Source of the DNA: Lachnospiraceae bacterium NK4A179
Lineage (GTDB): Bacteria; Bacillota; Clostridia; Lachnospirales; Lachnospiraceae
Assembly: GCA_000421045.1 (NCBI GenBank)
Contig: ATWC01000002.1
Coordinates: forward strand, 62,001-126,000
DNA: 64,000 bases
Direction of reading: 5' to 3'
Shown piece after piece: positions 1-64,000 of this stretch; position 1 is the first letter of the stretch; the number at the start of each line of letters is the position of its first letter. The notes under the pieces are model-generated. The model searched no databases, was not told the origin of the DNA, and saw only the letters and a list, made by a program, of their open reading frames with translations. A program made the translations under genes and the position numbers.

Positions 1-1422
1 AACATCGTTTCCATGGTCCAGCGTGAATTCACACAGATCTACCCAAAGCCCGGCTGGGTTGAACATAACCCATCCGAGATCTGGTCCACAATGCTCGGTG
101 CTGCCGTCGAAGCTTTGCAGAAGGCAGATATCGATCCCTCAGAGATTGCCGCGATCGGCATCACAAATCAGCGTGAAACCACCATAGTCTGGGACAAAAA
201 TACCGGAGAGCCCGTATATAACGCGATAGTATGGCAATGCAGGCGTACCGCGGAATACTGCGACAGTCTCAAAGAAAAAGGACTCGCGGATAAATTCCGC
301 GAAAAGACAGGTCTGGTCATCGATGCATATTTTTCAGGTACAAAACTCAAATGGATACTTGACAATGTTCCCGGGGCCAGAAAGAAAGCCGAAAACGGTG
401 ATTTGCTTTTTGGCACAGTCGAATGCTTCCTTATCTGGAAACTCACAAAAGGAAGAGTACACGCTTCAGATTATTCCAATGCCGCCAGAACACAGCTGTT
501 CAACATAAACACTCTTGAATGGGATGAAGATATCCTGAATGAATTTGACATTCCGACATCGATGCTTCCGGGAGTCCGTCCTTCCAGCGGTGTTTTCGGA
601 ATGTGCGATACACAGTGGTTCGGCTGTGAGATACCTATAGCCGGTGCTGCCGGAGACCAGCAGTCCGCACTCTTCGGGCAGAACTGCTTTGAAGAAGGCT
701 CGGCCAAAAACACGTACGGGACAGGATGTTTCCTGCTTATGAATACCGGAGAAAAACCTGTATTCTCCAAAAACGGTCTGGTCACCACCATTGCCTGGGG
801 GATTGACGGCTGTGTGAACTATGCGCTTGAAGGTTCCGTATTTATTGCAGGTGCATCCATACAGTGGCTCAGAGATGAACTTAAGATGATAGATTCCGCA
901 GAAGACACAGAATATCTTGCCTGCAAAGTAAAGGACACAGGCGGCTGCTACGTCGTTCCCGCTTTCACGGGACTTGGCGCCCCCTATTGGAACCAGTATG
1001 CCAGAGGCATCATAACCGGTCTGACACGCGGAGTGAACAAATATCACATCATACGTGCTGTTCTTGAATCCATAACATTCGAGACGATGGATGTGCTAAA
1101 AGCCATGGAAGCCGACAGCGGGATCGCACTTAAGAGCCTGAAGGTTGACGGAGGTGCAAGCGCCAACAACTTCCTTATGCAGACTCAGGCCGATATCGCA
1201 GGCATAGACGTGATAAGACCCGCTTGTGTTGAGACCACCGCCATGGGCGCAGCTTTTCTCGCAGGGCTTGCAGTAGGATTCTGGGATTCAAAGGAAGATC
1301 TTAAGAAGAATATACATGAAGGAAGAACTTTCACCCCTTCCATTGCAATGAAGGAAAGGGAAGAAAAGATAAAAGGCTGGAAGCGTGCGGTACGCACCGC
1401 ATCCGCCTGGACAGAGGCATGA
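1..1422 (+). CDS. glpK: Glycerol kinase, 5' end outside window
   Basis: ATP-dependent phosphorylation of glycerol to sn-glycerol-3-phosphate, a cytoplasmic FGGY-family kinase. The frame is open from base 1, so the start and roughly 25-30 N-terminal residues, including the first phosphate-binding loop, lie upstream; the Met at base 13 is internal. The visible part starts in the family's conserved [15 protein letters not shown] segment and keeps the C-terminal [13 protein letters not shown] and [10 protein letters not shown] blocks. It ends normally at 473 visible residues, in line with the usual length of about 500. It converges on tsaD with only 26 bases between the stops. No defect is visible. 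Confidence 0.96.
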
Positions 1423-1448
1423 TACATACATACATACGTATCTGATAC

Positions 1449-2468
1449 TTACCTCTCCCCAAGTTTGAGATTCGGAACGGCGTTTAAGGACATATCACTC
1501 CTAACGCCGTTTTTAAATTCGTAATAAGCCGCTGCACCTATCATTGCTGCATTGTCTGTGCAATAGATCGGTTCGGGACGATAAAACTTTATTCCTCGTT
1601 TCTCGCATCCCTCTTCAAAAGCCTTTCTTAAATGTCTGTTTGAAGCAACACCTCCGGCAATGGCAAAGATCTTTTCTCCGCCTTCCTCAAGTGCCGCATA
1701 AGCATGCTCGGTAAGCACATCAACAACAGATGCCTGAAAAGAAGCCGCTACATCTGCCTGACTTACTTCTATTCCTTCCATACGCGCAGAATTAAGATAA
1801 TTCAGGACAGCACTCTTCAAACCGCTAAAAGAAAAATCATATATGTTATCTGCCACCTTTGCCCTCGGAAATTCTATCGCCGCAGGATCACCTGCGTCGG
1901 AAACTTTATCTATCTTGGGTCCGCCCGGATATCCTAACCCTATAGCCCTTGCCACTTTATCAAACGCTTCACCGGCAGCATCATCCCTGGTCTTTCCGAG
2001 TATCTCATATTTGCCGTAATCCATGACACGCACAAGATGAGTATGACCTCCCGATACAACAAGACAGGGAAAAGGCGGTTCAAGCTCGGGATGATCGATA
2101 AAGTTTGCACAGATATGGCCCTCAATATGATGAACTCCGATAAGCGGTTTGCCTGAAGCAAACGCAAGGCCTTTCGCAAATGAAACACCCACAAGCAAAG
2201 CTCCGACAAGTCCCGGACCATATGTCACAGCAATAGCATCCACATCCGAAAGCTTTAAACCGGCCTGTAAAAGCCCTTCGGAAACTACCCTGTTGATCCT
2301 TTCCGTATGTTTCCTCGATGCGATCTCGGGAACCACGCCTCCGTATAGAGTATGTATGTCTATCTGCGACGAAATGACATTCGAGAGCACCTCTCTGCCG
2401 TTTAAAACGACCGCCGCAGCGGTCTCATCGCAAGACGATTCAATTGCAAGTATCTTCACATCTTTCAT
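1449..2468 (-). CDS. tsaD: tRNA N6-adenosine threonylcarbamoyltransferase
   Basis: Transfers the threonylcarbamoyl group to A37 of ANN-decoding tRNAs, with TsaB and TsaE (t6A pathway, cytoplasm). The 339-residue length is typical. It begins with the ASKHA signature [16 protein letters not shown], carries the metal-binding HHIEGH motif near residue 115 and the glycine-rich VSGGHTHLV and IAGGVASN segments. It is the last gene of an operon that also holds tsaE, tsaB and rimI. Its ATG overlaps the upstream stop by four bases, so translational coupling is likely. Confidence 0.97.
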
Positions 2469-3067
2469 CCGTTCACATCCTCATCCGTCACAATATCAAA
2501 TCCAAAGATCCTCCAGTGATCTTCAGCATCCTTACGCAGTATATATACTTCTCTTGTCCCCTGAAATACCGAGCCCGATTTGAGCGTATAGGTACAGTAT
2601 AACTTTGCACACTCATGACCATCATGAGTAAAGTATTCAACATCAGTTGAAGGTGAAACCGTACTCTGGAATATGGTTATGTTTCCCTTCTTGAATGTCT
2701 GTATATCTGCCTTAAGCGCGATAAGATAATCAACATCTCCCTGCGTTGCTTTCAGCTCTTCGTCAAAAAGACTTCTCGAAAGCCTTGCAAGGCTCATAAG
2801 CTGCTCATCGGAATAAGTCTCATTATAAAAACATGCGGTGATCTCATTGTAATACTTGACCACCTGAACGGGCGTTGCCGGATAATCCTTATACGGAGCC
2901 TCAGAGATCAGCTTCTGCACCGCAGTCAATTCCTTCTGCGCTTCCGTCTCCATCGCAGCCCCCTGGCTTTCCGAACTGTCACGCGCGGAAATAAAGCCGT
3001 AGAGCCCGATAAGCACACCGACTATAACCAGCATTATAATGACTGTCTTAATCCCCGACTTTTTCAT
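2465..3067 (-). CDS. Small membrane-anchored protein, unknown function
   Basis: I do not recognise a named family with certainty. There is one N-terminal transmembrane segment (about residues 7-26), a charged stretch rich in Gln and Glu, then a soluble domain of about 150 residues predicted to be extracytoplasmic. It resembles small conserved Lachnospiraceae proteins found in this operon position. The longer frame would start at a TTG two codons upstream; I prefer the ATG. The start lies inside the end of rnz and the stop overlaps tsaD by four bases, so it is expressed with the t6A genes although nothing links it to tRNA modification. Confidence 0.8.
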
Positions 3068-3971
3068 CTTCAAACATCAGTTCCTTAGACATACCATCCC
3101 GTCCTGCAACAGCATTCGGAAAGATCCTGTTTACCATTGGCATGAAAGGCTCAGGCCTTATCATCGCCGGCCCGTAATGAGTCAGCCACATTTCCTTCGG
3201 TGCTGCCTTGCGCGCAAGTTCCGCAGCCTCCCTGAAGGTCATATGCTTCTTTTCCTTTGCGCTCTCAATTTTTTCATCTTCTCCGTACATACCTTCGCAT
3301 ATGAAAAGATCAGCCCCTGAGGCATTATCTATAATAGACTGCACCGGTCTTGTATCAGTCGCATAGGTTACCTTCAGCCCTTTTCTTTCAGGCCCAAGTA
3401 CCATCTCCGGAGTGTAGGTCACGCCATTCTCCGTGATCACCTCACCGTGTTGCAGTTTGTTCCAGTACTTAAGATCAATACCAAGCCTCTTAGCAGCTTC
3501 AGCATCAAAACGTCCCTTTCTGTCAAGGATTATGCTGTAGCCGTAACAGGTTACATTATGATTGACCCTGAAGGCTCTTATCCTGCCCTCTTCAAGCTCT
3601 ATATCTTCAGTATCCTCTTTAAGCTCATGAAAGTTTATCTTAAAAGGTATGTCCTGCGCGATAACTCTGAGTGAATTGACCACCCTTTCAAGGCCCTTGG
3701 GGCCTATCATAAGCACAGGATCCTTCCTCTCGGCATTTGCCATATTGAGAAGCATACCGGGAAGACCGCTTATATGATCGGCATGATAATGCGTAAAGCA
3801 TATTATACCGATAGGATTTGCGCTCCATCCTTTTTTGCGCAGCGCCATCTGCGTTCCTTCACCGCAGTCAATAAGTATATCCAGACCGTTATATCTGGCG
3901 ATCATCGATGTAAGATAACGCTTTGGAAGCGGCATCATACCGCCGGTCCCAAGCAGACATATATCAAGCAT
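3048..3971 (-). CDS. rnz: Ribonuclease Z (tRNA 3' endonuclease)
   Basis: Metallo-beta-lactamase fold nuclease that removes 3' trailers from tRNA precursors. The zinc motif THYHADHISG is near residue 60, with further ligands in the later CEGMYG and WLTHYGPA regions. The 307 residues match the family. It sits between rimI and a small membrane protein gene, three bases downstream of rimI, inside the t6A operon, so two tRNA maturation activities share one transcript. Function is from clear family identity. Confidence 0.94.
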   Translation of the reverse strand: MLDICLLGTGGMMPLPKRYLTSMIARYNGLDILIDCGEGTQMALRKKGWSANPIGIICFTHYHADHISGLPGMLLNMANAERKDPVLMIGPKGLERVVNSLRVIAQDIPFKINFHELKEDTEDIELEEGRIRAFRVNHNVTCYGYSIILDRKGRFDAEAAKRLGIDLKYWNKLQHGEVITENGVTYTPEMVLGPERKGLKVTYATDTRPVQSIIDNASGADLFICEGMYGEDEKIESAKEKKHMTFREAAELARKAAPKEMWLTHYGPAMIRPEPFMPMVNRIFPNAVAGRDGMSKELMFEDEKVGD

Positions 3972-3974
3972 AGA

Positions 3975-4424
3975 TCATTCGTCTCTCTTCCACATTATCA
4001 GGGCATCATCTTCCGGATCCCTGTAAAAGCCTTTTCTTGTTCCTTCTTTAGCAAAACCCAGTGATTCATAAAGTCTGATCGCAGGCTCATTCAGACTCCG
4101 TACTTCAAGAGTGAAATACTTCACGCCTCTTTCTCTTCCGGCTTCCATAAGCCTCTGCAGCAATGCAGCTGCGATCCCTTGCCGCCTGAAGCAGGAAGCA
4201 ACGGCAACATTTGTGATGTCGGCAGTGTCATAGCTTATGATAAGACCGGCCTGCGCCGCATAACTGCCGTCGTCGCCCCTTGCTTTCATGAAAAGATAAA
4301 GTCCGCTGTTTTCAACTGCGTCTTCAAAATCCTTCCTTTTCCACGGTCTGGAGAAGCATTCCGCCTCAAGTGCATATGCTTCATCGATATCCGCAGCTTC
4401 AAGCACAGAATACTCAAACTTCAT
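3975..4424 (-). CDS. rimI: Ribosomal-protein-alanine N-acetyltransferase
   Basis: GNAT-fold acetyltransferase that acetylates the N-terminus of ribosomal protein S18 in the well-studied enzyme. The acetyl-CoA loop is seen as FRRQGIAAALLQ near residue 80, followed by VKYFTLEVRSLNEPAIRLY. A longer frame exists upstream, but the start at MKFEYS follows a GGAG ribosome site and gives 149 residues, the size of E. coli RimI. The longer reading would overlap tsaB by more than 100 bases. It overlaps tsaB by 11 bases, the classic tsaB-rimI-tsaD arrangement. Confidence 0.93.
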   Translation of the reverse strand: MKFEYSVLEAADIDEAYALEAECFSRPWKRKDFEDAVENSGLYLFMKARGDDGSYAAQAGLIISYDTADITNVAVASCFRRQGIAAALLQRLMEAGRERGVKYFTLEVRSLNEPAIRLYESLGFAKEGTRKGFYRDPEDDALIMWKRDE

Positions 4425-5157
4425 GAGACTCTTTCTCCGCCCTCTCACGTTCTGCCTGTGATACCCTGAAATATTCAGGAGCAAAGGAAGCTGCATCAAC
4501 GACCTTTCCTTCTTCATAGAGCCTTGTCGCATATGTCACGAGCGAGCCCGCATCCTGATATTTTCTGTGAAGCGGAGCTATCGTGTAAGGCACCTTGAGC
4601 GTTTCTTCTATAATAGAAATGGAAACATCCGTACCGTCTCCGAGGAGCATGACAGGCGCATCATTTTCCCCGCTATACAATTCGTTAATCTTACGACACT
4701 GATCAGCACAGGCAAGCGCAGCGCCTTCACTCTTAATGCACAGATCATATTCTTTCTTTTCAATATCAAACTCAAAAGAATATATTCCGCTGTAAACCTG
4801 ATCGCGCCTTGCATCCATCATTGGACATACAAGACCCGCATACCCGTAAAACTGCCAGGCAAGTGCATCAAGCGTTGGAACAGCAATTATAGGTTTGCCT
4901 AACGCTTCGGCCATTCCCTTTGCGGAGGCTGCGCCAATACGCAGCCCGGTAAAAGAACCCGGTCCCGCAGAAACTGCTATAGCATCCGTTTCTGACAGAT
5001 CAGTCTCTGTCATACGTTTCAATTCATCAAGCATAGGGAGCAAAGTCTCCGAATGCGTTTTCTTATGATCGATAGTGTACACTCCGGCCAGCCTGCCATC
5101 CTTTACGATCGATACACTGGCTGTCATCCCGGAGGAATCAAGAGCTATGATATTCAT
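4414..5157 (-). CDS. tsaB: tRNA threonylcarbamoyladenosine synthase subunit TsaB
   Basis: Non-catalytic ASKHA-fold partner that scaffolds TsaD and TsaE in t6A formation. It begins MNIIALDSSGMTASV and has the family block AVSAGPGSFTGLRIGAA near residue 63. At 247 residues it is close to the usual 220-240. The C-terminus EYFRVSQAERERAEK is the standard TsaB tail. The start overlaps the tsaE stop by four bases and its 3' end overlaps rimI, so the set is translationally coupled. Confidence 0.96.
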   Translation of the reverse strand: MNIIALDSSGMTASVSIVKDGRLAGVYTIDHKKTHSETLLPMLDELKRMTETDLSETDAIAVSAGPGSFTGLRIGAASAKGMAEALGKPIIAVPTLDALAWQFYGYAGLVCPMMDARRDQVYSGIYSFEFDIEKKEYDLCIKSEGAALACADQCRKINELYSGENDAPVMLLGDGTDVSISIIEETLKVPYTIAPLHRKYQDAGSLVTYATRLYEEGKVVDAASFAPEYFRVSQAERERAEKESHEV

Positions 5158-5582
5158 TCTTCTATAGTTATCTTCCTTATATCTGTTCCGCGCGTCAGAT
5201 CTTTTTCGATCTTTATGCGCACTGCGCCTTCAGGTATCAGTTCATCCACAAGTTCCGCCCATTCTATTAGGCAAACGCCGTCACCTTCCAGATATTCATC
5301 AAACCCCACCTCAAACATTTCTTCAGGATCCTCGATCCTGTAAACATCGAAGTGGTAAAACGGAAGCTTCCCACCGTCATAAACCTGCAGTATCGTAAAT
5401 GTCGGAGAATTCACTGCTTCATCTATGCCAAGCCCCTCTGCAAAGCCTTGGGCGAAAACTGTTTTTCCCGTACCCAGATCTCCCGTAAGAGCATATATGC
5501 TTCCGGCCTTAGCCTTCTGTGCTATTTCCCTGCCAAGCTCATATGTCTCGGCGGCACTGTGTGTTTCCCTGCAAGCAATCAT
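5154..5582 (-). CDS. tsaE: tRNA threonylcarbamoyladenosine ATPase TsaE
   Basis: Small P-loop ATPase that drives turnover of the TsaB-TsaD complex. The Walker A is LTGDLGTGKTVFAQG near residue 36, and the conserved SPTFTILQVY and YHFDVYRI segments follow. The chosen ATG has an AAGG ribosome site; an in-frame TTG lies one codon upstream. The resulting 142 residues fit the family. The start shares one base with the stop of the YcxB-like gene upstream. Confidence 0.96.
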   Translation of the reverse strand: MIACRETHSAAETYELGREIAQKAKAGSIYALTGDLGTGKTVFAQGFAEGLGIDEAVNSPTFTILQVYDGGKLPFYHFDVYRIEDPEEMFEVGFDEYLEGDGVCLIEWAELVDELIPEGAVRIKIEKDLTRGTDIRKITIEE

Positions 5583-6103
5583 CAATATCTCACCTTCATC
5601 TTCTTCGGGCCTACATGCTCTGCAGTCATCGCAAGGAAAGCAGCAAGCTCCTCGCCAAGCACTTTTCTCGGAAAGATAGTTGCATTGTTTTTACCTGTAT
5701 ATACAACTATCGACTGTCTGGTTGAAATAACCTTTTCGCACATTCCCCATTCTGCCATATTTACTGTCTCATCCTGCGAAATGCGGATCCCGTCTTCATC
5801 AATATCATATATGATCGGTTTCTTAAAAACAGGATTCATCATCTGAACTTTTGCCCTGTATCCCAGATTTATCGGCAGATAAAGCACTAAAAGCACTGCC
5901 AGCGCCAGATACATGATCTCATGTGTTTTTGCAAAAAACATGAAACCAAGCGCCGCAAAACATACCGATAAAATTCCTGAAAAGTGCGTATATGCATGAT
6001 GTATCATATAATCATAGAGCAGCTTATCAGTCATAAGGACTTCAAAATGAAGCCTTCCCCTGTTTACATTTTTTTGTTCTTTTTCTTCTAATATCTCTTC
6101 CAT
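5582..6103 (-). CDS. YcxB-like membrane protein
   Basis: Probable integral membrane protein of 173 residues with two adjacent hydrophobic helices around residues 40-85 and a C-terminal soluble domain ending VGPKKMKVRY. The layout (helix pair, then a short beta-rich domain containing IYDIDEDGIRISQDE) resembles YcxB-type proteins, whose function is unknown. The frame stays open upstream, but the Met before EEILEE follows an AGG ribosome site and the upstream segment looks non-coding. It is the first gene of the t6A operon and diverges from the SDR gene across 176 bases. Confidence 0.72.
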   Translation of the reverse strand: MEEILEEKEQKNVNRGRLHFEVLMTDKLLYDYMIHHAYTHFSGILSVCFAALGFMFFAKTHEIMYLALAVLLVLYLPINLGYRAKVQMMNPVFKKPIIYDIDEDGIRISQDETVNMAEWGMCEKVISTRQSIVVYTGKNNATIFPRKVLGEELAAFLAMTAEHVGPKKMKVRY

Positions 6104-6279
6104 TTTTACCTGCGTAAATACAATACCCGTGGGCATACTTATACCAAAATACAATAATAGCAAAAATACTATTCTTATGCAAAGCATAGGACAAAATAAA
6201 CAAAAATGTTGTATCATTGCAGACGGAAGAATAAAGTTTAAAAGAAGTGTTGATACATTTCTCTTGGCGGAGATAAAAA

Positions 6280-6990
6280 ATGAAAGAAAAAACAGCATTT
6301 ATAACCGGCGCATCAGGCGGCATAGGCAAGGCAATTGTCGAAGCTCTTTTGGAGAGCGGATACAGACTTTACGCATGTGCAGGCAAACATTCCGATGAAC
6401 TTGACGGATTAAAAAGCAGATATCAAGATTCCCTACATATACTGACCGGAGACATCGCGGATGCTGCTACGGTAAAAGGCTTCTTTAATGATGTAACAAG
6501 TCTTGATCTGCTGATAAACTGTGCCGGCATATCCTACGTGGGACTTCTTCAGGACATGACGGATGAAGACTGGAAAACGACCATGGGAATAAACCTGGAT
6601 TCAGTCTTCTTTTGCTGCAGGGAAGCTATCCCGTTATTTCTAGAGAACAGCTGCGGACGTATAATAAACATATCTTCCGTCTGGGGAAATGTGGGAGCCT
6701 CCACCGAAGTTGCGTATTCAGCCAGCAAAGGCGGAATGAATTCTTTAACCAAAGCTCTTGCGAAAGAACTTGCACCTTCAGGCATAGCAGTGAATGCTCT
6801 TGCCTGCGGCTTCATCGATACAAAAATGAACTTTCACCTTTCCGATGAAGAAAAACAGGCAGTGATCGATGAGATCCCTGCCTGCCGTATGTGTACTGTA
6901 TCCGAAGTAGCGGATGCCGTATGTCTTCTTGCCCAAATGCCTGTCTACATGACCGGCCAGATCATAACGATAGACGGCGGCTGGACATAA
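6280..6990 (+). CDS. SDR oxidoreductase, probable EF-P 5-aminopentanone reductase
   Basis: Short-chain dehydrogenase of 236 residues with NAD(P) motif TGASGGIG at 7-14, NCAG near 86 and catalytic YSASKGG near 146. Overall it resembles FabG. The segments ISSVWGNVGAS and VNALACGFIDTKMN are closer to the YmfI type, which reduces the 5-aminopentanone on elongation factor P in Bacillus. FabG is the alternative. No fatty-acid synthesis genes are nearby, which favours the YmfI reading. The start has a GGCGGAG ribosome site. The gene stands alone and converges on the DUF4097 gene. Confidence 0.82.
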   Translation: MKEKTAFITGASGGIGKAIVEALLESGYRLYACAGKHSDELDGLKSRYQDSLHILTGDIADAATVKGFFNDVTSLDLLINCAGISYVGLLQDMTDEDWKTTMGINLDSVFFCCREAIPLFLENSCGRIINISSVWGNVGASTEVAYSASKGGMNSLTKALAKELAPSGIAVNALACGFIDTKMNFHLSDEEKQAVIDEIPACRMCTVSEVADAVCLLAQMPVYMTGQIITIDGGWT

Positions 6991-7023
6991 CAGTCAGTTT
7001 TGGATATCACATCCGCCTTTTAA

Positions 7024-7950
7024 CTATTCAGCAAAAAATATATCTATATCTCCGGACGTTGTAGTTGCACGGACTGATCTACTGGCATTCTCATTATTTA
7101 CATCATCCATATTCTTGTCGCCGGATGTAACTTTAAGAGTGATATTATAATCTTCCTTCTTTCCTTCAAGCATAAGATAAACCGAACCCGAAGTTGTTTC
7201 CGCATCCACACTATCCGTATTAAGATCTTTGAAGTTGATATCTCCCGAAGTACAGCTTGCATTCATTGTATTGCAGTTAAGCTCATTACCGTTTACGTCA
7301 CCTGAGAACGTACTTGCTATAAAATTGCCTGAAACATTGATATCATCAAGCTTCACATCCCCGGAGGTTGTCTTTGTTTCAGCATCTCCTCCGACACCCA
7401 GGCCTTTTATTTCTATATCTCCGCTGGTTCCTTCACAGGTAAGCTTTCCTTTAACATCCACATCACTAAGAACGATATCTCCTGAAGATGTATTGAGTTC
7501 CATATCGCTTCCCGAAGATATACTTTCCATTTCAATATCGCCCGATTCAAGCCTGCAATCATACTTTAGATCCATATCAGAAGGAACCGTCACGATCACA
7601 TCATATTCATGATTATCAACATAAGTAAAACCAATATGTGCCTTAGGAGCTGAGTAATATGTAACTCTGAGATTTCCGTCATCCTCACTGAATGTATATT
7701 GTTCATTCTCATCTTCATAATACTCAACTGTCACATTATCCACATCACCTTTAACTATTCTCACTTCCTGAGAAGTAAGATCAAGATCAATAGCAGTTAT
7801 ATCAGCATTGCATATATATTCCTTCTTAACCACTTTGGAATACTTTGCCGGATCCTTCCGTATGATCGAAGTTGCTATACCGGTAAGCAGACCACCTGCC
7901 ACAAACATTCCGGCTGAAGCTAAAAGCATTATCTTTGTGATCTTTAACAT
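7024..7950 (-). CDS. DUF4097 beta-solenoid envelope protein
   Basis: A 308-residue protein with an N-terminal transmembrane anchor (about residues 4-26), followed by a repetitive domain in which TSGDI/V recurs about every 17-22 residues (for example TSSGDIVLSD, GTSGDIEIKG, TTSGDVKLDD). This pattern is the DUF4097 right-handed beta-solenoid family, often called putative adhesins. It lies two bases after a DUF1700 gene and downstream of a PadR regulator, the usual three-gene set. By analogy it probably acts at the membrane surface in envelope sensing; the exact role is unknown. Confidence 0.88.
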   Translation of the reverse strand: MLKITKIMLLASAGMFVAGGLLTGIATSIIRKDPAKYSKVVKKEYICNADITAIDLDLTSQEVRIVKGDVDNVTVEYYEDENEQYTFSEDDGNLRVTYYSAPKAHIGFTYVDNHEYDVIVTVPSDMDLKYDCRLESGDIEMESISSGSDMELNTSSGDIVLSDVDVKGKLTCEGTSGDIEIKGLGVGGDAETKTTSGDVKLDDINVSGNFIASTFSGDVNGNELNCNTMNASCTSGDINFKDLNTDSVDAETTSGSVYLMLEGKKEDYNITLKVTSGDKNMDDVNNENASRSVRATTTSGDIDIFFAE

Positions 7951-7952
7951 GA

Positions 7953-8576
7953 TCAGTCCTCCTTTTTCCCGCGGATAATAAGCAGCTTAATACTTTTTAC
8001 GATCCATTTAGTAAACGCCACCATACCCTTTACCGAATAAAGCGCTGCATAAAACATAAGTATTGATAAACCGCCGCATATCAGTCCCATACCGATTGAA
8101 AGCATCCCCAATACACTGTTTTCAAAAAGTGCAACAACTCCCCCTATAACAGAAGCGAATGCCGTTATCACACAAGTTGCTTCAACAATCCATAATGTCA
8201 GCACAAGGATCCACAGTGTCAGATATAACCAAAAAACAGTACATATAACAGATAAGAGCACCGGCAGCCATACCGGAGACCCCAGGATAAGAAGAACTAT
8301 CGTAAATGCTCTGCTCTCTTTAGAGCCGCTTTCATGCTTCTCCTTAACACTTTTGGCTTTTTCTCTTATAAGTGTTCCAAGAGGCAGTTCGAGTTTTATC
8401 TGATTGACTATTTCTTCAATGCTGCCGATAGATGCAACCGCTTCCTCTTCATCTGCACCATCCTCTATCCTGTCATCTATCATCTCTGAATAGAAAGCTA
8501 TGGATCTGTCAACTTCTTCCGGGGAATACCCGTTCAGTTCCGACTTCAGTTTTTCAAGAAATCCTTTTTTGTTCAT
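7953..8576 (-). CDS. DUF1700 membrane protein
   Basis: 207 residues. The N-terminal cytoplasmic domain (1-80) has the DUF1700 pattern KKGFLEKLKSEL followed by YSEMIDD and DEEEAVASIGS. Four or so hydrophobic helices follow between about 95 and 195, with a basic tail. Members are commonly co-encoded with PadR regulators and DUF4097 proteins, as here. It overlaps the PadR stop by four bases. It is likely a membrane partner of the solenoid protein; no enzymatic motif is seen. Confidence 0.9.
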   Translation of the reverse strand: MNKKGFLEKLKSELNGYSPEEVDRSIAFYSEMIDDRIEDGADEEEAVASIGSIEEIVNQIKLELPLGTLIREKAKSVKEKHESGSKESRAFTIVLLILGSPVWLPVLLSVICTVFWLYLTLWILVLTLWIVEATCVITAFASVIGGVVALFENSVLGMLSIGMGLICGGLSILMFYAALYSVKGMVAFTKWIVKSIKLLIIRGKKED

Positions 8577-8902
8577 TTATCAGCGGCCTCCCCTTTCATT
8601 TCATCTTTGATAAACGAAAAAATATCCATCATTGTTTCCCATTCATCCAGAAAAATCTTTATCTTATCCTTTCCACCGTCTGTTATCTTGTAATACTTGC
8701 GCAGTCTTCCGTTATGCTCCACTGAATAGACTGTAAGAGCTCCCTGCTCCTCAAGACGTCTTAAGATCGGATACAGCGTTGATTCAGATATTTCAATATG
8801 AGGCTGCAGATCTTTGATTATCTTATAGCCATACGAGTCGCCACCGATCAGTGCTGCAAGCACACATACATCCAACATACCTCGTTTTAATTGTTTATCC
8901 AT
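8573..8902 (-). CDS. PadR-family transcriptional regulator
   Basis: 109-residue winged-helix repressor. The core reads MLDVCVLAALIGGDSYGYKI, then SESTLYPILRRLEEQG (recognition helix) and YYKITDGGKDKI (wing), all diagnostic of PadR. The frame stays open about 30 codons upstream, but a GTGGAG ribosome site and the conserved N-terminus fix this start. It heads the operon with DUF1700 and DUF4097. The promoter about 130 bases upstream contains a palindrome between its -35 and -10 boxes, suggesting autoregulation. Confidence 0.93.
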   Translation of the reverse strand: MDKQLKRGMLDVCVLAALIGGDSYGYKIIKDLQPHIEISESTLYPILRRLEEQGALTVYSVEHNGRLRKYYKITDGGKDKIKIFLDEWETMMDIFSFIKDEMKGEAADK

Positions 8903-8917
8903 GCTTGTTCTCCACGA

Positions 8918-8996
8918 AGAGAAATCCGCATATGCGGTTTCTCTGAGCTGGCAAATTGGCGCGTTTGCTGATAGCCTCTTTATTCGCGCCAATTTG
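8918..8996 (-). other. Two inverted repeats in the padR leader
   Basis: The transcript from the promoter at 9034-9062 would carry about 125 untranslated bases. They hold a perfect 12-base inverted repeat (CAAATTGGCGCG at 8952-8963 against 8985-8996, 21-base loop). Next to it is a 27-base near-palindrome centred on CCGCATATGCGG (8918-8944, one bulged base) that ends about 6 bases before the ribosome site. These could be RNA hairpins controlling translation or a second regulator site. Confidence 0.6.
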
Positions 8997-9033
8997 GATT
9001 TGACTTCAAACGTTATGCCTCTTTACACGGCAT

Positions 9034-9062
9034 ACTATACTACGCATAGTATTATGTGTCAA
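9034..9062 (-). promoter_or_regulatory. Promoter with operator for the padR operon
   Basis: TTGACA (9057-9062), 17-base spacer, TATAGT (9034-9039): a near-consensus vegetative promoter. Six-base arms ATACTA/TAGTAT around a CGCA centre (9037-9052) fill most of the spacer and touch the -10 box. A dimeric repressor bound there would exclude polymerase, and PadR is the obvious candidate. Confidence 0.8.
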
Positions 9063-10927
9063 TAGGTATCAACGCATTCTCCCCTTTTTATCTTTTCAGC
9101 TTTTTCTTCAAGATAAAAATATCTTTCCATCAGTCTTTCCAGCTCCTGTTCACATGAGGCTTTTTGCTCTGACAGTTCCGCAAGCTTTACAAAGTCAGTT
9201 GCACTCAAAGCCATCTGCTGCTCCAGTTCTGCTATCTTTGATTCACACTCACTGATATCACTTTCTATGGTTTCATATTCACGTTCTTCCTTAAACGTAA
9301 ACTTTAACGGTTTCGGACCGTTTCTGCGTTCCTTTGAAGATACAGATTTTTTGCCGGGATCGGATGAATATCTTATCTCCTCTCCCTCTTTCCTGATACT
9401 GCCATCGATCCCTTCAATATATTCCCTGAAGAAATCGGTATATGTCCCATTAAAGAGATGTATCCCGCCTTTTGAGTCAAAAGTGAGCATCCTCTTGCTC
9501 GTCCTGTCGAGAAAGTAACGATCATGCGATACTGCTATAACGATACCGGGAAACGAATCCAGATAGTCTTCAAGTATCTGAAGCGTTGATATATCCAGAT
9601 CGTTTGTAGGCTCATCCAATATCAGAACATTCGGTGCCTCCATAAGAACCTTGCAGAGATAAAGCCGTCTCTTTTCTCCGCCTGAAAGCTTTCCTATCGG
9701 CTGATACTGCATGGCCCCGCTAAATAGAAATTTCTCACACATTTGTGAAGCCGAAATGTATCCGTCATCAGTCTTTATATATTCAGCCGTGCTCCTCACA
9801 TAATCGATAACCCTTTCATTATCATCCATAGCCTCTGCTTCCTGGGCATAATACCCCGGGACTACGGTATCTCCTATCTCGACCGTTCCGGTATCAGGCT
9901 TCACGCTTTGCATAATGATCTTCATCAGCGTAGATTTCCCGCAGCCGTTTGGACCAAGTATCCCTACACGGTCATCACGAAGAAAGTTATATGTAAAATC
10001 TTTTATCAGTATCTTTTCACCATAGGCTTTTGAGATACCATTAAGCTCTATTGTCTTCTTTCCGAGTCTCGACGATACTGCCTTTATTTCAACATCAGCA
10101 TCCAATTCAAGCTTCTTTTCATCCCTCAAAGCTTCATATCTCTGAATATGAGCCTTTTGTTTAGTTGTGCGCGCCCTCGCTCCGCGTCTCATCCATGCAA
10201 TTTCCTTACGCAGTATATTTGCATGCTTATCCTGCGTTGAAAGAGCTGAGGCAATGCGTTCAGCCTTCTTTTCCAGAAAGCCTTCGTAATTCGTATCATA
10301 TGTATAGAGATTTCCCTTATCCACTTCCACTATCCTGTTGCAAACAAGATCAAGAAAGTATCTGTCATGTGTTACCATCACAAGGGCTCCGCGATAGCCT
10401 TCAAGATAATCCTGAAGCCACTCTGTCATTGCATTATCAAGATGGTTTGTAGGTTCGTCCAGCAGGAGAATATCAGACTTCGCAAGCAGGCATGCGGCAA
10501 GCGCAGCCTTCTTTTTCTGTCCGCCGGAAAATGTCGATATCTTCTGATCTATATCTGCAAATCCCAGCCTGCCAAGTATCTTCTTTGCCTCTCCTTCAAT
10601 TTCCGCTTCCAGATTCTTTGCTTCATAATCATTCTGCGGTCTGCTTCTTTTTACATTTTCAGCGACCACATACTCATAAAGCGTATAATCTCTATCAAAC
10701 ACAGGCATCTGCGGAAGATATGAGATGACGATATTCTTTCCTTTTATGATCTCACCTGAATCCGCCTCTTCAATTCCGGCTATGATCTTTAGAAGTGTTG
10801 ATTTTCCTGTGCCGTTTATGCCTATAACTCCTATCCTGTCATCGCTTCCTATCCCGAAGACAGCATCCTTTAGAAGCACCTTTTCCGTATATACTTTTGA
10901 AACACCGTTCATTGACAATAGATTCAT
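9059..10927 (-). CDS. ABC-F family ATPase, Uup-like
   Basis: Duplicated ATPase without membrane segments, 622 residues. The first cassette has Walker A GINGTGKST, signature FSGGQKKK and Walker B LLLDEPTNHLD. The second has GPNGCGKST, LSGGEKRR and LILDEPTNDLD. A charged linker separates them, and a coiled-coil C-terminal domain (about 530-615, FKEEREYETIESDISECE onwards) matches the Uup-type tail. Such proteins act on ribosomes or DNA rather than in transport. I chose the second Met, which follows an AAGGGA ribosome site. The stop overlaps the -35 box of the padR promoter. Confidence 0.9.
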   Translation of the reverse strand: MNLLSMNGVSKVYTEKVLLKDAVFGIGSDDRIGVIGINGTGKSTLLKIIAGIEEADSGEIIKGKNIVISYLPQMPVFDRDYTLYEYVVAENVKRSRPQNDYEAKNLEAEIEGEAKKILGRLGFADIDQKISTFSGGQKKKAALAACLLAKSDILLLDEPTNHLDNAMTEWLQDYLEGYRGALVMVTHDRYFLDLVCNRIVEVDKGNLYTYDTNYEGFLEKKAERIASALSTQDKHANILRKEIAWMRRGARARTTKQKAHIQRYEALRDEKKLELDADVEIKAVSSRLGKKTIELNGISKAYGEKILIKDFTYNFLRDDRVGILGPNGCGKSTLMKIIMQSVKPDTGTVEIGDTVVPGYYAQEAEAMDDNERVIDYVRSTAEYIKTDDGYISASQMCEKFLFSGAMQYQPIGKLSGGEKRRLYLCKVLMEAPNVLILDEPTNDLDISTLQILEDYLDSFPGIVIAVSHDRYFLDRTSKRMLTFDSKGGIHLFNGTYTDFFREYIEGIDGSIRKEGEEIRYSSDPGKKSVSSKERRNGPKPLKFTFKEEREYETIESDISECESKIAELEQQMALSATDFVKLAELSEQKASCEQELERLMERYFYLEEKAEKIKRGECVDTY

Positions 10928-10998
10928 GACTGTATCCCTTTTTCTCATAATGACCGCGGCACGATCCGCTGTCCCGCGTCATTTTATCAGAAATTAAA

Positions 10999-11035
10999 AA
11001 CAGGTGCATCAGCAATCTTTGCCGATACACCTGTT
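10999..11035 (-). terminator. Intrinsic terminator after cstA
   Basis: A stem of about 11 base pairs with one mismatch (arms AACAGGTG-ATC and GAT-CACCTGTT, 13-base loop), followed on the minus strand by TTTTTAATTT. It lies 22 bases past the cstA stop. Confidence 0.82.
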
Positions 11036-11056
11036 CAATATCATCATCACGAATGA

Positions 11057-12841
11057 TTATTTTGCTTCAGCATTTTTATCAGACTTTTTTCCGCCTGCAA
11101 GAGTCTTGAAAGCATCAACTGCGATGATAAGTGCAAGTACTATAAGCAGTGCTCCGATACCGGCCTGTACGACCATCCAACCCTTATCAGCGCCTGCCGG
11201 ATCAACGATAACCTTGAACTTAGCGATGATCGTCTGAGCAAGAGATGTGATGGTAACTATAAGCATAAACACCATAGGTACATAGAACATCTTATTATTG
11301 CGTCCGATAGATTTGAGCCATGTGCATACTGCTATAAGACCTACAGCGGCAAGCAGCTGATTTGCTGCACCAAAAAGCGGCCATATCTTTGTATAACCTG
11401 TAAGACCAAGTGCGATACCAAGCACAACCGTAAGAACAGTTGCAACATAAGGATTTGCAAGATACTTCTTGATTCCCTTAGCATCGGCAGGCTGCTCGCC
11501 CTTTGCAAGCCAGAACTCCTGGAACATATATCTTGCAAGACGTGTTGCCGTATCAAGCGAAGTGAGACAGAATACGGAAACTGCAAGAACAAGCATGTTG
11601 TACATTACCTTTGCAACACCTTCTCCGGCAAAAGTTCCTACCATCTGTGAAACACCTGTTGCAAATACAGCTGTGGGAGAAGCAAGACCTGCGCCTGCAA
11701 GGCCGCCTTCTGCGGCTGCCGCATCCTGTATCTTATCCCAGCAAAAACCTACTGCGCAAAGCGAGATAACTGCAACAACACATTCGATAAGCATTGAACC
11801 ATACGCTACCGGTTTTGCATCTTTTTCATTTGCCAGCTGCTTTGATGTAGTTCCCGATGAAACAAGTGAATGGAAACCTGAAATAGCACCGCAGGCAATA
11901 GTTACAAAAAGTGCGGGGAAAAGCGTACCCGTTGTAAACAGTCCGTTTGACGCAGGAGCCGTAAAACTGCCAAGGAACGGGGGTATATCAAGTGTGGCAT
12001 TGCCTGTGAATGCACATCCGATAACACCTATGAGCGATACACCGATCATAAAGTAAAGCAGAAAACTTGAGAGATAGTCTCTGGGCTGAAGAAGTATCCA
12101 TACCGGTGTCACCGAAGCAACAGCTATATATACGCCCAGAAGTATCATCCATGTATTATATGACAGCGCTATGGGGTGAAAATTAAGTCCTAAGGCTGTG
12201 ATCGCAATTATACCTGCAACACCTATAACGCTGGCAACTCCGACATTCATATGCGCCCTGTAAACAAGCATACCAAAAACTATTGCAAGCAGAATGAAGA
12301 GCATGGATATCATTGCCGTCGAAGTGTTTGCAGCATAAGCCGCATCACTTACAGGAGCACCCTGCATATTTGTAACACCGAAAGTACTTGCAACTATCGA
12401 TCCGAAAGCCGCTACAACAAGAAGAAGTGTAAGATATCCAAATACAAGGAATATCTTCTTTGTTTTCTCACCCATCGTATCAGCAATAACTTCACCGATA
12501 GACTTACCATCATTCCTGAGAGATGCGAACAATGCACCAAAATCATGAACACCTCCCATAAAAATTCCGCCGATCAGGACCCAGAGCAGTACGGGAACCC
12601 AGCCGAATACGGCTGCCTGAATAGGGCCGTTGATAGGGCCTGCGCCCGCGATCGAAGAGAAGTGATGTCCCATAAGGACAGGTGCCTTTGCAGGAACATA
12701 ATCCATTCCATCCTCATGTTCATAAGCAGGAGTCTTTCTCCCCGGATCGATCCCCCACTTCTTTGCCAGCCATCCTCCGTAAAAGATATAGCCGCATCCA
12801 AGAATTACGATACTGACTACCAGTAACAGTGCTGCATTCAT
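11057..12841 (-). CDS. cstA: Carbon starvation protein CstA-family transporter
   Basis: 594-residue polytopic membrane protein with about 15-16 hydrophobic helices. It has CstA hallmarks: an N-terminal YGGWLAKKWG, the GHHFSSIAGAGPINGPIQA block and GAISGFHSLVSSGTTSKQ. Known members carry pyruvate (BtsT/CstA) or support peptide use. It has a very strong AAAGGAGG ribosome site 48 bases after an unknown gene, both downstream of a T-box leader. If the small hairpin between them does not stop transcription, an uncharged tRNA controls this transporter, pointing to an amino-acid related cargo. Confidence 0.93.
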   Translation of the reverse strand: MNAALLLVVSIVILGCGYIFYGGWLAKKWGIDPGRKTPAYEHEDGMDYVPAKAPVLMGHHFSSIAGAGPINGPIQAAVFGWVPVLLWVLIGGIFMGGVHDFGALFASLRNDGKSIGEVIADTMGEKTKKIFLVFGYLTLLLVVAAFGSIVASTFGVTNMQGAPVSDAAYAANTSTAMISMLFILLAIVFGMLVYRAHMNVGVASVIGVAGIIAITALGLNFHPIALSYNTWMILLGVYIAVASVTPVWILLQPRDYLSSFLLYFMIGVSLIGVIGCAFTGNATLDIPPFLGSFTAPASNGLFTTGTLFPALFVTIACGAISGFHSLVSSGTTSKQLANEKDAKPVAYGSMLIECVVAVISLCAVGFCWDKIQDAAAAEGGLAGAGLASPTAVFATGVSQMVGTFAGEGVAKVMYNMLVLAVSVFCLTSLDTATRLARYMFQEFWLAKGEQPADAKGIKKYLANPYVATVLTVVLGIALGLTGYTKIWPLFGAANQLLAAVGLIAVCTWLKSIGRNNKMFYVPMVFMLIVTITSLAQTIIAKFKVIVDPAGADKGWMVVQAGIGALLIVLALIIAVDAFKTLAGGKKSDKNAEAK

Positions 12842-12888
12842 CTTTCTTTGCCTCCTTTATAGTTTGAATGCTTATATAAATGCAGATC

Positions 12889-13425
12889 TTAATCTGCATC
12901 TATCTCATTAAAAATGTCCCTGTACATTTTCTGCATATAAGACGCATAGCGATTTGTATATATACATTTATCTTCCAGATCAACAACGATCAGATGTGCT
13001 TCACATCTGCCCCGGAAAGATAAGAGATACCCCTTTTCAAAATTAAAAGTTTTTATTCTTTTTTTCATCTCAGGTGACACCCGTTTTTTACATATGACCA
13101 CTGACGAAAGAAATGTCATCATGTGATCCTTTTCCGGATACTTCTTGCCCGCTCTTACAAGTTCAGGTTCCATATATAATGACATCAATTCATGCATGTC
13201 ATTCAAAAACTCGTCCGTGATATCAGCATTCTCGGAAAAGAAAACATGCTCGAAACTTTCTGTCTTCCATAGTTTTGCAGAACTCACAAGAACATATTTC
13301 TCGCTTGTTGACGCAAACCTTGCATAAGCAGAAAACTTTCTGTCATGATAAGTGTGCGGTATCTCTATATCAAACGCACCCTCATATTTTTTTAAAACTT
13401 TTTCAAGAAATTCCGAAGAAGTCAT
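12889..13425 (-). CDS. Unknown cytoplasmic protein behind a T-box
   Basis: 178 residues, no signal peptide or membrane helix, acidic N-terminal half and basic middle (KKRVSPEMKKRIKTFNFEKG). I recognise no domain or catalytic motif. The ribosome site AGGAAG fixes the ATG. It is the first gene after a T-box leader and its terminator, and cstA follows by 48 bases. A short stem (ATGCAGAT/ATCTGCAT) spanning its stop could weaken read-through into cstA. The context suggests a role tied to amino-acid shortage, which is inference only. Confidence 0.8.
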   Translation of the reverse strand: MTSSEFLEKVLKKYEGAFDIEIPHTYHDRKFSAYARFASTSEKYVLVSSAKLWKTESFEHVFFSENADITDEFLNDMHELMSLYMEPELVRAGKKYPEKDHMMTFLSSVVICKKRVSPEMKKRIKTFNFEKGYLLSFRGRCEAHLIVVDLEDKCIYTNRYASYMQKMYRDIFNEIDAD

Positions 13426-13472
13426 GTTTCTTCCTGTATCGTGCAGGGATGATGAAATCCCCCTGCGGTAAT

Positions 13473-13778
13473 AAAAAAGCCTTTGAGATCATTTATCAAT
13501 CTCAAAGGCGAATAAGCTTACTATCCGTGGTACCACTTTGATTACCGGAAACTTCCGGTCACTCTTGCCCGACTCCGTGCCGCCTCGCGGTACTTTTATC
13601 AGGATTCCCGTAACGGAGGAAACCGGTGACACTTACTGATATCTGTATATGTTCGGTGCACTGCTCACAGAGGATAATCTTATAAGGCGTAACACTGCCT
13701 CGCATCATCCGGCAGCTCTCTGAAGTCCGTATCACATAAGACCTTGTTCTGTTCATTGCATTTATGATATTCAGTTCA
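13473..13778 (-). ncRNA. T-box leader (tRNA-sensing riboswitch)
   Basis: Reading the minus strand, a Stem I region has the typical apical sequence AGAGAGCTGCCGG then TGATGCGAGGCAG. The T-box bulge is AAAGTGGTACCACGG (13525-13539), and the terminator has 11-bp arms GCCTTTGAGAT/ATCTCAAAGGC (13479-13509) followed by six T. Bases ATCAAAG before the T-box can pair with CTTTGAG in the terminator's 5' arm, giving the antiterminator. UGGU in the bulge predicts a tRNA with discriminator A73. I could not fix the specifier codon; ATT in the GATTATCC stretch is one candidate. Confidence 0.93.
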
Positions 13779-13784
13779 AAAAGT

Positions 13785-13813
13785 GTTATACACCCGTCTT
13801 CATTCCTTGTCAA
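13785..13813 (-). promoter_or_regulatory. Promoter of the T-box transcript
   Basis: TTGACA (13808-13813), exactly 17 bases, TATAAC (13785-13790). The -35 box lies within the last codons of the upstream Lgt-like gene, so the T-box unit is transcribed on its own. Confidence 0.82.
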
Positions 13814-14510
13814 CAATCTCTTGTTTTATTTTTTTCATAAAAAGCCAAATAAGTGTAACGCCCACCAGCACTATACTGAATATCTGATTTACCGTTATGC
13901 TCTTAGTCAGATGATCATTACGCAGATAATCAAGCAGGAATTTAAGAAGCGCACACGAGATCACTGTGATATACACTATATATCTTTTAGTGCTGAAAGC
14001 ATTCAGGATAAAGAATATGAGCAGAAAACATACAGTTTCGATCAGCTGAACAGGAATAAGCGGTATATTCTCTCCATCCGGATAGATAACAGAAAACGGC
14101 CCATCGTATGGGAGGCCGCCGCAACAACCCGCAATAAAACAGCCTGTTTTTGATATTCCATAGATAAGCGGAAGTGAAACGACCGAGTATCGTATAAGCT
14201 TCCCTTCAAGATTAAGGATGGATTCAAAGATAAATGATGCCGCAAAAACACCGAGCATTGCACCATAAGACGACAAGCCGGCATTTATGATATTAGCCTC
14301 CCCCTTAGATACGATCACCGTAAACAGTTTACTGAATGTAAAAACAGAAATAAAGTATATGAGCAGATACAGATAGACATTATTCTGCAGAAGCTTATCT
14401 TTTTTAAGCAAAGCAAAAATATACAGCGCACCGACTGCCAATGCCACCAATATAATGATCCCATATAAAGAGAACTTTGGCGGCTCAATAATAAAACGCA
14501 TATCCGGCAT
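13800..14510 (-). CDS. Lgt-family (prolipoprotein diacylglyceryl transferase-like) membrane protein
   Basis: About 236 residues with seven or so hydrophobic helices. The segments GLSSYGAMLG, KTGCFIAGCCGGLPYDG and IPVQLIETVCFLLIF follow the Lgt fold. The signature region of true Lgt (GRIGNFxNxE) is replaced by a cysteine-rich G-C-F-x-x-G-C-C-x-G version typical of paralogues, so lipoprotein lipidation is doubtful. A GTG lies one codon upstream of the chosen ATG and the ribosome site is weak. It follows a zinc-ribbon gene by a few bases and probably shares its transcript. Confidence 0.78.
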   Translation of the reverse strand: MPDMRFIIEPPKFSLYGIIILVALAVGALYIFALLKKDKLLQNNVYLYLLIYFISVFTFSKLFTVIVSKGEANIINAGLSSYGAMLGVFAASFIFESILNLEGKLIRYSVVSLPLIYGISKTGCFIAGCCGGLPYDGPFSVIYPDGENIPLIPVQLIETVCFLLIFFILNAFSTKRYIVYITVISCALLKFLLDYLRNDHLTKSITVNQIFSIVLVGVTLIWLFMKKIKQEIVDKE

Positions 14511-14516
14511 CACCTA

Positions 14517-15188
14517 TCAGAGTCCCCGACAGGATTCTATAATATAATAACAAAACGCTATGAGGGCTACGATCAACAATACTGCGATCACTACTAACGC
14601 GATATATACCCACATGAGCAGTTTTCCAAAGGTATTCTTCGGATATTTTATACGCACGAACACCATAAGTACGATCGACGCTAATGGAAGAATACCTATA
14701 ATACTCAGAATTATATTATCCAGGAATTTAAAATTGTCACCATGGAACATTGCCCAAAAGAAAAATAAGAAAAAATGAGCAACCATCAGGCAAGTTGATA
14801 TGATGCAGATAAGATTAGCACGTTTTCTGCTCTGCCCCGAAGATCCGTCACCCAGGTCAGCTGTCATACGCGAAGGTGCACCCGTATTCATTCCGGGAGT
14901 TACATTTTGTCTCTGCTGCATATTATTTCCCGGTGCTACATTTATTCCCTGTGATGTATTATTATCCGGTGTTGCATTTACTCTCTGTTGCAGATCATTC
15001 CCCGGAGTTACATTTACTCCCTGTGGAATATACTGCGACTGTTCGGGATCATACATTGAAGAAGCTGTCTGCTTTTCATTTATGTGCCTGACAACACTCT
15101 GCTGTACTGACGGATCTATCTTCTGACCGCAGTACGGACAGATCAGCTGACCATCATCTAATTTTCCACCACAATTAAGACAATACAT
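14517..15188 (-). CDS. Zinc-ribbon membrane protein with Asn/Pro/Gln repeats
   Basis: 223 residues. The N-terminus MYCLNCGGKLDDGQLICPYCG is a four-cysteine zinc ribbon. Residues 50-110 are a low-complexity linker in which V/A-TPGNN/D-QQ-type units recur, and two or three transmembrane helices fill residues 125-220. This layout is common among Firmicutes membrane proteins of unknown role. GGAGGGGG precedes the ATG. It sits 14 bases after hflX. Confidence 0.82.
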   Translation of the reverse strand: MYCLNCGGKLDDGQLICPYCGQKIDPSVQQSVVRHINEKQTASSMYDPEQSQYIPQGVNVTPGNDLQQRVNATPDNNTSQGINVAPGNNMQQRQNVTPGMNTGAPSRMTADLGDGSSGQSRKRANLICIISTCLMVAHFFLFFFWAMFHGDNFKFLDNIILSIIGILPLASIVLMVFVRIKYPKNTFGKLLMWVYIALVVIAVLLIVALIAFCYYIIESCRGL

Positions 15189-15202
15189 TTCCCCCTCCTC
15201 AA

Positions 15203-16327
15203 TTAATGAGTATTTTTCCTGAAAAGACTTTTGGTAAGCATCTCTGCAAGCTCTTCTATACCTTTTCCGTTTCCCGCACTGATATATATCCTGTTATCAT
15301 CACTCGGACGTATCCCGGTTTCTATCCCGGATACATCACATTTATTCATTACGGTTATCACTGGGATAGCACCTGCACCTATCTCTGCAAGCGTCTTTAA
15401 CGTTACTTCAGTATGCATCGCGTGATCAGGAGAAGACACATCCACAACATTCAGCAGAATATCTGCCATTACCGCTTCCTCAAGTGTAGATCTGAATGCA
15501 TTTATCAGATCATGCGGTATATCACTTATAAAACCGACAGTATCAGAGAGCAGGATTTCCATACATTTATACTGCTCATTCAGGTTGCCGTACGGTATCC
15601 TGAGTTTCCTGACTGTTGTATCAAGTGTGGCAAACAGTTTATCTTCCGTATAGACTTTGTCACCGTTACCATACCGTTTAACCAGCGCATTCATAAGAGT
15701 GGATTTTCCGGCATTCGTATATCCCACAAGTGCAACAGTCTTTATATTATTCTTTATCCTTTTATCCCGCATTACGCTGCGGTTCTTTTCTATCTCAGCC
15801 AGACGTTTTTTAAGGATCGACATACGCCTGCCTATTATCCTTTTATCAAGTTCTATCTGTGACTCACCGGATCCTTTATTTGACATCGATCCGCCTGCAC
15901 CGCCTTGCCTTGAAAGATTCTTTCTCATGCCTTCAAGTCTTGGGAGCATATATTTAAGTCTGGCATATTCAACCTGCATCCTTGCTTCTGATGTACGGGC
16001 TCTTCTTTCAAATATATCAAGTATAAGACCTGTACGATCCAGTATCCTGGCTCCTATCCTGTCCGACAGATTGGATATCTGAAGAGGCGAAAGAGTGTTA
16101 TTGAAAATAACAACATCAATATCATTTTCTTCTGTGTAAAGTGCTATCTCCTGCACCTTGCCGGAACCAATATATACCGCAGGATCCGGTTTCTTTAACT
16201 GCTGTGTAAAAACCTGAACCGTTTCAAGATCACAGGATGAAGCAAGGCCTTTCAGTTCATCCAGACTTTCCATAAATTCGGCTGTCTGGATCATCATCCC
16301 GGCACCCACAAGAACACATCTCATCAT
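15203..16327 (-). CDS. hflX: GTPase HflX
   Basis: Ribosome-associated GTPase that splits stalled or hibernating ribosomes in characterised cases. The N-terminal HflX domain contains DPAVYIGSGKVQEIA and the glycine-rich RQGGAGGSMSNKGSGESQ linker. The G domain has G1 GYTNAGKST, G3 DTVGF and G4 NKCD. At 374 residues it is a little shorter than many homologues, mainly at the N-terminus. Its start overlaps the upstream SGNH gene by four bases. Confidence 0.94.
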   Translation of the reverse strand: MMRCVLVGAGMMIQTAEFMESLDELKGLASSCDLETVQVFTQQLKKPDPAVYIGSGKVQEIALYTEENDIDVVIFNNTLSPLQISNLSDRIGARILDRTGLILDIFERRARTSEARMQVEYARLKYMLPRLEGMRKNLSRQGGAGGSMSNKGSGESQIELDKRIIGRRMSILKKRLAEIEKNRSVMRDKRIKNNIKTVALVGYTNAGKSTLMNALVKRYGNGDKVYTEDKLFATLDTTVRKLRIPYGNLNEQYKCMEILLSDTVGFISDIPHDLINAFRSTLEEAVMADILLNVVDVSSPDHAMHTEVTLKTLAEIGAGAIPVITVMNKCDVSGIETGIRPSDDNRIYISAGNGKGIEELAEMLTKSLFRKNTH

Positions 16328-16965
16328 ATAAGTCCTGCCAGAGCCTCTCCAAGCGCCTTATGCCCCTCAGGTGTCATATGAAGAGAATCCACATCTCCGG
16401 CATATGCCACGTCCGCAGCATCAAAGAAATCGCATTCAAACTGATCTGCAACCAGCTTGTACCAATGTGCAAGTTTTTTGGAATTTTCAACAGCATTCTT
16501 TCCATCAAAAAACTCACCAAAATAAGAATCGCCAATACCTTCTCCAAGATGAGGCGGCGCCACAACTATTATCCTTACCGCATCATCCGGAAGATTCAGA
16601 TGATATTTAAAATGCGCTCGTATCTTTAAAAGCATGTTCTGAAGACTCCCTGCAATATCCGGTGCAGGAAGCCCAAACTTTTTCTTCAGATCATTGCTTC
16701 CAAGCATTATGATCAAAACATCCATGGGCATATGTGACTCTATCATGGGTATCACATAATCAATCCCTTTCTTAGTCCCCCATTCCCAGGGATCCTCGCA
16801 TGCTATGGTCCTTCCGTTCTGTCCTTCTTCTATTACCTGCACATCTTCCGAGCGAAGTTTCTGCAGGACCATTGGCCATCTTGTATTCTCATCATAACGT
16901 GATCCATCAACAGGATCATAGCCCCATGTATTTGAATCACCAAAACATACAACTCTTTTTTTCAT
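16324..16965 (-). CDS. SGNH/GDSL esterase
   Basis: 213-residue hydrolase with all SGNH blocks: GDSNTWG (nucleophile Ser) at about residue 9, the block II Gly, LGSNDLKKK (Asn), and DSLHMTPEGH (Asp and His) near the C-terminus. No signal peptide is seen, so it is cytoplasmic. Relatives include arylesterases and carbohydrate acetylesterases; the substrate is not predictable. It has a GGAGG ribosome site and overlaps hflX by four bases. Confidence 0.9.
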   Translation of the reverse strand: MKKRVVCFGDSNTWGYDPVDGSRYDENTRWPMVLQKLRSEDVQVIEEGQNGRTIACEDPWEWGTKKGIDYVIPMIESHMPMDVLIIMLGSNDLKKKFGLPAPDIAGSLQNMLLKIRAHFKYHLNLPDDAVRIIVVAPPHLGEGIGDSYFGEFFDGKNAVENSKKLAHWYKLVADQFECDFFDAADVAYAGDVDSLHMTPEGHKALGEALAGLI

Positions 16966-16993
16966 CTGTCCTCCGAACCTTAGAAACTGTTCC

Positions 16994-17677
16994 TTACTGT
17001 TTCTTCATAGTAAGATACCAGTCCACGCATCTTAAATTTTCATCACCGGAATTCATTCGTCCCTCTGCTTCTTCAAGAGTCAGCGGTGCGCCCATAACAA
17101 CCGGATCTCCGGGTTTCCAGTCTGCAGGTGTTGAAACATTTTCAGCATCATGCAGCTGAAGAGCCTTAATTATCCTTATGATCTCGGGGATATTTCTTCC
17201 GGTTGACATAGGATAAAACAGTATCGACCTTATAACACCCTCCGGATCGATCACAAATACCGCACGTACAGTCTGGGTCTTGGCTACTGACTGAAGCATT
17301 CCATATTTCTTTGCAACATTCATGCTTACATCAGCTATTACAGGAAACGGAACTTTGACAGCGCCCTTCCCGTCAAGATCTATCCCTTCTATACTCTTCA
17401 CCCATGCAAGATGAGAATGAAGAGAGTCGATCGAAAGGCCCAGAAGTCTGGTATTAAGCTTTGCAAATTCATCTGTGGCCTTTGCTAACGCTATAAACTC
17501 GGTTGTGCAGACCGGTGTGAAATCTGCAGGATGAGAAAACAGCACCACCCAGCTCCCCTTAAAATCACATGGAAAACTGATCTTCCCCATCGTTGTCATT
17601 GCCCTGAATTCAGGCGCCCTGTCCCCTATAAGGGGCATCTGAACTTTTTCCTGTGTTCCGAAAGATGCATCTGCCAT
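16994..17677 (-). CDS. Peroxiredoxin, Prx6 subfamily
   Basis: Thiol peroxidase of 227 residues. The peroxidatic motif HPADFTPVCTTEF lies near residue 48. The long C-terminal domain and the late Cys in LRCVDWYL resemble archaeal-type Prx6 enzymes, in which a C-terminal cysteine resolves the sulfenate. The frame opens earlier at a TTG, but ACGGAGGTACC sits nine bases before the chosen ATG and decides the start. It is probably the cell's hydroperoxide defence under oxygen exposure. Confidence 0.92.
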   Translation of the reverse strand: MADASFGTQEKVQMPLIGDRAPEFRAMTTMGKISFPCDFKGSWVVLFSHPADFTPVCTTEFIALAKATDEFAKLNTRLLGLSIDSLHSHLAWVKSIEGIDLDGKGAVKVPFPVIADVSMNVAKKYGMLQSVAKTQTVRAVFVIDPEGVIRSILFYPMSTGRNIPEIIRIIKALQLHDAENVSTPADWKPGDPVVMGAPLTLEEAEGRMNSGDENLRCVDWYLTMKKQ

Positions 17678-17738
17678 TACCGGTACCTCCGTTAGTTCAT
17701 TGTTTCTGTTCAACTGCTTAGAATAAATTTATCAATAA

Positions 17739-18329
17739 CTATTCCGTACAATCATATATACATTCACCGTTCTTACATGTTATCAAAGATTTGTTAAGAT
17801 CATTATCATTCAGAAAATCAATTGTTATTTCCGCACCTTCTTTTCCAATACCTTTATCATCCAGCCTGTCATACATATCCTGTGATAATGAAACAATATT
17901 GTTTTTCATCTTTGACCATGCCGCTATCGCATCAGGATTTCCGGTAGCCACAACTGTTGATGCATCCGCTGCTCCATCAACCCATACCGTGATATTCATT
18001 TTCTTATTTTCAGGTTCGAGATTTACTTTAAAGTTTTCTCCAAATCCTTTCTTCATTGCAATGTCCACGAGAACTTCATACTCACCCCAGGCTTTAAGAT
18101 TATCAGTGCCCGTCAGTTCCGTTGGTACTGCTTCAGATTCTTCCTGCTCTTTTTCATCGATCTGACCATCAGATACATCCGTATCAGATACGTCAGTTTC
18201 GGAAACGTCAGTTTCAGACACTCCGGTATCAGCCTGCACTCCCGCCGTATTGTCTGTATTGCCGCATGCTGCTGACATTATCGAGATCATCGCAACTGTG
18301 CTGATGATCGCCAACCTTCTGTAAAACAA
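17739..18329 (-). CDS. Lipoprotein of unknown function
   Basis: 196 residues starting at TTG, which is supported by a GGAGG box nine bases upstream. The signal peptide ends in the lipobox MSAAC, so the mature protein is lipid-anchored outside. A linker of repeated VSETD/VSDTD units and Glu-rich sequence spans residues 35-68. The remaining domain of about 125 residues ends with two cysteines (CKNGECIYDC). I recognise no family. It lies 61 bases upstream of the peroxiredoxin gene. Confidence 0.82.
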   Translation of the reverse strand: MFYRRLAIISTVAMISIMSAACGNTDNTAGVQADTGVSETDVSETDVSDTDVSDGQIDEKEQEESEAVPTELTGTDNLKAWGEYEVLVDIAMKKGFGENFKVNLEPENKKMNITVWVDGAADASTVVATGNPDAIAAWSKMKNNIVSLSQDMYDRLDDKGIGKEGAEITIDFLNDNDLNKSLITCKNGECIYDCTE

Positions 18330-18410
18330 TTGTTTTTTCCTCCGTAGATCAGTAGTTCTCTATTTTTTCAATAACCTGTATACCGTATATCACTCTGTTA
18401 CTCTTTGTGT

Positions 18411-19229
18411 TTATTTCTGTTTGGAAAGGAAGTTTACTATGGTTTCACGCGCGCATTGCAGCTTATCTTCATAAAAACCATGATCTGCTCCTTCGATAAA
18501 CTTTAAAACACATCTGTCATCACCGTAATGCATACCGGCCATTACCGTATATCTGTAATCCACAATACTATCTTTAAGTCCATGTATGATAAGAACCTCT
18601 CCCGGATATTTTTCTATAAGGAGATATGGATCTGCCGCTGCCTGTTCATCATGGCTCCTGCGGCCAAGAGTTATCCCTCCGCAGTCAATTCGCTCCGGAA
18701 CATTGGCAGGATCATATTTGGCTCCCCCAAGTATACCGCGTCTGGCATGATCCGGGATGCATAATGCCGGATACAGCATGATAAGTCTGTATATCCTGCT
18801 TCCCAGTCTTGCAGCTGCAATACCTGAAACATATCCTCCCTGACTCTCCCCATAAAGAATAACCGAATCCTTATCAATATTATCAAGGGACACTGTATAT
18901 TCATAAACAGTCAGAAGGTCCTCCACTTCAGAAAAAACCGTCATATCAACCGACGATCCCTCACTCTTTTTTTCTTCAGGCGTATCATCCTGGGAACCTC
19001 CGCAGAAGCTGTATGTAACAGCCGCATATCCAAGCCCCCTGAAAAACTCGCACTGCTCATAAAGATCCGTCCTGTTGCCTCTGAAGCCATGACTCAGTAT
19101 CACCGCTTTATATGGCGGTCTTACTTCCTTTGAAGGATTACCGTCCCCTGTTTTGTCAGGCCAGAAAATATCTCCTTTTATTGTGAGTCCTCTGCTGTTC
19201 TTACACGAAAAACTTACTGAATTTCCCAT
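18411..19229 (-). CDS. Alpha/beta hydrolase
   Basis: 272 residues with no signal peptide. The catalytic serine is in YGESQGGY near residue 125, the acid in HGLKDSIVDY and the histidine in GADHGFYED. HGFRGNRTDL provides the oxyanion region. It resembles the YqiA/dienelactone-type serine hydrolases that release acyl groups from small or plant-derived esters. The start follows GGAGTTT. Downstream lies the lipoprotein; upstream lies the broken GH10 gene. Confidence 0.9.
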   Translation of the reverse strand: MGNSVSFSCKNSRGLTIKGDIFWPDKTGDGNPSKEVRPPYKAVILSHGFRGNRTDLYEQCEFFRGLGYAAVTYSFCGGSQDDTPEEKKSEGSSVDMTVFSEVEDLLTVYEYTVSLDNIDKDSVILYGESQGGYVSGIAAARLGSRIYRLIMLYPALCIPDHARRGILGGAKYDPANVPERIDCGGITLGRRSHDEQAAADPYLLIEKYPGEVLIIHGLKDSIVDYRYTVMAGMHYGDDRCVLKFIEGADHGFYEDKLQCARETIVNFLSKQK

Positions 19230-19289
19230 ACTCTAAACTCCATATACATTCTTATTTTTTTGATGATCACTCATATAATCCAGATTATA

Positions 19290-19586
19290 CTATAAACATT
19301 CCGCTAATAAAAAGAAAAGCCGGGCAAGGCTTCCGCTTATATTGTTTCCTGATGCGTTATATTTGCCTCTGTAACCGTTTATCTCAGCCTTTCCGTCAGC
19401 ATCTGTATGAACCGTAAGTTCCGTAGTCCATTCTTCATGGATGAGTTTCTTTAATTCATGATAAGAGGGTTTTAATGTGCCGTCCTCACGTATCAGTCCG
19501 CTGGGAGCCTTAAGCCATGGCCCATCCGCAAAATCCCAGCCTGTCACTGCTTCAACGAGCGGATGTGCAAAAAGCATGTATCCTGC
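19290..19586 (-). pseudogene. C-terminal remnant of a GH10 xylanase
   Basis: The frame reads as the last part of a GH10 endo-1,4-beta-xylanase: FAHPLVEAVTGWDFADG, then APSGLIREDGTLKPSY and a TDADGKAEINGYRGKY tail. The catalytic barrel is absent and the extreme C-terminus looks shifted. The sense frame begins immediately after the stop of the ABC gene at 19587, so the missing 5' part was evidently replaced by the transport island. No ribosome site is positioned to express it. Confidence 0.75.
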
Positions 19587-21344
19587 CTATGTTGTAGCTT
19601 CCCCGCAGACTTCCCATAAAAGCGATTTCTTTTGCCTCTCATACATATTCGCATACTTTCCATTCAGTTCCATAAGCTCGCTATGACAGCCGCGCTCGCA
19701 TATTTTTCCATGATCCAAAACAATTATTTCATCAGCATTTTTGATATTTCTCAAAGTGTGGGCAATAACTATTACGGTTTTCCCGGCACACAAATTGGAG
19801 ATTGCCTGATGTATCAGATACTCATTTCCGGTATCAAGAGCGGCAGTTGCTTCATCAAGAATAACTACCGGAGCATTTTTCAGGATTGCTCTGGCAATGC
19901 TCAATCTCTGACGTTCTCCTCCCGATAAAGAGACTCCGTTTTCAGTAAGGACTGTATTGATCCCCTCAGGAAGGCATTCAATAAATTCATCACAGCATGC
20001 AACTGCTGCAGCATGGCGCACTTCTTCCTCTGTGGCTTCCGGTTTTCCAATCCATATATTGTTAAGGATAGTATCGTGAAACAGGATCACATCCTGAAAG
20101 ACACAAGTGATATGGCTCAAATACCATTCAGGCTGTATTATGCTTATATCCCGGCCATCAATGCGGATTGAGCCTTTAGCGGGCTCCCAGAGCCTTGCTA
20201 TGAGATTGGCGATGGTTGTCTTCCCGGATCCACTTTCACCTACCAGTGCAGTCACATTTCCTGTCTTTGCGGTAAAAGATATATCTTTCAGCACCGGTCG
20301 GTCAGTGTATGCAAAATCAACATGTTCAAACTCTATATCGCAGGATTTGAATTCCGGTCTATCATCGCCATGTAAAGGAGTTTGTGCAAGAATTTCTTTA
20401 ATGCGTTTATTTGATGCATTTTTCTCATACACCAGTGATGGCAGAACAGTAATAAGCTCAGCCACCGGAATATATATCCTCAGCGCAAACGCAAAGAAAA
20501 GAACCGGTATCCGAACACTGATCCCGTCTTTACTCATGATAAGCATAGCTGTCAGGACTACAAGGCCTATTCCCATCTGAAGCAGTACTTCTGACGCTGA
20601 AGTAAATACGCCTGAGGTCAGTTCCATTTTCAGAGATGACTTTTTTAAATCATTGATCGTTCTTCTGATCTTTATTCTTTCAAGACCATTCCGGGAATCT
20701 GAACGAATCTGCTCCATTCCAAAAACATACTCCCGGAGCTGCTCTTCAGCCTCATGCTTTACCTTAAGTTGGTGAAAAATAAGTTTTTCCTGATATCTGA
20801 GAGAACTTGCCTGAACCAGAATCCCCACAACAACTGTTATGACCGATGCGATCCCCATTCGTGCATCCAGTATAAATGCAATGATAAAAGCTGTCGGAAC
20901 AGTTATACAGTATGCAAAAGCCATCGGTATAAGAGACGATATAAGCTGCTCTGCATAGATACAGTCATCCACAAGCGAAGCCACAATGTCGGTGATCTGC
21001 CTCTTTCCAAAAAATGAATATGGAATACGATTTAATCTCTCTATAACCTCCAGACGCATTCTTTGGCACTCTCGGTAAGCAGGAATATTAGTACAGTCGT
21101 ACTGGCGCCTGCGTATGCATGCCTCAAAGAGCGAAAATATTATCCCAATAGCAAAAGCTCCGATAAGCGGAATAATGCCACTGTTTTCTTTTCCCATATC
21201 TTCGGTAAGGCAGAATATCAACCCTATCCCCACAATGAAGGATGATGTTGATATAACCTGCAAAAGAATCGTCGCAAGGACAGCTCTTTTTAAATCTTCT
21301 TCTCCTCTCCTTGAAAGAACAAGAAGTCTTCTTATAAGCTTCAT
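19587..21344 (-). CDS. Half-size ABC transporter (exporter fold), subunit 2
   Basis: 585 residues: six transmembrane helices (about 20-320), then an ATPase domain with Walker A GESGSGKT, signature LSGGERQR, Walker B VVILDEATAALD and switch AHTL. Catalytic residues are intact. Together with the adjacent gene it should form a heterodimer. Pairs of this type include drug exporters and also the IrtAB/YbtPQ iron-siderophore importers. Its place downstream of an Opp/Nik importer and a methyltransferase makes metal-chelate traffic plausible but not proven. It overlaps the partner by four bases and is the last gene of the island. Confidence 0.88.
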   Translation of the reverse strand: MKLIRRLLVLSRRGEEDLKRAVLATILLQVISTSSFIVGIGLIFCLTEDMGKENSGIIPLIGAFAIGIIFSLFEACIRRRQYDCTNIPAYRECQRMRLEVIERLNRIPYSFFGKRQITDIVASLVDDCIYAEQLISSLIPMAFAYCITVPTAFIIAFILDARMGIASVITVVVGILVQASSLRYQEKLIFHQLKVKHEAEEQLREYVFGMEQIRSDSRNGLERIKIRRTINDLKKSSLKMELTSGVFTSASEVLLQMGIGLVVLTAMLIMSKDGISVRIPVLFFAFALRIYIPVAELITVLPSLVYEKNASNKRIKEILAQTPLHGDDRPEFKSCDIEFEHVDFAYTDRPVLKDISFTAKTGNVTALVGESGSGKTTIANLIARLWEPAKGSIRIDGRDISIIQPEWYLSHITCVFQDVILFHDTILNNIWIGKPEATEEEVRHAAAVACCDEFIECLPEGINTVLTENGVSLSGGERQRLSIARAILKNAPVVILDEATAALDTGNEYLIHQAISNLCAGKTVIVIAHTLRNIKNADEIIVLDHGKICERGCHSELMELNGKYANMYERQKKSLLWEVCGEATT

Positions 21345-23125
21345 TTGAAAACCTCATTTCCCACAGACCATTCTATGTTTTTATTACCAAGCTCCCACAG
21401 GTTTGCGTATTTTCCTCCCGCTCTCATGAGACTCTCGTGTGTTCCGTATTCAGCCACCTTTCCCTTCTCTAAATAATAGATTTTATCTGCATTTTTGATA
21501 CTGGAAAGCCTGTGTGCGATCATGATGACAGTCTTGCCTCTGGCCAAAACCTCCAATGCCTTCTGTATATGGTATTCGTTTTCTACATCAGAAGATGCAG
21601 TTGCTTCATCTAATATCAATATTGGTGCATTTTTCAAAATTGCTCTGGCGATAGCAATCCTTCGTTGCTCTCCTCCAGACAGACATAATCCTTCCTCCCC
21701 GATCACGGTGTCATAACCCTTTGGCAGCTCCATGATAAAGTCATGACAGCACGCTTCTTTTGCAGCCTTCACAACTTCTTCATCAGTAGCTTCCGGGCGT
21801 GCACTTCGTATATTGTCCCTAATGCTTGCTTTATACAAAAAAACGTCCTGAAAAACATAGGCAACATTTCTAAGAAGATCCTCCCGCCTTATTTTCCCGA
21901 TATCAACCTCTCCGATTTTGATGCATCCTGATTTAGGAGAATAGAATCCTGCCAAAAGATATGCCAGTGTACTCTTTCCGCCTCCCGAAGGTCCGACAAT
22001 GGCGGTAATCCTGCCTTCTCTTGCAGTAAGGTCTATCTCATGTATCTCCTCTTTTTGGTCTCCATAGGAAAAACTTACCTGTTGAAACGATATCTCTTTT
22101 ACCACTTTTGGAAAAGGAGCTGTGACATCCGGTTCACAGTCTTTTAACGCAACCATCTGCCTGATATGGCTATCGGACATTATTGACTTGACACTGTGAT
22201 TTCCTATAGATGCAGCTTTTGGAATGATAGTCTTAAGTGAAGGAAGCAGAATTATAAAACATGTAAGGTCTATAACCACACCAGCTGTCAATCCACTGCG
22301 CAGCACCTCTATGGCTGCAATCGGAAAAATCACCAAATAAAGATTAGACATGATGGTGCTAAAAACGCAGTCATACTTTTCCCACACCTTTGTATATGGG
22401 ACACATGCATCTGAATAGGCATAGATCTGTTTTTCCACATTACTGCAGACGTTGTTATTATGTCCAAACACCTGAAATACTTTATTGCCCCGGACATATT
22501 CCATAGCTGCATTCTGAAGATTATCCAAAGCAGTCAGATAGATATCCATCATCTTTTTTCCACCACCTGCAGCATATGAATAGGACATATGGTTGTAGTA
22601 ATAAGCCACCACCAGCCCCAATCCGACCGCAATGGCGTACCGGAAATTGACAGAAAGCATGATCACAAACAGCACGACAGGGGACAAGGCAGCGATAACA
22701 ATGTCAGTCAGCTTATGCGCCAGATAAGACTGTATATCATTTATGTTTCCGTATAGAGCATTATAAACCTTGCCGCTCCCCAGTTTTCTGTAATATCCCA
22801 TCGGAACCTGTGACAATTCCTCTAAAAGTTCCATTCGCATGTCATATCCGATACGAAAGGCTCCAATATGTGCCAGAGAAAGCGCCGCGTAAAAAAATAC
22901 CACATATAAAGCGCTGCCGGCGGCCGCTATTCCTCCTCGTATAAACATGGAGTTAATACTATCCCCCGATATTTCCTCCGTTCCTAAAAGAGTCTTAACT
23001 ATACAGCAAATTTCATAATAGGGAACAAAGTACATAATACCGGCTGCCGTGGCAAACACGACAGCCGCAATAATTGGTAATGGGTCTTTTTTTATCCAAC
23101 TTATTATCTTTCTCAGGTCATTCAT
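21341..23125 (-). CDS. Half-size ABC transporter (exporter fold), subunit 1
   Basis: 594 residues with six N-terminal helices and an ATPase domain: Walker A GPSGGGKST, signature LSGGEQRR, Walker B LILDEATASSD, switch AHRL. It is similar in layout to the next gene but clearly distinct in sequence, as expected for a heterodimer. No peptidase or precursor binding domain is present. It starts four bases inside the methyltransferase gene. The substrate is unknown; see the IrtAB/YbtPQ comparison for its partner. Confidence 0.88.
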   Translation of the reverse strand: MNDLRKIISWIKKDPLPIIAAVVFATAAGIMYFVPYYEICCIVKTLLGTEEISGDSINSMFIRGGIAAAGSALYVVFFYAALSLAHIGAFRIGYDMRMELLEELSQVPMGYYRKLGSGKVYNALYGNINDIQSYLAHKLTDIVIAALSPVVLFVIMLSVNFRYAIAVGLGLVVAYYYNHMSYSYAAGGGKKMMDIYLTALDNLQNAAMEYVRGNKVFQVFGHNNNVCSNVEKQIYAYSDACVPYTKVWEKYDCVFSTIMSNLYLVIFPIAAIEVLRSGLTAGVVIDLTCFIILLPSLKTIIPKAASIGNHSVKSIMSDSHIRQMVALKDCEPDVTAPFPKVVKEISFQQVSFSYGDQKEEIHEIDLTAREGRITAIVGPSGGGKSTLAYLLAGFYSPKSGCIKIGEVDIGKIRREDLLRNVAYVFQDVFLYKASIRDNIRSARPEATDEEVVKAAKEACCHDFIMELPKGYDTVIGEEGLCLSGGEQRRIAIARAILKNAPILILDEATASSDVENEYHIQKALEVLARGKTVIMIAHRLSSIKNADKIYYLEKGKVAEYGTHESLMRAGGKYANLWELGNKNIEWSVGNEVFK

Positions 23126-23925
23126 GCTTTTCTCGGTTTCTCCGCCCTTATCATGAACATGGGTGTGTTACCATAAATAAGTTTTTCTTTGTCATCCCAT
23201 AAATTTTCGATGATATCCCTGTCATAGTCCACATTGGCAAATCCGATCCCGTGCAAAAGACCTGCGTCCCAGTCCGGGCGGATCTTGTCCTTAAGGACGT
23301 TATCCCATACTTCATTTTCATCCGGTGAGTGCTTTTTGAATCTTTCCAAAAGAGCTTCCTCATTGCCATCATAGATATTTCCCGAGAAGTCTGAGCCATA
23401 TTTCTTCATACATTCAACGTATCTTCGAACAGATTCCTCATGCTCTGAATAACCGTATCTGCTAAGATGCCAGTTAGCATCAAAGATAAGCAGTACTCCG
23501 CCGGGTTTAAGAACTCTCATCCACTGGCTGTATACTGCCTTATGATCCCTCAATGTATGGGTCACATTTCTGCTGATGATAAGATCAAAACTGTTATCCT
23601 CGAAATCAAGCTCGTGGCAATCCATAAGTTTATAGTTCACTGACAGCCCCAGTTCTTTTGCTCTTTGAATGGCAAAAGACAGCATCAGCTCACTGCCATC
23701 GATACCGGTAACATGATGTCCTTCCTGCGCCATTATACAGGAGAAAAATCCCGGGCCGCAGCCACAGTCCAGTATCTCAAGCTCACCTTCAGTTTTAACC
23801 TGGCTCAGAATCTGTTTTTTCCACCCTGCGGATCTGAAACTGTTTATCTCATCATCAATGATTCTGTTATAATTCTTCGCCCCACGGGTCCACAATTCAT
23901 TTATTTTTTCCTGAGCTTTATTCAC
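23122..23925 (-). CDS. Class I SAM-dependent methyltransferase
   Basis: 267 residues. The SAM motif I is LDCGCGPGFFS near residue 52, motif II LMDCHELDF, and FDLIISRNVTHTLRD is the post-II loop. The N-terminus WTRGAKNYNRIIDDEINSFR is of a type that I associate with transporter-linked methyltransferases. The start is GTG with AGGAG seven bases upstream, and it overlaps the MATE stop by eight bases. It probably modifies the small molecule moved by the flanking transporters; no biosynthetic enzyme is nearby. Confidence 0.88.
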   Translation of the reverse strand: MNKAQEKINELWTRGAKNYNRIIDDEINSFRSAGWKKQILSQVKTEGELEILDCGCGPGFFSCIMAQEGHHVTGIDGSELMLSFAIQRAKELGLSVNYKLMDCHELDFEDNSFDLIISRNVTHTLRDHKAVYSQWMRVLKPGGVLLIFDANWHLSRYGYSEHEESVRRYVECMKKYGSDFSGNIYDGNEEALLERFKKHSPDENEVWDNVLKDKIRPDWDAGLLHGIGFANVDYDRDIIENLWDDKEKLIYGNTPMFMIRAEKPRKA

Positions 23926-25270
23926 TGCTTTTCTCCTTTTTCCTATTGATTAACTTATAATAGATCAGCATCTGCACAGCTGTCAGAAACCATGTGATCG
24001 GATAAGACATGGCAATTGTTCTGACATTCGGATAGATTGGCACCAGGCTGATCAGGATAATACTTCGTATAAGCGTAATGTTGATCATAATGATCACCGT
24101 AGGAGGCAGTGCCTTTCCCGCTCCCTTTATACTGTCCCCATATACCTGCAAGAACACATACAGCCAATATAGTGGAAAAGAGGTACGGATTATCCTATTT
24201 CCAAGAGCCACTACCGCATTGTCCCTGACGAAAAGTCCAAACACATAATCTCCTCCGAGCATCAGAAGGAAGCTGGTAATTATCGTTAATATGCAGCCTA
24301 TTTTCAGACATATACGAGTTCCCTCTCGAGCTCTTTCAGGATTACCTGCGCCAAGATTTTGCCCAACGAAAGTAGTTACTGCCTGACCAAGTGCCACAAT
24401 AGGAAGGTATATCGGTAATTCTACTTTGAAGTATGCCGTAAATGCAGCTATGGCATTTGTGCCAAGAGAGTTGATGAAATACTGCGCAACAACATTTGAA
24501 AGTGCTATTACCAACGTCTGAAGTCCCGATGGGATTCCTACGCGAAGGATGGATGACAGAATATCTCCATGAATGGTTATTGACCTTAGTTGTATGCGAT
24601 ATTCCTCACTTATACGAAAAAAGAGATATATAACCGTGCAAACCGCTGCCGCTCCCTGAGAAAAAAAGGTTGCCCAGGCAACTCCGTTTATCCCCATATT
24701 CAATCCCCGAAGAAATACGGCATCCATAACAACATTTATCACGCCACCGACAATTTGAAAAAGCAGCGGAACAAAAGATTCACCCATGCCCCGCATTACT
24801 CCGGCTCCCATATTATAGCTGACTATAAATATTGAGCTGAAAAAGTATATTCTCAGATAGCCTACTGCACTGTCTGCTATCTCTCCGGGTGTTCCTATAA
24901 CATGAATAAAAGCAGGCGCAAAACTGTAACCTGCCAGAAATACAATGATTCCACTGATAATGCTCAGAGCCGCTGAGGTCTGTAGTATGTGCTTAACTTT
25001 GTCCCCGTCTTTGGCTCCAAATGCATTTGCAACAGCTACCGTCGCGCCAACAGAAAGGCCGCCGAAGAGCCCCACAAGACAAGTAACCATCATTGTACTT
25101 GCTCCAACTGCAGCAGATTCATTTTTACCGAGAAATCGTCCGATAAACAGAAGGTCTGCAGTATTATACAGCAGTTGTACCAGACTTGATCCCAGAAGCG
25201 GTAAGGCAAACAGAATAATCTGCTTTACTATATCCCCTTCCGTTAAATCTATATATTTTTTTATTTTCAT
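23918..25270 (-). CDS. MATE-family efflux transporter
   Basis: 450 residues with 12 hydrophobic helices and the MATE N-terminal pattern ALPLLGSSLVQLLYNTADLLFIG. Members export cationic small molecules with Na+ or H+ entry. It lies between the Opp/Nik-type ATPase genes and the methyltransferase, 44 bases from the former, so it belongs to the island and may return a chelator or product to the outside. A second, unrelated MATE gene is at 47970-49352. Confidence 0.92.
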   Translation of the reverse strand: MKIKKYIDLTEGDIVKQIILFALPLLGSSLVQLLYNTADLLFIGRFLGKNESAAVGASTMMVTCLVGLFGGLSVGATVAVANAFGAKDGDKVKHILQTSAALSIISGIIVFLAGYSFAPAFIHVIGTPGEIADSAVGYLRIYFFSSIFIVSYNMGAGVMRGMGESFVPLLFQIVGGVINVVMDAVFLRGLNMGINGVAWATFFSQGAAAVCTVIYLFFRISEEYRIQLRSITIHGDILSSILRVGIPSGLQTLVIALSNVVAQYFINSLGTNAIAAFTAYFKVELPIYLPIVALGQAVTTFVGQNLGAGNPERAREGTRICLKIGCILTIITSFLLMLGGDYVFGLFVRDNAVVALGNRIIRTSFPLYWLYVFLQVYGDSIKGAGKALPPTVIIMINITLIRSIILISLVPIYPNVRTIAMSYPITWFLTAVQMLIYYKLINRKKEKSSE

Positions 25271-25314
25271 TTAAACCTATTCCAAATCCGACCTTTTTTT
25301 CAACCTTTGTTTTG

Positions 25315-26082
25315 TCATTCGATCAGGTTAAGGATTGCTGCATTTACAAGTTTCTTGGTATATTCGTTTTCCGGATGATCATATAGTTGCTCCACGATTC
25401 CCTGTTCCACGATAACTCCATCCTGTAAAACAAAGGCTCGGTCACAAAAGCTTCGAACTAATTTGATATCATGACTGATAAATAAAAAAGCCATGTTCAT
25501 TTCATTTTTCAGTTTCCGAAGAACTTCTATAAGCTGATCCTGAACTTCTGCGTCCAGGGCACTGGTAATTTCATCGCATAGAAGGAGCTTTGGTTTTATA
25601 AGGATTGCTCTGGCAATAGCGGCCCTCTGAGCTTCACCTCCACTTACTTCAAAAACATACTTATTCTTGTAACTAAGAGATAATCCCACCATTTCCATGG
25701 CTTCATCTACCCTCTTTTCCTGGTCCTTTCGCGGCATGGAAGAAAGATAGTTTAATCCTTCACGTATGCCTCTTCCCAGTTTCATACGTGGGCTAAAGGA
25801 ATTCATAGGATTCTGAAACACCATTTGCATAGTGCTTCTGGCATTTTTTTCGCAACGACTTGCAGTAAGAGATTGGCCATCATAAATCACATCACCCGAG
25901 GTTGCAGGAACAAAACCGGCAACAATGTTAGCAATGGTTGTCTTTCCACTGCCACTTTCGCCGATAAGCCCTACACATTCGCCTGCATCAACAGAAAAAC
26001 TCACATCATTAAGTGCCCGGAACAATTGGTCATTATTTCCCTGAAAGGTTTTATTAAGTTTCTCAACTTGCAGTAACGGCAA
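25315..26082 (-). CDS. Opp/Nik-type ABC importer ATPase 2
   Basis: 255-residue cytoplasmic ATPase: Walker A GESGSGKTT, signature VSGGEAQR, Walker B LLLCDEITSALD, switch ISHD. The C-terminus HPENEYTKKLVNAA is the short form of the OppF/NikE tail. It begins at TTG with GAGGAAACG upstream and overlaps the previous ATPase by 20 bases. It pairs with the other ATPase to power the OppB/OppC-type permease. Confidence 0.9.
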   Translation of the reverse strand: MPLLQVEKLNKTFQGNNDQLFRALNDVSFSVDAGECVGLIGESGSGKTTIANIVAGFVPATSGDVIYDGQSLTASRCEKNARSTMQMVFQNPMNSFSPRMKLGRGIREGLNYLSSMPRKDQEKRVDEAMEMVGLSLSYKNKYVFEVSGGEAQRAAIARAILIKPKLLLCDEITSALDAEVQDQLIEVLRKLKNEMNMAFLFISHDIKLVRSFCDRAFVLQDGVIVEQGIVEQLYDHPENEYTKKLVNAAILNLIE

Positions 26083-26788
26083 AAACGTTTCCTCTCTCTT
26101 CTTTCAATTTCCCATTTCGAATGTACCCTGTCCTGTCAGCCAAAGCCTTGGCTACTGCCATGTTATGAGTTACCAACAGAACTGCCAGATTATCGTGCTC
26201 CACAATTTCCTGCAGCTGTTTGATAAACTCTGCCTGACTAGTTACATCCAACGCACTGGTCGGTTCATCTGCCAGAAGAAGTGTCGCCCTGTTAGATAAC
26301 GCCATGGCAACAGCCACACGCTGACACATCCCTCCACTGAGTTCATGTGGGTACGAATTCCATACTCTTTCCGGATCTGAAAAATGCAACTTGGAAAGAA
26401 TATCCACCCCCTTGGTTCTGGCATCCTTCTTGCTTATTCGCTCGCTTACACGCATAACCTCTGTCATTTGATTTCCAATTGTAAAGAGTGGATCAAATGA
26501 GCTGTCCGGATGTTGTGAAATAGTAGCCAGTTCCCTGCCTAAAACTTTTTTTAGATATGGTGTATATCTGCCATTTTCAAAAATCGCATTACCCCCAAGA
26601 TTGATAGTCCCTCCGGTAATCTTTCCGTTTTTTCCCAGCATTCCGCTTATAGCATTAAGGAGTGTGCTTTTTCCGCATCCACTCTTGCCAATAATGCTAT
26701 AAATCTCACCACATTCAACCGTAAGGGAAATATCCCTTACGATTGTGGAGTTTTCATATTCTATTGTCAGATTTTTTACTTCTAACAT
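26063..26788 (-). CDS. Opp/Nik-type ABC importer ATPase 1
   Basis: 241 residues. Walker A GKSGCGKST, signature LSGGMCQR, Walker B LLLADEPTSALD and switch VTHN are all present. It is shorter than OppD (about 330) and lacks the C-terminal iron-sulfur extension, matching NikD-size proteins. It lies 11 bases after the substrate-binding protein gene. Nickel or nickel/cobalt chelate and short peptide uptake are the main possibilities for the family. Confidence 0.9.
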   Translation of the reverse strand: MLEVKNLTIEYENSTIVRDISLTVECGEIYSIIGKSGCGKSTLLNAISGMLGKNGKITGGTINLGGNAIFENGRYTPYLKKVLGRELATISQHPDSSFDPLFTIGNQMTEVMRVSERISKKDARTKGVDILSKLHFSDPERVWNSYPHELSGGMCQRVAVAMALSNRATLLLADEPTSALDVTSQAEFIKQLQEIVEHDNLAVLLVTHNMAVAKALADRTGYIRNGKLKEERGNVFAVTAS

Positions 26789-26799
26789 ATTTCCCTGTC

Positions 26800-28440
26800 T
26801 TAATCTAAATCTACATTTGCATCAAGATAATAGTAGTTTGAGGGGCAAGGCTTATAACCGCTGACACGACTGCTTGTAATATATGTATTTGTTCCGTTGC
26901 AATATACGATATAGCTATTGTCATCGAGAAGCATCTGTTCCATCCGGAATACAAGCTCGTTACGAGCTTCATCGCCGAAGGTCTTATGAAGCTGATCTGC
27001 AAGCTTATCCAACTCAGGATTTGAGTATCCACCATAGTTTGCACTACCGCCGGTAATAACATCCTGATCAAAGAAGTAGCTCGCATCTCCTGTAGGAGTC
27101 ATATATTTTCCGCTAAGTGACATATCCCAGTTAACACCGTTGTAGGTTTCGAAGGAATCCAGATTCAGATAGCTCTCGGTTCTCATCTCAACACCGATAG
27201 AGCGAAGATCGGAGGCAAGAACATCACAGAAATCTGTGCTGGCATTCTCAGTTACTGCCATAACAAGTGAAATAGGTGCACCGTTCATCTCACGAACACC
27301 ATCATTGTCTGTATCTACATATCCAGCGTTATCCAGTACCTCTGCAGCCTTTTCAAGGTTCTGCTCTTTGATGTGAATATCAAGCTTTGAATTATCTCCG
27401 TATGAAAGAGTAGCAGGATAGATTCCCCAGTTAGCTCTCTTGGTTCCGTTACTGATTTTCTCATATCCTTCACGGTCTACCGTCCATGCGATTGCTTCAC
27501 GTACTGCAGCATCCTTGGCAAATTCGCTGGCATTGAAGTTGAAGATGATCTTCTCTGCGCGGGATGTATCAATTGAAAGAACGTTGTAGCCGGTAGTCTC
27601 GTTGCATACAAGAACAGCACTGCTGGTTCCGTCGCAGATATCCAGCTCGCCGTTCTGCATAGCCATAACCATTGCATCATCATCACCGAAGGTCATAAGA
27701 TGAGCTTCATCAATCTTCACTTCACCGCCCCAGTAGTTTTCATTCTTTAAAAGAACCATCTCTACTTCAGGCGTGAACTGGTCTACAACAAAAGGTCCTG
27801 TGCAGTGAGCGCCATTCTCATAATCCTCTGAATCACCCACATAGTAAACAGTAAGAAGCGGATCACAAAGTGAGTAAATAAAAGTGGGATCGGCGTAGGG
27901 TGTAACAATAGTAAGATCCTGCCCATCAGCAGACATACTCTCATATGCCAAAGTTGATTCCCCGCGATTATTTATTGAAAGTGTACGTTCGAAGCAATCA
28001 ACAACCGACTGTGCTGTCATCTTTTCACCGTTTGAAAAATATACATCATCACGAAGATGAAATACCCATGTAACGCCATCGGAAGGCTCGTCAAAACTTT
28101 CTACCAGAGTTGGAATGGCATCATAAGCGTCATCCAGTTTAAAAAGTGTCTCTGCTACACCGGCAAATGATAAATACCAACCATTCCAGTCTGTAGCCGG
28201 ATCCAGATTGGAAGCTCCAAACATACCGGCTGATGATCCGGCATGAAGTATTTTTCTTTCGCCATTACCTTCAGTAGGTTCCTCTGCTGCAGGCGCCTCT
28301 GTTGCAGTTTCCGCAACAACTTCAGAAGTTCCTGTCTCAACTGCGACTGTCTCTTTTTTCGCAGTTTCTCCACATCCAACCAAAAGACAGGCTGTCACGA
28401 CCAATGCTATTTCTTTTTTCAGTAAACTTAACCTTTTCAT
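26800..28440 (-). CDS. Peptide/nickel-type substrate-binding lipoprotein
   Basis: 546 residues, SBP family 5. The signal peptide ends at lipobox LLVGC. After a Glu/Thr-rich linker come the family segments TWVFHLRDDVYFSNGEKMTA and AIAWTVDREGYEK. I chose the Met preceded by AAAGGAGAAG; a longer reading has no ribosome site. It is placed between the permease and ATPase genes, unlike the SBP-first order of nikABCDE. It determines the importer's cargo, which I cannot read from sequence. Confidence 0.92.
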   Translation of the reverse strand: MKRLSLLKKEIALVVTACLLVGCGETAKKETVAVETGTSEVVAETATEAPAAEEPTEGNGERKILHAGSSAGMFGASNLDPATDWNGWYLSFAGVAETLFKLDDAYDAIPTLVESFDEPSDGVTWVFHLRDDVYFSNGEKMTAQSVVDCFERTLSINNRGESTLAYESMSADGQDLTIVTPYADPTFIYSLCDPLLTVYYVGDSEDYENGAHCTGPFVVDQFTPEVEMVLLKNENYWGGEVKIDEAHLMTFGDDDAMVMAMQNGELDICDGTSSAVLVCNETTGYNVLSIDTSRAEKIIFNFNASEFAKDAAVREAIAWTVDREGYEKISNGTKRANWGIYPATLSYGDNSKLDIHIKEQNLEKAAEVLDNAGYVDTDNDGVREMNGAPISLVMAVTENASTDFCDVLASDLRSIGVEMRTESYLNLDSFETYNGVNWDMSLSGKYMTPTGDASYFFDQDVITGGSANYGGYSNPELDKLADQLHKTFGDEARNELVFRMEQMLLDDNSYIVYCNGTNTYITSSRVSGYKPCPSNYYYLDANVDLD

Positions 28441-28453
28441 TTCTTCTCCTTTA

Positions 28454-29281
28454 TCATTTATGGAATGATCCACGGTTATCATAATAATTTCGCGCACAGT
28501 CGCTGCAGATATTGAACAGGAAGACCATTATAAACAGCGCAATGCCCGGAATTACTATTAACGAAGGGTTGGTCTGCAGGAAGCGCCTTGACTCGCTCAT
28601 CATGGCTCCCCACTCTGCAGTAGGCCGGGCTCCTCCAAGTCCCAAATACGAAAGACCTGCCATACTCAGCACTACATTTCCTATATCCAATGCCGCTGTT
28701 ACCAAAAGCGGCGGTATCATATTCGGAAGAATATATTTGATCAAAATGCTTACGCGTCCCGCTCCGCACATTTTTGCGGCACGAACAAAGGTGTTGTTCT
28801 TAAGATTCAGAACAAGAGATCTTGAGTATCTGGCGTATGTTGTCCAATACACGAGTATCAGGGCAATCATTCCGTTTCCTTTCCCGGGACCCAGAATCCC
28901 CGCAATGGCAACTGCCAAGACAAATCCGGGGAAAGCCTGAAATACAGTAGTGATCTTGGTGATCGCCGAATCAACTGCTCCTCCGCTGTATCCGGCAAGC
29001 ATTCCCACGATGGAGCCAAAGGACAGTACCACTGCTACAACTATCATGGATGAGTATATGGTCTGTTGCCCTCCGGCAATGATCCTGCACGCAATGCATC
29101 GTCCAAGCTGGTCTGTTCCCAAAAGGTATCCATCTTCTCCCGGCGAAATAAATGCATCCGAAAGATTTGTCGCATAGGGATCATGCTTCAGGAAAAAACC
29201 GGCCACAAGCATAAATACAAGTAAAACAAGCAGAACCGCCAGCGAAAAAAAATAGGCGATTTTAGTTTTATTTTTTTTCAT
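28454..29281 (-). CDS. Opp/Nik-type ABC importer permease 2
   Basis: 275 residues with six helices. The family segments HDPYATNLSDAFISP, LLGTDQLGRCIACRII and the EAA-like loop AAKMCGAGRVSILIKYILPN match OppC/NikC. The start after GAGGAGAAAAGAGGA is preferred to a longer frame that would overlap the partner permease. Thirteen bases separate it from each neighbour, so it is part of the same transcript. Confidence 0.92.
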   Translation of the reverse strand: MKKNKTKIAYFFSLAVLLVLLVFMLVAGFFLKHDPYATNLSDAFISPGEDGYLLGTDQLGRCIACRIIAGGQQTIYSSMIVVAVVLSFGSIVGMLAGYSGGAVDSAITKITTVFQAFPGFVLAVAIAGILGPGKGNGMIALILVYWTTYARYSRSLVLNLKNNTFVRAAKMCGAGRVSILIKYILPNMIPPLLVTAALDIGNVVLSMAGLSYLGLGGARPTAEWGAMMSESRRFLQTNPSLIVIPGIALFIMVFLFNICSDCARNYYDNRGSFHK

Positions 29282-29294
29282 TCCTCTTTTCTCC

Positions 29295-30230
29295 TCAGGA
29301 TATTCTGGGATCCAGTTTTCGACCTGCAACATCAACAATATAATTGACAAGCAGGTACAATGCTGCCATCCACGCAGCATAAGCCTGAATAAACGGGTAA
29401 TCTCTCGATGTAACCGCTGATACTGCTAGGGCTCCGACGCCCTTCACGGAAAAGATGGATTCCGTGATAGCAGATCCGCCAAGCATTCCGCCTATAGACA
29501 CTCCCAGAAGAGTTATAACAGGAAGCAGGCAGTTTTTAAGGACATGTTTCCAAAGAATTCTTTGCCTGCTGATCCCTCTGCTGTAGAGAGAATAAACATA
29601 CTGGGAGCTTAACTGTTCCAATGCTATAGCCCGTATTTGTCTGATATACCAGGACGAAAGTGATACTCCGGTAACCAGCGCCGGAAGTATGAACCCCCGG
29701 ATTCCCGGCTCTGCCATAACCTTGAACAGGTTCCATTTAATACACGCATAGTACAGTACTATAAGAGAAATAAAGAAAGATGGCAGTGACGAGAAAAAAT
29801 AAGAAAACAAACGCATTACTGAATCCAGCAATCCATTTGGATGATATGCACACAATATTCCTATTGGGAGGGATATCATCAAAGTAACCATCAAAGACAG
29901 AAAAGTCAGTATTAACGTATTCGGCAATGCGGCAAGCATCATATCTGTTATATTTTCCCCTGTTCTGTATGACCTTCCAAAATCCAGACGGATCACATTT
30001 TTCATCCAATCCAAATACTGTTCCAGGAAAGGACGATCCAGTCCCATTTCCTCACGGGTCTTATCCAGCATTTCCTGAGTATATCCCATACCCATAGAAG
30101 AAAGTTTTACCACCGCAGCATCATCCGGAGAAAGATAAGATAAAAGAAATGTAAGAAAGGTTACACCCAAAACTATCACTAGCGCAGATAATATTTTTTT
30201 GCCCCATTTTTTAATACTGTTTTTTTTCAA
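29295..30230 (-). CDS. Opp/Nik-type ABC importer permease 1
   Basis: 311 residues with six helices. PFLEQYLDWMKNVIRLDFG, ALPNTLILT and the cytoplasmic loop YSRGISRQRILWKHVLKN identify an OppB/NikB permease. The start is TTG with an AGGG box eight bases before it; no better Met exists nearby. It is the first gene of the island's operon and lies 114 bases after a strong hairpin-T-run in the leader. Confidence 0.9.
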   Translation of the reverse strand: MKKNSIKKWGKKILSALVIVLGVTFLTFLLSYLSPDDAAVVKLSSMGMGYTQEMLDKTREEMGLDRPFLEQYLDWMKNVIRLDFGRSYRTGENITDMMLAALPNTLILTFLSLMVTLMISLPIGILCAYHPNGLLDSVMRLFSYFFSSLPSFFISLIVLYYACIKWNLFKVMAEPGIRGFILPALVTGVSLSSWYIRQIRAIALEQLSSQYVYSLYSRGISRQRILWKHVLKNCLLPVITLLGVSIGGMLGGSAITESIFSVKGVGALAVSAVTSRDYPFIQAYAAWMAALYLLVNYIVDVAGRKLDPRIS

Positions 30231-30554
30231 CTTATATCCCTGCTCCCATAATTCCGATTGCTCTTTTATAAATCAATCGAACAGCCCTCGCAAGCCCACC
30301 GGGGGGTTATTTTTTAACTTAGCAGTATTTCTATTGAAAAAAAAAGCAGCGGCTGCAACCGCTGCTTGATTTATATAAACCGGTACGATCGGATCAAATC
30401 TCCCCCCAGTTTGAAATTCTATTCCCCCTCGTGCCGGATTTATATGATCAGTATTTTTCCTGATGACTACATTCTATATCCGTACACTAAGGGAATAAAT
30501 CATAACTGTAGCAGAATAACGTACTCTATTTTTACTAAATTATCAAAATAAGCG
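30231..30554 (-). promoter_or_regulatory. Intergenic region before the transport island
   Basis: 324 bases without a gene. Besides the leader structure it holds a small hairpin ATCAG/CTGAT just upstream of it (minus strand), a weak TATAGA box about 20 bases further up without a good -35, and a CGATTG/CAATCG stem near the permease start. No reading frame here looks coding. Confidence 0.45.
30336..30445 (-). ncRNA. Structured G-rich leader with terminator, class unknown
   Basis: On the minus strand ATATAAATCCGG (30434-30445) pairs with CCGGTTTATAT (30373-30383, one bulge), and ACGA/TCGT extends the helix after one mismatch. Inside are two G runs (GGGGGA and GGGGGGA) and a TCAAA/TTTGA hairpin. 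Five bases later comes a nine-bp GC-rich stem (AAGCAGCGG, 30344-30367) followed by nine T, an intrinsic terminator. The shape is that of a riboswitch or attenuator, but I match no known class. Confidence 0.6.
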
Positions 30555-30788
30555 TTAATTCTGGGGGATGAAGTTCTTAAGCATTGCTATCAGCTCCAGA
30601 TCCGACTGTGTAAGCTTCAGATTGGTCTCCAGCTTCTTGCCGTCAGGCGTTGTGACTGCCATCTCAAGAACAGTATCTTCCTGAAGAGCTCCCTGTGAAA
30701 CCGCACGCACAAACGGAAGAAACTTCGGATGATTCTCGGAAAAAGTCCTCCACGCCTGCGCCATTCTCATAGCATCCATCGCATTCAT
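30555..30788 (-). CDS. Small conserved protein, unknown
   Basis: 77 residues starting MNAMDAMRMAQAWRTFSENH, with no signal peptide or membrane helix. The pattern (short N-terminal amphipathic helix, then a beta-rich core EMAVTTPDGKKLETNLKL) is like small proteins found in many Lachnospiraceae, but I know no function. A strong AAGGAGG box supports translation. It lies 20 bases after the DUF362 gene and is probably co-transcribed with it. Confidence 0.72.
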   Translation of the reverse strand: MNAMDAMRMAQAWRTFSENHPKFLPFVRAVSQGALQEDTVLEMAVTTPDGKKLETNLKLTQSDLELIAMLKNFIPQN

Positions 30789-30808
30789 TAAAAACTGCCT
30801 CCTTAAAC

Positions 30809-31936
30809 CTATTTCATCGTGATCAATTCATATTTCCTTGTACCAAGGCCTATCTTTTCACCATGTTCAAGAGTTTCTTTCCAGCTGACATTCGGATTGT
30901 TGTCAAGGAAATGATCATGATGATGTTCAAAGTGCGGATCAGCAAGATTATCGCCAAGCTGAGAGTTCCTGATAGGCTCTGTCTTCTGGCAAAGATCCAC
31001 GCATGCCATATCAAGCGCTACAGGATCAAAGGATGCAAGCATTCCGATATCGGGAAGTATGGGAGCATCATTCTCACCATGACAGTCGCAGTTAGGAGAT
31101 ATATCAGTAATAAGGCTGATATGAAATGAAGGCCTGCCGTCAACTATAGCCTGTGTATACTCTGCTATCTTGCAGCCGAGTATTGAATTTGCATTTCCAT
31201 TAGAATTCTCGATCGCATCAAAAGCACATGCGCCTATGCAGCGTCCGCAACCTTTGCATATGTCTGTATCGATAACTGCCTTACCTGAATCATAGGAGAT
31301 CGCATCGCTTCCGCATTCTTTAGCACAGCGTCTGCAGGTGCGGCATTTCTCTGTTACGACATGAGGTTTTCCCTGATTGTGCTGCTGCATCTTTCCGGCA
31401 CGAGAACCTCCGCCCATTCCTATGTTCTTAAGAGCTCCTCCGAAACCGGTAGCTTCATGCCCCTTGAAATGAGTGAGCGAAATGACTATATCTGCATCCA
31501 TAAGTGCGCGCCCGATATAGGCCTCTTTACAGTACTCACCGTTTCTGACCGGTACGATCACATCATCGGTACCGCGAAGACCATCTGCGATTATCACGTG
31601 ACATCCTGTTGTTGTCTCATTGAAGCCGTTCTCCTGTGCACAATCAAGATGATCAAGTGCATTCTTTCTTGAGCCCGGATAAAGTGTATTGCAGTCCGTA
31701 AGGAAAGGCTTTCCGCCAAGTTCCTTCACTACATCGGCAACTGCTTTTGAATAATTAGGACGGAGATATGCAAGATTACCAAGCTCACCAAAATGGAGCT
31801 TTATCGCAACGAATTTCCCTTCCATGTCGATATCAGCAATGCCGGCCATACGTATCAGCTTCTGAAGCTTCTTTGTAAGAGGGACTCCCATAACTGTACG
31901 GAAGTCAGTGAAATAAACTTTTGATCTTTCGGCCAT
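30809..31936 (-). CDS. DUF362 protein with two 4Fe-4S clusters
   Basis: 375 residues. The DUF362 domain (HFGELGNLAYLRPNY, LTHFKGHEATGFGGALKN) contains a bacterial ferredoxin insert with two cysteine sets, CRTCRRCAKECG and CKGCGRCIGAC, at about residues 200-245, enough for two clusters. The role is unknown in detail; it is probably a cytoplasmic electron carrier or redox enzyme of anaerobes. The Met after GGAGGGTTTT is preferred to one four codons upstream that overlaps the ribosome site. Confidence 0.92.
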   Translation of the reverse strand: MAERSKVYFTDFRTVMGVPLTKKLQKLIRMAGIADIDMEGKFVAIKLHFGELGNLAYLRPNYSKAVADVVKELGGKPFLTDCNTLYPGSRKNALDHLDCAQENGFNETTTGCHVIIADGLRGTDDVIVPVRNGEYCKEAYIGRALMDADIVISLTHFKGHEATGFGGALKNIGMGGGSRAGKMQQHNQGKPHVVTEKCRTCRRCAKECGSDAISYDSGKAVIDTDICKGCGRCIGACAFDAIENSNGNANSILGCKIAEYTQAIVDGRPSFHISLITDISPNCDCHGENDAPILPDIGMLASFDPVALDMACVDLCQKTEPIRNSQLGDNLADPHFEHHHDHFLDNNPNVSWKETLEHGEKIGLGTRKYELITMK

Positions 31937-32114
31937 AAAACCCTCCATTCCCTTTTGATAAAAATTTTTGAAATTATATTTTTTTACAGTAAATAATAAA
32001 ACTTTTGTCTTTTACTGAACTTACTATAATTATCACCCTGTACAGATATGAAATATTTTAAAAATATGCATTCCATATCAGTTTTGAGTCCTTTTACGAT
32101 CCGTTTACAGCTTC

Positions 32115-33455
32115 TTACAGACCTCTTTCCTTAAGACCGTGAACGATCTGCACATAAAACTCTCTTATATCAAAACCTTCTATATTTTCGCGATTCAGAT
32201 CTATCATATCGGCATGTGATATCCCTCTCCTGCCTTCATGCTTAATAAAATGAAATTCCGAGCCCCATGAGCATGACCTTTCCCCAACAAGTCCGTCATT
32301 ATCTCCGTCAAATGATTTGACAAAATTATAACTTAAGTTTAAGGGGAATTTCCCGCTTACGGCTTTGTTTAATTTGGAACCGAAACTCTGAGTGTATATA
32401 GCGTCAAATACTCCATCATTTGGAGCCATCTCTTCATTAAGAGCCGCTGCACCTGTATGCGTCAGATCGGTTACAGCTTTGATGAAATCAGGCTTTTTGT
32501 CGCCAAGTGCCGCTGCACCTTTATTATATGCTGCTGCCACCGAATTCTTGAGCGCTTCCGGAGCCTTTGAAAGAAGGTAATCCGCAAACTCACAGCCTTT
32601 ATGCGGAGTGTTTATGGTAGTAAGAGACGCAACCTTCGGAGCCGCTCCCAACATAGTGATCGCATATCTGCTGTCAAGGCCGCCCTTACTGTGTGCGATT
32701 ATATTGACCTTCTCGCAGCCGGTCTCTTCTGTGATCTTATCAATGATCTCCTTGATCTCCACTGCGCAGGTTCTTACATCTCCTGCAGATTCCTGTCCTC
32801 CGTAATAGATTACCGCACCGTTCTTCTTTAGTTCCTCGGGAACTCTTCCCCAATAGTTCAGATGTTCCGAGTCGCGAAAGAACACGCCGTGAACCATGAG
32901 AAGCGGGTACTTTGTTGCACAGATCGCATCGTTTTCCCGCTCTTTATCAAGCCAGTACTTGATACTTTCCTCTCTTACTTCCCTGCCTGTAACCTTCACT
33001 ATCATCCTGAGTGCTATCAGATTGGCTACCGGAACCATTCCGCATAACAGGCCTATCACTCGTTTATCCACTCCAAGCTGAAGCGATGAAGTATAAACAA
33101 AGATGATACCGACCCAGAAAAATACAAGCAGTACCAGAAATGTGACCAATACATATATTATGAGTCCGCTCCAGCTAAAAGTTTCGAACTCTATTATCAT
33201 CACGGCCAGCATTATTATGCTCAATAGAAGCGATACAGGGAAAACCGAAAGTATGACATTTCCATAAGCACAACGTCTTAAATGTCCTTCCGGTATCCCC
33301 TTTGCCGCATAAGACGGCAGGACAAAAGACAGTATAAACAATATGACCGCTGCAAGAAAAAAGTATCCGCTTTTATGCGACATAACAGTCAGCATTCCGC
33401 AAGCCGTGATGCAGATAAGATCAAGTATTCTTACAAAAAAGTATTCCTTGTACAT
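32115..33455 (-). CDS. Membrane-anchored lipase-like alpha/beta hydrolase
   Basis: 446 residues: four to five hydrophobic helices in the first 150, then a hydrolase domain. The oxyanion motif LMVHGVFFRD and nucleophile IAHSKGGLDSR match triacylglycerol lipases and PGAP1-like enzymes. A late Asp region DGDNDGLVGERS and ISHADMIDL supply the acid and histidine. The helices place the domain at the membrane. It lies two bases after the Ldh-family gene. Confidence 0.87.
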   Translation of the reverse strand: MYKEYFFVRILDLICITACGMLTVMSHKSGYFFLAAVILFILSFVLPSYAAKGIPEGHLRRCAYGNVILSVFPVSLLLSIIMLAVMIIEFETFSWSGLIIYVLVTFLVLLVFFWVGIIFVYTSSLQLGVDKRVIGLLCGMVPVANLIALRMIVKVTGREVREESIKYWLDKERENDAICATKYPLLMVHGVFFRDSEHLNYWGRVPEELKKNGAVIYYGGQESAGDVRTCAVEIKEIIDKITEETGCEKVNIIAHSKGGLDSRYAITMLGAAPKVASLTTINTPHKGCEFADYLLSKAPEALKNSVAAAYNKGAAALGDKKPDFIKAVTDLTHTGAAALNEEMAPNDGVFDAIYTQSFGSKLNKAVSGKFPLNLSYNFVKSFDGDNDGLVGERSCSWGSEFHFIKHEGRRGISHADMIDLNRENIEGFDIREFYVQIVHGLKERGL

Positions 33456-33457
33456 TC

Positions 33458-34582
33458 TTATTCAAACGGGAATCTGAAATCCAGTCCGTACCAGTCACGA
33501 ACCGTACAGAAATCTTTCTGAACGGATTCGCTGACAGGAACTCCCTTATCCTTTCTTTCCAGCCAGACAAGATATTCTTTTTCGCCTGCTGTATATATTC
33601 TTTCTTCGCCAGGAGCCTTTTTTGATGCACGCAGCGCACGGCATATATCTCCGGCAGTTTTCCTAAATGATCCTCTTCCTGTGAAAGCCTCAGGATCAAC
33701 CACAAAAAAGAAATGTCCGAGCCCGTACATTCTTGGTTTTCCGTCTTCCGTCACACCCGAAAGAGCCTTCATGAAATTTCCGCCCGCAAGTGCAGCCGAA
33801 AGTATCTCAACAACGGCAGCATATCCATAGCCTTTGTATCCACCTGTATCTTCACCAATACCACCGAGAGGCGCAAGCGCTGCTTCTCCTTTTACAAGCG
33901 CATCAAGTATAGCCTGGGAATCGGTAAGTGTGCCGCCATCTTCTGTGACAACAAGGCCTGCCGGTGTAGCTTTTCCGCTCCTTGCATAATACTCTATCTT
34001 TCCACGCTGTATTATCGATGTTGCGCAGTCAAGACAGAAAGGAAACTCCTCATCGGTGGGAAGCCCGAAGGTAAGAGGATTTGTGCCCATCATGTTTTCA
34101 ACACCGAAAGTCGGAGCTATCGAAGGTCTGGCATTTGTACCGGTAAGTCCGATCATTCCTTCCTTTGTTGCCATCGTCGCATAATATCCGGCAATACCGT
34201 AATGAGTCGAATTGCGTATCGCACCGCCGGCCATTCCGTACTTTTTGGCTTTTTCGATAAGTTTCTCCATCATATGATAGCTTGCAACCATTCCCATTCC
34301 GTCATGAGCATCATAAACAAGCGTAGTCGGAGTTTCCTTTACCACTTCTATCTCGGTTTTAGGAAGCAGTGTGCCTTTTCTTATCCTGTCTATATAAATA
34401 GGCTTGAAACGATTGCAGCCGTGGCTTTCTATGCCGCGTCTGTCACTTTCCATGAGTACCTCCGCGCATATCTCAGCATCTTCTGCCGGAACCCCTGCAG
34501 CCTCAAAAGCCATTTTCATGAAAGCTCCTACCGTCTTCCACGGAAGATACGGTCTTGTTTCAGTCTTGTTCTCTAACCCCAT
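33458..34582 (-). CDS. Ldh-family (malate/L-lactate-type) NAD(P)-dependent oxidoreductase
   Basis: 374 residues of the fold unrelated to classic LDH/MDH. It has the segments RGIESHGCNRF, GAIRNSTHYGIAGYY (catalytic His) and ENMMGTNPLTFGLPT. Substrates in the family include malate, lactate, ureidoglycolate and sulfolactate; nothing here selects one. AAAGGGG precedes the start. The gene shares a transcript with the lipase-like protein downstream. Confidence 0.9.
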   Translation of the reverse strand: MGLENKTETRPYLPWKTVGAFMKMAFEAAGVPAEDAEICAEVLMESDRRGIESHGCNRFKPIYIDRIRKGTLLPKTEIEVVKETPTTLVYDAHDGMGMVASYHMMEKLIEKAKKYGMAGGAIRNSTHYGIAGYYATMATKEGMIGLTGTNARPSIAPTFGVENMMGTNPLTFGLPTDEEFPFCLDCATSIIQRGKIEYYARSGKATPAGLVVTEDGGTLTDSQAILDALVKGEAALAPLGGIGEDTGGYKGYGYAAVVEILSAALAGGNFMKALSGVTEDGKPRMYGLGHFFFVVDPEAFTGRGSFRKTAGDICRALRASKKAPGEERIYTAGEKEYLVWLERKDKGVPVSESVQKDFCTVRDWYGLDFRFPFE

Positions 34583-34638
34583 ACATTTATCCCCTTTCTT
34601 ATGTTACATTACTAATACTTCCCACTTGTTGCAGACCA

Positions 34639-35688
34639 CTAAACTTCCTCACCCGACATATATTCATTCACATCCCTGATACAGGCCTCCATTGCTCGCT
34701 CGAGAGCCTCCTTTGGATCACAATTCATTTCGCATCCTGCGGCATTATCGTGTCCTCCGCCACCGAGCATCCTGCATATCCTCGCCGCATTTACCGGAAG
34801 TCTCGCAGTTACTGATACGCGGCAGAATGACGGTTTTAGCTCACGTACTATCACATGGACCGGTACACCCTTCCCGTCCGGTCTGCATATCTGATCTATC
34901 GCATCATTGAATCCTTCCAGATCACAGTCTTCAATGCCGCATTCCCTGTAATCATCATATGTCACATAAGTTCCCAGCACCCTTTCATCTTCCGAAAAAC
35001 GCATTCGGCTGTAAGCTGCAGTTTCCATCTTTATCTGAGCCGGGCGCTTCCTCATGAAGTGCTTTCTTGCTATATCAACTATATGCGCCTCATTTATCTC
35101 TGACACTGCTGCCGCAGTGATAAGACTTTGTCGTCTCGTGCTTCTTGTCCGGAAACATGATGTATCCGTTATAAGGCCTGTATATATAAGATCTGCTTCA
35201 AGGACGCTCATCTTAATATCTATCAAGCCAAAGAGTTTAAAGATGATCTCGGCACATGATGATTCTTCCGGCTCTACAAGGCGCAGCGCTGCAGGAAGAT
35301 GTTCGGGATTATCTATAAAATTCGTAATATGATGATCAATACAGATATCTATCTTTTCATCCGAATATCTCCCAAGACGCGATGCCGAACCTGTATCCAC
35401 AGCGATATTCACAACATGACTCTTCTTCCCGTGAGGCACTGAAAGGATCTCTTCTGCAGGTTTTGTCAGCTCATGAAAGCGCTGCGGTACCGGATCTGAA
35501 CAGAGAGCTTCTGCATCCGCTCCAAGACTGTATAAGCAAAGAGCAAGGGCATAGGCTGATCCTATTGCATCTCCGTCAGGTCTCTTATGAAAAAAAATAC
35601 GGAAGGCTGTATCGGGCTTTCCGCATTCTTTTTTCAGAGCTTCTGCCATTTCATCGGGGGAAAGCATTTTTTCATTTATCGGATCCAT
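34639..35688 (-). CDS. DHH/DHHA1 phosphoesterase, NrnA-like
   Basis: 349 residues. Metal motifs are KRPDGDAIGSA, NIAVDTGSAS and ICIDHHITN; the DHHA1 domain ends with LGGGGHDNAAGC. This is the oligoribonuclease/pAp-phosphatase type that clears nanoRNA and can act on linear di-nucleotides such as pApA. It overlaps the TVP38 gene by 17 bases. A larger DHH protein of a different subtype is encoded at 57940-59457. Confidence 0.9.
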   Translation of the reverse strand: MDPINEKMLSPDEMAEALKKECGKPDTAFRIFFHKRPDGDAIGSAYALALCLYSLGADAEALCSDPVPQRFHELTKPAEEILSVPHGKKSHVVNIAVDTGSASRLGRYSDEKIDICIDHHITNFIDNPEHLPAALRLVEPEESSCAEIIFKLFGLIDIKMSVLEADLIYTGLITDTSCFRTRSTRRQSLITAAAVSEINEAHIVDIARKHFMRKRPAQIKMETAAYSRMRFSEDERVLGTYVTYDDYRECGIEDCDLEGFNDAIDQICRPDGKGVPVHVIVRELKPSFCRVSVTARLPVNAARICRMLGGGGHDNAAGCEMNCDPKEALERAMEACIRDVNEYMSGEEV

Positions 35689-36391
35689 TATTATCGTCTT
35701 TTCCTTTGTTTTCCAATTTTCTGTAAAAGATCATTCCTGCAATGCTGACAGCAGCCAGTGTCAGAAAGACGATTATCGCCTCTGCATATCTTCCTTCACT
35801 CACTGCATCTCCGCTGATCGCGGATGCGATTATCGCCGGTATACGTCCCAGCGTGCAAACTACAAGCCATTTTACGGGATTGATATCCGTAAGGGCGGCA
35901 AACAGATTAAAAACATCCTTTGGCGATCCGGGAATTATGAAAAGCAAAACCAGCAAACGTTTCCACCTCGGAGATCCCTCAATGAATTTCAGCTTTTTAA
36001 GCTTATCCTCAGAGATAAAAAACAGGGCGGTCTTTTCGCCAAAGCGTCTTACAAGAAAAAAGACAAACATGCTTCCGAGCCCGCAGCCCAGAATACTTAA
36101 CAGAGTCGCCATCAATGGACCGAAAGCGTAGCCTCCGGCCATCTGAAACGGGCCGCCGGGTACAAACGCCGCGATCGTCTGAAACATCATAAGAAGCACG
36201 AATACCAGGTATGACCAGACTCCGAATCCATCAAGCCATTTTTTAAACCTTTCATTATCCGAAACCAGCTCAACCAGCGGCTTACCAACTCTTATACAGA
36301 TCATCACAAAAAGGGAAACAACCAGTACAAGCACTCCCCATGCTATCAGACGGCGTATCAGAGCTCGTTTTCCAGCTTCCTCACTCATCAT
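35672..36391 (-). CDS. TVP38/TMEM64-family membrane protein
   Basis: 239 residues with five to six hydrophobic helices and the DedA/VTT-type core FVPGGPFQMAGGYAFGP, then FFLVRRFGEK and IPGSPKDVFN. Members of this superfamily move lipids across membranes or affect proton-driven transport; the exact role is not known here. It directly abuts a 63-residue protein gene upstream and overlaps the DHH gene downstream. Confidence 0.88.
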   Translation of the reverse strand: MMSEEAGKRALIRRLIAWGVLVLVVSLFVMICIRVGKPLVELVSDNERFKKWLDGFGVWSYLVFVLLMMFQTIAAFVPGGPFQMAGGYAFGPLMATLLSILGCGLGSMFVFFLVRRFGEKTALFFISEDKLKKLKFIEGSPRWKRLLVLLFIIPGSPKDVFNLFAALTDINPVKWLVVCTLGRIPAIIASAISGDAVSEGRYAEAIIVFLTLAAVSIAGMIFYRKLENKGKDDNNGSDK

Positions 36392-36583
36392 TCACTCTTT
36401 AGTGCTTTTTTCAACTCTCTTTACAACCGATGCCCACATCTGTGACTGCAGCTCACCAATGTAACCGTTTTCATTGCACACTACTTTAAACTCTTCGTAA
36501 ACAGTGTCATAGCCTGACTTTCCGGCTTTTCTAAGTTCCTCTGAGTATTTCTCTATGATCTCGCGTTTTTTCATTTCTTCCAT
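36392..36583 (-). CDS. Small helical protein, unknown
   Basis: 63 residues, highly charged and mainly helical (REIIEKYSEELRKAGKSG), with no cysteine, signal or membrane segment. The stop is directly followed by the start of the TVP38 gene and an AAAGGAG box precedes its own start, so it is very likely translated. I know no function. Confidence 0.66.
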   Translation of the reverse strand: MEEMKKREIIEKYSEELRKAGKSGYDTVYEEFKVVCNENGYIGELQSQMWASVVKRVEKSTKE

Positions 36584-36626
36584 TTATTTTTTCTCCTTTC
36601 GGAACAGATTTTCATTTATTGTTTTA

Positions 36627-36655
36627 TTGCAAATGCATAATCTTTGAAATATAAT
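36627..36655 (+). promoter_or_regulatory. Promoter of the REC-GGDEF gene
   Basis: TTGCAA (36627-36632), 17 bases, TATAAT (36650-36655), about 60 bases before the start codon. The -10 box is consensus. Confidence 0.65.
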
Positions 36656-36716
36656 TGTATCACATAGTGGGTAAATAGTTCACACTTTAGTTATGTTATG
36701 GGGGAGGTCATTTAAT

Positions 36717-38297
36717 ATGAAGAACGTTCTTATAGTCGAAGACGACAGGATTAATCTGTCATGTGCGGAGATGGCCCTGAAAGGTCTGTGTATAGTCACT
36801 CCCACTGCTTCTGCTTCGCAGGCACTCCAATATCTGGATAGCAATACACCTGATCTGATACTTCTGGATGTCAGTCTCCCTTTTATGGATGGTTTTGAAC
36901 TGATAAAAACGATTCGATCAGGCGGACGTTCAAAGAACATTGCAGTTATCTTTCTCACTTCCAGTCTTGATGAATCGATCATAGCCAAGGGCCGCGAGAT
37001 GGGTGCTCTTGATTTCGTAAAGAAACCTTTTATTCCGAGCATTCTGGTTGATAAGGTTGATCGCGCTATCCATCTTTCGGAAGACATTGATGACAGGATA
37101 AAGAACGGGCAGCTGGATATTCCCGACCAGACAGCGCCTGCGCCCGCTCCTGCTCCGGAACCTGCTCCGGAACCTGCCGTTCCCGTCAATTACGCCGCGG
37201 GAACTCCGGCACCTGTTCCTCCCTCACCGGCCTCTGCTGCTCCGGCATATCAGGCCCCTGTTGCTCCGACCGCTCCGAGTTCAATGAATCCCGCTGATAA
37301 TCAGGTTCATTATTCTGTTTCTTCTCAGATGACGATGTCTTCTTCAGATGTTACAGAACGTTCCATACGCGATCAGCTCACGGGCCTCTTCAACAGAGCA
37401 TACGCAGGCTCTCTTATAGATGCAAAACTCAGTATGAATTCCAGAGGTATGCTGTTTGTAATGGGTCTCGACAACACCGGTCTTGTAAATGAGATGTTCG
37501 GTAATATCGCCGGTGATAATCTTCTCAAGCTCTTTGGCGAAGCACTCCGTTCATATACTTCGGTAAACGATGTTGTCTGCCGTCTCGGCGGTGACCAGTT
37601 TGCCGTATACTTTGACGGCATGCAGGAAAGAAAAGAGGCTGAGGAAAGAGCATCACTCTTAAAGAAACGCGTAAAGGGACTTATGGGTGGCACCACCAAT
37701 GCTCCGGAAGTCACTTTCTCCGCAGGCATTTCATGCAGCCCTGATGACGGTTCTGATTTTGAAGGACTTCTTGATGCTGCAGGAAAGGCACTCTATCACG
37801 TAAAACAGAGCGGAAAAAATGCTTTCCACTTCTACGGAAAGAAGGTATCCGAAAGCGAAGCTGAACGTGACGGCCGACTTGTTGATATAAAGACTCTTGC
37901 AGGAATGCTTGAAAGCAATGACGGCATTTCCTCCGGAGCTTACAAAATGGAATTTGACGACTTCCATCAGGTTTATAATTTTATTAAACGTACACTCAAG
38001 AGAGAAAACAAGAATGTACAGTGCGTACTATTCACTCTCATGCCTGTAGTCGGCAAGGATCCGGATACGACAGAAACCGATCTTGCAGTTGAAATGCTTG
38101 AGCAGGCTGTGTTTGAATCACTCCGCACCGATGATGTGGCAACCCGTTACTCAAACCGACAGGTAGTTGTAATACTTATGAATGCAGCTCCTGCTGCCGC
38201 ACAGATAATCGTTCAGCGTATCGCTGATGTATTCTACAAGAGATATCTGGCCGGCAAATTCGGAATCGGATATGACTTTGTACAGATGAACAACTGA
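36717..38297 (+). CDS. Response regulator with GGDQF and second cyclase-like domain
   Basis: 526 residues. Residues 1-122 are a receiver domain with acidic pocket (VEDD), phosphoacceptor D51 and K103. Residues 139-190 are an Ala/Pro linker. Residues 215-375 are a diguanylate-cyclase domain whose signature is GGDQF (291-295) in place of GGDEF; the missing Glu probably removes or lowers cyclase activity. About 150 further residues (from GMLESNDGIS) resemble a degenerate second cyclase domain. The start follows GGGGGAGG. It stands alone and its histidine kinase is not in the window. Confidence 0.9.
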   Translation: MKNVLIVEDDRINLSCAEMALKGLCIVTPTASASQALQYLDSNTPDLILLDVSLPFMDGFELIKTIRSGGRSKNIAVIFLTSSLDESIIAKGREMGALDFVKKPFIPSILVDKVDRAIHLSEDIDDRIKNGQLDIPDQTAPAPAPAPEPAPEPAVPVNYAAGTPAPVPPSPASAAPAYQAPVAPTAPSSMNPADNQVHYSVSSQMTMSSSDVTERSIRDQLTGLFNRAYAGSLIDAKLSMNSRGMLFVMGLDNTGLVNEMFGNIAGDNLLKLFGEALRSYTSVNDVVCRLGGDQFAVYFDGMQERKEAEERASLLKKRVKGLMGGTTNAPEVTFSAGISCSPDDGSDFEGLLDAAGKALYHVKQSGKNAFHFYGKKVSESEAERDGRLVDIKTLAGMLESNDGISSGAYKMEFDDFHQVYNFIKRTLKRENKNVQCVLFTLMPVVGKDPDTTETDLAVEMLEQAVFESLRTDDVATRYSNRQVVVILMNAAPAAAQIIVQRIADVFYKRYLAGKFGIGYDFVQMNN

Positions 38298-38324
38298 TAA
38301 AGATTAACCATCAACAAAGAATCA

Positions 38325-38349
38325 AAAGGGCCTGTTTTACAGGCCCTTT
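38325..38349. terminator. Bidirectional terminator
   Basis: Perfect nine-base arms AAAGGGCCT/AGGCCCTTT with a seven-base loop, flanked by A and T runs. It lies between two convergent genes and contains the stop codon of the GH5 gene, so it serves both. Confidence 0.88.
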
Positions 38350-40208
38350 GCTTCGTCCAGAGAAATACCGTTTCCGGCACTTCCAAGCGGTATCTTATGA
38401 TCCAGCCCTACGAACTTACCATTCTCGGTCCACAGGACTTCTTTTACAAAATTATATTTATCAGCATCCCATGTAGTAAAATCATCCTTTACAAGCCCGC
38501 CTGTATCTCCCGAATTTGCATTGAAACACCAGAAGGTGTGGTTGAGATGATAGTTGCCAATCAGCTCTCTCATATATGTCATCCAGGTAAGGTTTGGTTC
38601 CCTCATAAATCCGCCCCACTCCCCAACAAGAATAGGCGCTATATTCTCTTCTTCGATATAGAGCCAGTTATCATGCCAGCAGTCTTTCATCAGGGAATCA
38701 TAATCATAATCGCCTTCAAACCAGGGCTGTGCAAATACTGTAGGACCATAATCATGAGGTGAGTATACCAGCTTATCCTGATACTTTCCGAGATCTACCG
38801 GATAATCCTTCACACCGCGGAGATTGCCGCCCCACCAGGTAAAATAATAATCGTCATCATCAACTGAAGAGTAATCACCGTTTTTCTTTATATCCACCGG
38901 ATATATTTCAGTGCCTTCTACCATTATAAGAACATTCGGATTCTCTTTAAGCACTGCAGCCGCAGCCTTCTCCGCTTCATATTTCCAGTTGTTTTTATCC
39001 TTAGAGTCATTCCATATGGCTGCCTTGTCACCTTCGGAAGGCTTGCCGTGAGGTTCATTCTTAAGGTCATATGCGATGATAGTATCATCATCCTTATATC
39101 TTGCAGCCATCCATGAAAGCGCCTCTATGTACTGTTCTTCGGATATCTTATCCGTATACCAGAGATTGGTCATGTGACCCGAGGCATCGGTATTGGCACT
39201 ATGAATATCTATCATCACTTTAAGCCCGTTTGCACGGAACTGTCCTATCACATGATCGAATATCTCAAGTGAATCCATTCCCACAAGATAATCATTTGTA
39301 GCCTGATTGAAATTGGCATCCGGAGCCTTGCCCGCCTTCCACTGAAGGATAAGTTCGGCTGATATTGGGATCCTCACAAGATTGAATCCATGGTCGGCAA
39401 TGGAATTGATGGAAGTATGAAGATCTGCCGCCCAGAGGCCATCGAACAGATTGGTTCCTGTGTTGTAACCAAACCAGTTAACTCCGGTAAGCCATACCTG
39501 CTTTCCCTTGCTGTCATATATCTTTGAACCATCTGTATGAAGCCAGTCATCCGTTGTAGGTTCCGGAACAGGAAGTTCCTTTGGATCACTCTTTATCGTA
39601 TCCACGGCTCCCGATGATCCGCCGTCTTCATTATTGCCGGAAGACTGCGCAGAAGCTGAAGCGCTTCCGGAAACCTTGAATTCACCCGTCACCAGCTCAT
39701 AGCTCAGATCACCTGAGACATCGGCAAGTATAACACCGAATTCGGTATTCGATCCCGCAGGGATCTGTGCATTATAATCAACATTTGTAACAGTAAGTGT
39801 ACCGTCCTTTATTTCAAAATTACCGTTCCATGAATTGTCTATAGTTGCATCTCCGGTATTTATCCTGATCGTCCATCCGTCCACATCCCGGGATGTAGTA
39901 TTATTTATCTTTACGGCATACTGCTTATAAACAGGAGAGTCACCCCAGCTTCCGGTTTCTGTTATTGTTGCAGAAAGTTCGCCTGTGAATTTCTCGGACT
40001 TATTCTCATTTTTATCTTCATCTTTTTTATCATCTGAAGTCTTCTCCGCAGCCTCCGTAACAGCTGCAGTTTCCTTCGTCTTCTCTCCTGCAAGCTCTTC
40101 ATGTCTGTTACCTGCAACCCTTATGATCAAAACAGCGACCAACACTAAAATGCCAAGTGCGATCGTTGCTCCTATGCTTATAAAAAGGATCTTCTTTTCT
40201 TTTTCCAT
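38337..40208 (-). CDS. Membrane-anchored GH5 endoglucanase with CBM2-like module
   Basis: 623 residues. An N-terminal transmembrane anchor (about 8-32) without a lipobox is followed by a charged linker, then a CBM2-like cellulose-binding domain (about 72-190, Trp in TGSWGD, VDGWTIRI and NSWNGNF). The GH5 barrel (about 225-600) has acid/base Glu in YDLKNEPHG and nucleophile Glu in LVGEWGG. It should hydrolyse beta-1,4-glucan at the cell surface. It is 15 bases downstream of dtd, an unexpected neighbour. Confidence 0.93.
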   Translation of the reverse strand: MEKEKKILFISIGATIALGILVLVAVLIIRVAGNRHEELAGEKTKETAAVTEAAEKTSDDKKDEDKNENKSEKFTGELSATITETGSWGDSPVYKQYAVKINNTTSRDVDGWTIRINTGDATIDNSWNGNFEIKDGTLTVTNVDYNAQIPAGSNTEFGVILADVSGDLSYELVTGEFKVSGSASASAQSSGNNEDGGSSGAVDTIKSDPKELPVPEPTTDDWLHTDGSKIYDSKGKQVWLTGVNWFGYNTGTNLFDGLWAADLHTSINSIADHGFNLVRIPISAELILQWKAGKAPDANFNQATNDYLVGMDSLEIFDHVIGQFRANGLKVMIDIHSANTDASGHMTNLWYTDKISEEQYIEALSWMAARYKDDDTIIAYDLKNEPHGKPSEGDKAAIWNDSKDKNNWKYEAEKAAAAVLKENPNVLIMVEGTEIYPVDIKKNGDYSSVDDDDYYFTWWGGNLRGVKDYPVDLGKYQDKLVYSPHDYGPTVFAQPWFEGDYDYDSLMKDCWHDNWLYIEEENIAPILVGEWGGFMREPNLTWMTYMRELIGNYHLNHTFWCFNANSGDTGGLVKDDFTTWDADKYNFVKEVLWTENGKFVGLDHKIPLGSAGNGISLDEAKGL

Positions 40209-40223
40209 TACCGCTTGTGCTCC

Positions 40224-40679
40224 TTATTTAAGTTCATCAGAATCAAGATCTATCGTAAAAGGACCGTCATTGATTATCGTGCACTTCATGTCAGCGCCAA
40301 AGGTCCCTGTTCCAACATTCTCTGCCCCAAGTATATCCCTGCAGCTTTTGATCACATATTCATATAGTTCTTCTGCGTGAGCCGGATCTCCTGCCTTTAT
40401 AAAAGAAGGACGGTTGCCTCTTTTGCAGTCTGCATAAAGCGTAAACTGTGACACTAACAACACCTTACCGCCAACATCCGAAAGACCGAGATTTGTTTTT
40501 CCGTTTTCATCCGCAAAGATACGCATGCCTGTCAGCTTTTTTACAAGCCTGTCTGCATCTTCCCTTGTATCTTCAGCGCATACGCCGACCAGAACAAAGA
40601 ATCCTTTTTCTATAGCGGCGAAAAGTTTTCCTTCTATCTCAACTGAAGCACTCTCCACTCTCTGTACAAGAAATTTCAT
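40224..40679 (-). CDS. dtd: D-aminoacyl-tRNA deacylase
   Basis: Hydrolyses D-amino acids (and glycine mischarged on tRNA-Ala) from tRNA. The 151-residue protein starts MKFLVQRVESASVEIEG and carries both active-site motifs, LVSQFTLYADC and the GTFGADM region (GPxxP motif altered to GPFTI). It overlaps the barstar-like gene by four bases. Confidence 0.95.
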   Translation of the reverse strand: MKFLVQRVESASVEIEGKLFAAIEKGFFVLVGVCAEDTREDADRLVKKLTGMRIFADENGKTNLGLSDVGGKVLLVSQFTLYADCKRGNRPSFIKAGDPAHAEELYEYVIKSCRDILGAENVGTGTFGADMKCTIINDGPFTIDLDSDELK

Positions 40680-40945
40680 TTTCTGAATTCCACCTTGAGC
40701 TTCGGATTTTCCTTACAAGCCTCTTCAAAGATACGCTTAAAATTCTTCATGTAACGGCTCATCATGCATTCAGCCTCAAAGGTATCCGTGAAGATAAACT
40801 CCGTATCCTCATTGATGAGCTTCAGCATATCCTGAAATTCCTCAAGGGTGCTCTTGAAATACGAAGGAAATGTAAGATACTTTGCCATTTCGGAATAAAC
40901 ATCATCCGGGTTGTACATTTTCTTAAGTGATACTGTATATGTCAT
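40676..40945 (-). CDS. Barstar-like protein
   Basis: 89 residues, the length of barstar. The order of elements also agrees: strand TYTVSLKKM, helix, FPSYFKSTLEEFQDMLKLI (compare barstar's LPEYYGENLDALWDCL), strand TEFIFTDT, helix of about 25 residues, strand LKVEFRK. One of the two key acidic residues of helix 2 aligns. No barnase-type RNase is adjacent, so it may be an immunity protein lacking its toxin or may have another role. The identity rests on pattern matching by eye. Confidence 0.6.
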   Translation of the reverse strand: MTYTVSLKKMYNPDDVYSEMAKYLTFPSYFKSTLEEFQDMLKLINEDTEFIFTDTFEAECMMSRYMKNFKRIFEEACKENPKLKVEFRK

Positions 40946-40993
40946 AGTTAAGCCTCCGCTCTTCTTATATTTCTACTGCATGTTTATTATACA

Positions 40994-43336
40994 CTACTCT
41001 ATATTGTTCGCATCAGAACACTTTATCCGTCTTATACCGCAGGATGTTAAATGAACCGAAACCGCGGAAATGAAGAGTACCAATGCCGGATACAAGAGCA
41101 GTATATTCAGATAATTGCATTTGGCACTGATCTTATGTATCCCCAATCCCAGAAATACCGGTTTCGAAACAAACAAAGTCACAGGGCCTGATACCACAGC
41201 TGCCACAAGCGTTGCAAGCAATATCACAATGGAAAATCTTAAGATATGCCATTTGATAAGCGATGATTCCTTAAATCCAACAGCTTTAAGCAGCGCGATC
41301 TCATTTTTCTCCGAATTGATAAAGGTCTTTTCCATAAGGACGGATATCATCAGATCCAGTATAAGCAGTATCACGATCAAAATATTTCTGATCGAATTGA
41401 TAGGTCCTGTCACTCCTAATGCTTCTTCCGTTAACTCATCAGCCAGACCAATCCGCAAAAAGGACGGATCTCTTGAGATAAGTTCGCATCTGTTTTTTAA
41501 TTCTCTTACGGACGGATTATCATAAAATCTTATGCAAAGATCTTCATCCTGATATCCCCTGAAGGATGAATCCGGCGAAACTCTTACGTTCTCTCCCGCA
41601 TTTGTAAAAGATTCATAAATGCCTGTGATGATCTTATCACTGTAACCATCTCCCAGATCAGCTCTTATCGTGTCTCCGATCTGCAATCCGTATTTAGTGC
41701 TTATACCGGAGCTAAGAGCCAGTTCTGATGGATTTTTCGGAGCTTCACCTTCGGTATAGTCATGTATATCATCCGGCGCATTTATAAATTTCACGGTAAC
41801 AAATGTCAGTTGTTCTCCTTTAATCTCATATGATGCAAACTGTGCCGAATCCGAAAAGACTGAACACGGCATTCCTTCCGAGGCCAGCCTTTCCTCATAC
41901 TTCTTAAGCCACGATATCACCTGTTCCTCAGAGTAACCATAAAACAGATCAGCATAACAGTTAGCGGTGATATCACACTTTGCATACATTATCCCCGTAA
42001 ACATACCGCTCTTCAGGGTGCTGACCGCATTATCCAGTGTAAAAAGTGTAACCGTACATAAGAAGAAGGCCAGAAATATACCAATATATCTTGTTGGTGA
42101 ACTTAATATATCATTCAGAGCCAGATAAAGCGGAGAGGGAATATCACACATCGGCATGCGTATTCCTTTCTTCCCCGTAAATCTTTCTCCTGCCGATCCA
42201 AATCTTATCGCGTCGATCGGTGAGAACTTCTTAACTTTGCCGGCACTTATCCAGGCATTAGCAGTAACAGACACAGCAACAAACAGGCATCCCAACAGAT
42301 TCGGAATAAAGCTCCGGTCATTTACCAAAATCATTTTCTGTTCTGTATTGATAAGCACTGCCCTGGCAAAGGGAATACTTAAAAAGAAACCCGCTGTACA
42401 TCCTACAACCGCAACAGCCATGTATTTAAAGGTATTGATCCTTCTTATCTTCCTGTTTTCCAGTCCTATAGCTTTAAGTATGCCTATTTCTCTGAAATCT
42501 TCCTCAAAACTGAAATTAACCGAAAAATGGATCGTCACGGAAGAAACAGCTACTAACGCTAAGCTGAATAAGAGCATAAGAAAAACAGAAATGAAATCCA
42601 TAAGATAAAAAAGAGGGATCTGTTTTCTTGAAATGCTGACACCTCCAAACCCGGAGATCGTCTTAGTTACAGAATCGGGATCCTCTGTATTCACGAAACC
42701 TATGATCCCATATACATCACTATCCTTAAATACCGGATATTGGCTGATCTTTTCAAAATCTTTTTCATTTAAAAGGAATCTGGTCGCACTTATCATATCA
42801 GCATTAGGAAAGGCCGCATCCTTCATCACTCCGTCTATTACAAGATCGATAGTCGCACCATCTATATCTATGGTGATCACATCCCCCGGGATCAGATCAT
42901 TCATATCCATATAGCTGACATTTAACCATATATGACCTTCTTCAACATTCGTTATCTCATTATCATCCCTGTCATATATTTTTTCACCGCGACGACTGAA
43001 ATCCACAAAAAGAGGAACAGCTCTGTCAGTTATCAATCGTCCGCCTTCTCTGATGCTGTTTTTGTAAGAAAGAAACTCCTCCAGCCTGAGTCCCGTCACA
43101 GTCTTATTTTCATAAACGAAATCCTTTATCTCGTCAGGAGCGTATCCACCGTTATACAGAAGTATGATATCGCCCGCTCCCGCTTTATCCAGAAAACGAT
43201 CCAGGCCTCCGAAAACCGAAAGAATATTCGAACCCCCCGCTCCCGCAAACATGGATGCCATGATAACAAAGATAAGAATGATAAGGTTCATCGTCTTTCT
43301 TCGCATCAGTTCTTTTGTCAGCATTTTTAAAAACAT
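40994..43336 (-). CDS. FtsX-type ABC permease, large
   Basis: 780 residues: an N-terminal helix, an extracytoplasmic domain (about 40-240), three helices with the FtsX core FREIGILKAIGLENRKIRR, a second large outer domain, and a final FtsX segment EIALLKAVGFKESSLIKWH. This is the MacB/LolC-like permease plan with two FtsX repeats. No ATPase gene is next to it, so its partner must be elsewhere. The outer domains suggest extracytoplasmic substrates such as lipoproteins or antimicrobial peptides. Confidence 0.88.
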   Translation of the reverse strand: MFLKMLTKELMRRKTMNLIILIFVIMASMFAGAGGSNILSVFGGLDRFLDKAGAGDIILLYNGGYAPDEIKDFVYENKTVTGLRLEEFLSYKNSIREGGRLITDRAVPLFVDFSRRGEKIYDRDDNEITNVEEGHIWLNVSYMDMNDLIPGDVITIDIDGATIDLVIDGVMKDAAFPNADMISATRFLLNEKDFEKISQYPVFKDSDVYGIIGFVNTEDPDSVTKTISGFGGVSISRKQIPLFYLMDFISVFLMLLFSLALVAVSSVTIHFSVNFSFEEDFREIGILKAIGLENRKIRRINTFKYMAVAVVGCTAGFFLSIPFARAVLINTEQKMILVNDRSFIPNLLGCLFVAVSVTANAWISAGKVKKFSPIDAIRFGSAGERFTGKKGIRMPMCDIPSPLYLALNDILSSPTRYIGIFLAFFLCTVTLFTLDNAVSTLKSGMFTGIMYAKCDITANCYADLFYGYSEEQVISWLKKYEERLASEGMPCSVFSDSAQFASYEIKGEQLTFVTVKFINAPDDIHDYTEGEAPKNPSELALSSGISTKYGLQIGDTIRADLGDGYSDKIITGIYESFTNAGENVRVSPDSSFRGYQDEDLCIRFYDNPSVRELKNRCELISRDPSFLRIGLADELTEEALGVTGPINSIRNILIVILLILDLMISVLMEKTFINSEKNEIALLKAVGFKESSLIKWHILRFSIVILLATLVAAVVSGPVTLFVSKPVFLGLGIHKISAKCNYLNILLLYPALVLFISAVSVHLTSCGIRRIKCSDANNIE

Positions 43337-43370
43337 GTACTCATTTTATCATTAATTCGCACTAAACATA

Positions 43371-43397
43371 AAAAAAAGGAGCCAAAGCTCCTTTTTT
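43371..43397 (-). terminator. Terminator of the thiamin operon
   Basis: Stem GGAGC/GCTCC with a four-base loop, extended by seven A-T pairs and ending in a T run on the minus strand, immediately after the thiM stop. A-rich flanks allow it to work in both directions. Confidence 0.82.
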
Positions 43398-44159
43398 CTA
43401 AAAACTGAGTTCATCAATAAAATTCATCCTGAAGGACATTGTTCCTCCGGAGACAGCCCGTGTCTTTTCCGCCGCTTTTTTCCCGCATTCTCCGAAATAC
43501 TCACATGCGGCCATCACGGCATCTGTGCCCACTGTCTTATTTGAGGCCATAAATGCGGCTATTATACAGCTTGACATACATCCTGTACCCGTGATCCTTT
43601 TCATCATAGGGTCACCGGCCGTGCATATCAGATCTTTATTCCCGTCAGTAATATAGTCCTTTACACCGCTTCTTACAATGATAAGTCCATATTCAGAAGC
43701 AAAGGCTGCAGTTTCCTGATCTGATGGATAATCTAAATGATCATCCTGAGGTTCATCCACTCCTGTGACCGTCGCCTTCCCTCTTACAGCGGAAGCGATC
43801 TCAGCAGCATTACCGCGTATGCAGTCTATGAATCCTGCCCCTAGCATTTCCTGCATAAAACCTCTTCTGTAAGAAGATCCGCCCACTCCTACGGGATCGA
43901 GCACAACAGGATGCCCGCATTCATGCGCTTCTGCTGCCGCCAGTTCCATAGCTTTAAAACTCTCTGTCGCTCCAAGATTCAGAACCAGAGCGCTGCATCC
44001 GTGCTGAACCTCCTTAGCTTCCTGCCAGGCATGTGACATTGTTGGCGAAGCTCCTGCCGCAAGCAATGCATTGGCGCAGTCCAATATCGTAACGTTATTG
44101 GTAATGCACTGCACAAGAGGTACTGTTTTTCTCACATTCATTAATTGTTCAGTATACAT
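43398..44159 (-). CDS. thiM: Hydroxyethylthiazole kinase
   Basis: Phosphorylates the thiazole moiety (THZ) in thiamin salvage. 253 residues of the ribokinase-like family: NNVTILDCANALLAAGASP at the N-terminus, VLDPVGVGGSSYRR near residue 85 and the anion-hole ITGTGCMSS near 190. Last gene of the TPP-controlled operon, 14 bases after thiW, which probably imports its substrate. Confidence 0.96.
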   Translation of the reverse strand: MYTEQLMNVRKTVPLVQCITNNVTILDCANALLAAGASPTMSHAWQEAKEVQHGCSALVLNLGATESFKAMELAAAEAHECGHPVVLDPVGVGGSSYRRGFMQEMLGAGFIDCIRGNAAEIASAVRGKATVTGVDEPQDDHLDYPSDQETAAFASEYGLIIVRSGVKDYITDGNKDLICTAGDPMMKRITGTGCMSSCIIAAFMASNKTVGTDAVMAACEYFGECGKKAAEKTRAVSGGTMSFRMNFIDELSF

Positions 44160-44173
44160 ATTTACCCGATCAT

Positions 44174-44683
44174 TTATTCAAGCATGTCTTTCATACGCTG
44201 CAGACTCCCGGTTCCGGAAAGCGCAAGCGTAAGTATGGCAGCAAGTATTGTTCCTCCGCATGTAGAGATCAGAAACGGTCCTACAAAAGCAAAAAGTGTT
44301 GCTTCGCTGTTTCCCATAAGGTAAAGTGCTACAGGATAGCATAACATACCGCCTATGATCCCCGTTCCGAATACCTCACCTATATATGCTGCCGGAAGCT
44401 TTTTAACAGCTTTGTACAGGAGCCCCGAAAGAAGTGCTCCGCACATTGATCCCGGAAACGCAAAAAGTGTTCCGAGCCCGAAAGCATTCCTTAGAACGCT
44501 GGTCACAAATGCGCATCCAAGCCCCCACCAGGGGCCTAACAGTACAGCACAAAGTACGTTTACCATATGCTGCACAGGGCTGCACTTGCTCCCGAGCATA
44601 GGGAACGAAAACAGCGAGCCGATGGTTGCAACTGCCGCAAAGGCTCCGCAGACTGCAAGTTTTTTTACATTGATCTTTTTCAT
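44174..44683 (-). CDS. thiW: ThiW, thiazole-precursor ECF S component
   Basis: 169-residue membrane protein with five to six helices and ThiW family features (KKLAVCGAFAAVATIGS and CSPVQHMVNVLCAVLLGPWWG). It is the predicted substrate-binding unit for hydroxyethylthiazole; the energy-coupling ATPases and EcfT would be encoded elsewhere. It sits directly before thiM and its ribosome site GGAAAGG follows two hairpins. Confidence 0.92.
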   Translation of the reverse strand: MKKINVKKLAVCGAFAAVATIGSLFSFPMLGSKCSPVQHMVNVLCAVLLGPWWGLGCAFVTSVLRNAFGLGTLFAFPGSMCGALLSGLLYKAVKKLPAAYIGEVFGTGIIGGMLCYPVALYLMGNSEATLFAFVGPFLISTCGGTILAAILTLALSGTGSLQRMKDMLE

Positions 44684-44689
44684 GATATT

Positions 44690-44738
44690 ATCCTTTCCGG
44701 GCTTTTGCCCAGGACGGATATATCATGTGCTATACCCG
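44690..44738 (-). other. Two hairpins between cytX and thiW
   Basis: On the minus strand AGGACGG/CCGTCCT forms a stem across the cytX stop codon. GGGC-AAAA-GCCC follows at once, ending just before the thiW ribosome site. Without a T run these look like mRNA processing or stability elements rather than a terminator. Confidence 0.5.
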
Positions 44739-45992
44739 TCCTATATTTTTTTTATTTGCTTTGCTTTCTTTATTGCTTTTAACTACAAAGCCTGCTGCCA
44801 GGCCCAAAAACGCTGTCACAATAAGGCAGGGAATTGTTTCTCCGAATATCCCCACAAGTGAGACCATCCATGATGCATAGGATTCCGGAGCAGCATCTAC
44901 CGCAAGCAGCAGCCTGTATACTCCAAAGCCTATGAGCCATACCAAAAGATTGCCCCAATTGAATTTCTTTTCAGCATCGGAATGCTTAAACACAAAGAAA
45001 TCAATTATCATCACGCCTATCATCGGAGTGAATACCGATCCGATAAAATAAAGGAAATTCGTGATATTATCCATTGTCCATATGATCGCAGCCACAGTTC
45101 CAAGGGCAGCCACGATGATCGCCACCACCTTTGCCGATACCTTCTTTGTTATCGACTCAAAAGAAACACCTGCAGACCATGCGTCAAGGAATGTTGTGGT
45201 CACTGTAGAGAAAATGATTATCAACATTCCGGCTATACCAAATCCCGCAGCATTCATGATGCCTGCCAGATCCATACTCTTTAGGCACAGCACTGCTCCG
45301 ATACCGATCATATACATGAATATCGAAACCAGATTGTAGATCACTGTTCCCGCAAGCGTTGCCTTGAAGGGTTTCTCGGTCTCCGATGTATAGTCGGATA
45401 TAAGCGGCAACCATGATATCGGCATTGCGGTGGCCAGTTCCACCGCACCTCCGAATCCCGGCACATAACCTCCGAGCACATCAAGATCGGGAATCGCTTC
45501 AAACACATTCTTTCCTCTGAAGATAACCGCACATAACAGTATGCTTAAGATAAAGAGTGCGCCCATAGCTATAGTGTTTACCTTGCCAAGGCTCTGAAGC
45601 CCTATAAAGAGCCATACGATTATGAGGCCGCCTATAACGAGAGCCCACAGCCAGTGTCCGGTCTGAAATATACCATTTGCCGTAATTGCGCCATCATATA
45701 TCATGATCGCAGTCCAGCCTACAAGCTGCAGCACATTCAGGAATGCAAAGAGAAGTCCGCCGTATCCACCGAAGCTTCCTTTGACAGTCTCCATTGCAGA
45801 CTTTCCGGTGCGCGCACCTATCATACCGGCAGCAAACATAAGTGATCCGCCTATAAGATGTCCGATAATGACCGCTGCCATAGCTTTCGCAAAACCAAGA
45901 CCTGCAAGGCTGGTACCTGCAAGTATCTCGGCAAGTGAAATACCGGCTCCAAACCACACAAGTGAAACATTGAATACAGATAGTTTCTTCAT
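44730..45992 (-). CDS. cytX: CytX, probable hydroxymethylpyrimidine permease
   Basis: 420 residues with 12 helices of the nucleobase-cation-symport-1 family (LVWFGAGISLAEILAGTSLA, ATAMPISWLPLISDYT). Members found in thiamin operons are predicted to import HMP. Here it follows thiD, the HMP kinase, sharing one base of stop/start, and lies under a TPP riboswitch, which strongly supports that role over cytosine uptake. Confidence 0.9.
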   Translation of the reverse strand: MKKLSVFNVSLVWFGAGISLAEILAGTSLAGLGFAKAMAAVIIGHLIGGSLMFAAGMIGARTGKSAMETVKGSFGGYGGLLFAFLNVLQLVGWTAIMIYDGAITANGIFQTGHWLWALVIGGLIIVWLFIGLQSLGKVNTIAMGALFILSILLCAVIFRGKNVFEAIPDLDVLGGYVPGFGGAVELATAMPISWLPLISDYTSETEKPFKATLAGTVIYNLVSIFMYMIGIGAVLCLKSMDLAGIMNAAGFGIAGMLIIIFSTVTTTFLDAWSAGVSFESITKKVSAKVVAIIVAALGTVAAIIWTMDNITNFLYFIGSVFTPMIGVMIIDFFVFKHSDAEKKFNWGNLLVWLIGFGVYRLLLAVDAAPESYASWMVSLVGIFGETIPCLIVTAFLGLAAGFVVKSNKESKANKKNIGRV

Positions 45993-46801
45993 TAGTTTTC
46001 ACCGCCCTCTGCCCATCTGCCTGTTATGTCATAGCAGTGCTTAAGAGGGCCGCTTCCCTTTCCAAGGTTAAGACCTGCTCCCAGAGCACCTGAAAGATAC
46101 TCTTTTGCACGTCTTACGGAATCATTCATTCCATATCCCTTTGCCAGGTTTGAAGCTATGGCGCTTGATAAAGTACACCCTGTTCCATGTGTATTAGGAT
46201 TGTCTATTCGCTTTCCGTGAAACCACTCCCCGGTTCCATTCGCATACAGATAATCATTCGCATCAGCAAGACTGTGCCCGCCTTTGCAAAGAACTGCGCA
46301 TCCATAGGCTTCATAGATCTTCTTTGCACATTCTTCCATATCTGCTTCACTCTTCACCTTCATTCCGGAAAGCACTTCACATTCCGGGATATTGGGTGTT
46401 ATCACAGATGCAAGAGGCATAAGCTTTTCCTTAAGGAAATCGATCGCATCATCAGAAATAAGCTTTGCTCCGCTGGTCGCAACCATAACAGGATCAACAA
46501 CTATATTCTCTGCTTTGTAAAACTCAAGCCTTTCCGCGATGACTTCTATAAGTCCTGTGGAAGCCACCATGCCGGTCTTTACTGCGTCCGGTCTTATATC
46601 AGTAAATATCTGATCTATCTGTTTCTTAAGGAATTCAGGTGTTGATTCCATAATATCGATAACGCCGGTCGTATTCTGCGCAGTAAGAGCCGTGACAGCG
46701 GACATTGCATATACTCCGTTTGCTGTCATGGTTTTGATATCTGCCTGTATGCCGGCGCCTCCGCAGGAATCACTTCCTGCGATCGTTAATGCTGTTCTCA
46801 T
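45992..46801 (-). CDS. thiD: Hydroxymethylpyrimidine (phosphate) kinase
   Basis: Phosphorylates HMP and HMP-P to HMP-PP. 269 residues with the start MRTALTIAGSDSCGGAGIQADIKT, the VDPVMVATSG block near residue 105 and NTHGTGCTLSSAIA anion hole near 205. The Met after AGGGAG is preferred to a longer frame lacking a ribosome site. Ninety-three bases separate it from thiE, the longest gap in the operon, containing a GC-rich weak hairpin. Confidence 0.96.
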   Translation of the reverse strand: MRTALTIAGSDSCGGAGIQADIKTMTANGVYAMSAVTALTAQNTTGVIDIMESTPEFLKKQIDQIFTDIRPDAVKTGMVASTGLIEVIAERLEFYKAENIVVDPVMVATSGAKLISDDAIDFLKEKLMPLASVITPNIPECEVLSGMKVKSEADMEECAKKIYEAYGCAVLCKGGHSLADANDYLYANGTGEWFHGKRIDNPNTHGTGCTLSSAIASNLAKGYGMNDSVRRAKEYLSGALGAGLNLGKGSGPLKHCYDITGRWAEGGEN

Positions 46802-46894
46802 ATCATTCTCCCTTTTGTCTGTTAATCGAGATGCACTAATTTTATATAGCGACATGAGGTGGTGCCCCCAACCTGCCGCTTAGATTTAAGATTT

Positions 46895-47599
46895 TTACCT
46901 TATCATGCTTTCAAGTTCTGCTCTGAATCTTTCCGCCTCCTTCTTTATATCCTCAGCCGCAAACACACCGCTTACGGTGGCCGCACCTGCAATTCCGCTT
47001 CCCTTAAGGCTCTGTACATTATCAGCTGTGATACCCGCTATAGCGACCACCGGGATGGATACATGTGATGTGATATTCTTAAGCTCCTCATAAGACAGTT
47101 TGTTCTTAACCGCCTTAGTTGAAGTCGGAAAAACCGCTCCACATCCAAGATAATCGGCCCCGGCTGCTTCTGCAGCCACAGCCTCTCCCGTATTATGAGC
47201 CGTAGCTCCTATGATCGCGCTGTTCCCCAGCATCTTTCTAGCCGTAACAAGATCGGTATCATCTAACCCCAGATGCACACCGTCAGCCTCAAGTTTTACA
47301 GCCATATCCACATCGTCATCAATGATAAAAGGGACTGAATATTTCCTGCATACATCCCTTACTTCGATCGCCTCTTCCTGACCACGGTCTGAAATGCCTG
47401 TACCGAATTCCTTATTGCGCAGCTGTATCATGGTAACACCGCCCTGTATCGCAAGTTCACAAGCCTCGGCAAGTGAAAGCTTCTTATCACGTAAACGCAA
47501 GGTACTTTCATCTTCAATTTTGATCTGTGCGTATTCAAGCCATGACCGATCTGTCACGGCATATAGCAGAAGTGATTTTTCCAAATTGAATACAGACAT
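46895..47599 (-). CDS. thiE: Thiamine-phosphate synthase
   Basis: Joins HMP-PP and thiazole phosphate to form thiamin phosphate. 234 residues, TIM-barrel. LLYAVTDRSW opens the fold, GVTMIQLRNKE binds substrate, and GVHLGLDDTD, GATAHNTGEA and GCGAVFPTSTK complete the active site. It is the first gene after the TPP riboswitch. The start lies 9-10 bases after GAAAGGG, which is itself the 3' arm of the regulatory hairpin. Confidence 0.96.
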   Translation of the reverse strand: MSVFNLEKSLLLYAVTDRSWLEYAQIKIEDESTLRLRDKKLSLAEACELAIQGGVTMIQLRNKEFGTGISDRGQEEAIEVRDVCRKYSVPFIIDDDVDMAVKLEADGVHLGLDDTDLVTARKMLGNSAIIGATAHNTGEAVAAEAAGADYLGCGAVFPTSTKAVKNKLSYEELKNITSHVSIPVVAIAGITADNVQSLKGSGIAGAATVSGVFAAEDIKKEAERFRAELESMIR

Positions 47600-47645
47600 A
47601 AAAAAATCCCTTTCGGTGATACCCATAAAATGTATACCGAAAGAG
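47600..47645 (-). terminator. Terminator / ribosome-site hairpin of the TPP leader
   Basis: Ten-base arms CTCTTTCGGT (47636-47645) and ACCGAAAGGG (47608-47617), with ATAC/GTAT continuing the stem, followed by GGGATTTTTTT. The 3' arm contains the thiE Shine-Dalgarno and the T run touches the start codon. The structure can both end transcription and hide the ribosome site when TPP is bound. Confidence 0.82.
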
Positions 47646-47683
47646 AGTAAAAAGAGCATTGCCCTTCATAAATATCACTATAT

Positions 47684-47772
47684 TCTATGCTTCCCTACGC
47701 CGGTACTGTCCGGATCAGGTAATAAGGGTCGGCGCCTTAGCGCCTTCTCAGCAATCGCTCCCCTAGCGGTAC
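47684..47772 (-). ncRNA. TPP riboswitch
   Basis: Classic THI-box sequence on the minus strand: TAGGGGAGC, CTGAGA (47746-47751), ACCCTT, ACCTGATCCGGA (47709-47720), then GCGTAGGGAAGC. It lies about 90 bases before thiE and controls the whole thiamin salvage operon. Confidence 0.97.
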
Positions 47773-47779
47773 AGCCGAG

Positions 47780-47808
47780 AGTTTATCGCTTTATGGAACG
47801 ATTGTCAA
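47780..47808 (-). promoter_or_regulatory. Promoter of the thiamin operon
   Basis: TTGACA (47803-47808), 17 bases, TAAACT (47780-47785), placed about 10 bases before the TPP aptamer. Confidence 0.85.
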
Positions 47809-47816
47809 GAATACAT

Positions 47817-47969
47817 TTATTTTCCGGTAAGTTTTTTTGATATCTTCTTACCTGCCTCTGCGGGATAATAATATATTCCGCTGTCTACTCTGTATAATGC
47901 AGTCTCATTGGAAACATCTCTTATCATTAACGTCACATCATATATCAGAGATCCGTCAAAAGAATTCCG
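47817..47969 (-). pseudogene. Short protein-like frame after the MATE stop
   Basis: In the same frame as the MATE gene, about 50 sense codons follow its stop and end at a TAA just before the thiamin promoter. The translation (…VSNETALYRVDSGIYYYPAE…) looks protein-like but has no ribosome site and matches nothing I know. It could be a decayed gene tail or chance. Confidence 0.25.
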
Positions 47970-49352
47970 TTATTCATTTTGAGAACTTACTTTTTTAAGC
48001 AGTTTCTTTCTTACTATAAAAAAGCAGATCAGATGTACCAGTCCCGTGATAACCCACGAGATGGGATATGAAACATACAGACTCTCAAGCGTATGATAAG
48101 TGCGGAAAAATGTGCATACCCATACAACTCTTAAACCACAGGCCCCTATCAGTGAGACCATCATTGGAAGTATACCGTATCCCAGCCCGCGCATCATGCC
48201 GCACATTACATCCATCATTCCACAGGTAAAATATGTGGTCATTATTATGCTCATTCGAAGAAGTCCGTATCTGATCACTTCAGGATCATTCTTATAAAGC
48301 CTAAGCAGTGGCGTGCCGAAAAAATTAAACAGATTTCCCAGCACAAAACCCACAATGAAAACAAGAAGCAGACAGCGCCACATTATCTTGTTTATCCTGT
48401 CATACTTTCCGGCACCGATATTCTGACTTGTGAAACTGATAGCAGTCTGATAGAAAGAGTTCATCGACGTGTAAACGAAGCCTTCAAGATTCATCGCTTC
48501 CGTGTTTCCGGCAATGGCATCCGTCCCGAAGTAATTAACCGATGATTGTATAAGCATGTTTGAGATCGAGAAGATCATTCCCTGCACTGCCGCAGGTAGC
48601 CCGATCTTCAATATGCTCTTCATGATTCGCTTATCAATATGTAGATCTTTAACGATAAGCTTATATGAAGAATCCGTTTTCATAAGACAGTTTAATACAA
48701 GTGCAGCCGATATAGTCTGGCTTATTACAGTGGCAAGTGCCACACCGTCAACACTCATATGCAGCACGCATACGAAGAAAAGATTCAGTATCACATTTAT
48801 CACGCCGCCTGCCGTAAGAAAATAAAGAGGACGCTTTGTGTCTCCTACTGCACGCAGTATGGCCGAGCCGAAATTGTAAAGCATCATAAGCGGAAGTCCT
48901 GCGAAATAGATCCGTACGTAAAGAACAGACAGATCTATGACATCATCCGGCGTCTTCATAAGCTCAAGCACCGGGCGGCAAAGCAGGATAGCTGTGATCC
49001 CTACACCTACACCAAGAATAACCGCTAACAGTATTGAAGTATGCACGGCATCATGTATCTCTTTTTTCTTTCCGGCTCCGAAGAAATGCGAGACCACCAC
49101 ATTGCTTCCTATGGAAATACCTATCGCCACATTCACAAAGAAGTTGATCAGCGATGATGTCCCGCCGATGGCTGCAAGTGCATTTGTTGAGGAAAACTGA
49201 CCGATGACTATCATATCTGCCAGATTGAACAACAGCTGGAGTATGCCGGAGAGCATGAGAGGCACCGAAAAAACAAGGAGTTTCGGTAAAAGCTCCCCTA
49301 CCGTCATATCCATCTCATATTTGTTTGTACGTACTTTATTATTCTCTGTCAT
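47970..49352 (-). CDS. MATE-family efflux transporter
   Basis: 460 residues with 12 helices and MATE features (KLLVFSVPLMLSGILQLLFNLADMIVIG, internal repeat ILKIGLPAAVQGMIFSISNM). The frame stays open for 58 codons upstream, but those codons overlap the relic of another gene in a different frame. The Met after CAGGGA is conserved in position for the family. It is transcribed from the promoter at 49503-49531. Substrate unknown; drug or metabolite cations are typical. Confidence 0.9.
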   Translation of the reverse strand: MTENNKVRTNKYEMDMTVGELLPKLLVFSVPLMLSGILQLLFNLADMIVIGQFSSTNALAAIGGTSSLINFFVNVAIGISIGSNVVVSHFFGAGKKKEIHDAVHTSILLAVILGVGVGITAILLCRPVLELMKTPDDVIDLSVLYVRIYFAGLPLMMLYNFGSAILRAVGDTKRPLYFLTAGGVINVILNLFFVCVLHMSVDGVALATVISQTISAALVLNCLMKTDSSYKLIVKDLHIDKRIMKSILKIGLPAAVQGMIFSISNMLIQSSVNYFGTDAIAGNTEAMNLEGFVYTSMNSFYQTAISFTSQNIGAGKYDRINKIMWRCLLLVFIVGFVLGNLFNFFGTPLLRLYKNDPEVIRYGLLRMSIIMTTYFTCGMMDVMCGMMRGLGYGILPMMVSLIGACGLRVVWVCTFFRTYHTLESLYVSYPISWVITGLVHLICFFIVRKKLLKKVSSQNE

Positions 49353-49408
49353 TTTGTTTATCCCTGCACAGCCGGAGGAAGGTGCATTTATATCGCTCTG
49401 ATAGTTTC

Positions 49409-49492
49409 TCATCTCAGATACAGAAGCGCTTCTGACAATGTAGTTTTTCCGGCATCCGCATGAGCCAGTATGCCCAGTGATAATTTTCTCAT
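49409..49492 (-). pseudogene. 27-codon relic of a Tet(M)-like GTPase
   Basis: The frame reads MRKLSLGILAHADAGKTT and continues into LSEALLYLR before a TGA. This is the exact start and G1 loop of ribosomal-protection-type translational GTPases (Tet(M)/Tet(W)-like group). Everything after the first helix is missing and MATE sequence follows within 57 bases. The promoter of the lost gene appears to survive and now serves the MATE gene. Confidence 0.8.
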
Positions 49493-49502
49493 TATTCAAA
49501 CA

Positions 49503-49531
49503 AATATAGAGAATATAGAACATCATGTCAA
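49503..49531 (-). promoter_or_regulatory. Promoter inherited from the GTPase relic
   Basis: TTGACA (49526-49531), 17 bases, TATATT (49503-49508). The relic's ATG comes 11 bases after the -10 box, so its transcript would have been nearly leaderless. It is now about 150 bases upstream of the MATE start. Confidence 0.75.
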
Positions 49532-49630
49532 TATTCAGGGATTGAGAGTCGACTCATAAAAATGTATCATATGATGTATCAGGTAATGAATTATACATAT
49601 ATGATCACAACCACACAGAGGAGACTAAAC

Positions 49631-50620
49631 ATGAGCAGCGTAAATGCATTTATGAATTTTGATGAAATGGGCCGACAGAACGATTACATGAAGAAGCTTT
49701 CCAAATTTTTTCTTTATAACGGCAAAACAATGCCTGACTACGACAATATTACCCCCGGCACATTGGCCTGGCACGAGGGTGAATTGATCATGAATGCAAT
49801 AGAGAGTCTTGAAAACGCACACAATGAAGGCTGTGACCACGATTACGAGATCTATTCAAAGGACGAAATAGAAAAAGATCCCGAAAAGGCAGATGTACAT
49901 CTCTTCTTTTTCCCCGGCAAAAAAGATGCCCCATATGTTCTACTCGTCCCCGGCGGAGCTTATGTCCAGGTATGGAACTTCTCCGAAGGATTTGAAAGTT
50001 CCATGGAGCTCAACAGGAACGGAATAAATGCTTTTGTACTAAGCTACCGTGCTGACCGTCCAGGCCTGCTTCCCGATCCCATAGACGATATCGCCGCAGC
50101 GATAAAATACATAAGCGAACATGATTTTCCCGTAAATAAGGAAAAATATGCTGTATGCGGATTTTCGGCAGGAGGACATGCCGTTTCGATATTCGGCTCA
50201 GATAATCACGGCTTTAAAAACTATGATATCCCGGCCCCTGACGCACTTTTCCTGATATATCCCGTGATCAGAACCGACATTCTGTATGATGAGTATAAGG
50301 CAAGCGGTGATGCTTACGAGCAGAACCTTTCTTATGTAATGCTCCAGAGGATCGGAGGAAACAGCTTCACCAGAGAATCCCTTGAGGAATACAATGCTAT
50401 CAAGCACTGCAGCACCTATCCTCAGACCTTCCTTATTCACGGTCAGGATGATGACCTTGTAGATCCAAGGGGAACGTCAGACCTGCATGAAAGCCTTGAC
50501 AAACTTGGTATACGGAACACTTATGAAAGCATTGCCGGTATAGGACACGGTTTCTCCTGCGGCAAGGGAAGCCCTGCCGACGGATGGGTTGACCGCGCTC
50601 TTAAATTCTGGGGTGTATAA
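49631..50620 (+). CDS. Alpha/beta hydrolase, acetylxylan-esterase-like
   Basis: 329 residues, no signal peptide. The oxyanion segment VLLVPGGAYVQVW, nucleophile CGFSAGGHAVS near residue 180, acid in HGQDDDLVDPR and histidine in GIGHGFSCG form a complete triad. The layout resembles BD-FAE/acetyl-esterase proteins that remove acetyl groups from hemicellulose fragments inside the cell. GAGGAG fixes the start; a longer frame upstream has no ribosome site. Confidence 0.87.
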   Translation: MSSVNAFMNFDEMGRQNDYMKKLSKFFLYNGKTMPDYDNITPGTLAWHEGELIMNAIESLENAHNEGCDHDYEIYSKDEIEKDPEKADVHLFFFPGKKDAPYVLLVPGGAYVQVWNFSEGFESSMELNRNGINAFVLSYRADRPGLLPDPIDDIAAAIKYISEHDFPVNKEKYAVCGFSAGGHAVSIFGSDNHGFKNYDIPAPDALFLIYPVIRTDILYDEYKASGDAYEQNLSYVMLQRIGGNSFTRESLEEYNAIKHCSTYPQTFLIHGQDDDLVDPRGTSDLHESLDKLGIRNTYESIAGIGHGFSCGKGSPADGWVDRALKFWGV

Positions 50621-50638
50621 AACCGGAACAAATTATTA

Positions 50639-50671
50639 AGGCTCGATACGGTACAAACCGATATCGAGCCT
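50639..50671. terminator. Long hairpin between convergent genes
   Basis: A stem of about 14 pairs with one bulge (AGGCTCGATA-CGGT / ACCG-A-TATCGAGCCT, four-base loop) lies 18 bases after the esterase stop. T-rich sequence follows only weakly, so it may be a 3' end protector as much as a terminator. Confidence 0.6.
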
Positions 50672-50724
50672 ATTCATACTAAATACTTTTTCTTTTTATC
50701 TTAAGGCAATCGGGCAATCTGATC

Positions 50725-51240
50725 TCAGACCTTTTTTAAATAAAACACTGTATACTCACTGCCTGTTCCTTTTATCACTATCTTTATTATATCATCATCC
50801 GTAAACTTTCCCTTAAGTGCAGACAACCTTCCACCTATTTTTGCAAAAAATGATTTTGATGGCGGAAAACCATTATCATCATAGAAGAGATACTTCCCTG
50901 TTGCTGTCTTTTCAACTCTTCCGGCAAAAGTTCCTCTTTTACCCTCCGCCTTTTCAAAGTACAGTTCATACTGATCACCTTCCACAGACAGCATAAACAC
51001 AGGATCATCGGGATAATCCATCAGACCCGCATCTTTATTCTCACACTGCACACACTTATACTTCCCCTGAAGTTTATCCGAAGATCCGATCGGATGTCCG
51101 GCATTAAGTATCCATGTTATAAGTACCACAATAATGATAACTGCTGCCGCCGCTATACCTATGATCACCCCTAACGGCAATGTCTTCTTTTGTCCGGGAT
51201 CGTTATTTACTTCCGGTATGATATTTAATTCTTCGCCCAT
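50725..51240 (-). CDS. Membrane-anchored protein, unknown
   Basis: 171 residues: a short cytoplasmic N-terminus, one transmembrane helix (about 24-48) and a beta-rich outer domain with two cysteines (KCVQCENK) near its start. The pattern GKYKCVQCENKD followed by FMLSVEGDQYELYFEK resembles small Lachnospiraceae surface proteins of unknown role. GGAGG eight bases before the ATG decides the start over an in-frame GTG. It lies 37 bases after manA and may be co-transcribed. Confidence 0.72.
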   Translation of the reverse strand: MGEELNIIPEVNNDPGQKKTLPLGVIIGIAAAAVIIIVVLITWILNAGHPIGSSDKLQGKYKCVQCENKDAGLMDYPDDPVFMLSVEGDQYELYFEKAEGKRGTFAGRVEKTATGKYLFYDDNGFPPSKSFFAKIGGRLSALKGKFTDDDIIKIVIKGTGSEYTVFYLKKV

Positions 51241-51277
51241 TCCATCTTCCTCCACACATTAAACATTTGTATGATGA

Positions 51278-52282
51278 TCAGCATCCTATCCTCAGCATTG
51301 CCGCTTTACCATGCAACGTGATCGTTTCCGATTCAGCAGGAATGAATATGCAGTCGCCTCTGAAAAACGGAAACGTAACCGAAGGAGTACTGATCATTCC
51401 GCAGCCATCAGTCACAAGCAGCACTTCAAAAGTAGTAGGACCTGCATTAACTGATGCCATTTCCTTAATACGTTCTGTATTGAGCAGCATACGCTCAACC
51501 GTGAAATATCTGCATCGTCCGAGAAGCTCGGTTGCAAATCCTCTGTGGAACTTAAGACTCCTCATAGGCTGACGCGGAGCCTGCTTTCCCTTCATATCAA
51601 GCACATCCATGGCCTTGTCTATGTGCAGTTCTCTCGGCTTTCCATTCTTATCTGTCCTGCCATAATCATATAGCCTGTATGTAAGATTTGAGCTCTCCTG
51701 TATCTCTGCCACCAGAGCACCGGCTCCTATCGCATGGACCGTACCCGGTTCCACGAAGAACACATCATCGGTGCGGACAGGAACATACTGTAGAAGACTC
51801 TCAAGAGTATTAGATCCTATCGCCTTTTTCAATCGGTTCTCATCCACATCATGGCTGAAACCGTAAACAAGCTTTGTATCTTTGTGGCTGTCTATCACAT
51901 ACCACATCTCTGCCTTGCCTCTGGAACCGTTCTCATGGGCAGCTGCATATTCATCATCTGGATGAACCTGCACGGAAAGATCGGATTTTGCATCGATGAA
52001 CTTTATCATTATGGGAAGATCTCCGGGTGCTTCGGAAAGCCCCGCCGCATGAGTTCCCATATATTCAGGATGTTCAGTAAGAACATCCTTCAATGTCCTT
52101 CCCGCAAACCTGCCACTCGCTACGGTGCTCAGACCGTCCGGATGAGTTGAGCATTCCCATGTCTCTGCAAGAGGATCCATATCAAACTCCTTGCAGAGAT
52201 CATCCTTAAGTCGTCTTCCGCCCCAGATATAATCTTTACCGGCGGGAGAAAGCAAAAAAGGAAAACGGGGTGATTCCGCCAT
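51278..52282 (-). CDS. manA: Mannose-6-phosphate isomerase, class I
   Basis: Zinc enzyme interconverting fructose-6-phosphate and mannose-6-phosphate. 334 residues with YIWGGRRL, the metal-site segments IDAKSDLSVQVHPDDEYA and FVEPGTVHAIGAGALVAEIQESS. The ATG follows GGAGGTATAG; an in-frame TTG lies one codon earlier. Within this operon it can feed mannose-6-phosphate both to a NeuB-like synthase and to mannose activation. Confidence 0.94.
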   Translation of the reverse strand: MAESPRFPFLLSPAGKDYIWGGRRLKDDLCKEFDMDPLAETWECSTHPDGLSTVASGRFAGRTLKDVLTEHPEYMGTHAAGLSEAPGDLPIMIKFIDAKSDLSVQVHPDDEYAAAHENGSRGKAEMWYVIDSHKDTKLVYGFSHDVDENRLKKAIGSNTLESLLQYVPVRTDDVFFVEPGTVHAIGAGALVAEIQESSNLTYRLYDYGRTDKNGKPRELHIDKAMDVLDMKGKQAPRQPMRSLKFHRGFATELLGRCRYFTVERMLLNTERIKEMASVNAGPTTFEVLLVTDGCGMISTPSVTFPFFRGDCIFIPAESETITLHGKAAMLRIGC

Positions 52283-52285
52283 CAA

Positions 52286-53599
52286 CTATACCTCCAGCTC
52301 AAACTTTTTCTTATCATGAACCGAGATAAGTTTTCCTATCTGAACTTCTATCATTTCCAGATCAGTCTCTGCGATGACCGTATGTCTGCAGCCTGCTGCC
52401 ATAGTAACCACATCACCGGGTTTAACCTTCTGTTCCATTCCGTCGATTATCACGGATCCCTTTCCGGAGATGATATTCCAGATCTCATCACGGTGTTCGT
52501 GGCTGTGATAATTCATCCTGTGGCCTTCATTGAGCGTAACCTTTACGGTCATGCTGTCATCCTCAACATCTATTACCTGATAACGCCCCCAGGACTTCTC
52601 GGCAAACATTATCTGCTGGTCTATCTTATCAACGATAGGCTTGATATATGAGCTCTTCTCTTTTTCCGATACGAGGAATCCATCTGATGAAGCCGCAACC
52701 ACAACATTCTTAAGTCCCATGCATACGATCGGAACATCAAGTTCATTCACCACATGCACATCTTCACAGCTCTCAAGCACTGCTCTTCCGATAACCGGCT
52801 CGCTCATTGCCTCTGTAAGTGTATTCCATGTGCCAAGATCCTTCCAAGTGCCGCCGAAGCGGAGCACTTCTATACTGCTCTCCTTTTCAGCAACAGCATA
52901 GTCAAAGCTTATCTTTTCAAGAGTTTCATATTTTTTGAAAAGATCTTCATAATCCGTAAAGTCGATCAGCTCATGCGCACGTTTAAGTACGTATCCCACC
53001 TTATATGCAAATACGCCTCCGTTCCAGAGAGCGCCATTCTTTATGTATTCCTCTGCGGTCTTGATATCAGGCTTCTCCTTGAATGTTTCAACCTTGGATA
53101 TCTCCTCCTTATCCTGAGGTATGACATAGCCATACTTTTCAGAAGGATATGTAGGTTCTATTCCCATGAGCACAAGATTGGCTTTTCCTTCTGCGGCTCT
53201 GTTTCCGAGTGTCTCAAGGGCCTTGAAATAATCAGGCTCAACATAAGGATCTACAGGACATACTACTGCAGATTCATCTTCACCTACACCTCTCACATCA
53301 TGAAGATATGCTGTGGCAAGCGCAATGGCAGGAAATGTATCTCTTCTGCAAGGTTCCACCGAAATGCCCACTTCATTTCCAAGCTGATTATGAATAGCTG
53401 AAACCTGTGTCTTGCTGGTAGCTATGGTAACATTCGCATCCTTGTCTACTGTCGTGATGCCACGGTACATACGCTGTACCATCGATTCATAGCTTCCGTC
53501 TTCCTTCCTGAATATCTTTATAAACTGCTTTGACCTCACATCATTTGAAAGAGGCCAGAGACGTTTTCCGCTACCTCCCGATAAAAGGATAATGTTCAT
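52286..53599 (-). CDS. manC: Mannose-1-phosphate guanylyltransferase with cupin domain
   Basis: 437 residues. The nucleotidyltransferase domain opens with ILLSGGSGKRLWPLS and contains PVDPYVEPDYF. The C-terminal cupin (about 345-430, NYHSHEHRDEIWNI) is the type-II phosphomannose isomerase domain. The combination makes GDP-mannose. The gene overlaps the HAD phosphatase gene by four bases and abuts manA, so isomerase activity may be duplicated in the operon. No phosphomannomutase is in the window. Confidence 0.92.
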   Translation of the reverse strand: MNIILLSGGSGKRLWPLSNDVRSKQFIKIFRKEDGSYESMVQRMYRGITTVDKDANVTIATSKTQVSAIHNQLGNEVGISVEPCRRDTFPAIALATAYLHDVRGVGEDESAVVCPVDPYVEPDYFKALETLGNRAAEGKANLVLMGIEPTYPSEKYGYVIPQDKEEISKVETFKEKPDIKTAEEYIKNGALWNGGVFAYKVGYVLKRAHELIDFTDYEDLFKKYETLEKISFDYAVAEKESSIEVLRFGGTWKDLGTWNTLTEAMSEPVIGRAVLESCEDVHVVNELDVPIVCMGLKNVVVAASSDGFLVSEKEKSSYIKPIVDKIDQQIMFAEKSWGRYQVIDVEDDSMTVKVTLNEGHRMNYHSHEHRDEIWNIISGKGSVIIDGMEQKVKPGDVVTMAAGCRHTVIAETDLEMIEVQIGKLISVHDKKKFELEV

Positions 53600-54075
53600 T
53601 TGTTTTCTTCCTCCTTACTGAGTTCCCTGTATAAATCCCTGACTGCTCCATATCCACCCTTGCAGGAAGATATCCAGTCAGCCTTGCTTTTCACTTCAGG
53701 CTCTGCATCTGCGGGACATGCCTTGAAACCTACCGCCATAAATGCCGGAATGTCATTTATGTCATTTCCCATAAAAACAGCACGGGAAGCATCAATCCCG
53801 TGCTCCACGCAGTAATTCTTTACAGTTACGCCCTTGTCTTTAACCCCGTGAACAACCGGTATGCCAAGCTTTTCGGCACGTCGCTCCACAACCGGGTTCA
53901 CTTCTGTCGATATTATGACCTGTGTGATACCGGCAGCCTTAAGCGCAGCCACTCCAAGTCCGTCAGATCTGTTCACATATACATATTCCATTCCGTTCTG
54001 ATCTACAAGCACGCGGTTGTCCGTCATAACGCCGTCAAAATCATAGAATATGCAGCTTATGTCCTTTATGTTCAC
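53596..54075 (-). CDS. KdsC-type HAD phosphatase
   Basis: 159 residues with HAD motif I FYDFDGVMTDNR, motif II IISTE, Lys in the KDKGVTVKNY segment, and motif IV FMGNDINDIPA. This is the capless C0 type that dephosphorylates KDO-8-P, and in Bacteroides KDN-9-P. A Firmicute does not need KDO, so with the adjacent NeuB-like gene a nonulosonate-9-phosphate is the better guess. The start is GTG with a GGGGGG box and overlaps neuB by four bases. Confidence 0.88.
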   Translation of the reverse strand: MNIKDISCIFYDFDGVMTDNRVLVDQNGMEYVYVNRSDGLGVAALKAAGITQVIISTEVNPVVERRAEKLGIPVVHGVKDKGVTVKNYCVEHGIDASRAVFMGNDINDIPAFMAVGFKACPADAEPEVKSKADWISSCKGGYGAVRDLYRELSKEEENK

Positions 54076-54956
54076 TTATCCCCCCTGAGTTCATGTCTCT
54101 TCTTGAGTTCGGAAGCAAAAAGTACTTTTTCACCGTTACCGAGAGATTCAAGTGAATCCCGTATCCTCTTCTTTAAAAGAGTCATTGCCTGAAGTTCGAG
54201 ACTCGCCTTCTGATCGGATCCCCACATGTTATGATCAAGCGTAACATGACGCTCGATAACACAGGCCCCGAGCACAGCAGCGATCACGGACGGTTCAAGA
54301 TTTGTTTCATGTCCGCTGTAACCAACAAGACAGTTGTATCTCTTCTTCATCGTCTCTATAAGACGGAGATTCAGTTCATTGTTAGGTGAAGGATATGATG
54401 AATTAGTATGACATATGATATAGTCGCCCTCGGAATAATCCTCAAGCCAGCTTACTGTCTTATCCATCTCGTCCAGTTCAGACATGCCTTCCGATATGAT
54501 GACCGGTCTTCCCGATTCACAGGCTCTTCTGATCATCTCCTCATTGGTATTCATCGCAGATGGTATCTTTATGAATGGCACATCATACTGAAGAAGGAAT
54601 TCAAGTGAGGGAATGTCCCATGGACTCGCTGTCCAGTCAAGAGGCTTCTGTCTGCAGTAGATGTCTATCTGATCATATTCGGGCTTTTCGAACTCGATAC
54701 GCTTTTTATAGTCTATGTAAGCCATGGTTCCCCATGGCGTCTCACGCATTACCTGCTTCTGTGCCTCAGGAACTGCTATATCGGGCGTACGCTTCTGAAA
54801 CTTGGCGCAATTCCATTCACTTGCAAATGCTGCATCTAACAGACGCTTGGCGATCCCCAGATCACCATTATGATTGATCCCTATCTCGGCGATAAGATAC
54901 GGTTCGGAATTCTCCGATACGGTAAAATTGCCGAGTTTTATGGTTTTATTAGCCAA
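54072..54956 (-). CDS. NeuB-family nonulosonate synthase lacking the SAF domain
   Basis: 294 residues; sialic acid synthases are usually about 340 with a C-terminal antifreeze-like domain, which is absent. The barrel is intact: AEIGINHNGDLGIAKRL, CAKFQKR, FIKIPSAMNTNEE, VGYSGHE, IERHVTLDHNMWGSDQ. The reaction would be condensation of phosphoenolpyruvate with a mannose- or ManNAc-type sugar. The start is TTG, supported by GGAGG eight bases upstream and a nearby promoter. First gene of the operon. Confidence 0.88.
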   Translation of the reverse strand: MANKTIKLGNFTVSENSEPYLIAEIGINHNGDLGIAKRLLDAAFASEWNCAKFQKRTPDIAVPEAQKQVMRETPWGTMAYIDYKKRIEFEKPEYDQIDIYCRQKPLDWTASPWDIPSLEFLLQYDVPFIKIPSAMNTNEEMIRRACESGRPVIISEGMSELDEMDKTVSWLEDYSEGDYIICHTNSSYPSPNNELNLRLIETMKKRYNCLVGYSGHETNLEPSVIAAVLGACVIERHVTLDHNMWGSDQKASLELQAMTLLKKRIRDSLESLGNGEKVLFASELKKRHELRGDK

Positions 54957-54993
54957 TTATATTTCCTCCATACAGGCGTAAAAATCAACTTAT

Positions 54994-55022
54994 ATTGTAT
55001 CATTAAAGGCCTGTTTCCTCAA
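54994..55022 (-). promoter_or_regulatory. Promoter of the neuB-manA operon
   Basis: TTGAGG (55017-55022), 17 bases, TACAAT (54994-54999) with an upstream TG (extended -10). It lies between the TIR gene stop and the neuB start. Confidence 0.75.
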
Positions 55023-55032
55023 GTTTGCGACC

Positions 55033-57924
55033 TTAATCAATACCGTACTGAGCCTTCATCTCATCGCTCATCACAGCATCTCCGAGATACTCCTTAGCCT
55101 GTTCCTGCAGTTCCGCAAAACTCTTGATCGTAAAATATCCGAATGCCGGATATCTGTCATCATTTGCCTTGCATATAAGCTTGTTGCCTTCTTCATAATA
55201 TCCCAGCACGCCATATGTCCATGCCAGCATCTTATTATCATCATTTGAAATAATGAATGTATAGTTGTCGGCATTGATGAACATATATTTATCATAATGC
55301 ACAAAACCGAACTCTTTACCAACGGATTGCATTTGAAGATCAAGATCTGTTGTATCTATGACTTCACCGCCTTTTGTATATCTGACATAAGTACCGTCAT
55401 CATAAAGCAGGAGTATCTCATTATTGAATATATCCGCAGCAAGCACATTTCTGCCCTCATCAGGTATCACATACTTATCATTGCCGTCATCATCAAGTAT
55501 AGCCGTACCACCTTCCCTTATCTTAAGAGTAACGCTTCCGTCATTTGCGCTTACAGTTCTTCCGTCGCTCTCATAATCCGACGTTTGATATTTATCAACC
55601 GAGCTTATAAACTCCACATTCCCTGTCTCCAGATCAACACTGTAAGTCTTCTTCGTCAGGTTGTCGCCTTCAGCAGTATCATTCTCATTCGTAAAATACA
55701 CCAGTTTACCGTCATCGGAAACTTCCGTTATATTAACGGAAGTATAATATTTTCCATCAACCTTGGCGTTCCACATATGTTCTTCCTGATCAAGGTTGTA
55801 TGCACGAAGAGTCATATCATCATCAAAAGTTACCAGGACATTACCTGCAACTATGCTGTCATAAACATGTGCATCCTTTGGAGCCTCATTTTCGGGTTCA
55901 AAAGTCAGATCATGAAAATCCGAACTGTATACCGTGACTGCTGTCACATCATTATACTGAATGACAAAAGATAAGAACCCTGCCTTGTTAGTGTAGATCG
56001 CCGATCTTTCCACATCATCCTTAAAATACGGTTTTGATATCATCGAGTTATCCGAAATACTGGCAGCAAAGGAATAATATGCGCCATTCCTGAGCACAGG
56101 CCTTAAATATTTGCCTGAACCATAGATATCAATAAACGATGCCGGCAGGCTTACAGTCCTCATCAGTTCACCTGTCTTTATATTGATGATGCCGCAGCGA
56201 TCCGAGAAAAGCGTTACGATCGCAGGTTCCCTGACCCCCTCGGACACTTCCACATCATACTGGAAAACCCTTGAAGCAAAGCCTGTTGCGGAATAAGGCA
56301 CATCGCAGGTCCATAACTGTCTTCCATCCAGATCAAAGTAACCTACGGTCCTGGCGCTTTCACGGCCGTAGCTTACATCACCATAATCAAAACTCGAACT
56401 AAAAATATCAGGCTCGGTAAGGATCGCCACATGTCCGTCGGAAGTGAAACTTGCTGCCATCTGGCATCCCGTCATTCCATTTATCTGTTTCCAGCTGTCT
56501 TTTCCCACATCATATATTGCATATTTATAATCGTTTAATCCGCCTGTGGGATCCGTGTATGACATAAGAATGTGCTTTCCGTCTCTGGAAACAGTCAGTT
56601 TACTAACGGTATATCCCAATCCCAATGAGTCCGATCCCCAGAAATCGATATCCTTAAATTCGACCTTGCGTATCACCTTTCCATCAGCAGCATCGGCAAG
56701 CATCATCCAATCATAAGAGTATGCCATGATCACCGGAGCCTCTGCGGACAGACTCAGCTCTAATTTGTCATAATCACTCAGTTCTTCTTCGAATGTTATC
56801 TCCCATTTCTTTTCAAAATCACCAAAACTGTAACAGGCGATGCTCTCATGCGATGCAAGTGCGAGATCGTTATCTTCCGTCAGTAAGATATCGTTTATGC
56901 CTGTCGCATCAGAACCCTTAAAAGTCTGCAGCACACCATGAGAATTCATATCCCATACTGTCGCTTCTCCGCTTTTATCAAGTCCCGTAAAATAATCTCC
57001 GCCTGCATCAACGAAGAATTTTTCCATTTTTGATCCGGTATCATATTTCCATACGGCAGTAAGATCCATAACTCCCGGCGCAATATAAGCACCCAGCGCA
57101 TCAGTCATTGCATAATAGCCTGCCGAGGTGAGCGGCCTGTTCTCACTCTCCGTAGGCATGGCTGCCAATGCAAGCTGCAATGCACCTGCCCTGTCACCAT
57201 CTTTTAAGAGAGTTCCCGATGCATAAGAAAGATATTTCGATTGGTTAACAAGCGCCTGATCATAATTCGCTTTTATCTGTGACCTGCTCCATAAGAGATA
57301 TACTATTGCAGCTGTAAGAAAAACACCTATAACTGAAGCCAACGCCGCAAAGTGTCTGATCTTGTACTGTCTGCGTCTCATCATCAGTTCATCATAAGTG
57401 CAATGAAGCATTGAGCATACAAGACGCGGAAGTTCTTCCTTGCGTGCCTTTCTTATAGGCATACGATAATCACAGGAAAGAGGCTCTGCCAATTCCTCAA
57501 AAGTTGCATATGTTCCGTCAGAAAGCTGGCGGGTAACCGTCTGATGAAGCAGTATATCGGGAATAACATCCCCGGGTTCCCCGTCTACAAGTACAGTAAA
57601 GACCTCCTCTTTTGAATGATACTTTAGAAAGGTCTCTATTTCCCTCTGCACCCACAGAGATTCATGCGTACGTTCCGAACATATCACTATGAGAAAGTCG
57701 GAAACCTTCAGCGCATTTTCGATATCATGCTTCAGATCGCTGGTAGTAGGCAGTTCCTCCTTGTCGCGGAATATCCTGTCAAAACGCTTGATACCGGTCT
57801 TCTTTTGGATCTGCTTAGGGATCTTAAATCGCTCAAGCTGCGTCTGAATTTCCGAAGCGATCTTGTTATCGATTTCAGAATGTCTGTATGAAATAAATGC
57901 ATTATATTTTTCGGCCAGTGCCAT
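55033..57924 (-). CDS. TIR domain - transmembrane - beta-propeller protein
   Basis: 963 residues. Residues 5-140 are a TIR domain (NAFISYRHSEID, BB region FRDKEELPTTSDL, and SLWVQREIETFL, whose E95 is the position of the catalytic Glu in TIR NAD hydrolases). A basic stretch and one helix (191-212) predict TIR inside and the rest outside. The remaining 750 residues form WD40/quinoprotein-like repeats with many Asp/Gly turns. It is the last gene of a GH9-MCP-DHH-TIR unit, 15 bases after the DHH gene with a GGAGG box. It is likely a signalling or defence receptor; function unknown. Confidence 0.85.
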   Translation of the reverse strand: MALAEKYNAFISYRHSEIDNKIASEIQTQLERFKIPKQIQKKTGIKRFDRIFRDKEELPTTSDLKHDIENALKVSDFLIVICSERTHESLWVQREIETFLKYHSKEEVFTVLVDGEPGDVIPDILLHQTVTRQLSDGTYATFEELAEPLSCDYRMPIRKARKEELPRLVCSMLHCTYDELMMRRRQYKIRHFAALASVIGVFLTAAIVYLLWSRSQIKANYDQALVNQSKYLSYASGTLLKDGDRAGALQLALAAMPTESENRPLTSAGYYAMTDALGAYIAPGVMDLTAVWKYDTGSKMEKFFVDAGGDYFTGLDKSGEATVWDMNSHGVLQTFKGSDATGINDILLTEDNDLALASHESIACYSFGDFEKKWEITFEEELSDYDKLELSLSAEAPVIMAYSYDWMMLADAADGKVIRKVEFKDIDFWGSDSLGLGYTVSKLTVSRDGKHILMSYTDPTGGLNDYKYAIYDVGKDSWKQINGMTGCQMAASFTSDGHVAILTEPDIFSSSFDYGDVSYGRESARTVGYFDLDGRQLWTCDVPYSATGFASRVFQYDVEVSEGVREPAIVTLFSDRCGIINIKTGELMRTVSLPASFIDIYGSGKYLRPVLRNGAYYSFAASISDNSMISKPYFKDDVERSAIYTNKAGFLSFVIQYNDVTAVTVYSSDFHDLTFEPENEAPKDAHVYDSIVAGNVLVTFDDDMTLRAYNLDQEEHMWNAKVDGKYYTSVNITEVSDDGKLVYFTNENDTAEGDNLTKKTYSVDLETGNVEFISSVDKYQTSDYESDGRTVSANDGSVTLKIREGGTAILDDDGNDKYVIPDEGRNVLAADIFNNEILLLYDDGTYVRYTKGGEVIDTTDLDLQMQSVGKEFGFVHYDKYMFINADNYTFIISNDDNKMLAWTYGVLGYYEEGNKLICKANDDRYPAFGYFTIKSFAELQEQAKEYLGDAVMSDEMKAQYGID

Positions 57925-57939
57925 TTTGAACCTCCAACA

Positions 57940-59457
57940 TTATATTTCTTCGTAGCTTTCCTTAAAAATCTCTTTGTTTATTATGTAGGCGTCCTCGGGA
58001 TCATTAGCCTTGCATGCAAGATAATCCCCGACTTCTCCTTTAAAATACTCGTCCCTGTTCCACTTCGTGAAAACCTTTGCCGGCCTGTTAAGCGCTCTCG
58101 CCCTTATTATATTTCCGCCGTTGGAAATACATATACGTGCATGCGGTGCAAGCGGAACGGTCTCACCCGTGATGGAATTCTTGACCGTCGGAAAATACTC
58201 AAGTTCCATATCATAAAGTTCATCCGTGGCCTGATAGTTTCTTTCAAACACTTCACGCTTAGAAGCATAGACTTCACCGCGCATTCCTATCATTACAACG
58301 TTGTCATCACTGACTTTAAGGTTTGTATCTCCTTCAAGAGTTCTGACAAGCACCGGTGTTCCTTCGGGAAGAAACTCCGAAAGACAGGCATACCCTTGTC
58401 TTACAGGCAGTTTCCTGTAACGCTTCATGGTCTTTGCCTCATCCTCACTTAAACCATTCCTGATGATATCAGTCTCTGTAAAGTAAACATGAAGCTTCTC
58501 CCTTAATATGCTTGTTACGATATATCGTCTTGTCTTATCATCTGCATCTGCATAATTATCATATTGTTGGATAAGCAGTTCCTTCTGCAAAAAACCTCCG
58601 GCCTTATCACCATGACCGCCGCCGGAACCTATTTCACGTGACATATAATCGGCAAGCTCATTTGCATTTACCTCAGGCACACAGCTCCTTACCGAGAACT
58701 TGACACCTGCATCAAGCACTGAGAATACCAGACAGACATCCACCGTATCTACAGAAAGAAAAAGATCACTTATAAGTCCCAGGATATTCGGATCACAGGG
58801 TTCGCTCTCCAGCAATGCATATCGGTGCATCTCATGATACTCAACACCCAGCATGGCAATGCCTGCGATCTTGGCTTCATCAAGAGAAAGATTCATATTG
58901 CAGAGACGCTTTATCAGCGCTTTATCCGGATTGATCGAATCGAGCATATCCCTGTCAAGCGGATGATTGATCTCATTCAATTCATTTGTGTCAGTAAAAA
59001 GACCGTAGTAAAGTGCAGTCTGAAGATCAGGGCTGATCTCAAACTCTTCATTCCTGAGCATATCCCATACGATCGTGGAACAGCTGCCCATTCCCTGTCT
59101 TACATCAGATAACTCAGGAAGTTCCTTTGATATCATATGATGATCGATCACGGCTATATTCTTTGCCGGAAACTGTTTAACATTTCCCTCACCATAGAAG
59201 CAATCGCTCGTAATAAGCAGCTCCGGTTCATGATCAAGTTCTGTCACAAATTCTATCGGTATATTCAAAGTAAGAATGAAAAAAGTAAGATTTGATTTAG
59301 ACACCTTAAAACGCCCGGAATAGATAAATCTAACTTCCTTTCCGTGCGCTTTAAGATATTCGTATATTCCAAATCCGGATGCGAGTGCATCCGCATCCGG
59401 ATTGTCGTGGCACTGCACGACAATATCATCGTATTTTAGAAAATCTGAAAGTCTCAT
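57940..59457 (-). CDS. DHH phosphoesterase with extra C-terminal domains
   Basis: 505 residues. The DHH motifs QCHDNPDADALASG, LLITSDC and VIDHHMISKE and the DHHA1 motif SGGGHGDKAGGF occupy the first 330 or so. The last 170 residues add two related beta-rich units, the second containing GEVGDYLACKAN and ending IFKESYEEI, a pattern I know from small phage and bacterial proteins. Family members cleave linear or cyclic oligonucleotides. It lies between the MCP (44 bases, no terminator) and the TIR gene. Confidence 0.86.
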   Translation of the reverse strand: MRLSDFLKYDDIVVQCHDNPDADALASGFGIYEYLKAHGKEVRFIYSGRFKVSKSNLTFFILTLNIPIEFVTELDHEPELLITSDCFYGEGNVKQFPAKNIAVIDHHMISKELPELSDVRQGMGSCSTIVWDMLRNEEFEISPDLQTALYYGLFTDTNELNEINHPLDRDMLDSINPDKALIKRLCNMNLSLDEAKIAGIAMLGVEYHEMHRYALLESEPCDPNILGLISDLFLSVDTVDVCLVFSVLDAGVKFSVRSCVPEVNANELADYMSREIGSGGGHGDKAGGFLQKELLIQQYDNYADADDKTRRYIVTSILREKLHVYFTETDIIRNGLSEDEAKTMKRYRKLPVRQGYACLSEFLPEGTPVLVRTLEGDTNLKVSDDNVVMIGMRGEVYASKREVFERNYQATDELYDMELEYFPTVKNSITGETVPLAPHARICISNGGNIIRARALNRPAKVFTKWNRDEYFKGEVGDYLACKANDPEDAYIINKEIFKESYEEI

Positions 59458-59501
59458 CTTCCTCCCCCCATTTTTGGAATGATCATACGATCAGACAGTA
59501 C

Positions 59502-61223
59502 TCAGCACTTAAAGAACGCAAGGAGTTCAGTAAGTTCATCGGATATACCGGAAAGCCTGACCGAAAGACTCTTTATATCATCAACCGTAGCATTCACCTG
59601 TTCCATGGATGCCATTGTTTCCTCACTTGATGCAGCATTCTCTTCGGATATCGCAGAAAGAGAAGCCATTGTATCATTGACTGCACGGCACTTATTGTCT
59701 ATATCCTCACAGGAAACCTTTGCCATATCAAAGATATTTCTCACTTCAGATATAAGATCGATCACCTTAGTAATGGTTTCTTTGGTCTGATGGCTCACAT
59801 TCTGCTGTGCAGCAACTGTCTCATCAAGTTCCCTGACAGTATTTACCGCTGATGCGGAGCGCTCCGAAAGCTGTGTCATTATTTCAGATATCTCTGTTGC
59901 CGACTCACCTGACTGGATCGCAAGATGTCCTATCTCTTCCGCAACTACCGCGAAGCCCCTGCCTGCTTCTCCGGCTCTTGCTGCCTCAATGGAGGCATTA
60001 AGCGAAAGCAGATTTGTCTGTGTAGCTATGCTGTCTATCGTATCAACAGCTGTCTGTACGGTTTTTACAAAGTCATCAACCTTGCGCATGGACTGGGCCA
60101 CTTCATCAAGCGATTCCTTTGTCCTGGTCATTGCTTCTTCAAGGTCTTCAAAATCACGCTGCATTTCTTCAGATGAACCGTTCATCTGCATCATCCTGTT
60201 ATCAGCATTATTAATATTCGACGTCAGCTCATCAACACCGCTAAGTATATCGGAGATCGAAGTCACGCCTTCCTGTACTGACTGCGCCTGTGATGTTGCA
60301 CCCTGCGCCACTTCACCGACAGCACGACTGACATCAGATGTATTATTTTCTGTATCATCGGCAGCCTTCTTCAGATCCTCGGCCGCAGAATTAACTTCTT
60401 CTGCCTTTCCGCTTATATTAGTAATGGTTTCGGAAAGACGCTTTCTTAAGGACTCCGTATTGCGGGCAAGTTCACCAAGTTCATCACCGTGGTTAAGTGC
60501 TTTACCGTCTATATAAAACTTAAGCTGGCCGTCAGCCATACTGTTATTTGCGCCGTTTACGCTTTCAATGATCTTCACCAGTTTTCTTGAGAATGCCAGT
60601 ATAACGACACCTGAAAGGAGGAAAAATACGACCGCGATCACCACATTGGCGATCACAATGCCCATTACATCCTCATTAAATTCTGCTCTTGGTATGCCGG
60701 CAAAGAACATACCTTCTATCATGCCGGAATAATCTCTTACAGGAATGTACGAAACAAAGTAGGGAACGCCGTTCACATCCATCTTGGATGAAGAGAACTT
60801 CTCTCCCTTTGTGATAACTGTTTCGATCACGGCAGGATCAGCCTGAACATTTACAAGTCTCTCACCATTAGCATTCATAACACTTGTGATCCTGCAATAA
60901 TCATCCACGAAGATTGCCAAATCTATATCTGTCTTAGCCTTGTACTCGTCGAATGAATTCGTCATGTTATCAGTGATGTTGGAACTGTTCATGTATACTC
61001 TGCTCTTTCCTTCATCATACCTTATGCTTTCCACACCGAATTCATTCTTTGAATTCTGCTCATACATCATCTGAATGGCAGAATCCAGTTTTGCAATATA
61101 CTGCTCTGTAAGATTGTTGTACTGCGAAATGACCGACGCCACTGTCATCAGAGTGCATGCAAGTAACAGAGGGATCATTGCTATCATTGTGATCTCAGTT
61201 CGAAAACTTATCTTTTTCTTCAT
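59502..61223 (-). CDS. Methyl-accepting chemotaxis protein
   Basis: 573 residues: transmembrane helix about 8-30, a single-Cache-type sensor to about 180, a second helix about 185-210, HAMP, then the signalling coiled coil with the invariant hairpin tip [20 protein letters not shown]. No CheR-binding pentapeptide is present at the C-terminus. It should pass a small-molecule signal to CheA. The start after AAAGGAG lies five bases from the GH9 stop, so it is co-transcribed with a cellulase. Confidence 0.94.
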
Positions 61224-61227
61224 AAAA

Positions 61228-63612
61228 TCAGTCTCCTTTGCCATTTTGTATTTCTGATGCCAGATCATAGATTAACGGTGAATTCCAATATATGGTTACT
61301 TCATTTGTTGAATAACTCTGAACGTTATCCGCATAACTCATTGCAGGAGATGCGTCCGACAGAACACTCTTTCCGTATGAATCTGAGGGGTTCGAATTTG
61401 GACCACCTATAAGCATTCCCGGCATTGCCTTCCCGGCAACAGTAGACATCCTGTGATGGGGATGCTCCGGCGTGAATGTTCCAAAACCTGTCACAAAACA
61501 ATATCCCAGCGAATTGCATCCAAGTATATAATCGATCTGTTTCTTTGCCACCTCTGCATATGACATATCACCGGTAAGGCGTGAGGCCATATAGAAAAGC
61601 ATTCCATTATTAGCGACCAGCATATTACTGCCCCATGCATAATTATTTCTGAAGGGCATGTAATACATATCTGTCTTCATCTCGCCTATCTTATAATCAG
61701 CTTCCTTCATGACCTGCTTCATCGCTTCATCAGCGATCACGCAGCCTTCTGTCTTTGCCAGATCATAAAATGCATATAAGCCAACTTCGCTCCAGCCAAA
61801 GCCCCTCATTACAGCGTAACTATCCATTGAAGCCAGAAGCTCGTCCTCCAGATCATTCCTTCCCGAAAGATAGAGTTCAGCCTCTGCCCAGTACTTTTCA
61901 TCACCCTTGCTGGCATCCGGGTATTCACCTGTTTCCATCCCGGCAGGATTCTTGAACGACCTGTCTGCACCTTCCGTAAAAAGATATGTATATGCAAGCT
62001 CTGCAGAATCATAAGCTTCCTTTGAAAACTCCGGATCGATATCAGCAAAGACCCTTGAAGCTTTTGCCATCACTGCTGCAAAGTCTGCAGTTGCCGTATA
62101 AGACTTTTCCGAAACTATAAGCGGCTCCTTCTCTTCATCCGGCATGATGTCATTACAGAAGACCATGGGAGTAACTTTATGATATACACCACCATCGGCT
62201 TTATCCTGCATCTTTAACATCCAATCTAATTCCCACCTGGCTTCATCAAGGATATCAGGCACACCGTTGCCGCTCTCGGGAATCCCCAGATCATCATCCG
62301 TCACACGAAGATCTTCATATGTTTCAAGAAGATCCGCAACCGTCTTAGCTCCGGAAACAACATATTTCCCGTAATCGCCTGCATCATGCCAGCCGCCGCT
62401 CACATCAAACTTTTCTCCGGTGCCGAAAACTTCAGCCTCATCCATATGGCAGGCATCATGTGCATATACCCCTGCTATGTCAGGATCGATCGTCGTGCCG
62501 CAACGCTGTTTATAAAGCATCAGCACAACTTCTTTATAAAGATCATCATAGACATCATCTGCGATCTTAAACGGATAGCTTGCACCTGCATCAGTATATA
62601 TATAGTATTCACCGGGCTTTGTAAGACCGGAAAAATCACCGTGGGCAACATCTTCTCCGGAACCGGTATCTCCATTATGCGGTTCAAGAGTCCCCTGCCA
62701 TACAATCTTTCCCGTACTGCAGTCAACTACATAGAAATCTGCACCGTCATCAGAGGTCTTTACAAACACGGTCTTACTGTCATCTGTTCCGTAACCGACC
62801 TGATTGATATTCACCGTATTGTACTGCGGCAGAGCCTGTATGACCTGAGCGTTCGACGAATCCTTAACTTCAAGCTTTATATTATCGATATAGATCTTGT
62901 GAGGACCGGGATCTTCCTTCATATCCTCCATCTTCCCCATGTTGAATACAAGTCTCGGGGCCGGATCCGAAGTTTCATCCATCGTGAAATCAACCGAGAA
63001 ATGCTCTACATCAGGACCCACATCTATATAATCACCCTGATATGCATGATAATCACCACCATTTATCTGAAGCCTGTATTCAACCTTTCGTTTAATATCC
63101 GAAGATATATCAAAACTGTATGTATACTCACAGCCTTCACTTAAGAAGAAACCGTCCCAGTATATCTGGTTGGCATAATCCTTGCCACCGCAGGCAGCGA
63201 TCTCGCAAACTATCTGCCCGCCGTCTTCTTTAAGGCTGAAACTGCCGCCATTTAAGTATTTACTGAAGTCATCCTTTTCGTTTGTGCCGTCATCAAAATT
63301 GAGATCAACGACCACATCACCGTCATTTACTGAAGCAAAGGCAGCTTCTCCTCCCGCCGCACTGTAATTAAGTTCTGTCGTGGCCGCGGGCTTCTCAGCA
63401 TCCGATCCAACCTTTTCCCCTGTAACCCCGCTTTCAGGTGCAGCTTCTTCTGTAGCCTGTACCTCTGTAGCCTCAGGTGCTGCCTCTGTCACCTTATCCG
63501 TTGTCTCAGGAGCCGCTGCTTTTGGCACATTGCCCGTACAACCTGCTGCAGGAATCAGCAGAACAGTCGAAAATGCCACCGAAAGAAGTCCCTTTATCCC
63601 GTTATTTTTCAT
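61228..63612 (-). CDS. GH9 cellulase lipoprotein with CBM and Ig-like domains
   Basis: 794 residues. The signal peptide ends at lipobox IPAAGC and an Ala/Glu/Thr-rich linker follows. Residues about 100-250 are a CBM4/9-like jelly roll ([26 protein letters not shown]). About 265-350 is the CelD-type Ig-like domain ([14 protein letters not shown]). The GH9 barrel has [13 protein letters not shown] (nucleophile/base Asp) and the acid Glu in [12 protein letters not shown]. It cuts beta-1,4-glucan at the cell surface. GGGAG fixes the start. First gene of its operon. Confidence 0.94.
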
Positions 63613-63645
63613 AATTTCTCCCGAATAAAAATACATACTTATATA

Positions 63646-63680
63646 AAGTAAATTTTACTTCAAGAATATGCTTAAAACAA
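63646..63680 (-). promoter_or_regulatory. GH9 operon promoter with operator-like palindrome
   Basis: TTGTTT (63675-63680), 17 bases, TAAAAT (63652-63657). Seven-base arms AAGTAAA/TTTACTT around a single base (63646-63660) cover the -10 box, a likely repressor site. Confidence 0.5.
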
Positions 63681-63751
63681 GGGAAGCAGCCCCTTTTATT
63701 GTATAGTCTCATGTGCCAAAAAGAAGACATAACAGCCCGGTGTTTATATGT

Positions 63752-63757
63752 TATAAT
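63752..63757 (+). promoter_or_regulatory. -10 box for the secreted protein gene
   Basis: A consensus TATAAT about 40 bases before the start codon; the -35 (ATAACA, 17 bases upstream) is weak. Confidence 0.45.
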
Positions 63758-63793
63758 TTTTTTGACTGCTGTTTTTTACGGGGAATAAACGCT

Positions 63794-64000
63794 ATGAGAA
63801 AAAGAGTATTCACTAAGATCATAAGCCTTATCATGCTGTCGGTCGTTCTTGCGGGGGCAATTCCCGCTCATACCGAAGCTGCCGGCAGATCAGGTTATTC
63901 ATATAACAATTACATGCAGGTCTTCGATCCGGATTATTATGCGATACTCTATCCGGAGGTAGGGATCGCCTGCAACTTCAACAGAGATCTGCTCTTAAAA
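63794..64000 (+). CDS. Secreted protein, 3' end outside window
   Basis: 69 codons are visible and the frame is still open at the end. A typical Sec signal peptide (MRKRVFTKIISLIML onwards, cleavage probably after AHTEA) is followed by YMQVFDPDYYAILYPEVG. The F-D-x-x-Y-Y-x-x-x-Y-P-x-V pattern is a short repeat seen in Firmicutes cell-surface proteins, often with CAP, glycosidase or peptidase domains. The main domain lies beyond the window. A GGGG box precedes the ATG and the gene diverges from the GH9 operon. Confidence 0.8.
   Translation, partial: MRKRVFTKIISLIMLSVVLAGAIPAHTEAAGRSGYSYNNYMQVFDPDYYAILYPEVGIACNFNRDLLLK

Follow-up and report, generated by a model that had tools for sequence, protein, structure and literature searches.

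A membrane TIR receptor often encoded beside a long DHH phosphoesterase, and a C-terminal domain that accompanies their linkage

TIR domains are known to produce signals derived from NAD, mostly in immunity, and their products are isomers of cyclic ADP-ribose (cADPR), which contain a pyrophosphate. The DHH enzymes described so far cleave phosphodiester or pyrophosphate bonds, and we know of no DHH enzyme that cuts the pyrophosphate of cADPR isomers. In Thoeris, which consists of the TIR protein ThsB and its partner ThsA, a TIR gene stands beside a second gene whose product possibly reads or acts on what the TIR protein makes. The locus described here shares that arrangement, but here the TIR protein sits in the membrane as a receptor, and its partner is a DHH protein with a C-terminal domain (CTD); SIR2, SLOG and Macro, the parts of the ThsA effector, were found by Pfam in none of the eight proteins of the window that were scanned. 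On the enzyme side, GdpP, NrnA, TmPDE (TM1595) and DhhP have the fold and motif of this DHH protein, which differs from them in an extra CTD of about 200 residues and in having no membrane or GGDEF part of the GdpP type. A literature search, covering titles and abstract openings of papers largely outside subscription, returned no paper about a pair of a TIR receptor and a long DHH protein. A membrane TIR receptor often found beside a phosphodiesterase makes a clear candidate for a signal with a built-in enzyme partner.

The locus, its neighbors and the two proteins

We analyzed a window of 64,000 nucleotides (ATWC01000002.1, positions 62,001 to 126,000 of the forward strand), and all coordinates are positions in this window (Table 1). 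Four minus-strand open reading frames follow one another in the order GH9 cellulase, chemoreceptor (MCP), DHH, TIR, with gaps of 4, 44 and 15 bases, just as an earlier note on this DNA had described, and Pfam bore out the cellulase, chemoreceptor, DHH and TIR domains that the note had named. A site scan listed no terminator-like site in the three gaps, in agreement with the note, and no minus-strand promoter-like site in 63613-63795, where a single promoter for all four genes had been placed. Promoter-like sites numbered 33, little different from the count in shuffles (mean 25.7, sd 5.2). The same-strand run extends past the TIR gene, across a gap of 76 bases, into genes for NeuB, HAD, ManC and ManA proteins. 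The scan found no terminator-like site in this gap, and a promoter-like site with a TG lies inside it, at 55022-54994. Since the run continues 76 bases on into the sugar genes, position 55033 does not mark a clear end of the gene unit. In NCBIfam, the NeuB, HAD and ManC-like proteins scored below their cut-offs, with ManA as the sole exception; the row perhaps makes KDN, a nonulosonic acid, from mannose 6-phosphate.

Table 1. Features of the locus in window coordinates, with the basis for each
Feature	Position	Strand	Basis
GH9 cellulase gene	61228..63612	-	Glyco_hydro_9 E 3.9e-89 and CelD_N; lipobox-like N-terminus by eye
Cache chemoreceptor (MCP) gene	59502..61223	-	MCPsignal and sCache_3_3 (Pfam)
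Long DHH/DHHA1 phosphoesterase gene, 505 aa	57940..59457	-	Pfam DHH E 9.7e-14, DHHA1 8.2e-6
DHH/DHHA1 catalytic core, residues 1-300	58558..59457	-	Conserved motif residues
CTD, about residues 305-505 (~200 residues)	57943..58545	-	Goes with TIR linkage; alignment A3
Membrane TIR receptor gene, 963 aa	55033..57924	-	TIR_2 and ThsB_TIR (Pfam); AlphaFold model
TIR domain, about residues 1-155	57460..57924	-	Pfam; invariant E95
Membrane helix, residues 189-214	57283..57360	-	Kyte-Doolittle scan
Tandem WD40-like propellers, residues 289-932, predicted extracellular	55129..57060	-	AlphaFold, Foldseek, topology
Consecutive genes: NeuB-type synthase, KdsC/KDN-9-phosphate-phosphatase-like HAD (phosphatase), ManC-like, ManA	51278-54956	-	Pfam/NCBIfam
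Further NrnA-like DHH/DHHA1 protein	34639-35688	-	Same window

The earlier note had read the four genes as one circuit, in which cellulase, chemoreceptor, DHH protein and TIR protein jointly sense cellulose or its products. A single strand, short gaps and gaps free of listed terminator-like sites are what such a circuit would lead one to expect, but we regard it as extremely improbable. With the window's own sequences as phmmer queries, none of 140 related long DHH genes had a GH9 relative within four genes, and 3 had an MCP relative there (a set that was not deduplicated and from which the window is excluded); in a same-genus genome, G004 (L208), neither gene stands beside the DHH-TIR pair; and the run also continues into the sugar genes, whose NeuB, HAD and ManC relatives were near none of the 140 either. 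Cellulose sensing is thus unsupported, and the GH9 cellulase and the chemoreceptor look like local neighbors rather than conserved partners of the DHH and TIR genes.

An AlphaFold model of the receptor (mean pLDDT 83.4) places the TIR domain at about residues 1-155, a helix at 177-241 and an all-beta part at 289-932, which Foldseek matches to tandem WD40 proteins. The sole hydrophobic stretch, residues 189-214, has five K/R in the 15 residues before it and two after. Model, fold matches and the charge bias around a single hydrophobic stretch all support the outer propeller that had been predicted from the sequence. All 36 receptors compared have E95, as do all 20 proteins compared across three kinds of TIR protein. 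The residue aligns with the glutamate of plant TIR and Cat1 sequences, at the place of the catalytic glutamate of TIR NADases; the available part of one study reports that the prokaryotic TIRs examined require that glutamate (PMC7282519). The Pfam family ThsB_TIR matched at 39.4 bits, over its cut-off of 21.2, and TIR_2 scores as well, while the best ThsB match in PADLOC was weak (E 0.033). Among phages, the TIR protein had no match.

Related loci carry receptors of another build. Pfam recognizes TIR-membrane-DUF6273 proteins at L301:1560-2912 and L170:6802-8217, and the TIR proteins of L177, L189 and L294 resemble these by eye only. In L301, L177, L189 and L294, a long DHH gene adjoins a TIR receptor with an outer part different from that in the window. 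For DUF6273, the available part of one source reports models with a C-type lectin fold (PMC10743442). That the outer parts include WD40 propellers as well as DUF6273 points to extracellular sensing.

Alignment of the DHH protein with its homologues (52 in all) showed H17, D23, D85, H106, H107, D156 and G279-G281 to be invariant, and D21 and H282 to be kept in at least 90%. The DHH motif residues and the GGGH of DHHA1 are present and both Pfam families score over their cut-offs, which places the protein in the DHH/DHHA1 superfamily. The nearest PDB folds of its structure model (pLDDT 89.7) are TmPDE, GdpP, NrnA homologues and DhhP (Foldseek; E 1.2e-19 to TmPDE). It is not a GdpP, as the DHH family begins at residue 12 and Pfam gives no GGDEF match. 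Whole-protein NCBIfam scores are far below cut-offs, including 23.3 bits against the 350 set for the NrnA equivalog. DHH-domain genes number five in the host genome; they include one GdpP (L303) and two NrnA-like genes, whose proteins both miss the curated NrnA cut-off. The genome also has one diadenylate cyclase. As GdpP and NrnA-like proteins are already present, the long DHH protein is not the sole enzyme of its sort, and a special role for it is likely.

Linkage of DHH and TIR genes among relatives

Three samples of relatives were compared. With the DHH protein as query, a scan of genome contigs returned 80 loci, 77 of them with a called DHH gene (the contig set). A TIR gene was adjacent in 37 of the 77, two genes off in 2 and absent in 38, some of the stretches being short; for the 69 full-length distinct DHH proteins, the figures were 36, 2 and 31. 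The commonest family within four genes of DHH was TIR, at 39 loci, followed by tRNA synthetase at 11. Sampled evenly, 299 genomes of the family held 48 long DHH genes (the family set), with TIR adjacent to 20, two genes off in 4, farther away in 1 and absent in 23; a narrower first TIR profile had given 18 adjacent and 3 two genes off, where the wider one gave 20 and 4. From 391 genomes of the class came 29 strong CTD matches, and the 23 that were new to the analysis were taken (the class set); TIR was adjacent in 12 of these and absent in 11, with 5 of the 23 places coming from same-family genomes.

Once near copies and short pieces had been removed, 130 distinct long DHH proteins were left in the pooled set, the window's own included. 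A TIR gene lies within two genes of 70 of them and near none of the other 60. This contrasts with NrnA-like DHH controls, 19 in number and drawn from the short DHH matches, whose fetched stretches held TIR in none. Far from never occurring together in relatives, the outcome that would have told against the earlier note, the two genes form a pair that, as this comparison shows, has been retained often and repeatedly within family and class. The pair is not obligate, judging by the 60 long DHH genes with no TIR gene nearby.

Those 60 would suit a reading in which c-di-AMP, pApA or short RNA is the substrate of the DHH protein, with the TIR domain serving only to bind protein and recruit the enzyme to the membrane receptor. 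The nearest folds are indeed enzymes of c-di-AMP/pApA and of short RNA, and the genome has its diadenylate cyclase. We consider this reading unlikely, in that binding alone would not require the invariant TIR glutamate, and the genome already holds GdpP and NrnA-like proteins.

The linked genes occur in several arrangements: among the 70 cases, TIR is downstream in 36, convergent in 14, upstream in 14, divergent in 1 and two genes off in 5. The median gap in 38 same-strand downstream pairs (not deduplicated) is 6, and 18 of the pairs overlap in the ORF calls, which are greedy longest-ORF picks and may overstate overlaps. On a quick tree, which leaves 38 of its 127 inner branches open, the linked label must have changed 33 times or more, starred branches forcing 21 of these changes; the mean in shuffles is 43.3, and a count as low came up in 2 of 500. 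With all eight arrangement labels, 37 changes are needed against a shuffled mean of 61.6, a value as low in 0 of 200. Linkage therefore clusters by kinship, yet it changes often. One contig, L069, is titled Candidatus Gastranaerophilales while its DHH protein groups within Lachnospiraceae in the tree, and it is perhaps mis-binned.

Co-occurrence in whole genomes supports the pairing. Within the 299, where 46 have the TIR protein and 52 the CTD, both occur in 26 against 8.0 expected (Fisher p 2e-11, in a test that ignores kinship and counts linked pairs). Other counts speak against a strict bond. Where the long DHH gene is unlinked, the TIR profile, which misses divergent TIRs, matched anywhere in 6 of 22 genomes (one match weak; 16 had none), close to the 3 of 22 among genomes without a CTD. 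Seen from the other side, TIR proteins of at least 650 aa in the family set (n=48) have a DHH or CTD gene adjacent in 17 cases, two genes off in 3 and neither in 28. In two linked cases, L183 and L191, the TIR protein is of another sort and the linkage may be chance. Long DHH genes without TIR had no other shared partner in 19 loci inspected by eye and ten cluster representatives searched with Pfam; their neighbors, in the loci looked at, are housekeeping genes or reflect clade-wise synteny.

The C-terminal domain and its stand-alone operons

It is the CTD of the DHH protein with which TIR linkage goes, as comparison of proteins that lack one or the other part shows. DHH cores without a CTD had TIR nearby in 0 of 4 cases in the family set, and CTD-less DHH ORFs in 0 of 6 in the contig set, of which three are cut off by the end of a contig and two measure 590-602 aa. 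Conversely, a CTD without a DHH core has TIR within two genes in 7 of 7 cases, all from the family sample. These observations also bear on whether the DHH and TIR genes might share a neighborhood without sharing a function. About half of the long DHH genes are unlinked and some neighbors are kept through plain synteny within clades, as simple hitchhiking would predict, but we judge it very unlikely given the several arrangements, the 21 or more forced changes, the controls without TIR and the core-less CTDs that keep it. We conclude that the two genes are very probably paired in function.

Operons with a CTD protein of its own, at L170, L186 and L222-L226, combine a soluble TIR protein, a receiver-like class III cyclase and the stand-alone CTD protein. 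Pfam confirmed TIR and cyclase at L170 and L225 and gave no match for the CTD protein; at L223, cyclase and CTD read in one ORF. A GAF-GGDEF protein sits beside the operon, recognized by Pfam at L225 and by eye at others. Such TIR-cyclase-CTD operons possibly serve nucleotide signaling.

No Pfam family matched the window's CTD over cut-off, and a CTD profile found no match among PDB sequences at E 10. The Pfam family PGDYG matches 7 of 20 CTD members (best E 0.0016), and PHROG 419, 4502, 1810 and 36774, phage families of unknown function, match 18, 18, 17 and 16 of the 20 (best E 1.7e-9), with the window's own CTD matching these Pfam and PHROG families at E 0.0055 or worse. We take the likeness as a lead and not as membership. 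An internal duplication, suspected by eye, was set aside when hhalign gave 49% over 15 columns. No relative of the CTD was found in viral_contigs. Two records labeled 'Bacteriophage sp.', L301 and L302 (MT836910 and MT836060), do match, yet they carry bacterial chromosome genes and look mislabeled, so they were not accepted as evidence of the CTD in phages; L301 is treated as bacterial sequence because its genes look bacterial. Among plasmids, 8 records match the DHH protein, none with 80% coverage. The CTD offers a handle for finding further systems of this kind.

A proposed mechanism and described systems

We tentatively propose that the two proteins form a receptor-phosphodiesterase module, with the CTD as the link between the enzyme and either the TIR domain or its product. 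An extracellular ligand would bind the tandem propellers and TIR domains would cluster inside the cell; the clustered domains would cleave NAD+ to an ADP-ribose-type nucleotide. The CTD would recognize either the TIR domain or the TIR product and so couple the DHH core, which would hydrolyze a small nucleotide, in the simplest case the TIR product or a breakdown product of it, and the signal would end. A messenger made by the TIR protein and removed by the DHH protein would agree with the catalytic residues, which are kept in both. Against the proposal we count the lack of known precedent for a cADPR-cutting DHH enzyme, together with the unlinked 60 of 130. In a bolder version, which strikes us as doubtful, the CTD would serve two separate systems as the receptor domain for an NAD-derived nucleotide made by TIR, and the DHH-CTD protein would be a bacterial enzyme that destroys this nucleotide, making for reversible surface sensing rather than a cell-killing alarm.

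The same components could be ordered as in Thoeris, with the TIR receptor making the signal, the CTD sensing it and the DHH core acting as an effector that destroys nucleotide, perhaps against phages. The two-gene make-up of TIR and sensor-effector and the ThsB_TIR match agree with this, and a sensor domain would be expected to stay beside TIR even without its core, as the CTD does. We nevertheless find it improbable: PADLOC has no match for the DHH protein and weak ones for ThsB, the pair's neighbors (in the part of the loci seen by eye or with Pfam) read as housekeeping genes and not as a defense island, and outer propellers better suit an extracellular ligand.

Two further described systems bear on the proposal. 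Pycsar, built of a class III cyclase and an effector, resembles the CTD-alone operons of the relatives, not the window: these hold a class III cyclase, that of L225 matching PADLOC PycC at E 4.7e-22, together with TIR. They differ from Pycsar in the extra CTD protein, and the TIR proteins scanned, those of L170 and L225, show no cyclic-nucleotide-binding domain at E 0.01. RyDEP, a phage enzyme that cuts 2'/3'cADPR, is by the available part of its description a glycosidase with a RyR fold, and its authors state there that no proteins hydrolyzing 2'/3'cADPR were known before (PMC13232231). The DHH protein differs from it in kind and, if it acts as we propose, would resemble it in effect, since it too would end a signal made by a TIR domain.
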